Assembly: GCF_040054535.1 (NCBI RefSeq)
Contig: NC_090778.1
Coordinates: 11,178,501 to 11,242,500, forward strand
Length of the DNA stretch: 64,000 nt
Source: Antennarius striatus
Taxonomy: Eukaryota; Chordata; Actinopteri; Lophiiformes; Antennariidae
Reading direction: 5' to 3'
The notes below the pieces were generated by a model. That model made no database searches. It had not been told where the DNA came from and saw only the letters and a list, made by a program, of their open reading frames with translations. Of the stretch, positions 1-64,000 are shown in pieces (position 1 is the first letter of the stretch; every line of letters starts with the position of its first letter). Made by a program: the position numbers and the translations under genes.

Positions 1-1334
1 TTAGTCCACTGGACTTAAACCAGTTATGTTCGGATTTTGTGGACTACCTGTCTATATTTTGTACTCTGGTGTTTTTCGACACAACAACAAACATGCTGCA
101 AGAAGACTACCTGGGAGACTACCTCAATGACTACCTGGGATGAATCCAACTTTTATTATCTCACTCTGCAGTTCCAGCAGGCTTTACGGACCGTTTTGTT
201 GTCTTTCAGTGTATTGATTCATTCATAACAGTGACATCAGCATTATGTCTAGCTACAGTAGGTAGATGTCACTGACAATAATGCTGTAATAAAGCCACCA
301 CTCAGCACCAATTAACAGGCAGAACAAGTGACTAGCAGGTCAACACAGTGGGGCATCTAGAAGCCAGAACAGCCCTGCTATGTTCTATGGTATGTTTTCA
401 ACTGGATGAACAAATACGACCAAAAAACGACCAAAACCATAAAGACAATAAGTCTCATTAGGAGTCATTATCATTAAAAATGGCATCGTTTTCCAGTTCT
501 ACTCCTGCCTTTCTATGCGGTCCTGCGAAAAACTGGTGACTTATCCAGGGTCAACCCCCCCTTATGCCTGTAGTCAGTTCTAATGGAACCCTTGGCCTGG
601 ATAAGCGGCTAAAGACAAGACAATTGCTGATTGTGTCTTCAAGAAAATGAGTGAATAATTTGTTTTGGCTTTGATTTCTCCACAAAAAGTTCAACAATCT
701 CATTCAGGAGCAACAGAATGATTTTTTGATTTTTGCAAAAACACTTTAATCACATTCAAACATTTTGCAATTTTACATTAGATGAAGCATTAAAGTGCCT
801 CAGAAGAAGTTTTTTTTTTTAAAAAAAGGAAAGAAAATAGAAGAAACAAGGTTCCATTTTCTTCCATTTTTATCTTCTTTTAATGCTACTTGAGTTAACA
901 GACTCAGCCATCAAAACAGTCAAAGACCTTCTTTGATTGACACGATAGGATTGAGTATTTTATTGTGAACTCCCTACCAGAGGGTATTTTTCCATCTGCT
1001 TTAAAACATTTTGTGTTGCAGCCTCTTTTAAAGTCAGCTAACCTTTACTCAGCAATTTATCACATATTTAACAATCTGAACTTCCTTTTTTGAATAAGCT
1101 TTAGGGGAACCGATTCATGCCCTATTTTTAGATTTCATGTTAAAAGATTTGGAGAGTGGCTTCCCAGAGATTCCCAAAACAACAATCTTTTTTTTTTTTA
1201 ACAGTAAATGATGATGCCATTTTAATTCTTTCACACTCAAGCGCAGCCTCAGCTACATTAGAGCATGTATTTTCATTGAAAGCCTTAAAGTTTGCTTTGG
1301 CGTTATATTCATTTGATTAATTTTTTTTCTATTG

Positions 1335-1366
<32 letters not shown>

Positions 1367-1847
1367 ATAAAATATACAGAATATACAGAAATATACCGTA
1401 ACCTGATCCTTACTGACCCTGGAAACCTGCTGTTCTGGATGGCCTCACTGATATCAAACATTTGATGGTAAAAAAATTTTGAAAATATATGTAATAGGAA
1501 ATCCTCTTGTTCATATTGGCCCCCATATTGGACCCCCAATGGAAACCAGGGAGTCACAGAGTGATCTCCTCAAGTGTCAGTTTAGATGAAGTTATCAAAG
1601 TAACCATCCAGACATGAGACCTTCACTTAACAAACCAATGCTGCCATGCCCTGGTTTGGAAACGCAATCAGTGCATTAATGTGTCATATGAGATTAGCGG
1701 TACTGTGACTCCCTCCATTCTGTTGTACTTCACAATTTACTCCCCTTGCCTTTAATTAAGGTGAACAGGGCAGCTTGGTGATGGAATGACCTCCAAATGA
1801 GAAAATATACATACTTTAAATGCCTTCCTTTTGACAGATGATTATGA
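1..1847. other. AT-rich intergenic DNA without recognised gene
   Basis: No open frame here resembles a known protein. The stretch holds poly-A/T runs near 812-826 and 1190-1200, an AT-dinucleotide tract at 1331-1370, and near 500-620 a weak relic of a common fish interspersed repeat (the phrase 'ggataagcgg' close to 600). I see no exon signals that join into a gene. Confidence 0.6.
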
Positions 1848-1854
1848 TTATGTG

Positions 1855-2596
1855 ATAGTAGTAGTAGTAATAGTAGTAGCAGTAGTAGTAGTAATAGTAA
1901 CAGCAGTAGTGGTAGTAATAGTAGTAATAGTGGTAGTAGTAGTGGTAGTAATGGTAGAAGTAGTAACAATAGTAGTAGTAGTGGTAGTGGTAGTAGTAGT
2001 AGCAGTTCTAGTAGTAGTGGTAGAGGCAGTAGTGGTAGTAGTAGTAGTAGTAGAAGTAGTAGTAGTAGTAAAAGTAGCAGTAGTAGTAATAGAAGCAGTA
2101 GTAATAGCAGTACCGGTAGTAGTAGGAGTAGTAGTAGAATTAGTAGTAGTAGTGGTAGCAGTAGTAGTAGTAGCAGTGGTAATAGTAGTAGTAGGGGTAG
2201 TAATGTTAGCAGTAACAGTAGTAGTGGTAGTCATAGTAGTGGTAGTAGTAGTAGTTTTAGTAGTAGTGGTAGTATTAGTAGTAGTGGTAGTAGTATCAGT
2301 GGTAATAGTAGTAGTAGTTGTAGTATTAGTATTACGATTAGTATGAGTACTACTAATAGTAGTAGTGGTGGTGGTACTAGTAGTACTCATAGTAGTGGTA
2401 GTAGTAGTAGTATTAGTAGTAGTATTAGTATTGGTAGTAGTGGTGGTAGTAGTCGTAGAAGTAGTAGTTTTAGTATTAGTTGTAGTGGTAGTAGTAGTAG
2501 TAGTAGTAGTATTTGTATTGGTAGTACTGGTGGTAGTAGTAGAAGTATTCCTTTTAGTAGTAGTAGTAGTAGTAGTATTAGTAGCAGTGGGTAGTA

Positions 2597-2645
<49 letters not shown>

Positions 2646-2646
2646 C
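1855..2646. repeat. Degenerate TAG/TGG trinucleotide tract, about 790 bp
   Basis: The + strand is almost entirely built of TAG triplets with scattered single-base changes (TGG, TAA, CAG, TTAG), ending in a purer stretch at about 2606-2646. Long apparent open frames on both strands (all Val/Ser or Leu/Thr) are artefacts of the three-base period and are not genes. The many interruptions suggest an old array; the purer 3' end suggests more recent expansion. Confidence 0.93.
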
Positions 2647-2876
2647 AAAAGCAGTAGAAAAATGTGTTGGTGAAATAGATTAGACTGTATTTAATTAAAT
2701 GTTCACTAACCACAATATGTTATGAATGAGGAACTCCAGCTCACTCTTTATGGAGGGAGTGTTTGTCTTCCAACAGATGGAGTGTCTGCACCCTTCAGCT
2801 TAAACGACAGAAGAATGGGTGATAGATCATGATGTTATACTGCACTCATTTAGCATATATTATGCTCTTAGTGTGG

Positions 2877-2877
2877 T

Positions 2878-2944
<67 letters not shown>
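2877..2944. repeat. (GACA)n tetranucleotide microsatellite
   Basis: About 17 uninterrupted GACA units. It is a plain microsatellite about 1.4 kb upstream of the il1b promoter. A short related run of GACA occurs again at 4321-4333, at the predicted il1b transcription start. Confidence 0.95.
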
Positions 2945-4267
2945 CAACACCCTGTGAAATGATGACAGAATACAGACAACAATCTGTTACTTCCTCCTGC
3001 GTTACAGCTCTAAGAAGAAGTGTAGAAATATCAGATAACCCGCTGTCTTACATGTTTGAAGAAAGAAAGTTTACAAGGGCTATCTTTAATTTTTACATAT
3101 CAGAAAACCCCACAACAATCCTGACAGGATGCTGTCACATATGTGAGAGGTTACTACTAAAAATATTAGATGAAATATTTTGAATATCTTGTAATGCATT
3201 TTTACTGTTTACAGCAGCTCATGTAACTACTTAACAGTATTTTCAATGTATATGCTTAGTAAAACCAAGCCATCTGACTCTTGGTCCCCCCAATGCCCAG
3301 ATTAACAGATTTCAGTATTGGGGTCCCGTGTAATACCTGTTCAATGATCTGATGTGGCAACCTCAAACTAAGAGCAAAAACATTTTAATTGTTATTATCA
3401 CAGTTTAAATCACTTGAAGGGTGGAGATGCTTCCCATATAGTATTTAAGTCCATTCAGGAAGACTTCATTACACTTTGAGGCAAATCAAACTGTGGATAC
3501 AGATTTAGGATCACATTTTGTTATCATCAATATCGCAGGGGACCTTTTTGGTATTTTTTCACAACAGCATAAAAACTAATTCATCATCAAAATAGAAACA
3601 TCCAAGCTTGGGCAGGTCGTGGTCTGCCTCCATGTACACTTGAATAAAGCCAAATCAGTACCTTGATCTGAGAGATTTAGTGGATACTTGGAGGTGGGAA
3701 ACATTTATGGCACTGCAACCAAAATGTAGCAGCGATAATGCAAATTCGGTCATTCAAAAGAATATCATAAAATCCTTAGAGGTAAGATGTTACAGCGTAC
3801 AGAAAAAAAGATCCAGCTGGTCCTGGGTCAGTCAGTTACATTTTTTTGACACCTCGGTCCTGGGAGCAATCGTAACCGGCAATGACAGAGGGATCCACGC
3901 TGAGTGTTGTCCATTTATTTTTGGTTTTGAATTATTTTTTTCTCTAATTACCCTGTTCAATGTTATTTTTGTTGGTTATTGAAATGCAACTAATAATTTT
4001 TTTGAAGAATGTGTCATATGTAATTCTATGTATTTGTTCTTTTCCAAGATTCCAAAAGAGGATTCCAAAAGAGATTGTTTGAGATCATAATCAACATGTG
4101 AAATAAAGAACATTCCAAATGATTTCTTATTCTTAGAAAAAATATATTATCGAAGTCAAAGCATCTAATTGTCTGTCAGAGTCTCTCAGTGTGTCAGTAC
4201 ACTATTTCATCATCGTGGTAGATTACTGTGATGGCAGCAGTGAAGCCCATCCCACATCCTGCCTCTA
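2945..4267. other. Intergenic DNA upstream of il1b
   Basis: AT-rich single-copy-looking DNA. No open frame shows recognisable protein similarity. Distal il1b control elements could lie here, but none can be named from sequence alone. Confidence 0.5.
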
Positions 4268-4303
4268 GGGAAAATTCCCTCGGTGACCTTGAACGATTAT
4301 AAA
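4268..4303 (+). promoter_or_regulatory. il1b: il1b core promoter: kappaB-like site and TATA box
   Basis: A kappaB-like element GGGAAAATTCCC lies at 4268-4279 and a TATA box TATAAA at 4298-4303. The noncoding first exon starts about 25-30 bp further on and ends at 4411 with a consensus donor (gtaaat). NF-kappaB control of IL1B is established in vertebrates; that this exact site is bound is inferred. The arrangement (kappaB about 20 bp upstream of TATA) is what an inflammation-induced cytokine promoter would show. Confidence 0.72.
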
Positions 4304-4874
4304 GCCCTGCAACTCAGTTTAGACAGACAGACAGCAACACTGATACGAGAAGTGCTGGAATCTTATCAACCAAGAACACAGAGACAACTTTCACTGAATT
4401 AATCATCACAGGTAAATTAGCTTACATTGTCATTTAGGTATTTTTTGGAGGACTGGATTTCTATTGAATTTTGATTCTGTGTTGGAGCACTTAGTTACTT
4501 TCACTGTAGTTGGAGATTAAATACAGTTACAGGGTTTTCCGTTGCCATCAGATCATTTTTTAAATTGCGGAAGGCGTTCTCCAACATTTTTTATTTTTAA
4601 CCCCATTCACTGTTAATGTATAAATGCTTTGCTGTTTAGTCTCTTAAGTCTAATCAGCTATATCAGATATATTGTGGGTATCACACTACTGAGTATTATG
4701 GGCAATAACTACACTGAAGGAAAATGCATGAAATGAACAGAAATGTGGACAAAAAAAACTACTTAGAAAGATAAGGCTTTAAAAAATCCAATTGTATTTA
4801 CCTAAATGATTTCTGATTCAGCGACAGTAAAATTATATTTTTATTCTTGCAGATCTTTCTCATTTAAGAAAAAA

Positions 4875-6675
4875 ATGGATACTGAGATGAAGTGTAACAT
4901 GAGCAACATGTGGAATCCCAAAATGCCCGAGGGAATGGATTTGGAAATAACTCATCATCCATTGTCAATGAAACGTGTAGTCAACCTCATCATCGCCATG
5001 GAGAGGCTGAAGGGCAGCAAGTCGGGGCCACAGTTGAGCACTGAGTTCAGAGATGAAAGCCTGCTCAACATAATCATGGAGAGTTTAGTAGAAGGTAACC
5101 ACATTAATGTGAATTTTAAATGTGATTCCATTTTACAGTAGAGTCTGTGGGTGTTACCTTATTTTTTAATTAATATTGATTTTACTTTCTTTGAATGACC
5201 TGTGTTAAGGGTTTTGAGTTTTGACAACAGAAAGGCTTATACTAAAACAATTACAAGAATATGCATCTACAATGGGCTGATAATACAAACAAAAAATCAG
5301 TTATCTGCTCAGAATTAGTCACTTTTGAGAAAACACTAATAAATTCATTGCTGTTCCTTTTGTTTCCCAATGAGATGAAAGAAAAACTTAATTGCAGCAC
5401 AACTAATCAACTGTATTTTTTATTTCCTCAGAGCGAGCCGTGTTTGAGTGCTTTTCAGCTCCAAAAGTTGAATATAGTAGGACAGAAGAGGGCCAGTACA
5501 GCGTGACCGACACCGAGAAGAGGAGCTTAGTCCTTGTCCCAGATAGTATGGAACTCCACGCAGTGATGCTGCAGGAAGGCACTAAGAATTGCAAAGGTAA
5601 TTGCAATGTGACATTTAAAAGAAGCAATTGTCTGGATGATGTAATTTAGGGATGAAAGTTTTATTTCTCTGACTAGCCTTGACTTGATATTTTCAGTGTA
5701 ATTTTTGGGGTGTATTTGACAACTCAAATTTTCCCAGAATTTCCTCTGGTATTGGATTAAAGCTACTAGTACATTTTTGTTGGAGGAAATTACAGTAATA
5801 AAAGAAAAGGCTATAGCAAATGTTGACTGCTGCTATGTAGCTACTGTCATTAAAATGACCCTGCATGCGATTTTCTCACTTCAGTTCACTTGAATATGTC
5901 GACCTATGTGCACACTGCACCCTCGGTTGATGCCAAAACCGTGGCTCTGGGCATCAAGGATACAAACCTCTACCTGTCTTGCCACAAGGATGGTGACGAG
6001 CCGACTTTGCATCTGGAGGTAAACTCATTACTCACACCATGAACCTCACATTAATATATTTCACTTTGCAGTACTTTTAACGGCCACATTGCAGAGGTAA
6101 TATTCATATAGGAATGAGGTTGCAGTCTGCAAATGTGCTGACCACTCTTGTAACTGTCCCCTAAAGTGGCCACTGAATATGCACGAAAAAAGGGTTGTCC
6201 AGAGCTGGCATTTGGTTTTTCTATTGTTGACTACAATAGCAATGTGGCAGAAAAACATACTAAATGACCTGCATCCTTTGGACATTAATTGCTGAAAATG
6301 AATTAACCAAATATTACTTTGGGTTCCTTATGAGTGCATTTCAAATTTAAGAGACATTTACATTTGACATGAGTTGAAAATTCTGACATTGATCTTTTTG
6401 CACTTTAGCCAGTGGATGACAAAGAAAATTTGTCAACAATCAGTCCGGACAGCGACATGGTGAGATTCCTCTTCTACAAACAAGACACAAGTCTGAACGT
6501 CAGCACCCTTGTCTCTGTCCCCTTCAATAACTGGTACATCAGCACTGCCCTGGAGGACAGCAACCCACTGGCGATGTGCCTGGAGGATGACGAACGCTTT
6601 CGCACCTTTAACATCCACGCAATGTCAAAGACACCAAAAATGGAATGTCGAAGTGTGTCAGCTGATGAAGTTTGA
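4875..6675 (+). CDS. il1b: Interleukin-1 beta, 261 aa, four coding exons
   Basis: Proinflammatory cytokine of the IL-1 family, made as a cytosolic precursor and acting on the IL-1 receptor. A noncoding exon of about 4325-4411 is followed by coding exons 4875-5094, 5432-5596, 5885-6018 and 6409-6675. All junctions are GT-AG and phases join (1, 1, 0). The start ATG lies at 4875, 22 bases into exon 2, in frame with the whole beta-trefoil. Residues 1 to about 100 form the acidic propeptide; the remainder is the trefoil. The family signature is seen around residues 207-219, ending in NWYIST, and the LYLSC-type strand lies in the third coding exon. There is no signal peptide and no mammalian-type caspase-1 site that I can recognise, as is usual for fish IL-1 beta. 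Length and the five-exon gene fit percomorph il1b. The next gene downstream is ckap2l, a conserved neighbour. No breaks seen. Confidence 0.96.
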
Positions 6676-6814
6676 CTTTCTCTTTGGGTTCTGAACAATT
6701 GGTAATATAATACGATAGTATCATATTATATTACATTAGATGTATTTCAGAAAAACATTTTAGAAAATGTACTCCAGTATTTGCTGGAGACACTACTGTA
6801 AGTGTTCTAACAGA

Positions 6815-7047
6815 TTTATTTACTGTATGTACCAAGTACAGAGGCTGAAATGCTTATGAGTATTAACACAGTCAATTATCACCACAAGGTCATATTATTG
6901 CTCCTTTTTTGGGCCATGTGTATTAATTGCGCTGAAGTACTAGACATAATTTACAAGACACAGTTTTATTTAATATTTATGAAATGTGTGTTCCATTTGA
7001 ACATATACTGTATATCTATTTAAATTCTGCTGAATAAAAATTATTTA
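6815..7047 (+). promoter_or_regulatory. il1b: AU-rich instability elements in the il1b 3' UTR, with poly(A) signal
   Basis: The 3' UTR carries ATTTATTTA at 6815-6823 and further ATTTA motifs at 6968, 6975, 7018 and 7043. A poly(A) signal AATAAA is at 7033-7038. AU-rich elements are the established mark of rapidly degraded cytokine mRNAs; their use here is inferred. Confidence 0.8.
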
Positions 7048-7499
7048 AATGATACACAATGACTATTAAATAAGGCCATGTAACTGTCTGTGGTGGGAGT
7101 TGAGGTTTACATGCTCAATTAGGATCTGGCCTGTAACACAACAAAAACACAGTTAAATTACAGTACAGCAGTCATAAAATTTGGCCAAATTCAAAGGTAG
7201 CATTCCTAAATTAATTTTGAACCAACATTTTTAAGTGGTTTAAAAGGGTTTCACCAAGACATTAACTGACAGACAACAACATTTAACAGTGTGCAGTACA
7301 GCATGTACCAGTATACTATACCAACATGCAAAAATATAGAATTGGATTATCTAGAAATCTCCACTCCACCACATTTCTAAGAAAAATGTGTCTTCAACTC
7401 AACTACTGTACATTTATTTTTACAACTGTAGGATATTGTTTCAAATCAGAATGAAATGTTACATACAAAATGTCCAATCGTCTGATCAGCCACTATATT

Positions 7500-8575
7500 T
7501 GTAATCTTCTCCTGTCAGCTTTTCCCTTCAGGGGTCGCCACAGCGAATCAGTTACCTCCATCTAACCCTGTCTTCTGTATCCTCTTCTCTCACACCAACT
7601 ACCTTCATGTCCTCTTCCCCTATGTCCATAAACCTCCTCTTTGGTCTTCCTCTAGGCCTCCTGCCTGGTAGTTCAAAACTCAGCATCCTTCTACCAATAT
7701 ATTCACTATCTCTCCTCTGGACATGTCCAAACCATCTCAGTCTGGCCTCTCTGACTTTATCTCCAAAACCTCTAACATGTGCTGTCCCTCTGATATACTC
7801 ATTCCTGATCCTATCCTTCCTGGTCACTCCCAAAGAGAACCTCAGCATCTTCATCTCTGCTACCTCCAGCTCTGTCTCCTGTCTTTTCCTCAGTGACACT
7901 GTCTCTAGACCAAACAACATCGCTGGTCCCACCACAGTTTTGTACACCTTTCCTTTCCTTTTTAGCTGAAACTCTTCTATCACACATCACACCTGACACT
8001 TTCCTCCACCCGTTCCATCCTGCCTGTACACACTTCTTCACCTCTTTTCCACACTCTCCATTGCTCTGGACTGTTGACCCTAAGTACTTAAAATCCTCCA
8101 CCTTCTTGATCTCTTCTCCCTGTAACCTCACTCTTCCACTTGGGTCCCTCTCATTCACACACATGTACTCTGTTTTACTGCGGCTAACCTTCATTCCTCT
8201 CCTTTCCAGGACAAACCTTCACCTCTCTAGCTTCTCCTCCACCTGTTCCCTGCTCTCACTACAGATCACAATGTCATCTGCAAACATCATAGTCCATGGA
8301 GATTCCTGTCTAACCTCGTCTGTCAGCCTGTCCATCACCATAGCGAACAAGAAGGGACTCAGAGCTGATCCCTGATGCAGTCCCACCTCCACCTTGAACT
8401 CCTCTGTCACACCTACACACACCTCACCACTGTCTTACAGTCCTCATACATGTCCTGCACCACTCTAACATACTTCTGTGCCACTACAGACTTCCTCATA
8501 CAATACCACAGTTCCTCTCTGGGCACCGTCATAAGATTTTTCCAGATCTACAGGACATTATGGTTGATGATATAG
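7500..8575 (-). mobile_element. RTE-like non-LTR retrotransposon, 5'-truncated relic
   Basis: Minus-strand frames encode the C-terminal half of a LINE reverse transcriptase. One frame (8219-8422) holds GLHQGSALSP and the catalytic FADD block. The next (7811-8194) holds the KYLGSTV block. The last (7552-7983) holds the C-terminal RLRWFGHVQRRD region and an Arg/Pro-rich GRPKRRF motif. The pieces are split over frames, so at least two frameshifts have broken it. The endonuclease and N-terminal part are missing, as expected for 5' truncation. The 3' end lies near 7500-7545, with the phrase 'ggggtcgccacagcg' common to this fish family. Clade assignment is from remembered motif similarity. Confidence 0.85.
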
Positions 8576-8811
8576 GTGAGCAGATGAAACAGTATACAGC
8601 AGACATTGTGTCCCCTTATGGTGAGTTGAATGACCACTTTAGGGATTTTGCCGCCATCAAAAAGGACGTGTTGTTACTCTCATCAGGGACTGTCCAACCT
8701 CGGACACGTTCACATGGTCCAATTTTGTCCACCTTCCAAAAACCTTGGACTCTGGTTTACCGCCCCTGCCCAGCGCGGTGTGGGGTTTAGCGCATGCGTG
8801 TTGGTTCCTCT

Positions 8812-8872
8812 TTTCAAAATTTGAAATCGTCCAATCACAAGAGAGGGGGCGTTAACCCCCGGCCATTTCAAA
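8812..8872 (+). promoter_or_regulatory. ckap2l: ckap2l promoter with CCAAT box and CHR-like motifs
   Basis: A CCAAT box lies at 8831-8835, and TTTGAA (or its complement) occurs at 8813-8818, 8820-8825 and 8867-8872. NF-Y CCAAT boxes near a TTTGAA CHR element are the established signature of G2/M genes controlled by the DREAM and MMB-FOXM1 complexes. CKAP2L is such a mitotic gene. The spacing from the CCAAT box to the last motif (about 31 bp) is also typical. No TATA box is visible. Confidence 0.6.
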
Positions 8873-9009
8873 CCCGGATTCGCGAGCTGACTTCTTATGG
8901 AGCGGTAATAACGTAACGTAAGCTAACGACAGGTGCAAGTCCTTGACATATCTATGATACCACTCCTAATACAACCAAGACTGGATGTTAAAAAATAATT
9001 CCCATAAAT

Positions 9010-12000
9010 ATGGAGGAAGGAAAGACCGTACCGATGCGTTCCAGGAAAGGTCAGTAAGCTTCTGGATAGTTAGCATTAGCTAACGCACTGTTAGCATTAT
9101 CATGGCAGCACCGAATTAAACGGCGTTAAAAGACGCTGAACGTAACTTATGGATTCCTAATAATCAGTCTGGATTCATGCCTTGTTATCAAATAAAATAT
9201 ATAAATGTAAAGTGACAGCTTTATAATGTACTGTCTATGAGCAATGGCTACACTCTGAACCTGCTGGTGTGACCACGGTTTGCTTCGCCAGATGGCAGCC
9301 GTCAGAACAACAGATAATGTTGATTTTTAATGGTTCCCATGGCCTTATACCGACACGGTTCCTGTGGGTGTCGGGTTCCTCCGTGGAGAACAGCACCATC
9401 CTGAGCAGAATTCAACCTCTGTAGCGCCTCACGGCTTGCGGGGGTACAGCTGCCAGACCAGATGGTGAATCAGTCAGTCGATGCATATGTAGAAACTGCA
9501 GGGTATTCCGGAGTCCACATTGATTCGACATTGCAAGAAGGAAGAGGTGTTGTCTAGTTGTGTTTACAATAGAGTCTATGTGTTGACTCCAAGTTCACTG
9601 ATGTGAACCCTGTGGAATCCATGGAGAGTGTATTTCTCCTTCTGTCTCCTTTATAATCCACAGTCAGCCCTTTATTTTGCTGACACTTGAACGATGTTCA
9701 TGTGTTGGTATCAAGATCTCACCCGCACAGCCACGGATCTGCCCATCAGGAAGTTGTTTTGTGTGTGTGTTGATACTTTTTAATGGCTTGAGACATTCAC
9801 AACAGTTTCCTGCTAGAGGGCTTTGGCAGTGCTCTTCCTGTTCCTCCTCACATGAAGGAGCAGATAGCAGTCCTGCTGTGGGGTTCCTGGGCTTGCACTA
9901 GGAGGTAGTATGACTAAGCCACTGTGGCTCAGTGTAAAGTAATTGAGGAAGCCACAAAAAGCCACATTCTGTGTCCAAGACAGCGGCTTGCTATAATAGC
10001 AAGTGGAACTTACAAGTAAACATTGAGTAATACCAAGATTCAAAATTATTAAAATCAAAGTTTCTAAGTCAGGGTTGGGGTGTCTGGTGGTCCGGGTGGG
10101 ACTTGCAATTGGACATTGAGTGATGTTTTGAATTGACTGTGTCATGGTGAATGCAAGTTTTCTATTGTTGGGGGGTATAAAACCACGCTCGTCGTAGGGG
10201 TGTGTGAGGGGGATACCCCCCCCCCCCCCACACACACACACAGGGGAGGTCCGTGTGGCGCCCCATGGGAAATTTTTTAGAAAATGGGGTTGTTTTCCTG
10301 CATTCTGGTGCATTCTGAGGGCAAATCTTCTGTTTAGTTTACCTACAAAAATACACTAAAGTCAATAGTTCAAACTTAACTATCTTTGTTACTTTCCTAC
10401 TTTATGCAGGTATAAATGTGAGATTCAACGGTTGAGGACTTGCCTTCACTGTGTGAAGATGCAGTCATACAAGGTGTTACTCAGTGTTTGCTTGTGGGTT
10501 TTACTTGGACTAGAATACATTTTAACTTTGACTTGGACAACACCATTGGTATGCCATAGTTTTGTTTTGTTTTTTTAATTCGATATTGTGATTTTTCATT
10601 TCAATTTAAAAAGGCATATTAAATAGCAAGGGAGGTGAATACACATTTGCATGCATCGCTGGTTATTCCTGCTGGTCATAGACATCAAAAGTCTTAGACT
10701 ACAAAAAAGTATTGATAATATCTTTCATTCACTTTCTGATTGGTCTGTCACCACTCCTACCCCCTCTCAGTTTTCACCATTTGTTGTTCAATTAGAATTT
10801 TTAATGCAAAATCTACTATAAAACACTCTATTCTCATTTTTTCTTTTTTTCTTTTTTTTCTTTTTTTAGCAAGATCTTTTATATATTTCAATGTGTGCAT
10901 GTGACTGTCACCAGTCCTCTCTGGGAACTAAATTGTCAGTCTTTGTTAGAATTTCCTATTGTGAGCCAGAGAGGGAAGTGCTGCACCCCTGTGAGTTAAG
11001 GGGGAAAGCAAAAGGAGACAGGGAGAGAAAACACAAACAAGGTAGTGGATAGACAGGCAGTGCTGTAGGAGTGAAAAAGGTTTAGGCTGTTTTATTCTAT
11101 CTTAGAACTGATATTTCAACACCAATGTTACAAAACATCAGATTAGTGGAGGTCCTGATAATATAGAATAGGTCACCAGAGGAAACCAGTGCAGGAGGAA
11201 GATAGAGGGCATAAGATTGTGATGACTGAAGTGAGACTCATCAGATTCTGATGGGACCCAATGGTTCTCAATAATTGGACTCGACAGGAGCTGGTAAACC
11301 CTGACCCAACATGCATGTGTGATGAAACCAACACCCAGATAGGCTACCAGAACTCATCAGGGCCATGCCAGCCGAGCACTCCCAAACCCGGCAGCCAGGA
11401 GCATCCAGAAGCCATCACCCGAAGAGCCACTGTGGGCACCGAGAACCACGTAGACCCAGGAAACCAAAGGAGGCAAAGGCCGCCACCACCAGGGCGCACG
11501 GGACACGCCCAAGGGGCACAGGGCAGTGTTGTGACTCCTGAGAGCAGATACCTTTTAATATTCAGGTTTTGACGTATTGCTACAGCCAGTGGTTCAATAA
11601 ACATTGCGAACAATAGGGGAGATAGAGGGCATCCCTGTCTGGTTCCTCTTTCTAAAGTGAAATTTGGTGAAATTATCCCATTAGTGGTGACTGTGGCCTT
11701 AGGTGAGTTATATAAGGTTGATACCCACTGGATGACTCACCAAAGCCAAATTTATGACGCAATGTGAAAAGAAAATTAAGGCTTTTTTCATCGTCAAGTG
11801 ATATAACAATTGCTTTCCTGTTGTTGCGCTGTGTCAAGCTAATCAGATTGAGTAGTCTTCTAACATTGTTGGTAGCGTGTCGACCCTTAATAAATCTTGT
11901 TTGATCATTAATAATTTTCTCCAATCTGGGGGCAAGTGCTTTAGATATTATTTTGATGTTGATGTTGATGAGTGAAAGAGGTCGATAGCTAGAAGGATGA

Positions 12001-15000
12001 GTGGGATCTTTATCTGGTTTTAATAACAATTTTATTTGGCTGTATTCATGTGACCACTTATGTAACCATTATTTTTCATTTCTATTACTACTCTGAAGAA
12101 GAGAAGGGCTAACACTGACCAGAAATGTTTGAGGAATTCAGCAGGGAAACCATCTGGACCAGGTGCCTTGCCTGCTGGCATACTGTCTAGCGCACTCTGT
12201 AATTCATTGATGGTCAGAGTAGCATCTACGATGTCTCTGTCTTCAGATTTTAGTTTGGGTAGGTTTAGGTTGGCGAGGAAATTGTGTATATCTTCTTTGT
12301 TCGGTTGTACAGAAGTTGAATATAAGTTATGGTAATATCTATAGAAGACGTCATTAATTTCTCAAGGTGATTGTGAATACTTACCAGAGGGATCCTGGAT
12401 TGTTGTTATTAAAGATTTTTCTCTGTTGCGTTGGAGTTGGTTTGCAAGAAATTTGCTTGATTTATTGTTATGCTCAAAATTGTTCTATCTCAGTTGTTGT
12501 TGTTGTAAGAATTCTGTTTTCTTTGACAGGCTGTTATTAAGATTTAGTTTTGCATTTTGTAGTTCAGACCATAATTTTTCATTTGGATTTACAGCATAAT
12601 CCTCACACGTTTTGAGTTTTTCTTCCATTTTTGTTTGCATTTGTTGTTCCTGGTTTTTTTTGAATGAGGAGTATGATATTATTTTACCCCTGATTACAGC
12701 CTTCCCAGTTTCCCAAAGTAGGGGAGGAATTGGGGAATTCATTATATTTTAAAAATTCTGCCAATTCTTGCCTTATTATTTTATCAAATTCTGGATCTTT
12801 AAGCAGAGAAATGTTGAAGCGCCAAGTCTGTGGAGGTTTATGGTGATTAACTGTTTGTAGCCTGAGGGATATCGGTGCATGGTCACTAATAATGATTGGA
12901 TGAATTCTAACAGAAGATTTATGTGCGACATTTTCTTTCAATCGATTGTCCTCGCCTTGTCGTACACCAGTTCGTGGGTTTAGCTTGTAAAAAAAGAATC
13001 CTGTTTTTTTTTATGGGGCGAGAGGCGGTCATGACCCGAGTGCATATTTAATGATCAGGAGCGTTAGGGTCACTTCGGCTATTTCCGTCGGCACGCGGAA
13101 ATAGCAGCATGCTACTGTTTTCTTATGTTATCGCTCAGGGATTTTCGCGAGTCCAAAAAAGTTGTAAGTTTTAGAATTTTTTTTCCTAAAAATAGATAGA
13201 TAGATAGATAGATACTTAATAAGAACGCCACTGTGGCTACACAATCTAAAAACATTGTAGCCATATGGAATTTACTTCACCTATGGCGAAGTGGCGAATG
13301 GCTAGCGCAAGCCCAGCGTTCATGCCCTTCTATTGACCTGCCCAGCTCTGCACAATGATTGGTTTACTAGTATTTCCTCTGTAGCCTGTGGCTGTGCTGG
13401 GGGACACAACAAACCTTGACTACTTGTAAGGATGGGCCATCCTAGAGAGGGTAGACTACTTGAACCTAACATGTTACCAGCATTGACAACGATACTTGCA
13501 AACACAAAGCTAGAGAAGAACCTGTGAAGATGGATAAGGAGACAACAATTGTCTGTGTCCACTTCATGCAAAAATATTATTATTGCATTGCATTTGCCGT
13601 CACTTGGTTTTGCACCAAATCAGGTGAATGTGATTCACAATCACTTGCGCTTCTTATACGAACAAACTTGGTTTCCTGAAAGTTTAACTGCCTGTAAGTT
13701 ATACTGTGATCATTCAGTCTTATCTTAATTATTTTGAGCACTACCCTGAAGCTAAATGTTAAAATGTTTATGCTGAATTTATGTGGTATCATATGCTCAG
13801 TTATTCAGACAGAGTATTCATTTCCACAAGAGGTCATTGTGCAACTACTGACAAAATTTAAGAGTTCCGTCCAGTGACTTTTTAATTTGGACAAGAAGAA
13901 TTTATCTGTACTGCTTTTTAATTGTTGTCAATATTTTTGCTTAAAGAAACTCTAAATAAACCATTCATTACAATAGGCTTCTGTATATAAAGAACACTAC
14001 CTATATGTATGCATACATGTTTATTAATCACAGTTTATTGAGCCTCTTATATAAAGTTTACAGTTGACTTAGTGGAATATACTATATTGAAATTATTGGG
14101 AACTGTAATGAATTCTTCTGTAATTTCATGTTTACAGAGTTACGCAAGCAGAAGCTGATGGAATATCTGGAAACAAAAGAAAGGCTGAAACAGCGCACAC
14201 CTAAGTAAGAAAGAAACTCTGTTTATACACACACAATGTGTTTAAATGTTGTTTATTTTATCTTCGATAAATGAACTCACTGTTTCTGTGCTACAGGCTG
14301 TATGTTCGTGAGGAATGTAAAGTTAAGGAGCCTGTGACCTCTACACTTAAGGTGTGCATAGGAAAGAGAGTAAAACTAAACTCTATTCTAAATTACAACA
14401 CTGTTGAATGATTCCATGTTTCTGGTACTTAGGTGATCTAATTTTGCTTGAAGTGGTCATATCTAATTATCAAACAAAGCTGACACATACTGTCTTCACA
14501 GGTTCTGACAGAAAAAGAGAACAAGGCACCAGCTGACAGACTCAGGTGTAACCACTCTAACATTCCGATTCAGGCTGCTCAACCCACAATGCACCGGGCT
14601 AGAACAGCACTTAGTGTCAATAACAAAGTGAATGTTAAAAGCAACATCCAAACTGGACGGCAGAAAAACAATAGTCAGTCTGAAACATCTGGGGGAGCAC
14701 AGCCAGGACATAATGACAATTTTACTCTCATGAAAAGGTGTATCACTGTGTCCTCCAAACCCAACCTGAACACAGTCAGCCATTTCAAAAAGCAGTCAAA
14801 ACCAGGAATAAAAGCTTCAGGCAGACCATCTTCAAATACAGCTATGACAACATCAACTATCAGATTCAGCAGCAGCTCAAATGCAGTTAGTGACAGGATA
14901 AGTCTTGGCCCTCTCATCAAAACTAAAACAGGACTCATTCCTGCAGTCATTCAGCCAAGAAGAATTCAAAGCCAAACACAAAAAAACAGGTCTACCACAA

Positions 15001-18000
15001 CAGTTGGTATCACCACCATTACCTCTAGTTTTGTTGCTAACAAGGTGCGACCCACCTCATCAACAATCTCTCTCTGCAAGGGGTTTGCCATGGCTCAGAG
15101 GAAAACGTTACATATCACCGCTCCAAATAACCCTGTCAAAAAAGGTTCAATTGGTCATTTGACTACAACAGCTCGACTTAAAGTTGAGGCCGAGTCTAAT
15201 TCTAAACCCCTTCTGAGTAAAGTTTCTCAGGTATCTTGTAAGAGGCAACTATCAAGTGGAGTGAGAACAACTTCCAAATCCAATTGCACAGCATCATCTA
15301 GTAAACCAGAGGGAAGAGTGGGGATGTCAAAAACTAATAAATCAATTGGACTCAACAAAGATAAGTGTACAACGCAGAAATCTGAGCTTGAAGGGGAGAA
15401 AAATGGCCAACAGTGCAGGTTTACCCTGAGAACTTCATTTGGCCCTGTCAGTCGGTGTAGCTCTAGAGCAGCCAGTGGAGCAACACGAGCAGTTGTGGTT
15501 GAATCGGCAAGGCAAAGCAGAAAGTGTACAGAGACATACAGTGACAGTGGAAGAGTACACCGCTCAGCTAATGCCCCATCGCACCCAAGTGCTCCAGTGT
15601 TGTCACAGACAGCACCACAACCTTCAAGGACCATCAGCTGTACAGACGTGAAGACAATAAAGATCCCCATCGGGATAGTCCCGCAAACTGAAGGAAAGAA
15701 ACTGAGTGCTGCCCAGGAAGAAAGAATGTAAGTGAATCTGTACAATTACCAGTAAATAAGTAGCATCTTATGTCAACCATGACACAAACAAACCAACTGT
15801 CCATGCATTAGAATCTTTTTCAACTTCTTTCAGACAATGAGCCACAATAACTCAGATTTTGATGTACTAGATGACTCTCAAGTACACTGTTATATTAATG
15901 TACACTGCATTTGGACAAACCTTCTCATCTAATGGTTTTCTTTATTACCATGACTATATACATTGTAAATTCTTACTGAAGGCATCAAAACTATGAATGA
16001 ACACATCAGATTGAGTTGTGAACAGAAAAATGTGAAATACCATGTGCCCTCGTTACTCGCAGTTAATGCTTTCCAGGAACCACACACGAATAACGAATTC
16101 CGCGATATAGCAATAAGCTGTCTTATTATTTACGGTAATTTAAACGTTTATGAACCCTCCCTATACTGATATTAAACCACCTTCTATCTGTATTCCCTTT
16201 TCCCACACTCTTGTGTCTCATGCAAGGGCACTGTGTTCCGAGACTCACGGAACATGGCACACTGTCAGCCAATAGAATGCGCGTATAGTATCACATGAAT
16301 ACCTACTAAAAATCCGTGATGAGGTGAAGTCGCGAATGTTGATGTGTGGATGCGCGCGGGATTACTGTATGCCAAAACACGTTTTATATTCTAGACTCTT
16401 CAAAACTGCCCGTTTGTTTTGATTACTACTTTTCACACTGTTGACATTCTCTCGATAGGTAGTCATGAGGTAGTCTTCATGACCGCCCTCCAGAGTCTGA
16501 GTTCTGTCTGGAGTTTCTTCCTCAATGAGGGAGTTTTTCCCCACCGCTGTCGCTTATACTTGCTCAGGAGGGTTCTGTTGGGTTTCTCTGTTAAAGCGCT
16601 TTGAAATATCTGCTGGTGTGATTAATCGCTTTAAAAATAAACGTTGATTGATTGATATTTTTTTTATTTTGTATGCTGGTCTGATCTCCAAAGGGAGATT
16701 AAGAGAGCACACTCCAATTAGTTAATTCTTCAATCAAACCCATGCATACATATTAGTGTATACAGGCCCCTGTAGCACACGCACATACACAAAGGGGCCT
16801 ATAGGCATGCAATGGGAGGTAGAGTGGCAGGCAGCTCCTTCCTATTGTGCCCCAAATGATAATCACCAGAAATGGTTTTCCCTTAGTCTTGAACGAGTTC
16901 CCAGTGCCCTTGTTGACCCTTTTACCTACACTTTGAGGCCTACCTCATCTCAGACCGTTGAAAAATAAGTGATTGTCCAACTAAACTCAGACCAGACTGA
17001 ATGTGTCACTGCAGAATGTTGTGGTACCCATGCTGGTTCAGTGTGTCTTCAATTTTGAATAAATTCTCCAACAGTGTCAGCTGCAAAGCCTAACACACCA
17101 TCACAAAAATTCTTGGCATACAGTATAAGTATAAATAAACATATTTAAACACATGACTTTATTGACATGGTATTCAGTGATGCAGTGGTTCAAATCCAAA
17201 CCACAAACATGTAATAAAGGGGAACAAGTGGTCTCAGTTTTTTGCTTGTGTTGGACCTGTGACTAATGTGAGCCAAATTAAGGTCCAGGTAGTTGGCTTA
17301 TCAATGATAGAATCTGTGTGAGTCAACACAGAGATGGTTTCTACTGACAGTGACACATAAAAGTGCGTCTATTAAGGTCCAGGCAGTTGGCTTATCAATG
17401 ATAGAATCTGTGCGAGTCGACACAGAGATCGGTTCTACTGACAGTGACACATAAAGGTGCGTCTATTACAGTTCCTGTAAAATAGGAAATTCCTATCCAT
17501 GGGTGTCTGTACCCTACATACAAAAAATATACTGTTCTACTATGCACAATATGATGTAAAATTAAAAAAAAATCAAAGAAGGAAACTGATTTTTTGTTCA
17601 TTATACGGTGAAATGTGTTCTATAATTGCTCATTGACTCAATAAAATTACCTTTAATATGATTAATCCTTGGAATATTTGATCAAATTCCCGATTAACTT
17701 ATCTAATGAGACAGACTGGATGTCAGTCAAGCTTTACACATTCTATGTGACAACCATTTTCGTTCAGTCTCCCTGTACGCTGTTGGATGTAATGGACCTC
17801 TGTGTAGAAAGATTCTGTTCATTGTGCCAGTCACTTTGCTCATGCCCCAACATGTTAGTTTGTGATCATTCACAATTACAGTTGAACACACATTTGCTTG
17901 GTACATCCTGTTGCCACACATACCGGTAACCCTGCAATACAAAAGATCGTGAGACAGCAATTTATTTTATTTATTTTATATACTGATTATAATCCCCCGA

Positions 18001-21000
18001 AGGGAAATTAGTGGCATTCTCCAGTAATCAATCACATGCATATATATTAGTGTGCACAGGCCCTGAACACACGCACAAGGGGCATGTAGGCATGCAGTGG
18101 GTGAGTGGCGGGCAGCTCCAATATGGTGCACCCCAATTTAACAGCATTATTCCAATCAGTGAGTCGAAGAGACTCCAACCCCTACGTCTGTTTCTGATGA
18201 TTCCTCTCCCTCTTACATGTCCTGGATATTTGATACTCAGGTAATTACTACACCTTCAGTGATTATTGACTTACATTATTGATTTACTGAAGTGAACTTT
18301 CCAAAAGAATCCTACATTTTCTGTGGTGATCGATAAGACTGTCTGAACCCTAGGCATCAGACATTTCACCTTATTTCTGGTTAGGGTTAAGTTAGGGTTG
18401 CCTTGGCAATAAGGACCATTGCTTTCCACTTTCTCTTCTCTTGTTTGTGTGTTGTCCAATAAAATACAAGATACGTCAAAATATGTTAATTCACTATCAT
18501 ACCTTCTGTTTTTTGATTTGGCATCAAGGAGAAAACTGAAGGAATGGCGGGAAGCCAAGGGCATTTCCTACAAGCGTCCTCCGATGCCGGTCAAGCCTCT
18601 GGTCAGGCGCACTGTGGCCACATGCCAGCCTTTCTGGACCACCATGAGGGAGGAGGATGAAGCCAATTCCCTCATCTGTGCAGTCGACAGGTCCCTGGCT
18701 GATTGTATCAAGCTGCTTGGAGAGGTGCCTCACTGAGTGCTGTTTCTTCCTTTGTTCTTTGCTTACGTAGTGGTCGTAGTTCCCATGGCATGGAATTTAT
18801 TTAGTGGGATCTATACTAGAGAGTGAATGTCTAGTACAGGGCTAGAGCCCTGGAGGACTATTTTTCTTTCATAGTATTTACACCTGGGTATACACAAAAA
18901 GTCATGCAAATCAAGTCAGATTTGGAAAGAAAAAGAAGTAAATGGGTCAAGAGGGATGGAGATTTAAAATGTAATTTTCTAGATCATAGGCACTTTGATT
19001 GATTCATACTAATGTAATTTTTTTCAAGTGTTTGTATGTGTCCCATCCACAGGGTTGTGATCTAGAGCAAGTGAAGGCAATTCTGTCACGGCTGCCAGTG
19101 GTGTCTCAAAAGTTTGTCAAATACTGGATCTGCCGTGCTCGTCTGATGGAGCAGGAGGGGAACCTGGATGTTCTGCCCTTGTTTGAAGAGGCTGTAAGCA
19201 TTGTGTTGGAGGTAAGACACCCATGATTGATTTTATGCATGTTTTCCAAATGAGCTTTGTGCAAGTGGAAAGTAACTCATTTGTTACATCCCGCGAAGTG
19301 GTGATATACTGTATCTGTCAGTGTTTGTGTGTTGGTCCGTCCATCCACTAAACATCTTCACAACCGTTGCAGATAGGAAGATGAAACAAAAAGCACATGA
19401 CTCAGGCAGCAAAGGGGATGAAAAACAAGATGATTACCTTGACCTTGAGAAAACTAGGTCAAGGCTAAATTTCAACTTTTGTACACTCAGGAACCGGATA
19501 AGATGGAAAGATGAAACAAAAGGCTTTATTCAGGGAGGCAAGGGGATGAAAATTAGATCACAACCTTGACCTTGAAAAACTAGGTCAAGGTCACATTTTC
19601 ACTTTTATAACTTTTTAGGTTCACATCTCTGAAACGTCATGATAAATAGAATGCACCAGTTACATGTTGAATCATGGGTCTTTTATTAAATGACCCTGAC
19701 CTTTGAAAGTAGGTCAGGGTAAAACTTTGAATTCAGGGGTGTCGTGGGATGTTGCAGTCTCTGATTGCCTTATGAAATCTGTATTGTCAGTTTCTTTTAC
19801 CTGGAATCCAAAAGTATAAAACCGTCTACTATACTATCTTGTCACTATTTTGTCATGATCGTATAGAATTTCTTTATACAATCCTTGTCCGTCAGAAAAA
19901 TCTTGTTCGGTTGACAGTCGTGATTTTGACACCTTTACTGCTTTATGAACATTTGAATGATGGTTTGACATGATAATATCTCTCGTTTCTAGTTTATTGC
20001 CGAAGGAGAAATCCATTATTTCTAAACATGAATCAGTTTCCTTTGACTCACTGTAAGTCATGTTGATGTGTGTGTGTTTCAATTATTAGTAATGAAATGA
20101 ACATGTTTTAACATGTCAGTTTGCCTTTCATAAAGTCCGATTTTTTTTGTCGTTTCTTTAGAAGCTGAAAAGGGACAAATTATTGCTCTAAGAGGGTCCT
20201 TTCACATTTTTGTTAATCACTGTAGAAAACAGTAAGATGATTGGTGTTCAGTTGGATATAATTTACGATCTAACCACTTCATATAACAAAATCCTGCAAT
20301 AGAGCTTTGAGTTTGTTTGAAAATTAAAATCTTTTGTGTCACCTTTGCTTCTGCCTTTCTGTTTTATTAAGCCGGTGGACAAGCTGCGGACAGTAGTGTT
20401 TGAGATTCTTAAGAAAAAGGACGAAATCCAAGGTAGTTGATTTGTCTTTGTCTGTTTGGTTTTATTCTTTAAGATGTTATGAAGTATTACAGTGCTTGTA
20501 ATGAATAGATACAATGTTTTTTACCACATAACATTCTTTTTGGCTCATACTGCATGTGGCTGATTATCATGGTCCTGTAAATAGTAAAAACTGTGCTACA
20601 TTTGAATAAATGTAGGATTTACATTTATCCAGTGAAGTCAAATATGACTCCAAAGGAGTGCTAGTGGTGCTCTGTACCAGCCAGGTGTGTAAATAAGCCA
20701 TTTTATGCAACGGTGACATCTAAATGAATAGCTAATTGTTAAGCTAATCAAGTTTTTAGATTTAATTTATTGATATAATTTATGTTTTTTAGAATTTGAA
20801 AAAAAGGAGGCAGAGGAGGAGGAGGAGGGCCAGATTTCCCCAGCTGAAAGTACCCCTGATAGTATGAACAACTCAATGAGGACTCATGAACCTGTCAGAG
20901 CTCTCCTTTGTGGGGAGAAGGGAGTCTCATCTGTGATCAAGTACAAGATCACAGCAACACCTGGGTATGTTTGCCTTCCTATTGTAAGTTGCATTGACTA

Positions 21001-22795
21001 TGTCTTTAATTTTTTTCATTTCCCGATGTTGGTGCACTCAATTCAATCATCAGCCTCTGATCTATTGATGAGCTATCATTCATGCATTACACCTTTGCGT
21101 ACAGTCATGTGAAAAATTAGGTCACACTATTAAAGCCAGTATACTTTTTAAACATATTTGGACATGTGGATAGTTAAAACCAATTTTAACAATACCGAGT
21201 TATCCAAGTAATGTATCTAAACAAAAATGACGAAAAGCCTTTTTAAAACTCTATGTAATACAGTAACGGCCAATTAAAGCCTGGATCTTAGTCCCATTGA
21301 GAGGCTGTGGGGTGACTTGAAACAGGCAGGAAACCCATCAAACATCTCATGGCTGGAAGAAATCTGCATCGAGGGTAGAGGCAAATTTCTTCAGATCGAT
21401 GCCAGAGACTGGTCGATGGCTATATTTGTTTGTATCTTTTGTTTGACGAGTAAAACACATGTAATTTTTCATGTTTAATTGCAGTCAAATCCCTTTCTTT
21501 CCCAGAAATAAATAAAAACAGAATTTGACATTTATATGCAAACATGTCTTAATGAAGAGCTGGTTATTTTGTGGGATGTCACATGACTATGTTTCATGAT
21601 AAGTCTCACAATCTGTCACAGTAGTTTATGGTGACTACTAGCTTACATTGACACTTAAGACCCAATCTCAAATCTCCTATTAACCCCAACCCTTTGTTTT
21701 TAGATTGGCCTAAACTTTCAATCTGCCCCTCAAAACAGAATAAGAGGTATCAATTGAAATTGTTTTTCTAGGAAATGGGTCATCAGTAGATATGATGGTT
21801 AAGATTATTATACTTTGGGAAATGAATATAAAATTGAGGTTACCCCCTCCCACAGCAGTTTGGCAGCATATTATTATAAAGGTTTTCTGGCACCATATAA
21901 GCTAGTGACAAAACAGACCCAATTTGCTGGACAGAGGTAACTTTAAAAGTACTACTACTGTACATGCAAATAACTGTTTATTGTCCAAACATGAGAACAG
22001 TGAGTAAATGAAGAGTGATCTTTCTAAGGTGCACATTACAACAATCAAATTACACATTCCTTTATAGGGCTCAAAATTAACTTTTTTTTCTTGGTAGCAC
22101 TGGTGCTCCCAAATGTAGAAGTTAGTAGCACCAGCAAAGACTTTAGGAGCACCTTCCCAAAAGCAGGGCAGTGACGGAGCGATAGAGACCGCTCTGTCCA
22201 TCTCTGTTCTGCGCCTCTCTCCCTCGCCCAGGAGAGCAGCCGCAGCTGCGCTCTCATTGTTTCCTGGCAGGAGCGCGGTTTCACAAAAAAGGCGCACCAG
22301 ATTTTTTTCCCTAGTCACACTGGTGCTCCCAAATATACTTAATAGTCGCACTGATAAAAATTTGGGCGCATATGCGACCAAAATGTTCGCAATTTCGAGC
22401 CCTGCTTTACATCTCCATCATGAAGACATTCCTATGAAATTTTCATGTCTTTATTTTCATAATTTTCCATCAGTGGCCCTCCAAGTCAGCAGAGTGAACC
22501 GGCTCGGGTCTACGGCCAGGAGGTTCGCTTCTTCACTCCAGTGAGACGTTCAGTACGAATTGAGAGAGCATCACTTCGATACCCCGCGTCTCTCCAAGAC
22601 CATGACGTCTGTGTGTCCTCTTACAATGACCTGATGTCCATGGAGGACGAAGAGAGAAAGGAAGAACAGGAGGGTAGGGAAAGCGACTCGGGGGTGGATG
22701 GCTCGCCCTCATACCTGTATGTCTACCGGCAGAACGAAGCGCTGAAAGACAAGGTGCACATGCAGCTCATCAGCAATGAAGCCCTTCAGCTTTAA
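9010..22795 (+). CDS. ckap2l: Cytoskeleton-associated protein 2-like, 765 aa, nine coding exons
   Basis: Mitotic spindle and centrosome protein, the vertebrate CKAP2L (radmis) orthologue. Coding exons: 9010-9049, 14138-14204, 14297-14351, 14502-15727, 18529-18724, 19053-19211, 20372-20432, 20793-20964, 22474-22795. Every junction is GT-AG and the phases give one open frame. Exon 2 carries the N-terminal block with KLMEYLETKERLK, matching the family's N-terminal KLQEYL motif. A KEN sequence at residues 59-61 could be the APC/C degron known for the mammalian protein. Large exon 4 is a basic, Ser/Thr-rich disordered region. From about residue 462 on is the CKAP2 C-terminal domain, with KLKEWREAKG, YKRPPM, YWICRARL and FTPVRRS motifs. 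Mammalian CKAP2L is of similar length. Intron 1 is about 5.1 kb and holds an antisense LINE relic. Exon 1 (13 residues) is the least certain part, supported by ATG, donor, phase and the promoter just upstream. Confidence 0.93.
9050..11260. other. First part of ckap2l intron 1
   Basis: Intronic DNA with no convincing exon of ckap2l. It holds a C-run plus CA-repeat at 10216-10242. At 10411-10548 there is a TATA-like box followed by a short ATG frame with a hydrophobic start, reported as a low-confidence finding. The rest shows nothing recognisable. Confidence 0.5.
11260..11534. repeat. GC-rich segment of unknown origin inside ckap2l intron 1
   Basis: This block of about 275 bp is much richer in G and C than its flanks, is Pro/Gly/Arg-rich in translation, and abuts the LINE relic that follows. 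It looks like inserted repeat DNA of the kind found next to fish LINEs, but I do not recognise the family. No protein function is claimed. Confidence 0.4.
11535..12960 (-). mobile_element. L1/Tx1-like LINE relic, antisense in ckap2l intron 1
   Basis: Minus-strand frames in order along the element are: the end of an APE-type endonuclease with SDHAPISL (frame 12684-12941); a Lys/Glu/Gln-rich linker (12485-12742); and a reverse transcriptase N-terminal half with SYRPLSLIN and FIKGRHATNN (11673-12029). It ends with the FAMFIEP strand that follows the RT GxPQG-type block (near 11560-11613). Frameshifts and missing parts at both ends show it is dead. It lies antisense to ckap2l. Clade assignment rests on motif memory (SYRPLSLIN plus GRHxxNN is typical of L1/Tx1). 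Confidence 0.85.
13190..13215. repeat. Short (GATA)n tract in ckap2l intron 1
   Basis: About six GATA units followed by 'tacttaataag', resembling the degenerate 3' tail seen on fish LINE-derived repeats elsewhere in this window (compare 32352-32500). The remaining intron to 14137 shows nothing recognisable. Confidence 0.6.
16040..16367. mobile_element. Non-autonomous MITE, copy A (ckap2l intron 4)
   Basis: About 328 bp flanked by TA on both sides (16038-16039 and 16368-16369). It is closely similar along its length to 44628-44964 in h2az2 intron 4. Shared phrases are GCGTTCCAGGAACC-like near the left end, 'ctgatattaaaccacc' in the middle and 'gatgag' near the right. There is no coding capacity. 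TA duplication suggests Tc1/mariner-type mobilisation; the superfamily is inferred. Confidence 0.7.
16478..16662 (+). repeat. SINE-like fish interspersed repeat
   Basis: It contains 'gtttcttcctcaatgaggg', 'agggttctgttgggtttc', 'gcgctttgaaatatctgc' and ends in an ATTGATTGAT tail near 16646-16657. I recognise this as a very common fish short interspersed repeat, but not its formal name. Intronic, no gene. Confidence 0.65.
16676..16975 (+). repeat. LINE-tail-like repeat, copy 1
   Basis: It begins with 'atctccaaagggagatta', which resembles the '(at)cccc..gaggggaaatt' tail of fish LINEs, and continues through 'gcatacatattagtgtatac' and 'ggcaggcagctcc'. The segment 17985-18200 has the same order of motifs, so the two are copies of one family. 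The small open frame at 16756-16968 is incidental. Confidence 0.65.
17277..17464. repeat. Tandem duplication of a 94-bp unit (two copies)
   Basis: Units 17277-17370 and 17371-17464 are near identical, differing at a handful of bases and one small indel. Each contains 'ttggcttatcaatgatagaa' and 'ctactgacagtgacacataa'. It sits in ckap2l intron 4. This is a direct tandem duplication of otherwise ordinary-looking DNA. Confidence 0.9.
17985..18200 (+). repeat. LINE-tail-like repeat, copy 2
   Basis: Same family as 16676-16975: 'atcccccgaagggaaatta', 'gcatatatattagtgtgcac' and 'tggcgggcagctcc' occur in the same order. Both copies lie in ckap2l intron 4, with the same orientation. Confidence 0.65.
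19292..19760 (+). repeat. Repeat with AGGTCA palindromes, copy A (ckap2l intron 6)
   Basis: It starts near 'cccgcgaagtggtgatata', then 'gtccgtccatccac', then 'gcagcaaaggggatgaaaa', and carries three Tc/AGGTCA inverted units. The best is ACCTTGACCT at 19563-19572 with AGGTCAAGGT at 19582-19591. The segment 35224-35545 has the same motif order. No coding capacity. Family name not known to me. Confidence 0.75.
21102..21588 (+). mobile_element. Tc1-like transposon relic (ckap2l intron 8)
   Basis: A left terminus CAGTCATGTGA at 21102 next to TA, and the inverse motif TCACATGACT near 21579-21588, mark the ends. Inside, one + frame near 21285-21400 reads LDLSPIERLWGDLK, the C-terminal block with the catalytic Glu of Tc1 DD34E transposases. 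The rest of the transposase is deleted, so this is an internally deleted, inactive copy. Confidence 0.8.
22065..22404. mobile_element. Non-autonomous hAT-like element (ckap2l intron 8)
   Basis: The ends are inverse to each other: TAGGGCTCAAAATTAA at 22065-22080 and the complement of CAGGGCTCGAAATTGC at 22389-22404. Sub-terminal 'agcactggtgctcccaaat' occurs near both ends ('cacactggtgctcccaaat' at 22315-22334). The internal part is GC-rich. A CAGGGCTCGAAATT terminus is familiar from vertebrate hAT elements. I could not confirm an 8-bp target duplication. Confidence 0.65.
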
Positions 22796-23046
22796 GTGCT
22801 TTTTTTTTTAATCCCCTGCCAATTTGTGGCTGAGACAAAATTCAGATGTGCATCATCTGAATGTATGTTTATACTTGGTATTGTCAAACTGTATTTTACC
22901 CATTCCCCTTAAACAGGGGTGTTTTATTCTTGCATTGATAGGTCAGTTAAGTTGAATGTGTCCCCAGTTGTCTTTTTATTACATATTTAATACATCCCAT
23001 TGGTTTTATATTGGGTATTTTTGAAAATGTACTGTACAAAATGTAA

Positions 23047-23052
23047 AATAAA
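23047..23052 (+). promoter_or_regulatory. ckap2l: ckap2l poly(A) signal
   Basis: AATAAA about 250 bp downstream of the stop codon at 22793-22795, the first canonical signal in the 3' region. Confidence 0.65.
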
Positions 23053-23779
23053 TGACTGCTTGTAACATCCAGTGCTTCTACTTGTGGAACGTGAGCATTT
23101 TTCCGAGATGACAATGTACTGCGGAGTCACTGGTAATATGTTAGTTGTGCAATGTACTGCTTTATTTCTTGTTCTGTTGAAACTTTGAATGACAGAACTT
23201 TTTAGTTCTTTTTTTTGACACACCTGCAATTAACACAGGGAAATGATCCTGAAGAAACAAAAACTTCAGAAAGCAAAAAACAAGAGTGAGTCAAGCATAG
23301 CAATTGCAACATCTTGAGAATACAGTCTTGTTTTACTTCAGATATTTTGATAAAGTTATGTAATTTTATGTCTCACTAACAAAACGATCACTTTTATTTT
23401 CAATATCATCTATAGACTAGAGATTGCTACGTAATGATTCTGTTAAAGTAGGACTGTAAGAAGAATCTAGAATGCAAGCAGGTGAGTCTGATAACTAATG
23501 GACAGATTTATTATTATTATTATTAATAATTATTACTTGGTTGCTGTTTTTGCTTTTTTCGCCAGCATACTGTAACACGAGTAAACACAAGAGTGAACAA
23601 GAGACTTGTTAACATCTCATCTTCAGCCGCTTTTCTGAACTTGAGCTGCAGGTTTTACTGGATTCTTTCGCAGGTTTCATGTGGCGTCTCATCCACACCC
23701 TGGATGAGATGCCAAGTCATTGCAGGGCAACATGGTAAACGAGACAACTGTCAGGTACACACTCATACCTATGGCTAGT

Positions 23780-23960
23780 TTATTAGCGACAATTTTTTTT
23801 TTTTTAGTGCAACAACATTGCATCCACCTAAATTGCATTTTTTGGGTGGTGGGAGGCAGCTGGAGAGGCCAAAAAGAAAAGCCCCAGGTGGAATCAAACC
23901 AAGGACCATCTTGCTGTGAGGCAATAGTTCTACGCACAGTTTTCTACATTCTGTAACAAT
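23780..23960 (-). repeat. tRNA-headed SINE-like relic
   Basis: On the minus strand it contains a B-box-like 'ggtttgattccacc' preceded by 'ttgcctcacagcaagatgg', the pattern of tRNA-derived SINE heads in fish. It ends in a T-run (A-run on the other strand) near 23797. Not a functional tRNA gene: no cloverleaf can be closed. Confidence 0.55.
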
Positions 23961-24022
23961 TGGACTGGACAACTTAAAATTTAAAATAATCTCTCCTCAC
24001 AGTAATTATTGACACCCTGTAT

Positions 24023-24030
24023 TATATAAA
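24023..24030 (+). promoter_or_regulatory. Possible TATA box of the IL-1-like gene
   Basis: TATATAAA about 345 bp upstream of the proposed start codon. If used, the first exon would run from about 24055 to 24384. It is in AT-rich DNA, so chance occurrence is likely. Confidence 0.3.
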
Positions 24031-24374
24031 TAAACAAAGCAAAACACAGATGCCTTAAAGCCTACTACAGATGTCAACATCAGAACAAACTTAGAGTATT
24101 TAACAGGAGAGGGTTATTCGTGTCTTTGCCGGTGAGAATAGCTGCAGACCTAATTCAAAGCCATTTTACTGTTCTGATATTTCCATCCCATTGTTCTTGT
24201 GAACTGAATCCTGAGGTGTCAGTCCTGCTGTCAGACCGCCTTCCTCTGCTGACTCAACAAATCTGTCATTTAAATGTCTCACTTCACTGTGGTCCAACGA
24301 GCAAAGTTTGCCCCTGCAGCAAGAGACACCCACACAGACACACAGGTTTCAACTCGACAGCTACTGAAGAAGTC

Positions 24375-25425
24375 ATGACAGAGGGTAAGGGGATAAGAAC
24401 TTAAGTCATTGACTATTTCTTAGTTTTTCACTGCAGTGCTTTTACTCACTCTCTTTTTACTGTGACAATGTTACTCTTGAGTTAAGGATATGCATGTTTT
24501 CCCCACTGTGTCATGGTTCTATGACATTAATGGTGTGCAGCATTTTATTGTAGAGTGAGGCTATAAAATGCTGTTTAGTAATTGATTAACATTAATTAGT
24601 CATATGTTATAAACTAATCTGCCTTTGTTGACATTTTTACTTCTAATTATTTTTTAATGGTATTGTATAAACAAAGTTTCACTGATTACTGATAAAGTGA
24701 TTGTCAATAATGATTCAAAACATGTATGGCTACATTTGAATAGACAATGACATTCTTATTTTTAAGAATGTTAGATTTGAAGTCTTTAAATTTAAGATTT
24801 CAAATCTGTAGTCTGCAGCATTTAATGTATATATATAATTTTTTTCTTACTTATCTAAGTGTTTTCTCTTGGTACACAGGAGTGTACAAATGTGCTCTGA
24901 AGGACAAAGATGGGAATTTTGTGGAGATCCAGGATGTCTGTGGTAAACTGAAGCTGTGTAGTGTTGCGCGTCAAGATGAAAACAACAACAGTAAATTACA
25001 CTTCCTAAAGTTCAATAATATTTTAAAATAATAGATCAGTCATTTTTTGCGTAGATTTGGTTTTTGTAATATTATTTTATTTAGGATTAAGTTGGACAAT
25101 GAATTTGATTTTTGACATCTGACAATGACATCTGATTTTTATCTGATGTTGAATGTTTGTAGATTTGGATCTTGGATTTATTGACTCAAACAGTCAGAAT
25201 TGATTTATTCCGTCTGTCCTTAGCACCTTTGGTGGAAGTGAGAACGCGTTCAAGAAACAGTGTCAAGCAGTTGGCTTTACAATTTAAGCATAACTCTTCC
25301 TCATATGCCTTAAAGGTGGATGGAGAAAGACTAAAGGTAAGGAAACATCTGAGTCACTCACTGTATTCTTGATTCCAATACCCTGATTTTTACCTTCAAC
25401 AGGGACTTTATGGTTTCATTGACTT

Positions 25426-25510
<85 letters not shown>

Positions 25511-25827
25511 TGACCTGTTAATAAATGTGGCTGCGTAACGTGACTCATAGATAAACATCTTTCATTGTCAACTCCACCATAAGTATATTTTTTTAAACTG
25601 TAGTTTTTTGTCTCTCTTAACAGTTTGACCATGATTTTGAATGCAATACCTCAGGAGATATACCTGATTGCTACTGGTTTCAGAAGGAAGGCCACACTGA
25701 ATATTATGGCCTGCGAGCTGTGATTAATCCTGATTATCAACTGTTTGTGATGGAGAAAGAAAGATTTCACATTTTCTGCCTCAGTAAAGACGCATCAGTC
25801 CAGGTGACAGAAGACCAGAAAGAGTAA
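24375..25827 (+). CDS. Divergent IL-1 superfamily cytokine-like protein, 145 aa
   Basis: Predicted small beta-trefoil cytokine, function unknown. Coding exons 24375-24384, 24880-24990, 25224-25336 and 25624-25827 join with GT-AG borders and consistent phases (1, 1, 0) to one frame. The start is the ATG giving MTEG; the frame stays open further upstream but has no earlier ATG, so an upstream exon is possible. There is no signal peptide, no membrane segment and essentially no propeptide. Motifs: CGKLKLC near residues 25-31, alternating strands such as LALQFKHNSS, and a C-terminal block (about 92-132) with WFQKEGH, NPDYQLFV and EKERFHIF. The block aligns loosely with the IL-1 family signature (x-P-x2-hydrophobic-L). 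EKER after the strand also recalls IL-18. The final coding exon (68 residues) matches the family habit of a large last exon, and il1b lies 18 kb away across ckap2l. It could be fish 'novel IL-1 family member', an IL-18-like or an antagonist-like gene. Confidence 0.66.
25427..25509. repeat. (GT)n microsatellite in intron 3 of the IL-1-like gene
   Basis: About 41 uninterrupted GT units, ending about 115 bp before the last exon's acceptor at 25624. The HTHTHT frames on the minus strand are artefacts. Confidence 0.97.
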
Positions 25828-26384
25828 AGGTGTGTCATCATTCTTATGTTAAGTTGATTTTTGATTTTAATAATGCAGCTACTTTAATGTTCTTAAAATG
25901 TTGTATTTAGTTTGCTTCAGTCTCTCCTCTCTCTTTCTGTCCCTCATTCTGTTCCATTTAAATCCATCCAGTCTTTGTCTAAACTCTTTCACCATGATGC
26001 CAGCATTTATTCAGAAATTTTATTTGTGTTTTTTGCTCCACAGACATCCATCACCTGTTCAGCTTCATCTTTTCCCATGTCAGTCAAGCTTTCCTGCGTC
26101 CTTTGTCCTCCACCATAAGGGATTCCAGCTCTGGACTTCTTCAGATCATTATCAATTCTCAGTATCATTCTTAGTGGCAGAAGTGTGTATAAGTTGTGGA
26201 ACCATACTACCTATTTCTTAATCCTAAGAATGTTACTTTAATGGAACTTCTTATTCAGTAATTTGGCATGTAGATTCTTTGTTAAACCCGTTGAATTAAA
26301 TTACAACTGGAGCTCCAAACCTACTGAAACAAGCTGTTTTGGGTTCTTGTATTGGGTTCACTTTTTGTTAATACTTAATACATT

Positions 26385-26390
26385 AATAAA
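26385..26390 (+). promoter_or_regulatory. Poly(A) signal of the IL-1-like gene
   Basis: AATAAA about 560 bp past the stop codon, followed by A-rich DNA. A possible 3' UTR intron (gtgtgt at 25831, acceptor cag ending 26043) would shorten the UTR; that is speculative. Confidence 0.45.
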
Positions 26391-26669
26391 AAAAATTCAA
26401 CACATCATGATATCTGGTAATTACTTTATCACAAAGTCTTAGATGCTTAATGAAGATTGTTAATCAAGGATGTTTTTCCTGAGAAATAACGATTGTGTAT
26501 ACTATATTGGTGATGGTAGTGGCTGATGAGTCTGCTGGGACTGTTGAAATAAAGCCTTCATTCACCATGTGAAGTCAGGCCGATTATGGAAGGAAATATT
26601 CAGATAGATGCGAGTAACTGAAGAGAGCAGTTTATATCTCAATTGATGAACCCACTTTCTTTAAAGAAA

Positions 26670-27951
26670 CATCTGCTGGATGCACTGGGATGCATCTTCA
26701 GTGATGTATCCTGAGGTCATTGGGTGTTTCGGGTCTCGCAACATCAGACACCCTTCCCCAGGTGACCCAGCCGGGGTAGATTATGCCCCGACTTGCGTCC
26801 CAGTAGCAACCCACGGATCTGCCCTTTTGAGCCACAGCCACCTCATGGCTTTCGCTGCGGCTTCGCTAGAGGATTTAATGGCCCTCTTCTTGGCCGCCCC
26901 TGTCCAAACAGCCTAGGACTTTGCAGAGAACGTCCTACAAAGCCTCTACAGCCAGCTTCTATTGGCTTGTAGAATGTCCTCCAGCCCCTGCCCCTGCACT
27001 CCTCCACCAGTTCCTGATATTTGGCACATTTCCTTTCGTTGGCTTCCTCAATGCGATCTTCCTAGGGCACTGTCAGTTCCAGCATGATCAGGTGTTTTGA
27101 AGCCTCAGAGGTGATGATCATGTCTGGCCGGAGAGATGTTGATGCAATGTGCTGGGGGAACCTCAGCTGTTTGACACCTTACAGTCCCTGGAATCCCTGT
27201 ACTGTAGGGCTTCTCTTGTACATGCCACCTTGAATTCTTCAGTGAGCCCACTGAAGGGTAGCTGGAGGGTGTTACTTGTCCCATACAGGGCAGTGCTGTT
27301 GAGGCTGCGGGGAAGGCCCAGCCACTTCCGGAGAAAGCCACTGATTTTCCTTTTGAGAGATTCCACAATTTTTACCAGGACTGCATAGACGAGGAGAGGC
27401 CACAAGACTCTGGGCAGAATGGAGTGCTGGTAGAGCCAGGCTTTAAATCTACCAGGCAGGCCAGACTTGTCCACCCTGGTGAGCCACGCTCCTAGTTGCA
27501 CACCAAACTCCTGGATGGCAGCAGAGTCTTTCAGGCTTGAGTCAAAGATCTTCCCCAAGCTCTTGACTGGCTGCTCCGTGATGGAAGGGATTGCAGTTCC
27601 AGAGATCAAGAACCGGTACTTATCCATCACCTTCCCCCTCTTTAGTACCATGGACCTCGACTTGGAGGGCTTGAAACTCATCCTAGCCCATGTGATGAGT
27701 CTCTCCAATCCCTGCAAAATCCACATGCTCCCTGGGACCGATGATGTTGAGATGGTAAGGTCATCCATGTAGGCTCTTATAGGGGGCTGGCGAACACCTG
27801 ATCTGGATAGGGGCCCTCTGCATTCCACCTCTGCAGCCTTGACCACCATGTTCATTGCCAGTAAGAAAAGGGTTACAGAGATGGTACAACCTGTTATTAT
27901 TCCTTTCCAGAGGCAATGCCAGCCTGATGTTACCAACCCTAACCCAGACAA
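26670..27951 (-). mobile_element. Retrotransposon relic with YMDD-type reverse transcriptase
   Basis: A 262-residue minus frame (27163-27951) begins in the RT palm with KGIITGCTIS, then AYMDDLTIST carrying the catalytic Asp pair, then the primer-grip and thumb region (KYRFLISG, SLGKIFD) and LRKWLGLPRSL. Beyond a frameshift near 27160 the minus strand continues with RPDMIITSEASKHLIMLELT and KCAKYQELVEECR, a C-terminal region met in the same family. The N-terminal part before KGIITGC is missing. I recognise the protein family from fish and invertebrate genomes but cannot name its clade with confidence. Truncated and frameshifted, so inactive. Confidence 0.85.
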
Positions 27952-29188
27952 TAATTGTAAGAAATTAAGGTTTGAACACGTGCAAAGTGTGAATGATAAA
28001 ATTATATGGGATAAAATATGCTTTGTAATAAACAGTTATACATCGAGGAATTGTGTCCTGTGAATGTGGAACTGTGGTATAAGTGGTTAAATAGTAATGG
28101 TAGTTTAAAATATGACAATCTTTCACACTGCCTTCCAAACACTGACGTGTGTTGACACAGACATTTTCATTATGCAAAAAGTTTCAAACACATTTGTCAA
28201 GAGTATTTGAAGAAATGCTTCAACAACTTCAATAGATCATGCTCGTAAAATATTGCAGGTAAAATGAATGAAGATTTAGAGACTGATTTTAGATTTCTAT
28301 TTTGTCCAGTTATTTTCAAGGGCAACCACCATCCATGAGATTCAGGTGTCTGGATATAAGCCATTAAATGTAAGTGTGATATTCAAAAGAATGACAGAAA
28401 TAAGAACACAGAAAAAAATATGATGAGCTACACTTTCAGAATCAATCACATTTAGAATGCTGGATGCTAGCCCTCCTGCATATTGTGAACACAAACGCTG
28501 TATCAGTTGAAAAATATTGAAATGATGTCAGGTCTCTGCTGTGTTATTTCTTTTCTAAATTAAAAGGCAAACCTGATGTTGCATTATTTATCCTCCAGAG
28601 AAGAGAATGTCTCGCAAAATTGTGTCTTAATTTTTATGATAGCATTTGTAATTCTGCTAGAAATGTGTTATCCAGTATACGTTCATATCATGGAGCACTT
28701 TGTATTATATATAATATGCATGGAATAAGAGTATATTATTGTTACTTTGATAAGTTTATGTAAATTAGTGTTTTTTAATTTTTTATACTTAAAACTTCAC
28801 TCCTGCATGGTGAAAGGTATGTAATTTATTCGACAATTTTTTTGTGGAATGCCTCAGCACGTCTGTCCCTCATCATGCCCTCTTCTTTTGCAGTATGAGT
28901 GAAGAACAGGAAATTGAATGCATACTGGGAGAAAAGATAACATACATGAGTTTTATCTTTGATAAGTTGATGAACTGATGCCTACTTAAAGTCTTCTCAT
29001 GCTACATAAATAAGTTTATATAATATTTAAATATCAACTGAGCAAATTCCAATTCCTGTCTGCTAGTTCCTCAAAGATGTATGAAAAGTATCGGAGCAGA
29101 AAAAAAAACCTCTTGCCAGTTAAATTTTATTTGTTTACTGATTGAACATTTTTTGTAATTGACTACATTCAAATCACTACTGTATGTG
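27952..29188. other. AT-rich intergenic DNA
   Basis: No gene, no recognised repeat ends. A small minus frame at 27965-28177 shows no similarity I can name. Confidence 0.5.
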
Positions 29189-29190
29189 TA

Positions 29191-30752
29191 CAGTTATGTT
29201 CATAATAATAGCAGTGTATTTTAAAGGGTGAGTAAACCTCAAAATTCTTCAAATAATTTTATTTTAATGCACACAAATGCATTGGGGACACTGCATATTC
29301 TATATCAAAGCAAGGAGAGTGGAAAAAGTCATTGAATTTAATATTTTACAGAAAGTCTAGAAATATAATGTTCAAAAAACAGCAGTGTTGACATCTTTAT
29401 TTTCTTACTCAAAAATCTGCTGTGTAAACTAAGAAATGCTTGAAGATTAAACTTTCCTGAGAATCATAAACTAATATACAATATATTTGAATAACCACAG
29501 TTTCAGATGACTGCTTCTGGCAACAGAAGCAGACATTCCAGCCCAGGACAATTGTACTACGTTCCACAATTCCTCTGCGTTCCTTGGTTTTGCCTCATGA
29601 AGGGCATTTTTTATGTCAGCTCACAAGTTTTCTACAGGTTTCAGTTCCTGTGGATTTGTCGGTCACTCCATTACTTGAATTTCGTTTGTCTTGAACCATA
29701 ATTCTGCTCACTCACTGGTGTGTTTGGGGTCACTGTCTTGTTGAAACACAGTTCAAGGACATTTCCTCTTCAAGGTACAGTAACATGGCTACTTCCAGTA
29801 CAGTCTGTTTTTTTGACCTACTCAAAGTGATTTATGATTGCTGATATGCGATAAATAGGACCAACACTCCAGTGTGAGAGACATCCCCATATCATGACCT
29901 GTACCACCATGTTTCACCATCTTCATTGTGTACTTTGGCTTGAATTCAGTGTAGGCAGGTCATCTGGCAGACTGCCTGTGGCCTTCAGACCTCAAAAGAA
30001 TGATCTGACTTTGATCAGTTCACAAAATATTACGCCATGTCTTTACAGGCCAGTCAATGTGTTCTTCGGCAAATTATAACCGCTTCAGAAACGAGTCTTT
30101 TTATTAACAATGTGACTTTGCGGGGGTCTGCTTGCTGGTAGATTGGCATCACATAGATGTCGTCTGATTGTTACAGTTCTGACAGACAACCTTAAATCTT
30201 CTTTGATCCTCCTGGATCTGATCATTGGCTGAGCCATTGTGAGTTTTGTTATTCTCCAATCCATTCAAGAAGTAGTTTTTCTTTTTCTGTCTTGCCTTTC
30301 TGGATTTAGCTGTCATTTTAAAGCGTTTGATTTAATTTTACCTGAACACCTTATCATTTTCTGAACTTCTTTATAGGTTTTCCCCTCTTTTATTAACTTC
30401 TTAATCAAAGAACGCTCTTGCTCTGAACAATGCCTTGAACGACCCATTTTACTCTGTTTTTCAAGGACAAAACCACAGTCAGTATATACAGCATCAGTTG
30501 CGTTTATCCTTAAATAAGGGCCACCTATTTTTTTCCACAATGACCTCACTAATTGAACACACTATCTTTTGAACACAATCCTTTCGATTACTGACTCACA
30601 AAATCAGTAGCATGCTTGTCATTCCTGTTGGACCTATTGGATTTATATACCTTTACTAAACCTTCTAGAAGTTTACTTGCAGTATAGAAGTTGAACTGGC
30701 AGTGTAGTAGCGTGCTAGTGATGTGGTACTGCTATTATTTTGAACACAACTG
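29191..30752 (-). mobile_element. Tc1/mariner-like transposon, nearly full length
   Basis: About 1.56 kb flanked by TA (29189-29190 and 30753-30754). Terminal inverted repeats of about 24 bp start with CAGTT(A/G)TGTTCA and contain AATAATAGCAGT. The ends match with two differences. Orientation is minus, from the transposase inside. The size is typical for a complete Tc1-like element. Confidence 0.9.
29520..30447 (-). pseudogene. Decayed Tc1-like transposase
   Basis: The start ATG lies at 30445-30447 (minus) and opens with an N-terminal helix-turn-helix, MGRSRHCSEQERSLIKKL. Further on, in broken frames, come QQDSDPKHTSE (the second catalytic Asp region) and PVENL with NALHEAKPRNAEELWNVV (the third catalytic residue region). 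Many in-frame stops and frameshifts are visible. The enzyme would have cut and pasted the surrounding element; this copy cannot encode it. Confidence 0.8.
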
Positions 30753-30754
30753 TA

Positions 30755-31612
30755 CCTGAGATCCAAACTACGGGGGTTGCTTGTGCCAATCCCAGTGGAC
30801 CTACAGGCGAGAGGTGGGGGACACTCCAGGCATGACGCCGGAGCACAGTGGAGCAACAAAAAAACCAAAAAATTACTCAAGCACACACTGACACCTACGA
30901 GCTTTTTGGAAAGATGAATATACTTGAAGTGCATGTTTTTGGAGGTGGGAGGAAGCCGGAATTCTTGACTTGTTTCCATTTAATTGATTTCTTGATTCTG
31001 CATGCCTGGTATTATGGGTAGTGAAAATAAATTCAGCTTTCCAAACTATTTGTTTGACCACAAGTCATTTATTATTTAATAAAGGGGTAAGGTTTTTTTT
31101 TAGGGCCATTCAGAATTAGGATTAGGGTGATTTAGTATTAAAATTTGATGATCTAGTACATTCACTGGTATGTGTGGGATGTAAAAGAATAGGACAATTC
31201 ATTTTTTCACAAAACTGTATTTAGTAACAAAATAGGTCAACCACAGGTCACTGGAGGAGAGAAAACAAACCACTGGAAATCCTCTTAAGATAGCATTCCA
31301 TGCTCATGAATGTGCTGCTTGTCTATTTTCTCTTATCTTTCCTGTCAGCATTTCATATTTCATTTTTTTTCACTTCGTCTAAAGTGAACGCAAGACCTGA
31401 GACATCAGTAACACAAAACTGCTGAGATGAACAACTAAATATTCACATAACCGACTGCACCTTAATTGCATCATTTCCCATTTCCCAGTGAAAACAAATA
31501 AGTTGCAAAATGATCAAACTTCCATGAAGCCATAATTTTTATCTGCAGTTTGACAGAACTTTAACTCTACTTATAGTTTATCCCTCAGTTACAACTCTTA
31601 TACTGTCACCTG
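30755..31612. other. Intergenic DNA with a SINE-like fragment
   Basis: 30830-30970 has phrases of the fish tRNA-headed SINE family on the minus strand ('gtgggaggaagccgg' at its end). The rest is AT-rich and shows nothing recognisable. Confidence 0.45.
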
Positions 31613-33145
<1,533 letters not shown>

Positions 33146-33589
33146 CTGCTCTCATTGTGTTGTTTACGCCACAGCATTCAGCTCAAACAAACACTCTGAA
33201 TTCTTAATATTCTCACATCTAACTATTAATCTGCCCGCGATGAGACATTGGTTAGACAGAATTCAACAACTCAATTAGGACACAGGGAAACAGGCAAAGC
33301 AAAATGTTGACGAACAGAATAGCACAAGAAACCGAAGTTAAAAAAAAACCAAACCTCACCTTGGGAGGGAACACCGCCACCTGTTCCCATCAGCTCATGC
33401 GCAGACAAACGATCGACCACTGCAGTCACTTGGTCTCTGCTGCTGACATGTGGCATCAGTGAGGTATTACCATTCATGCTCAGGTTTGACATGCAACAAA
33501 AGTGCTGCAGAAAAACTACCAGTAGTATTTTTAAAAAAGTGTCTGGAATATTTGAATGTGCATAAGTGGGCTGTAAAATAATATGTAAG

Positions 33590-34779
33590 CAGTGACGTGC
33601 GGTCGATGGCAGGTGAGGCCGTGCCTCACCTGCCATCGTGAAAGAAAGAAAAAATGGAATAAATAAATAATTTATCCAGCGATGTGTCTTATAAACTTAT
33701 TTTCATAACCAATTTTAGGTTATTTTTTACTCAAAATCGCTGAATTTTTACATTTACAGCTGAAATACGGAGCAGAGACCTGCGGTGAGGCACCAGCCAG
33801 GCGAGCCCCACCATTTAGATTGGGCAGATTGTGGCATTCCAGCCCGCCTCCCTGCGCTCAGCTGCCAGGTCTGAATACTTTGCCCTTTTCCTCCCCCATG
33901 CTGCCTCCAGTCCCTCCTCCCACTGGACAGTGAGCTCCACCAAGACGCCTTGCTGGCCGCAAACCACAGCACCATGTCTGGCCGCAATGATGTTTCGGCG
34001 ATCTCGCTGGGGAACTGCAGCTGCCCGTCCGAGGTCGACTCTCACACCCCACTCAGGTGAGAGAAGCCTTTCCGTGTTTGATGGGCGGGGGGTGCATTGA
34101 TGTTCTCGCCAGCCCTTGCGAACTGAATGGTGTGTCTTGCTGGGGTAGCTGATCGGCTGTTCGCTACCCCAGCAAGGTAATGTATATAATGTACAGTGCT
34201 TTTTTTGTCAACAGCTGCATATGTGTAACGTCTTCATTGAGCTGAGCGGTCCTGAAACCGCTGTTAAAAAGCACTAGGTGAGGCACAAAAATACCCGGCC
34301 TCATGGATAGGGGGCGCTGGTGATCCCAGGGATTCGTCTTGGGACTCCTCAGCCGAAGAATCAGTGAATGCAGGCAACGATCTACATTAAGTCAAGTGCA
34401 GCAATTTTTTTTTCTGCTCCCCTATTCAAATAGAGGATTAAATATTACAAACTGAAGGAATATATGGACAATTTCTAAAAACAAGTTATTGATACGTTTG
34501 GTCAGAGGGAGCAGCGCATGGACTTCATGTACAAGTAAATCTGACATATTAACAGGTAGGTAACAACATTACGTTTTTTTTAATCAAAAATGATTATTTG
34601 TGTGTTACAGTTTGCGTTTGTAAATAATTCTGCAATGACACTTTAACATAACCCACTCACTGTTGCTAATTAAATGGTGAATAAGCTACACTGTATAGGT
34701 TCATATTTTTGTAAATCTGATCACGTGATCGTGATGACGTCGGTGCCTCACCAGCCATGAACTTCATCGCACGTCACTG
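33590..34779. mobile_element. DNA transposon-like element with CAGTGACGTGCG termini
   Basis: About 1190 bp. The left end is CAGTGACGTGCGGTCGATGG and the right end is the complement of CAGTGACGTGCGATGAAGTT. The inner ends share GGTGAGGC, so the inverted repeat is about 35 bp with mismatches. A target duplication is not clear. It carries an inverted copy of its own left end (33604-33638) and a nested retrotransposon fragment. Superfamily unknown to me. Confidence 0.65.
33777..34053 (-). mobile_element. Fragment of the YMDD-type retrotransposon family, nested
   Basis: The minus strand reads VPQRDRRNIIAARHGAVVCG, then VLVELTVQWEEGLEAAWGRK and KRAKYSDLAAERREAGWNAT. This parallels RPDMIITSEAS...LELT...KCAKYQELVEECRGRGWRT of the element at 26.7-27.95 kb. 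It is the C-terminal region only, so a second copy of that family inserted here and was mostly lost. Confidence 0.7.
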
Positions 34780-35223
34780 AATCTAAGATGTTTCCAATAT
34801 CTCTTCTTTGCTCTTTCACATGTAGGATCAATTAAATAAATGCTCAAAAAAGAACTCATAGAAATATATAAATTGCCGCCTAGTCCAATTTATGAGTAGT
34901 CAAAACCCAAAAATGGTGTGAATGTCATCTGGTGGACCTACAGGCGAGGTAGTCCAAGCAACAGCCCACATGCAAGGAGAAGATCAAGAAGAAGCATCCA
35001 TGGAGGACACAAGACAACTGGGGACAGGTGACAGCGATGTTTGACAGTAATACAGGGAAAATAAAGATCATAAGGTTCAAATAATCAAGAATCCGTCTCT
35101 AATTGAAATTTATGAAGCTTCTCCTGGTTAACTCATTTTATTACATCCCGTTAAGCGGTGATGTGTTGTAATTGCTTTGATAATTGTCATTTCATGATGA
35201 GGCTTCTATGAGGATTGTTTTTA
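34780..35223. other. Intergenic DNA
   Basis: No gene. 34948-35110 has a short fragment similar to a common fish repeat. Nothing else recognised. Confidence 0.45.
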
Positions 35224-35545
35224 CGTCCCGCTTCAAAGCGGTGATGTATTTTAACTGTCAGTGTTCGTGTGTCCGTCCGTCCGTTAGTTCACCAAATACG
35301 TTGGCAACCGTTGCAGATACCAAGATGAAAAAAAAAAGCACATTACTCGGGCAGCAAAGGGGATGAAAATGAGATGATAACCTTGACCTTGAGAAAACTA
35401 GGTCAAGGTCAAATTTCAACTGTTGTACACTCAGGAACTGGTTAAGATAGAAAGACGAGGGAGAAGGCCAGTGTGAATAAGAAGATTGATCAAAGCTAGT
35501 GCTTTGATCCATGAAAGTATATCAGGGTAAAATTTTGAATTCAAA
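35224..35545 (+). repeat. Repeat with AGGTCA palindromes, copy B
   Basis: Same motif order as 19292-19760: 'cccgcttcaaagcggtgatg', 'gtccgtccgtccg', 'gcagcaaaggggatgaaaa', then ACCTTGACCT at 35380-35389 and AGGTCAAGGT at 35400-35409. A partial third start ('catcccgttaagcggtgatg') lies at 35144-35163. Confidence 0.75.
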
Positions 35546-36023
35546 ACCCTTACACCTGCTAATTGATGTGTTTGTAGACTTTAGGACGTGTGATGACAAA
35601 CATTCATTTTCTTTTTTCCAACTACTAATGCATTACTGCTGGATTGCATAAACTCACAGCCTTCACTAACTCACACTATGCTTGCTCAGAACAACAGACA
35701 CAGCTTTGTGTGGCTCATATCTCTAAGGCAGGCCATCAGGACACACGGGCCATGTTAAATAATCTCCTCTTCTACTGAGGCCCAGCGCAGCCTGGCGTTG
35801 CATCCCCTAGCTGTCACTCACACACATCCAAGCTCTGTGTATCTTCATCACCACACAGAAAGGGATGGATATACCCTGAGGAAGAGAATAAAGCGTAATT
35901 AAATGAATTAAAATGAAACGTAAATCTATGTCAAACTCCGACTACCTTCTCACAGGAAGTTTCAGGAGTTATCAACATTCTGTCCTATCCTGATTCCTGA
36001 CACATCTCATCCAGACACACCAG

Positions 36024-37516
36024 AGGCCTGTACCATAAAGCTGGATTATGGCTTAGCGAGATAACTTCAGGTTTAACCCTGGCTTTTCGGTACCATAAAG
36101 GTGGCTTACTTTCAATCGGGCTACGTTGCCGTGGTAACCTATGCTGAACACCTAACTTGCTCCGGAGCAGGATAAATTCAGGATAAGAGCTCAGCAGGTA
36201 TAAAAGCCCCACCTACTGACCAATCAGTTCTCTTGGAAAATGGCCTGTCCGTTTTATGAGAACCCGGTGGATCTTGGTGCACAGTAGGGGTGGGCGATAC
36301 CAGGAATTTTGGTATTGATCCAATACCAAGTAAATACAGGGTAGTATCGGCCAATACCGATACGATACCGATACTTTTTGCTTGGAAATGTAATGATCAT
36401 TGAATAATTGACCACCCCCCCTCCCCGAGTTAGTTTATTATAATTGTGATAAACACAGCACAAATATTTTAGGCAATAAAAATGTTTCATTTTTTAATAA
36501 ATAACTACAATGCAAACTTTAACAGTATAAAAAAATAAAATACTTCTACTACAACAACTGTTTTAGAACAAAAGTCAAGAGAGTCAAACCAAAAATAAGC
36601 ACCAATGTAACGTAATGTTATTTCAGGAATTAAAGTTTGTTTAGCATTTTAATGTACATGGTTCACAATAAGTTCGAAATTATGAGAGACTCATTTTTGG
36701 GGTAATAAATATTACACTAATGAAAATGGTTTTTCTTCTCATTCACTATACAGTATAACTTTTATTTATATCATTACAATTCAGACCCAATAGGAAAGCG
36801 GTCACACTAATAACAATATCAATAAAATATTGTAAACCTTGTATTTTTATCTGATTACTTTAGTAATAGAATTAATCAATAGATTAATCGATTCCTTGGG
36901 TAACGGATAGCTATAGCCCTTAGTAAAACAAGATTTTTTTTCAACTTGGTGAACGTATAACCACTGAGCCAATCTCCTGAAATTGATACATTGTGAAAAA
37001 CAGATTACGTGGGTCTTGTTGATTTTTTTGGCTGAAAAACCTCTGCCAGAGTCCATTGTCTCTGTCCGGAGGATGCAGCAGGCCAGTGGCCAGGTAGGGG
37101 GAGGGGCTAAAGGTGTACCTGAGTCACTCAGGCAGAGACTCAGAGTAGCAGGGGGCGCTGGGCAAGAGAGAGAGAGGGTGTGCTATTTGCTCAGAGAAGC
37201 GGCGCTTTGAGGAAATTGGTGGAGGAGCAAAGTATCGATCATGGGACAATAGTATCGATCCGATCCAAGTACTTAGCATCGGTAATATCGATATTTGGAT
37301 CAATCCGCCCACCCCTAGCGATTGGTCGCATGCAGCAAACTCCATCCTTTTTATGTGAGCGCGCACAGATCTAGAGTGGACAAGCCTGAATTGAATTAGT
37401 GAGTTGATAGCCAGCTTTATGGTACCGAAAATCCGGAGGGCGGATGTCTCGACAATTGAAGCCAGATAAGTAGGAGGAAGGCCGGCTAGGTTAATCAAGC
37501 TTTATGGTACAGGCCT
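36024..37516. mobile_element. PIF/Harbinger-like non-autonomous element, copy 2
   Basis: 1493 bp, same ends (AGGCCTGTACCA) and same order as copy 1, flanked by CAG on both sides (36021-36023 and 37517-37519). Identity to copy 1 appears above 90 percent by eye. It keeps the complete nested element (36285-37317) and lacks the (GATA)n block. It lies in direct orientation to copy 1, about 4.4 kb away. Confidence 0.87.
36285..37317. mobile_element. Nested element with TAGGGGTGGGCG termini
   Basis: Perfect 12-bp inverted ends TAGGGGTGGGCG (36285-36296) and CGCCCACCCCTA (37306-37317). Both sub-terminal regions are rich in GATACC/GGTATC-like words, which transposases often bind. The end resembles hAT-type CAGGGGTGGGC, but no 8-bp target duplication could be seen. 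As both outer copies contain it, it inserted before the outer element spread. Confidence 0.65.
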
Positions 37517-37519
37517 CAG

Positions 37520-39104
37520 GTAGCTCTTATCCTCTGTGGATGACACACAAAGCCTGTCCAGCACATGCTTAACATGAAACAGAACTTAAATTGACTTTAG
37601 TCACAAAACACTGATTTAAGAAAATATATACTGCTGCTTCTACAAGGGATATCACCTGAGGCCCCCTGTTGGTGAGGTCAGTGAAGTCATTTCCAGAGTT
37701 CCAAATGAGCAACTTGTAAGGGGGACGGCGCCTTGCTCAAGGGTGCCTCGGCAGTGCTCCGGAGGTGAGCTAACACCTCCCACTGTCAGCTCACCTCTTG
37801 GTGAGCTTTTTACATCAGCTTACTTTTTACATCAGCTCTTTATTGGAAGGCTGCATGTCTGTACCCATTTGCAAAATCCTACGGATGGCTCAGGCAGCAG
37901 AATTATTTTCCAGGAAAATTGCATCCGAGGATTTAATATGTGATGCTGATGAAACATGTTTCCAAACATGAAGGCAGGGTTAAATAATACTATCATATTT
38001 ATTTTTCTAACAGCTACAATATTGTTTGAATTGCTTCAGTGGAATTACTTTAGTTTCATGCACTCCAACATTGGGGTCAGAATTTCAATAGTATATACAT
38101 TGAAATGATACCTGTTGTTAGTAATTTTAGTTCATTAAAAATTATTTAAATGTTACATTTTACAACAAATCATGATTAATTAAGCTCCATGTTGGTGAAA
38201 AGAACAATTTTAACAGCTCAGAAAAAATGTACAATTGAGAAATGTTTTTCCAATTGAATAAAAGAATGAGCTGATTTCTACTTACATCTTAGATGCTTAC
38301 AACTCAGGATTCCCCCTTTAAAAATTCTGCTGTGCCAATTAACAGTCTTCTTCCTCCCTGGTTATTTGATGGGTCAGGTTCATTTTGAGAAAAACATGCA
38401 ATCAGTTGTCTATATCATGAAGAACAACATACATTTGGGAGTTTGCAGACGGCAGACAGCTGAGTAGTTTTCAGTACATCTAAAAAAAACTTCTCTCTGG
38501 AACTAGGTTGTCAGATGATCCATATGCTGCCCTGACCTGAACCATGTTGGCCTGAATGCTCAGTATTTATAGGATTCAAGCCAAATATGCGGAATATATT
38601 GTCCTGTCAACCCAGCTTCTTGGGTGGCTTGCTGAACTTAGAAATGGATCAAATGGTTTTGCGTATAATAGTGAAAAATTACCCTTTTTATCTGAATTTT
38701 AAATGTTGCCACATTTTTGATGCACGTCTAAAGATGTTTTCACATTACTCATCTTAACATTTCTCTGTCTTGTGGGTTTTTTTGTATCCTCAGTTTCGCT
38801 GTAGAACTACGCGTATTTATTAGACATTTACTAATATATTGTGTCTGGATATTCTAATTCTTGGTAGAGGAAATTGGATTACAACTGATGACTGCAGTGA
38901 GACAAATCACCAGAGGCAAACGTGTGATCCATGAAACAAACAGCTGTAATCTGCGATTGAATGACATGAATGCTACACTTTCTAACTCGAGAAAACTCTT
39001 AATATTGACTTATTCCTTTTAAATTTGTTCATAAACCACTGAAAACACTTATATAAACTGTGTCAAATCTAAATTCAAACGTACAATAAAACTTCTTGTG
39101 TTCA
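37520..39104. other. AT-rich intergenic DNA
   Basis: No gene or recognised transposon ends. Confidence 0.5.
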
Positions 39105-39198
39105 AAAGTTGTGAAAAGGGATAAAACTTTGTCTGATTTGATCAAAACATTTTGATCAAAAGAAAAGTCCATAAAGTTTTATCCCTTTTCACAACTTT
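39105..39198. repeat. Perfect 26-bp inverted repeat with a second palindrome in its loop
   Basis: Left arm 39105-39130 and right arm 39173-39198 are exact reverse complements. Within the 42-nt loop, 39137-39147 and 39150-39160 form another exact 11-bp inverted repeat around TTTGATCAAA. No gene or transposon ends explain it. It lies about 2.2 kb past the purb stop, near a possible purb poly(A) signal. Confidence 0.92.
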
Positions 39199-39319
39199 AT
39201 GGATTTTTTTTCCATAAAAAATGTTTCATCAATTCCAAAATTAATCTGATCACTGATAAGCATAAGAAAATATCCTAATGTCAGAAGGATAAGAAGACCT
39301 CTCCTGAGCAAAAACATTT

Positions 39320-39325
39320 TTTATT
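39320..39325 (-). promoter_or_regulatory. purb: Candidate purb poly(A) signal
   Basis: AATAAA on the minus strand (TTTATT on +), about 2.06 kb beyond the stop codon. PURB mRNAs have long 3' UTRs in other vertebrates. The DNA between is non-coding and would then be 3' UTR. Other AATAAA-like words exist, so the choice is uncertain. Confidence 0.35.
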
Positions 39326-41069
39326 TCTTGTTGAAAGGAACTTGGTAGAATATTACAGCAGAACACACGACTGAAACAGCTGCCATTTCACGTAACACAG
39401 TACAGGAAGAAGGATGTAGTTCAATCTCATGTGTAATATTATATATAGTTATATTTATATCAATAGAAAAGAAAAAAATATTGCTCCCCGGTTTTTTTTT
39501 TTTTTCATATGGCATTTCTGCATTCATTGTGTTGAAGTGGATAAAATAAAATCCAACAGGTTTACACACCAAAAGGAAGTGGGACGATGAAAGTGACATT
39601 CCCCCAAAATAAGGGGACTTTGTGGCTTTCATATTAGGATGAAGTAAACATGAGAATTTTTTTCATTGCAAGAAATAAAACTAGAAACCGATCTAAAAAT
39701 GGATAAATACCATCATACAGCAATCAGAATATGCAAAAGAAAAGAACACAAGGCAGCTCCGCGGGAGAGCAAGCATGCAAAAAAAAAGATACCTTTAGAA
39801 TACACACTAAAAACATGATGCTGATGAATGCAGGTGTTTGGTTTGCGTCGTATGGCAACTGATGGAAAGTCAGTTTATGACAAAAATATGGTTATACATT
39901 GTACTGAAAGAAGGGGACAACTTGATGCAATGTAAAGTGAACTGGAGTGCGAGTGTTTGCTGACAAACTACTTCAATGAAGTTGTTTCTCAAAATTGCCA
40001 TTACATCTCATGTTATCAATTTGTTGTACTCTTAATTTCTTCTAAAGAATAAAAGCAATGTTAGGAAACAAAAAAGCAGGTATGAAATATCACCCTGGAC
40101 AGTTGCATCCAAGTTTAGTGTTTTTAAATAAGCCACTTCAGGCAGCATTATCTAATAAATGTCTCATATTTCTAAGACGCATTTCAATAAATCTCTTTTG
40201 AAAAATAATCTATCTAGAATTGATCTTTTTAGTACGTAAATCTCTTCGAGTATATTTATTCTTTAGGTGCATTGCCCTACTGTGGTCTTTGATTTCCAAG
40301 AGCACCAAATATTTCTTACAATCAGACTGAACACTGCTTCAGTCATTAATGGTCTGAGTTCAAGATTAAAGGATCCAAATGTTGCACTCTAAAGAAGTCG
40401 ACAAGGTCACAATTTCCTTGAGACCACAACTCCAGCCCGGCAATATTAAGCTTTCAACTTGAAAAATCGTGACCAGTGCTACAGGCCTGGGCTCATGGTG
40501 TCCCCTTTGATTTAAAAAGGTCAGAGGCCAGACATGGGCCTGCATCATATGAGACATCATCAGTTGCCACAGACATCTCAGCTGCAGCAACTGGTTGAAC
40601 AGCACTGCACCCAGAACCCCTTGGATATGATGCAGAGGCACAGTGTATGCTAATATACCCCAAAATACTGAGACACAAGCAAGTCACAGGTTCAGCTATC
40701 GGAGCAGAAAGTTAGCACCTAAGGGGTGACCCACGAGGGAGAGATGAGGGGGGTCATTTGGATCATGCAACAAATCCAAAGAAGTTGTGTGCTTGTAACA
40801 GGTCAACTTAGTGGACCTCGCTGGGCTGAGATGTCCTGTAATGTCAAGGACCCCCCCCCCAATAGCTGAGGCAGTGGCTTTGGGTGTTGTGGGTCTGTGT
40901 GAGTGAGCTGTCACAGGTCACTCTAGACAACACGCAGCCATTGTGAGTGACGCAGGCACTGCCTCACTCCCACTCTCACCTGCTGGTATATCACTCTTCC
41001 TCACAGTCAAACAGGTGAGTGCTTTCTATTTGATGTCAATTCAGACTGCTATGTCTTGCATTTGCTGGG

Positions 41070-41073
<4 letters not shown>

Positions 41074-41139
<66 letters not shown>
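41074..41139. repeat. (TA)n microsatellite, about 33 units
   Basis: Uninterrupted TA tract, about 250 bp beyond the purb stop codon and therefore probably in its 3' UTR. Confidence 0.95.
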
Positions 41140-41141
<2 letters not shown>

Positions 41142-41388
41142 CAGGTTGTCAATGGAGTATCTTATACAAGAACTTCAGCTGCTCGCTCTTATTTAGCTAT
41201 AACATCCACCTAAACTTTAGAACATGGTTCTCTTATATAGATTTTAATTTGTCAGTCAAATATATTTTTACTCCATTGTTTCAGCATTTTTACGTTCTGT
41301 GCGTCATGCACAAAACAGTCACTCCTCTTTCTATTTGTCGCCAGGCTTTGCATCACGTTGTCAGCTCCACAAGTCAGCCACCTCTCCA

Positions 41389-42321
41389 TCAGTCGTCGTC
41401 CACGTCGTCCCCCTCGGACTCCTCTCCGGCTCTCCTCTCGTACATCTTATCCCGGTGTCGCTCCTGGATCTCCTTCATCTCCTCGGCGTAGCGGCTGAAC
41501 GCTCCGCCGAACTTGCTCCAAGCCTTGAACGGGATTGTGATCGAGTTTCTGTAACTGGGCTTCACTTCACTCACCCGTAAGAAAACTCCGTACTTGTTGG
41601 ATCCCACGTCAAAGAAGAACCTCTTGGAGTCCACCATGATCGAGGTGCCCTCCGGAAGCTCGCTGTAGCCCCCGGCCCCTCCGCCTGCGGCCAGCTCCTC
41701 TTCATCTCCCCCATAGTCGTCTATCAACTTGGCCAAGGCGTCACGAAACTCTATGAGACCCTGGGCCGGGAGAGCTATGGTTTGGCCGGCCTGTAATCCG
41801 GCACCAGGAAGCCCACCGACCCCAACTCCGAAGCCGGGGCCTCTGTTGACGGTCTGCCTGATCCGGAGGAACCGGCCCCGCTGGTTCTCCTTCAAATCGA
41901 GGTAGTATTTTCGATTCTCGCGCACCAGAAATTCGCTCTTCAAGGCCCGTCTAGGCCCGGTGTCGTCCCCGCCGGAAGATTGAGCGATCTGCTCAGGCGT
42001 GCTAGGCCCAAGCTGGGCGTAGTGCTCTATGAAATCCCCAAGGTAGTCACGGAACTCCGCCGCCACTGACATCGACAGGGTCAGGCGGCTCTTCGAACCT
42101 CCGGCGCCGACCTCGGCGATTTTGATGAACCGGCCTTTGGCATTCTGCTTCACGTCAAGGTAGAAGCGCTTGTTCTGAATGTCTAGCCGCTTTGACGCCA
42201 GCTCCTGGGTCTCCGAGTCCCGCTGGTAATGCTGGAACCCGCCGCCGCCACCACCTCCACCCCCTCCGCCGCTGCTACCACCACGTTCACTGCCACTGTC
42301 CCCATCCGCCATCTTCGCCAC
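41389..42321 (-). CDS. purb: Transcriptional regulator Pur-beta, single coding exon, 310 aa
   Basis: Purine-rich single-stranded DNA and RNA binding protein, acting in transcription repression and mRNA handling in nucleus and cytoplasm. Three PUR repeats are visible: about residues 41-105 ([17 protein letters not shown] ... FIEHYAQLG), 126-205 ([20 protein letters not shown] ... LIDDYGG) and 222-287 ([19 protein letters not shown] ... [10 protein letters not shown]). The N-terminus is the family's acidic then Gly-rich leader (residues 5-28). The C-terminus is the acidic [10 protein letters not shown] tail. Start: ATG at 42321, with a second ATG three codons on that gives the [10 protein letters not shown] start usual in mammals; either is possible. 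Length agrees with mammalian PURB (about 312). Single-exon CDS is normal. h2az2 lies head to head, 725 bp away. Pur-beta is chosen over Pur-alpha from the [12 protein letters not shown] start and the tail. Confidence 0.96.
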
Positions 42322-43046
42322 CAGCAGCCCGTCTCTCTGCGTAGCTGTGACACCCCCCCACCCCTGACTCGTGGAGGAAACCGGACACTAGCTTCGCTGC
42401 TCTGGTTGGTCAGTTGTCCTGTCAATCATAACGTCTTACATTTTTATTCGTCAATTAACCTGTCTGTTATTTTAACGTACCTGCCTTCTGATGACTTCTT
42501 GAACAGATTGCTTTTATGACTCCACAATAGTTCTCAACATCAGCATATACTGATGTTATATGATTATTAGCAAAATTGAATTATAATTTAAATCATATGA
42601 AGGACTTTAATTAGTTGTTATATCACATATCCGATTAAAATCACTACAAACTATCTGTAGTTGAAGCGATAATGAATGCGTTTTCCTGGAATTTGGCCGT
42701 TAATGCCAATTTTAGCTCTGGTAATGAATTCTATACAATTAACGGATGGATGTCCCTGGAAGGACACTCCACCCGTAGACCCGCCTACTAGCTGGTTTCG
42801 TGCGCAAAAGCAGGCACGAGCCGCACGACGTCTCCGTGGTGGGGGATGGGTGAATGTTCAGTAAGTCTTTTGGTGATTGGTAGATACGAAGATTCGAAGT
42901 ATCAACGCGCATTGTGGTTGGCTGATAATCTCCCATGAGGGGTCTCATGCAAAAGATTTCCGAAAGGGTTTATTGTTTCTCTGCTTTCGGGAGCCGAAAC
43001 AGTTTGGCATCTGCTCAGTCCAACAATCAAATAACGAGACATAAAA
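42322..43046. promoter_or_regulatory. Shared purb / h2az2 intergenic promoter region
   Basis: 725 bp between divergent start codons. It holds an inverted CCAAT box (ATTGG) at 42876-42880 and no clear TATA box. The h2az2 5' UTR occupies its right end and the purb 5' UTR its left. CCAAT-driven control would fit h2az2. Bidirectional use is inferred from geometry. Confidence 0.6.
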
Positions 43047-45102
43047 ATGGTAGGTGTCGTCCGTCTAATGCTAACTACGTGAAAAAAACCCTAGATTTAT
43101 TTGTGGTGTAATTGATGTGCAACACTGTACTAGGTAGTTTTGAATTTGAACTCGGAATTCGACCATAAGGTGTGTGGTTAGAGAAAGCTTGCTAAAACGC
43201 TAAATGTCAGCTAACACATTAGCATCACGTTTAGCGCGAGAAGTCTGAATTTGTTGATGTTAATTAAAATTTACTCTTGTTTCTTCGTGACTTGTTTTTG
43301 TCGGATTATACAATTATTTAAAGTAATGTCTGGTTTATTAGAAGCGCCTTTTTAAATTTAAATCGAATCCACTGGATTTTTTTTCACTCGGTGTAACTTA
43401 GCATTTTTGAAAGGTGGATTAGCAACCATAATGAAGCTAAGTTTCATTAGCTATATATAATGAGCTGAGCGTTTGGTTAAGTGAATGTTGGCGGTATGTA
43501 TTTTCTAAGAAACACCACGAAGAGCAAAATTAACTAAAATACTGTGGTTTCAAAGCATTGGTGACTGATACATTTTTCGTGTCCAAATTCCTGAATGAGA
43601 AGTCGAGCGCCGACCGTCTTAAGGCGGTGGGTCTGTTTTCTGTTTGCCGCGGGTTCGCAGGCAGCCGTTCACTAACAAATTGTCTTGTTTTTCCAGGACA
43701 CATGTTGGGTTTTTTCGCTTTATATGTTCATTTCCGGGTGTTCTTTGTTAATTCTTAAAACAGTCGCAGCAGCGGCTTTGTTATGTTTGATTTTTGTTGT
43801 TGGCGGGAAAGTAAAAATAGTTGGAACAACGATCACTTTTGAAAAGAAAAAAACGATTTCTTGTTTTTCTGATCAGTTTTTGTTTTGTTTGTTAATTTCA
43901 CAGCTTTACACGTAAGTGTGTGAGACATTGTAAGCTTGTCAAACTAGGATGAAATTTTAATGTTAATGCAGGACTTAAAACTGCACAGACTCCATTGTAG
44001 CATATCAAATTGCTGCTTTAGCTTTGCTAAGCTTGTTAATATGCTCTACATATTTCTCCATGAAGGCTGGTGGCAAGGCAGGAAAAGACAGTGGAAAAGC
44101 CAAGGCAAAAGCAGTGTCCCGCTCTCAGAGGGCTGGACTGCAGGTAAACATCTTCAGTGTTCATTTAGCCATTTCTACATAATTGCGTACATAGGTGCTC
44201 CTGTCCTTGATTTATGAGGGATTCCCATTTTTGTTTGTCTTAAAATACTGTTTATCTGTCAGTTCCCAGTGGGTCGTATTCACAGGCACTTGAAGACTCG
44301 CACAACCAGCCATGGTCGCGTAGGAGCAACAGCAGCTGTTTACAGTGCTGCTATCCTCGAGTATCTCACTGCTGAAGTAAGTCGGATCCATTTTGTGTGT
44401 GTTGGTAATTGACAGTGTATGCAGTTTTTGTCTTTGCATCAATGTATGTGGTCATTATTGTTTTCAGGTACTAGAGTTGGCAGGTAATGCTTCTAAAGAC
44501 TTGAAAGTGAAGCGTATCACTCCCCGCCACTTGCAGCTGGCCATCCGTGGTGATGAGGAGTTGGACTCTCTTATCAAGGCAACAATTGCTGGAGGAGGTG
44601 AGCCCCGAACACACAAGCATATGTATACAGTGTGCCCTCGTTCCTCGCGGGTAATGCGTTCCAGGAACCACACACGATTAACGAATTCGACGATAGAGCT
44701 ACAAACGTATTATTTACTGTAATTTAAAAGTTTATGACCCTCCCCATACTGATATTAAACCACCTTTGATTTGTATTACCTTTTCCCACACTCTTATCGA
44801 CTGTTTCAAGCACTTTTCTGTCTCACATAAGTCCGAGACTCACAGAACCTAGCGCATTTCCGGATGCCGTCAGCCAATAAAATGCGCGTACGGTGTCATT
44901 TGACTGCCTACCAAAAATCCACGATGAGGAGAAGTCGCTAGCATTTATGCGCGAGGGCGCACTGTTATAATGTGTACATGATTGTGTTTTTCAGTGTTTA
45001 CACATTATAAATAATATCCCGTTTTTTTGTTTTTTTTCAGGTGTCATTCCCCATATCCACAAATCCCTAATTGGGAAGAAGGGCCAGCAGAAGACTGCAT
45101 AG
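43047..45102 (+). CDS. h2az2: Histone variant H2A.Z.2, 128 aa, five coding exons
   Basis: Replication-independent histone H2A variant placed at promoters and regulatory nucleosomes. Coding exons 43047-43049 (the ATG alone), 44066-44143, 44263-44376, 44468-44597 and 45041-45102 join in phase (0,0,0,1). The result matches H2A.Z throughout the histone fold. The isoform is H2A.Z.2 rather than H2A.Z.1: Ala at position 14 or 15 of the KAKAK stretch, Thr in HLKTRTT, and C-terminal KTA instead of KTV. The first intron directly after ATG and a polyadenylated, not stem-loop, mRNA are normal for H2A.Z genes. No histone 3' stem-loop is seen. Intron 4 holds a MITE (44628-44964). The neighbour purb matches the mammalian locus. 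Confidence 0.98.
44628..44964. mobile_element. Non-autonomous MITE, copy B (h2az2 intron 4)
   Basis: 337 bp with inverted ends CAGTGTGCCCTCG and, at the right, the complement of CAGTGCGCCCTCG. Same family as 16040-16367. Left flank is TA; the right flank is TT, so one duplication base has changed. It starts 30 bp after the exon 4 donor, so it is close to the splice site. Confidence 0.8.
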
Positions 45103-47766
45103 GTGCCATATTTGCCAGAAATTTTGGGGCTTGGGCTTTGTTTGGACCAGGAGTTCACATTTGTTCTTTTTTATTATTATAGCAAAAAAAAGAGTGATTT
45201 TTAGATTTTGTGTTGTAATATTTTCCCATAACTAGAAAAACATACAGAAAACCCCTTAACGACAAAAAACCCTTTGTATGTTATTGTAGAATGTTTGATT
45301 GATTATTTCAACTGGTCACAGTGAATTTATTTGATTGGCCTGAGACTCTGTAATGTTTTATACTGAAAAAGACATTGTTAAACCATTTTTATATAAAAGA
45401 CAAAGCTTGTTTTGTGGTTATTTTCTTGAAATTGCAGTATTTGCTATGACACGTTTTTATGAAGATCTATTTTTTTGGACAGCAAAATAGGTAACAACTT
45501 AATCTGAGATGGTGCTCCACTCCTTGCATTATAGTGATGTTTACTTTTTTCCTTTACATTAAAATGAAATTGCAATTTTCTGCTCCAATATATTGTATTT
45601 GTATAAGACAGGTCAGAAATGTATAATGTGTCCTTGCTGCTGTGAGTACTGATTTTGCATTTTGAACCTCACTGTGGCGTCAGCTTGGAAATAAGTTGGC
45701 ACCTTGTTCATTTGGAGAAGGTGGATTGAAAAAAAATCTAGCCAATGTGCTTTTAAAATAATTCACAAAATGTTCCCGCATTCAGTGGATCCCTTTTTTC
45801 CCAAGTTAAGCGTTTTTGAAATGTGTTCAGAAAATTGGTTGCATATTTTGTCTGCGAATAAATTCCCATTGCATGTCATCTTCTGCTTGGCTTGAAACCA
45901 CAATCCAAAGGGTTTTTTTAATTCATATTTTAGATGGTTTAACACTTTACAGCATTGATTTTTTTTTTTGTGTGTGTAAAGAACTTAGTTGGACTATTTG
46001 AATCATTATGCAACAGCCTGAACATACAGGAAGTTATTCTCAGTCGTCTTTGCTTGTCCTGCAGTTTGTAACTTGACAGTAGGGGGAGTCATTGTCTCAA
46101 CAACATACTGGAAGGTCACATGGACGTCCTAATGAACAAGATTTACCAATACTTAAATCAGCGTCCAACTACAAAAATAAAAGATTGATTAGGAATTTAG
46201 TGGTAAACTTCCTGTGGCCTTAGTCAATATATGAATTTGATATGTTTATTTCAAGTGAGTGGTAAGAGAGCATTAGGAATCTTAACAGCTGTTTTGGAAG
46301 TCACTTATTGGATCAAGAAGGTTAGAGGGTTTAACATCTAATATAGGCACAAGAAACTTAATGAGAAATAGGTACAAAAGACCTTTTATATCTGTACAGC
46401 AAATGTGAGGGGTTTATGCTTCCTAAAAGGGAGATATTTCATAAAATGGGTTCTACATTTAATGTTGAAAAAGAAGCAAGATATCCACAGTATGACAAAA
46501 CCAATGTAAGTAAGTTGTAAGTTTGTATTTTATTTTAGTGGAGTGCTAAGCGTAATATGTTTTAACACGCAACAGACATTTTGTTTACACTAAAGACAAA
46601 GTACAACTAATTATGATGGTATTCACATGGTTTTTACAGGTATTATTACAATTTAACCCGATGATGGCGCTGTAACACTAAAGTTTCATAATTCAATACC
46701 ATCTGTGGCAAATTTTATGGCAATTCATTTTTGTGGTTGCAGTTTACCCAAAATCTCAGAGCTACCGGGAAAAATCAGGAGATAATTCATTTAAATAATC
46801 ACTTCCTGGATGTAACAACAAGAGTCCAGTAGTCGTTGAGAGACTCATCTGGACCAACGTGGTTCACTTACCGGCTGATGGATGCTGACACCCCCAGGGT
46901 GGGTCATGTCACTTAAAGCAGATGAAGATGTATTAATGACTGAACCTGAGCAGGGATTGTCTTGCTTGGATGATCAGGGAATAAATAAAATAGACAATGA
47001 TCAACAACTGAGCTCTGAAATACCATGATGAGGGATGGCATTTGCAAATGACACTATATAATTAATATTTTAACTATTCTAAATTACAATAGTTGTCTGC
47101 AGATTATCTCTTTATCATAAAATCACATACTGTATAAATATAAAGCAGATGACATCATTAACTGCGATGACTGCTGCAAACTCAGGAATGCCATCAGATG
47201 AAGATTATTAAATACGGCATCATCTGCATTGTCCATATGAATACCAGCCTCTGTGGGAGCACATGAAAGACAAAGAATCTTGGTCTTCAAAGAGGAAGAG
47301 TATTTTGTTTATTCTTACATCTCTCTCTCCCAACTGTCTTTACAGTCCCCTCATGAGGATGGTGGGAGGGTGACAACTTCAGGTCAAACTTCAGCTCCTA
47401 TTCTCTTCTGAAAGCAGAAGAGAATTTCAGCTCAAATAAAATAATACATGACAATCTTTATGTTGATAAGAGAAACATTTCTGTTTCTAATAAGAGTGGT
47501 TCAACCTCAATTCCAGAAAACATTTATTGTTTTCATCACCGTTGTAAAGAAGGTCTAGCTGGTTTTATCAAAAGTTCTGTATGTAAAATGAAAACATTGT
47601 TAATTCTGAGAGGAATTATGTTTTTGGTGATTTGTACAGTTGAGTTACACAAAGTCTTGCAGTCAATAAGAGAGCAATCCATTGCAAGTCCATTGCACAG
47701 CATTTCCACACAGCCTGGCATTGGTTGAACACACTCAGTACTAAAATGATCTTGACTGCTTACAAA
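45103..47766. other. h2az2 3' UTR and AT-rich intergenic DNA
   Basis: The h2az2 3' UTR begins here; several AT-rich words resemble poly(A) signals, none decisive. Beyond about 45.6 kb there is no gene or recognised repeat. Confidence 0.5.
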
Positions 47767-47851
47767 TTACAGTATTTTCTGGACTATAGGGCGCAACTGT
47801 ATATAAGCCGCATCCGCTCTATTTAAAAAAAAAAAGAAAAAAAGATAGACC

Positions 47852-48044
47852 GCGGGCAACACGGTGGCGCAGTTAGTAGTGCTGGTTCTGGGTTCGAGTC
47901 CCGCTCTGTGCAGACTTTGCATGTTCTCCCCGTGTCTGTGTGGGTTCTGTCCGGGTTCTACGCGCCAGGAGTTTGCCCCGCCTCACGCTCTAAGACAGCT
48001 GGGATGGGCTCCAGCTCCCTGTGACCCACTATGCGCTTATTTAT
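47852..48044 (+). repeat. tRNA-headed SINE-like unit 1
   Basis: It starts 'gcgggcaacacggtggcgca' and has the B-box-like 'ggttcgagtcccgc' and 'cagctgggatgggctccagc' near its end. A related but not identical unit follows at 48101. It resembles a degenerate tRNA but cannot fold as one. Confidence 0.7.
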
Positions 48045-48100
48045 GCCGTTATTTAATCCATTTGAGCAAAATTATAAAATGCTATCATACTTATTTCAGT

Positions 48101-48254
48101 GGGGCAGCACGGATGCGCAGTGGGTAGCGCTGTCGCCTCACAACACGGCGGTTCCGGGTTCGAGTCCCGCTCTGTGCAGAGTTTGCATGCTTTCCGGGTT
48201 CACCGGCTTCCTGCCACCTCAGGTTGATTGGCCGGTCCCAAATTGCCCATAGGA

Positions 48255-48290
<36 letters not shown>

Positions 48291-48375
48291 ATGGTTCTGG
48301 CATCGTGCCCAGAGTGTCCCCCGTCTCACGCCCTGTGCCAGCTCCCCATGATCTGCTATGGTGGATAAAGAGGCA
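48101..48375 (+). repeat. tRNA-headed SINE-like unit 2 with internal (GT)n
   Basis: It starts 'ggggcagcacggatgcgcag' and has 'ggttcgagtcccgctctgtg'. A GT run of about 16 units lies at 48259-48289, and the unit ends like a common fish repeat ('ctgctatggtggataaagagg'). Similar degenerate pieces occur at 52190-52330 and 61610-61690. Confidence 0.7.
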
Positions 48376-48680
48376 GAAAAAAATGGACTTATTTCACTGT
48401 TACACATGACACCCAGCAGTATATGTATTTGTAAACCATCTGTAGCTTCCCAGCCGGAGTTCAAGATTGGACTTTAGAACATTTTCTCAAGCCTAACTCT
48501 CCCTTAAGTCTTTACAATCCTGTCCTCGCGTGTACTCTCAATTCTTTACAATTACATCCTCTCATTGTTGTAATGCAGTTTAGACATTTTAGCCAACAGA
48601 TTAGCCTCACCTTTGTATAAGCTGCATGGTTCAAAACCTAGGAAAAAAAGTGGCGGCTTATAGTCCAGAAAATACGGTAA

Positions 48681-50684
48681 TACCAGAAAAGTGTTTCTTT
48701 TTGTGTGTCTGCTTCTGATCTGTGTTAGCTATACTGCTGATCTCAACCATTTTGTTGATCACTGAGTTGTATGCAGGAGGTTCTGGGGGAAAAAAAACAA
48801 CTAATGATCACAAAGTATAGAATCACCCAGCCCAAAAGTTGTGTTTCTGCTATCTCAGAATGAGTGGTTAGGGTTTTTATTTTAATCGAGAAAGAGACAG
48901 AGTCCCCTTCCACTGTATTTCTGCAGAAGCTCATGGACAAATTAAACACTTGTGTGAACAATTAACATCAGTTCATTGGATGGATGGATCCAGGGGTGGG
49001 ACACAGTATAGCTCACCAACTGGGAAACCCTTCCCTTCTGTGTAGACTGAGATCCTTGGACAGTTACACTCTACTGAGTTCAGTGCCCAACTCCTGAATC
49101 TGGCTGTTGCTTGAAGTCACAGAGAGGATTTGGCCATGTTTGTTTTTAAATTACCTTCAAAGACGGTCTCTCCTCATTGGATAAACTAACTATTGGTTTT
49201 TCTGTTTTTCGCTGTTTTATACGCTGAAATAAAACACATAACCTATTTTTACATCATGCATTATATTTTATGCACCTCATTTTAAACTTTAACAAATGTG
49301 AAATGTATTTTTTTTTCTAGGTTTTTTTACATGCGCTATGTGCTTTAATAAGGCACAAAATACTGTATATTAACTAATGTGTGTCTTTTCCCGTAGCTTT
49401 TGAGCCAGTGTAAAAGGAATAAACGGTATATACTGTAGAGCTCACTGCATATGCAGATCAGCATGGATTTTGGACAAATGATTGACTTTTTTATGTAAAA
49501 TGGGGTTCTTGAATAAGGAAAATCAGCCCCTGATTCACTAACAAACGATTGTTGTATATTATGAGTTCAGTGTGTATAAACCTTTGCGGTTGGTAGATGA
49601 TATAAATGGCTTTCAGGTATCTCTGATGCATCCTGGGTTAGCAAGACTCACCAAAAACTCTTTACAACTACCAACTTATCTTTTAATCTTGTAGTTTGGT
49701 TTTGTCTTCTTTCCAGATGATCAGGATTCATTGAAGTATTCTACACTAGCTTTCAATAAGACCACACATCCCACAGGTTGGTTGTGAAACTGGAGTCATT
49801 CATCGGCTTCATGATGCAATGAAACAATTAAACATCCAGGCATCCTTTGATCACCTTTGTAAAGAACAAGTTGAGGAACCACTAACTGAACATTTTGACA
49901 AGCAGACAGAAGCTTCTGGAGAGAGCTGTCAGTGACGATGAGTCCGGTTCGCGCTTGATGTTTTTAAACCCTACAGTTGGGTTCAATCCTGCCTGACACC
50001 ATGGTGGAAAAACGTAAGATTGAACTCATTTATTACGCCTTTCAAGTGACACAAACTACTGAAGGTACTACAACATTAAAAGAAGTTTCAACTGAACATC
50101 AAAATATTTGTGTTGAAAAATAGCTACTAAAAGTAAAACACAAACATATTAAAACTGAAGGATAAAAAAAGGAGTTGATTCTTATTTGACATTGTCTACA
50201 CAGGATTTGGATTGACTTCTTACACAATTAGAGTTCATAGTGCAACAGTTCATTGATTCAACCTTCTTTTCATCGCCTTTTTTCACCTACTTCTCCATCA
50301 CTTCAATGCCCCACACCTTCTTTTGACACCCAACAAACGAGCACTGACAGAGTTCATTGTGTTTTCCGCTTCAATCTTATGTATGGCACAGTCGCTGCAG
50401 CTTCTTCAAGTGGCCTTCATTCACAGTGGCGTGACCCCTGACCACATGTCCAGCACATGCATTTTCAATTTTCCTGTTTCTTCACACACATGCAGGCTTC
50501 CCTTGTTGTCCACAAATACACCTGAGCTGGTATCAACAACAGGACACTTTTATGACTTTAACTGAGCTAAAATACTCCTCCTTATTCACCTACAAACACA
50601 CAAAACAGTTATCGTCCCTGCTCTGCCTCTCTGAATGTGTGTTTGAAAGAGTTGCCATCTCTTCTGTTGCTTTTGGCCACTGGA
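48681..50684. other. Intergenic DNA and hs3st1-like 3' UTR
   Basis: No gene. The right-hand part would be the 3' UTR of the minus-strand sulfotransferase gene; a candidate AATAAA on the minus strand is at 50030-50035. The remainder shows nothing recognisable. Confidence 0.45.
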
Positions 50685-52889
<2,205 letters not shown>

Positions 52890-52999
52890 CTACACACAAA
52901 CAAACACACACATACACAGAGGTGGGGTGGAGGTTACACACGGACTCTCATCAAGCTCCAACACTTGCACAGGGTCGTGCTAGTTATCAGACAACGGGC

Positions 53000-60004
<7,005 letters not shown>

Positions 60005-60045
60005 GACACAGGACAGTCAAATCTCTGATTTGACTGTCCTGTGTC
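60005..60045. repeat. Perfect 19-bp inverted repeat with 3-nt loop
   Basis: Left arm gacacaggacagtcaaatc (60005-60023), loop TCT, right arm its exact reverse complement (60027-60045). It lies in AT-rich intergenic DNA outside any recognised transposon. Confidence 0.95.
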
Positions 60046-60179
60046 TGAATAATTAATTAGAGAAATGCCTGAATGTTTTTCAGTCCTATTTCATGATAAT
60101 CCCTGCCAAAAAAAAAATTAACAAAAAATTGCATTGTTCATGAAACTGTATATGACACTCCCAAAATAGCTGTAACGCT

Positions 60180-61610
60180 TTACCCAGTAGAAATAGAGTA
60201 GAGTACAGTATAGAGTAGAGTATAACTTAATTCATCCCTTAAGGGGATTCCCCATCAGGGAAATTAATTTCTCCCTCGCACACAGCACAGTAAGTACACA
60301 AAACACAGAAAAAGCACACAGAAAGCACCAGCACATAGAAAGTAGTACAACACCAAATAGAAAGAGTCATACATAACCCATCAAGAATATACAAATAGAA
60401 AATCATGAATCATTGCCAGAGGGTCCAGCTTCACCCCGACCACCAAGCTGGCCCTCCTGATCAGCTTCTCCAGCCTTGGAAAGATCCGCCTTAGTCACGC
60501 TCCCTCCCCAACAAACCACAGCGAACGACAGTACGCTGGCAACCACAGACTGATAGAACATCCACAGGAGCTTCCTTCAGACATTGAATGCCCTCAGCCT
60601 CCTCAGAAAGTACATCCTGCTCTTCGCTTTCTTGTACAGCTGCCTCGTGCTTGTCCAGTCCAGTTTGTTGTCCAGCCACAGCCCAAGATATTTATAGGTC
60701 TGCACAATCTCCACCTCCTTCGTTCCTATCAGAACTGGTCTAAGTTGGGGTCTGTTCCTCCTGAAGTCAATGACCAGCTCTTTAGTTTTCGAGGTGTTGA
60801 GCTGCAGGCTTTGCTGTGACACCAGTCAACAAAGTCCTTCACCAACTATCTATACTCCTCTTCCTCATTGTCCCTGATACATCCCACGATAGCTGTGTCT
60901 TCTGCGTACTTCTGGATGTGACACAGTTCTGAGTTGTAGCAGAAGTCCGCCGTGTACAGGGAGAAAAGGATTGGGGACAAAACAGTGCCCTGTGGAGCAC
61001 CGATGCAGCTGACCACAGTATCAGACGTAGCGTCCTTTAGCCTGACGAACTGTGGTCTATTGGTGAGGTAGTCTTGGATCCAATCAACCAGGCCGGGGCC
61101 CACTTGCATTTGTAGGAGTTTTTCCTGAACTATACAGGGCTGGATGGTGTTGAAGGCACGTGGAAAATCCAGAAAAAGGATCCTCACACTGCCGCTTTCC
61201 TTGTCCAGATGCGAATGAGCTCGGTGTAGCATGTGGAGGATTGCATCTTCCACGCCGACTTTTTCCCGGTAGGCAAACTGTAAAGAGTCCTAGGCATGTT
61301 TCACCTGAGGCCTGAGGAGACTGAGGAAGAGCCGCTCCAGAGTCTTCATCAGATGCGATGTGAGCGCCACCGGTCAGAAGTCGTTCAGCTCGCTGGGCCG
61401 GTTCTTTTTGGGAACTGGAACGATGCACGACGTCTTCCAGATTGTGGGCACCTTCCTGAGAAGCAGGCTCAGGTTGAAGACCCGTTGTAGCGGTTCCCTG
61501 AGTTCAGCGACGCAGATCTTGAGTAGATGGGGGCTCACCCCATCTGGTCCTGCTGCTTTATTTGTAATATTAAAAATATATCGCGCTTGGAGTGTCTCCT
61601 GCCTGTCGCC
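60180..61610 (-). mobile_element. Rex1-like non-LTR retrotransposon relic
   Basis: The minus strand encodes, in broken frames, an RT: AAGPDGVSPHLLK (near 61540), then LFLDFPRAFNTIQP, GAPQGTVLSPILFSLYTADF and QKYAEDTAIVGC (frame 60846-61253), then SKTKELVIDFRRN and KYLGLWLDNKLDW (frame 60577-60822). The catalytic block reads YAEDTA where an active copy would have (F/Y)xDD. The 3' end near 60200-60270 has the 'ttaaggggattcccc' tail typical for this family. The 5' part is missing. Frameshifts near 60840 and 61260 show it is dead. Confidence 0.88.
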
Positions 61611-61690
61611 CACAAGTCACCTGGGATAGGCTCCGGCAACCCCCGTGACCCACGAAAGTGGAATAAACAGTCCAGAAGATGAATGAACAC
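61610..61690. repeat. Fragment of the tRNA-headed SINE-like family
   Basis: 'ctgggataggctccggcaac' followed by 'gtgacccacgaaagtgg' matches the tail part of the family seen at 47.9-48.4 kb. It abuts the Rex1-like relic. Confidence 0.55.
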
Positions 61691-62127
61691 AAGAATGAAT
61701 ATTAAAATTGTCTTAATTTACGAAATTTACTGGATCCTCTAACATGAGCCCGTTTGATACCACAAATCGTAGTTAAATGTCAAACCTTAGTGCAGAAATC
61801 ATAGGATGCTTTTTAATGTGGCAGTAGATATTAAAAATATAACAACCCATCTCTTGCTCCTTTATTGTTACTTTTTTTTCATAAATGGGTCAGATTGTTG
61901 TATTCTGTTGAACATTAGACATGTACGTAAACTACCGAGGGACAGAGATTCGGAGCTAGCAGCCAAATAACATGTGGTAACGTATTTGTCATCAGACTTG
62001 TATGAAAGGATAAACATCCAGTTTAGTGAGCTCAAATATACAGAAGCTTCCCATCAAGGATCCCTAACCGGCAGACAGACGGCTTGTCCTCACATCATGC
62101 AATTTTATCATTTCATTATTTCCATGC

Positions 62128-62132
<5 letters not shown>

Positions 62133-62189
<57 letters not shown>
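62133..62189. repeat. (CT)n microsatellite
   Basis: About 28 uninterrupted CT units. Confidence 0.96.
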
Positions 62190-62196
<7 letters not shown>

Positions 62197-62711
62197 TCTC
62201 TTCCTCCTTCGCTCTGACCTTTGTTGATATCTGTCCGTCTTTTACCCATCAGCCCCCTGCCAGCTTTTAAAATAGGCTCTTTTAATAACCTCTCTGAGAA
62301 GCCCAGCAGCCCACACTCACCGCCTTTTCACTCCCCCATCATCTAATTCACTCACACAAACATAACACCCAAATACCAGTACAAAAACCACCACCGCTCT
62401 CCTGCATATGCCCCCCCCCACCTCTTTGCATCTTCAGCCACACACGATCCCAGATTTGGGTCAACCATATCAGACACTAAAATGTGGGTCCCTCCCCCCT
62501 TTTGTGGTGTGTGTTTCGCACAGACATGGAGTTTGTATGTGATGTTGATGTGTGTTTGTGTGTGTGTGTATGCGTAATGTGCATGACAGTGTGTGAGAGA
62601 GAGAGCGAGAGGTGTGTTGGGGGGGGTGCACTGTTGTTTTATCAGAAAAAGGTCACAGAGGAGTCTGATTAGAAAGTTCAGGTTTATCAAAGGATTCTTC
62701 GTGTACATGTG

Positions 62712-62712
<1 letters not shown>

Positions 62713-62808
<96 letters not shown>
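62713..62808. repeat. (GT)n microsatellite
   Basis: About 48 uninterrupted GT units, 520 bp beyond the CT array. Confidence 0.97.
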
Positions 62809-62809
<1 letters not shown>

Positions 62810-63659
62810 TGTGCATCTAGAGAGGTGAGCAGAAAAGCAAAGCAGGCTGGGAGTGTGTGTGCATTTTTCTCTCATTAAAAGGCCTTGTGGCCTGAGTGTC
62901 TTGACACCCAATCCACATTTACTGTATGTTTGGATGTCTGCTGTGTGTGTTGGTGTGTTTACACAGCCCACACGTCACAGGGCCCTGCATATGTCATGTG
63001 TTATTCCAGAGGTAAGAGGTAGCGGTTCCCTGTTTGGTCGGGTGTGTGATATATAAGTACTGTAAATAGTTTATTAGCAGCTGTTCAAAGCAGAAACACG
63101 TCAGCTGCCCATCTGACATAATACCCACGGTTTACAGAGCACAGTTCACCAACAAGGTTTCCCAGTGAAGAGAAGCTACACTGATATTTTACACCAGTTT
63201 ACTTCACTTTTATGGCACGACATTTTAGGAAGAGCATTTTTCTGTTTGAACATTGTCTATTCTTTCAAACACAAAGCCCTTAAACCCGATCCAATCCTTC
63301 TGGGATGGACTGGAACGCCAACTGTGAACCAGTGCGTTTGTCGTCCAACATCCATCTCACTAATGTCTTACCAGAAGAGTGGAGGCTATTATAGCTGCAG
63401 ATTTGGAATGAGATTTTCATCAAGGACGTTTTCCTGTCCCCATACGAGCTGTTTTTGGCCATGTAATATTTCCTTCTGGTTCAGTTTGTCCTATTGTTAA
63501 TATAGAAAAAAACCCTGTCATACCACCGATCTGTTCCCTTTGGGATATTATCATTTCAAGGGATCACTCTGTTGCTGTTTATTTCTTTTATTTGACCTGT
63601 TATTATGAAAAAAGTCATTTTTTTCAAGAGTCTTGAACAGTTCTATGAGTTTGGCGCTG

Positions 63660-63890
63660 TGACAGGGGCTTCAGCACATCACAGCCTATCGGTAGAGGAG
63701 CGGCACTGCCACATCCAGCCAAACCACACTGTCGGATGAGCTGAACGAGTTCTACGCTGACATTTCCAACCTGTCCTTTGCACAAGCCTCTGTACCCACC
63801 ATCACAGTGCCCATAAACAAGACCCGCAATGTGAGCTGCTTAAAAGAATTTCGTCCCATAGCACTCAGAATTTTTTTGTTTTGTTTTCAA
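63660..63890 (+). mobile_element. LINE relic, region before the reverse transcriptase
   Basis: The + strand reads DELNEFYADISNLSF near 63738-63780 and, further on, CLKEFRPIALR near 63835-63870. These resemble the segment between endonuclease and RT and the first RT block (xxDYRPVAL) of Rex1/L2-type fish LINEs, with part of the sequence between them lost. Only about 230 bp remains. Confidence 0.6.
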
Positions 63891-64000
63891 GACAATAGGA
63901 TGCAATCTGAAAGATTCGCAGAAGGCATTGCTTTGCAAAAGAGTAAAAATTGTAAGAGGAAAGGAATATGTTCAGGTAGATGCTTCAAGACATAAAAAAA

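Follow-up and report, generated by a model that had tools for sequence, protein, structure and literature searches.

The stretch of Antennarius striatus DNA analysed here (the window, 64,000 nucleotides in all) carries il1b and, on the far side of its neighbour ckap2l, a small four-exon gene. The question raised by this locus is whether that gene is a further ligand of the IL-1 family. As a yardstick we used il1b itself (4875 to 6675, plus strand; coding exons 4875-5094, 5432-5596, 5885-6018 and 6409-6675), whose introns are in phases 1, 1 and 0 and whose product is recognized by the Pfam IL1 profile (PF00340) at 3.4e-15. The ckap2l exons follow on the plus strand from 14484 to 22795, both ends being roughly bounded; the CKAP2_C domain was matched in three of the four ckap2l stretches scanned, at 18530-22792, and the long stretch 14484-15728 had no Pfam match. 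From the end of il1b at 6675 to the start of the small gene at 24375 we measured 17.7 kb with ckap2l in between, in agreement with the preliminary description of this DNA, which had placed the gene 18 kb from il1b across ckap2l. Next comes a PurA-domain gene; on that side there is also one for a sulfotransferase. Passages of PMC7144542 give il1b, CKAP2L and PURB as the type II il1b neighbourhood of fish, and by its neighbourhood the window il1b is type II.

The gene beyond ckap2l

The small gene consists of four plus-strand coding exons at 24375-24384, 24880-24990, 25224-25336 and 25624-25827 (10, 111, 113 and 204 nt, the last including the stop), which join in phase into an open reading frame of 145 residues ending in TAA. 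All three introns have GT-AG borders and their phases are 1, 1 and 0. The first exon encodes the MTEG start; the stretch around it, open from 24030 to 24404, contains no further in-frame ATG. By inspection of the sequence, rather than with a signal-peptide program, we saw neither a hydrophobic N-terminal signal nor a propeptide-sized extension. The preliminary description had thus been right about the four in-phase exons, the length of the product and the lack of both propeptide and signal peptide.

A TGACTCA at 24250-24256 (plus strand), some 125 nt before the start codon, is taken here as an AP-1-like motif by consensus match only; the upstream stretch scanned in a second copy of the gene, described below, had no match to it. 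On the same strand downstream, candidate polyadenylation signals AATAAA occur at 26385-26390 and 26548, and an ATTAAA at 26295. A long GT repeat occupies about 25429-25508 of the third intron (plus strand), and none was seen by eye between exons 2 and 4 of the second copy. Just downstream of the gene, a reverse transcriptase remnant (RVT_1, 2.1e-8) lies on the minus strand at 27166-28035, and more reverse-transcriptase-like frames were noticed by eye on that strand at 7552-8434, 11344-12361 and 60577-61616.

Kinship with IL-1 ligands

We consider it moderately probable, judging from sequence, that this is a small protein-coding gene derived from an IL-1-family ligand gene, probably through an old il1b-ckap2l duplication, which lacks propeptide exons and retains little of the family signature. 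Its intron phases are those of il1b, the arrangement of the IL-1 family, and its place at the il1b-ckap2l locus is likewise that of an IL-1 ligand. In a MAFFT alignment, the inner intron positions were equal in one case and two columns off in the other. For all three trefoil-sized exons, the best fit in the IL-1 profile is the matching exon (3 of 3 rows); a fit as good was reached by 167 of 4000 shuffles for exon 2, 158 of 4000 for exon 3 and 23 of 4000 for exon 4, for a combined Fisher p of about 8e-4. However, the exon test does not separate an IL-1 ligand from another trefoil, because FGF2 windows score too (5 of 20 reached the Z of exon 4, and 2 of 20 reached 5.1). Against the IL-1 HMM, FGF2, itself another trefoil, scored 14.7 bits.

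A second copy of the gene, a segmental duplicate on contig C23 of the same genome, preserves more of the signature. The IL-1 signature block reads FES..PGWF(L/I)(C/S)T. At this place the window copy has LRAVINPDYQLFV, which 946 of 5000 shuffles equalled on the signature matrix, so that the description of the classic signature as nearly lost is borne out. The C23 copy has LRAVVNPDYCLCV, equalled by only 25 of 5000 and hence better kept. Its final exon as a whole is IL-1-like in the register of the signature, with none of 4000 shuffles as high on the exon profile and 5 of 5000 on the HMM. Its exon 2 does not fit the corresponding profile exon (565 of 4000 shuffles as high). An IL-18-like EKER block, also claimed in the preliminary description, is indeed present in exon 4 of the window gene, but by eye its distance from the signature exceeds that in human IL-18 by one residue, and it is therefore weak evidence. 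We rejected a kinship with IL-18 by this route, given the shifted register and a pairwise score of 25 that falls below the shuffle mean of 29.8.

Searches with whole sequences were negative. The preliminary description had looked to a profile search of the 145-residue translation, and this returned no IL-1 match by Pfam, hhalign or HMM. Pfam IL1 matched neither the window protein nor the final exon of either copy, although the same profile recovered il1b, as given above, and human IL-18 (2.4e-35). Against profiles of 11 or 13 IL-1-family members, in which IL-18 was the one human sequence verified, the hhalign score of the window protein was equalled by 157 and 160 of 200 shuffles. A held-out human IL-18 was recovered with a probability of 87 in this test; a held-out IL-33 reached a probability of 3 (2 of 200 shuffles as high) and FGF2 17 and 29 (0 of 200), so these two controls are weak. 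An hhalign run with the two copies together gave a weak result (probability 0.64, 5 of 100 column shuffles as high), and against the IL-1 HMM the window protein was equalled by 2306 of 5000 shuffles. BLASTP against il1b gave an E-value of 1.5. In Smith-Waterman comparisons with five IL-1-family proteins the shuffles were not beaten (best IL-33, 73 of 1000 as high), a test low in power because IL-33 against IL-1B also fails it (258 of 1000). With the window protein as query, phmmer against PDB sequences gave chance matches only and NCBIfam gave none. Since the Pfam and signature tests were negative, we do not claim formal membership of the IL-1 family; kinship with il1b is likely, although short of proven. 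The IL-1-family reading of the preliminary description thus stands on the intron phases, the exon-wise fit and the signature of the C23 copy, but not on recognition of the whole sequence, which failed with all methods tried.

These negative searches are what one would see if the gene, located near il1b by chance, were unrelated to IL-1 ligands and encoded some other small protein or a trefoil from a different family, with its phases and exon-wise fit due to coincidence or a shared fold. The FGF2 windows that equal the score of the C23 exon point the same way. However, such an explanation has to account for the fit of the C23 final exon in the register of the signature, for the matching exon being the best in every row and for the same phases occurring right beside il1b, and we regard it as unlikely. 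Some other identities were considered and set aside. A V-set immunoglobulin match of the window protein (Pfam E-value 0.016) did not reach the cut-off and had no counterpart in the C23 exon. Weak matches on two further contigs were taken as chance, one (C7) with stops inside and the other (C13) in a sequence resembling what is presumably an LRR-type gene. The scan of bacterial and archaeal genome contigs yielded no relatives.

The second copy and coding intactness

The C23 copy also bears on whether the window gene still encodes a protein. Its exon 1 is identical at 10 of 10 nt, and exon 3 was not found in it. Comparison of the copies gives a dS of 0.22 and a dN of 0.18, for a dN/dS of 0.79 (0.41 in exons 1 and 2, 1.08 in exon 4) that does not differ from 1 (Fisher p 0.44). 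Selection on the protein is thus not demonstrated; a single damaged copy would produce a ratio of this kind. Conservation of the coding exons (86.5% and 80.6% identity) is close to that of the 3′ flank (84.5% and 79.9%). In-frame indels were dismissed as proof of coding, since those of exon 4 are multiples of three in two of two cases but so are three of three in the 3′ flank and three of eleven in the 5′ one. A tandem array with a unit of about 2.2 kb and repeated open frames occupies roughly 1958000-1970700 of C23, no more than about 2.5 kb from the second copy.

The ratio near 1, the flank-like conservation and the signature positions lost from the window copy would all be expected if it were a decaying IL-1-family gene, a recent or near pseudogene that is open by chance, like the C23 copy, in which no exon 3 was detected. 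On the other hand, the frame and every splice site of the window gene are intact. In simulations of neutral evolution since the duplication, no stop, frameshift or splice change had arisen in the window copy in 0.2%, 1.7% or 9.2% of cases, a spread set by the assumed rates. This argument is weakened by the fact that the gene was noticed for being open. Nevertheless, the existence of the C23 copy and the low probability of neutral intactness since the duplication make the observation more than chance, and we give decay little weight.

Known ligands, possible role and related loci

Of the known systems, teleost IL-1beta type II shares with the small gene the phases 1, 1 and 0, the ckap2l locus and the exon-wise profile fit; it differs in that the il1b of the window encodes 261 residues against 145, whereas the small gene has no propeptide exons, no significant pairwise similarity and a largely lost signature. 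IL-18 resembles it in having EKER close to the signature block and differs in the register and pairwise score given above. IL-36RN of birds and mammals, unlike the small gene, retains the signature as PGWFLCT. In the relevant part of PMC4090809, IL-36RN has four coding exons, no signal peptide and no obvious prodomain, as here. That the gene might be the known teleost antagonist gene nIL-1F (nIL-1Fm), which is also a fish IL-1-like ligand additional to il1b and il18 and has a reported antagonist function (passages of PMC7144542 and PMC4929537), is very improbable, given that lumpfish nIL-1F has seven coding exons, together with sites predicted for caspase-1 and thrombin (PMC7144542, in part), against four exons and 145 residues, and given a location away from il1b for the teleost antagonist gene in the part of PMC4090809 that treats it.

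If the small gene does descend from an IL-1 ligand, as we favour, its product would be a beta-trefoil of mature size, synthesized in the cytosol and lacking a signal peptide. Given that size, such a trefoil would act after release in the manner of IL-36-type ligands, and not after caspase cleavage of a propeptide; release might occur by cell damage or unconventional secretion. It could then bind a chain of the IL-1-receptor type with no need for proteolytic activation, and would more probably tune or compete with IL-1 signalling than copy IL-1beta. That the signature is lost speaks against a plain mimic of IL-1beta, and a role as antagonist, or as ligand of a different chain, would be more likely.

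In the passages of PMC4929537 and PMC7144542 that list fish IL-1 ligands, only IL-1beta types I and II, IL-18 and nIL-1F appear, and the former, a review, gives orthologues of other mammalian IL-1 ligands as absent from fish. IL-1RL1 is present in fish, while IL-33 is reported from mammals only, and a ligand-independent action of fish IL-1RL1 is favoured (PMC5861070, in part). Among the matches listed from the open-licence PMC literature, in the portions available, none describes a gene at the il1b-ckap2l-PurA position. It is possible, rather than probable, that the small gene stands for an IL-1 ligand lineage of fish additional to those of il1b, il18 and nIL-1F. Its product would be a trefoil that lacks a propeptide and is constitutively mature; encoded at the ancestral il1b-ckap2l locus, it would have diverged under receptor or pathogen pressure and would be a candidate ligand for a fish IL-1-receptor-type chain without a known partner, such as IL-1RL1. 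If so, it would be an immune signal so far undescribed in that literature. With an IL-1-like gene that lacks a propeptide at the ancestral locus, both the ligand partners in fish and the origin of the IL-36-type layout could be tested directly.

Exon-by-exon searches of the same genome gave no clear second il1b with il1b as query and no match with human IL-18; given this mode of search and the distance of the IL-18 query, absence is not established. The closest paralogue of the PurA-domain gene, with 93% identity, is on contig C15 of the same genome. We rejected this region (15848098-15889000) as a whole-genome-duplication partner, since 40 kb on one side of the paralogue holds neither il1b nor a copy of the small gene. 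On the side read there are, by eye, CNNM-like frames. A CNNM-type neighbour is reported for the type I il1b locus in a passage of PMC7144542.
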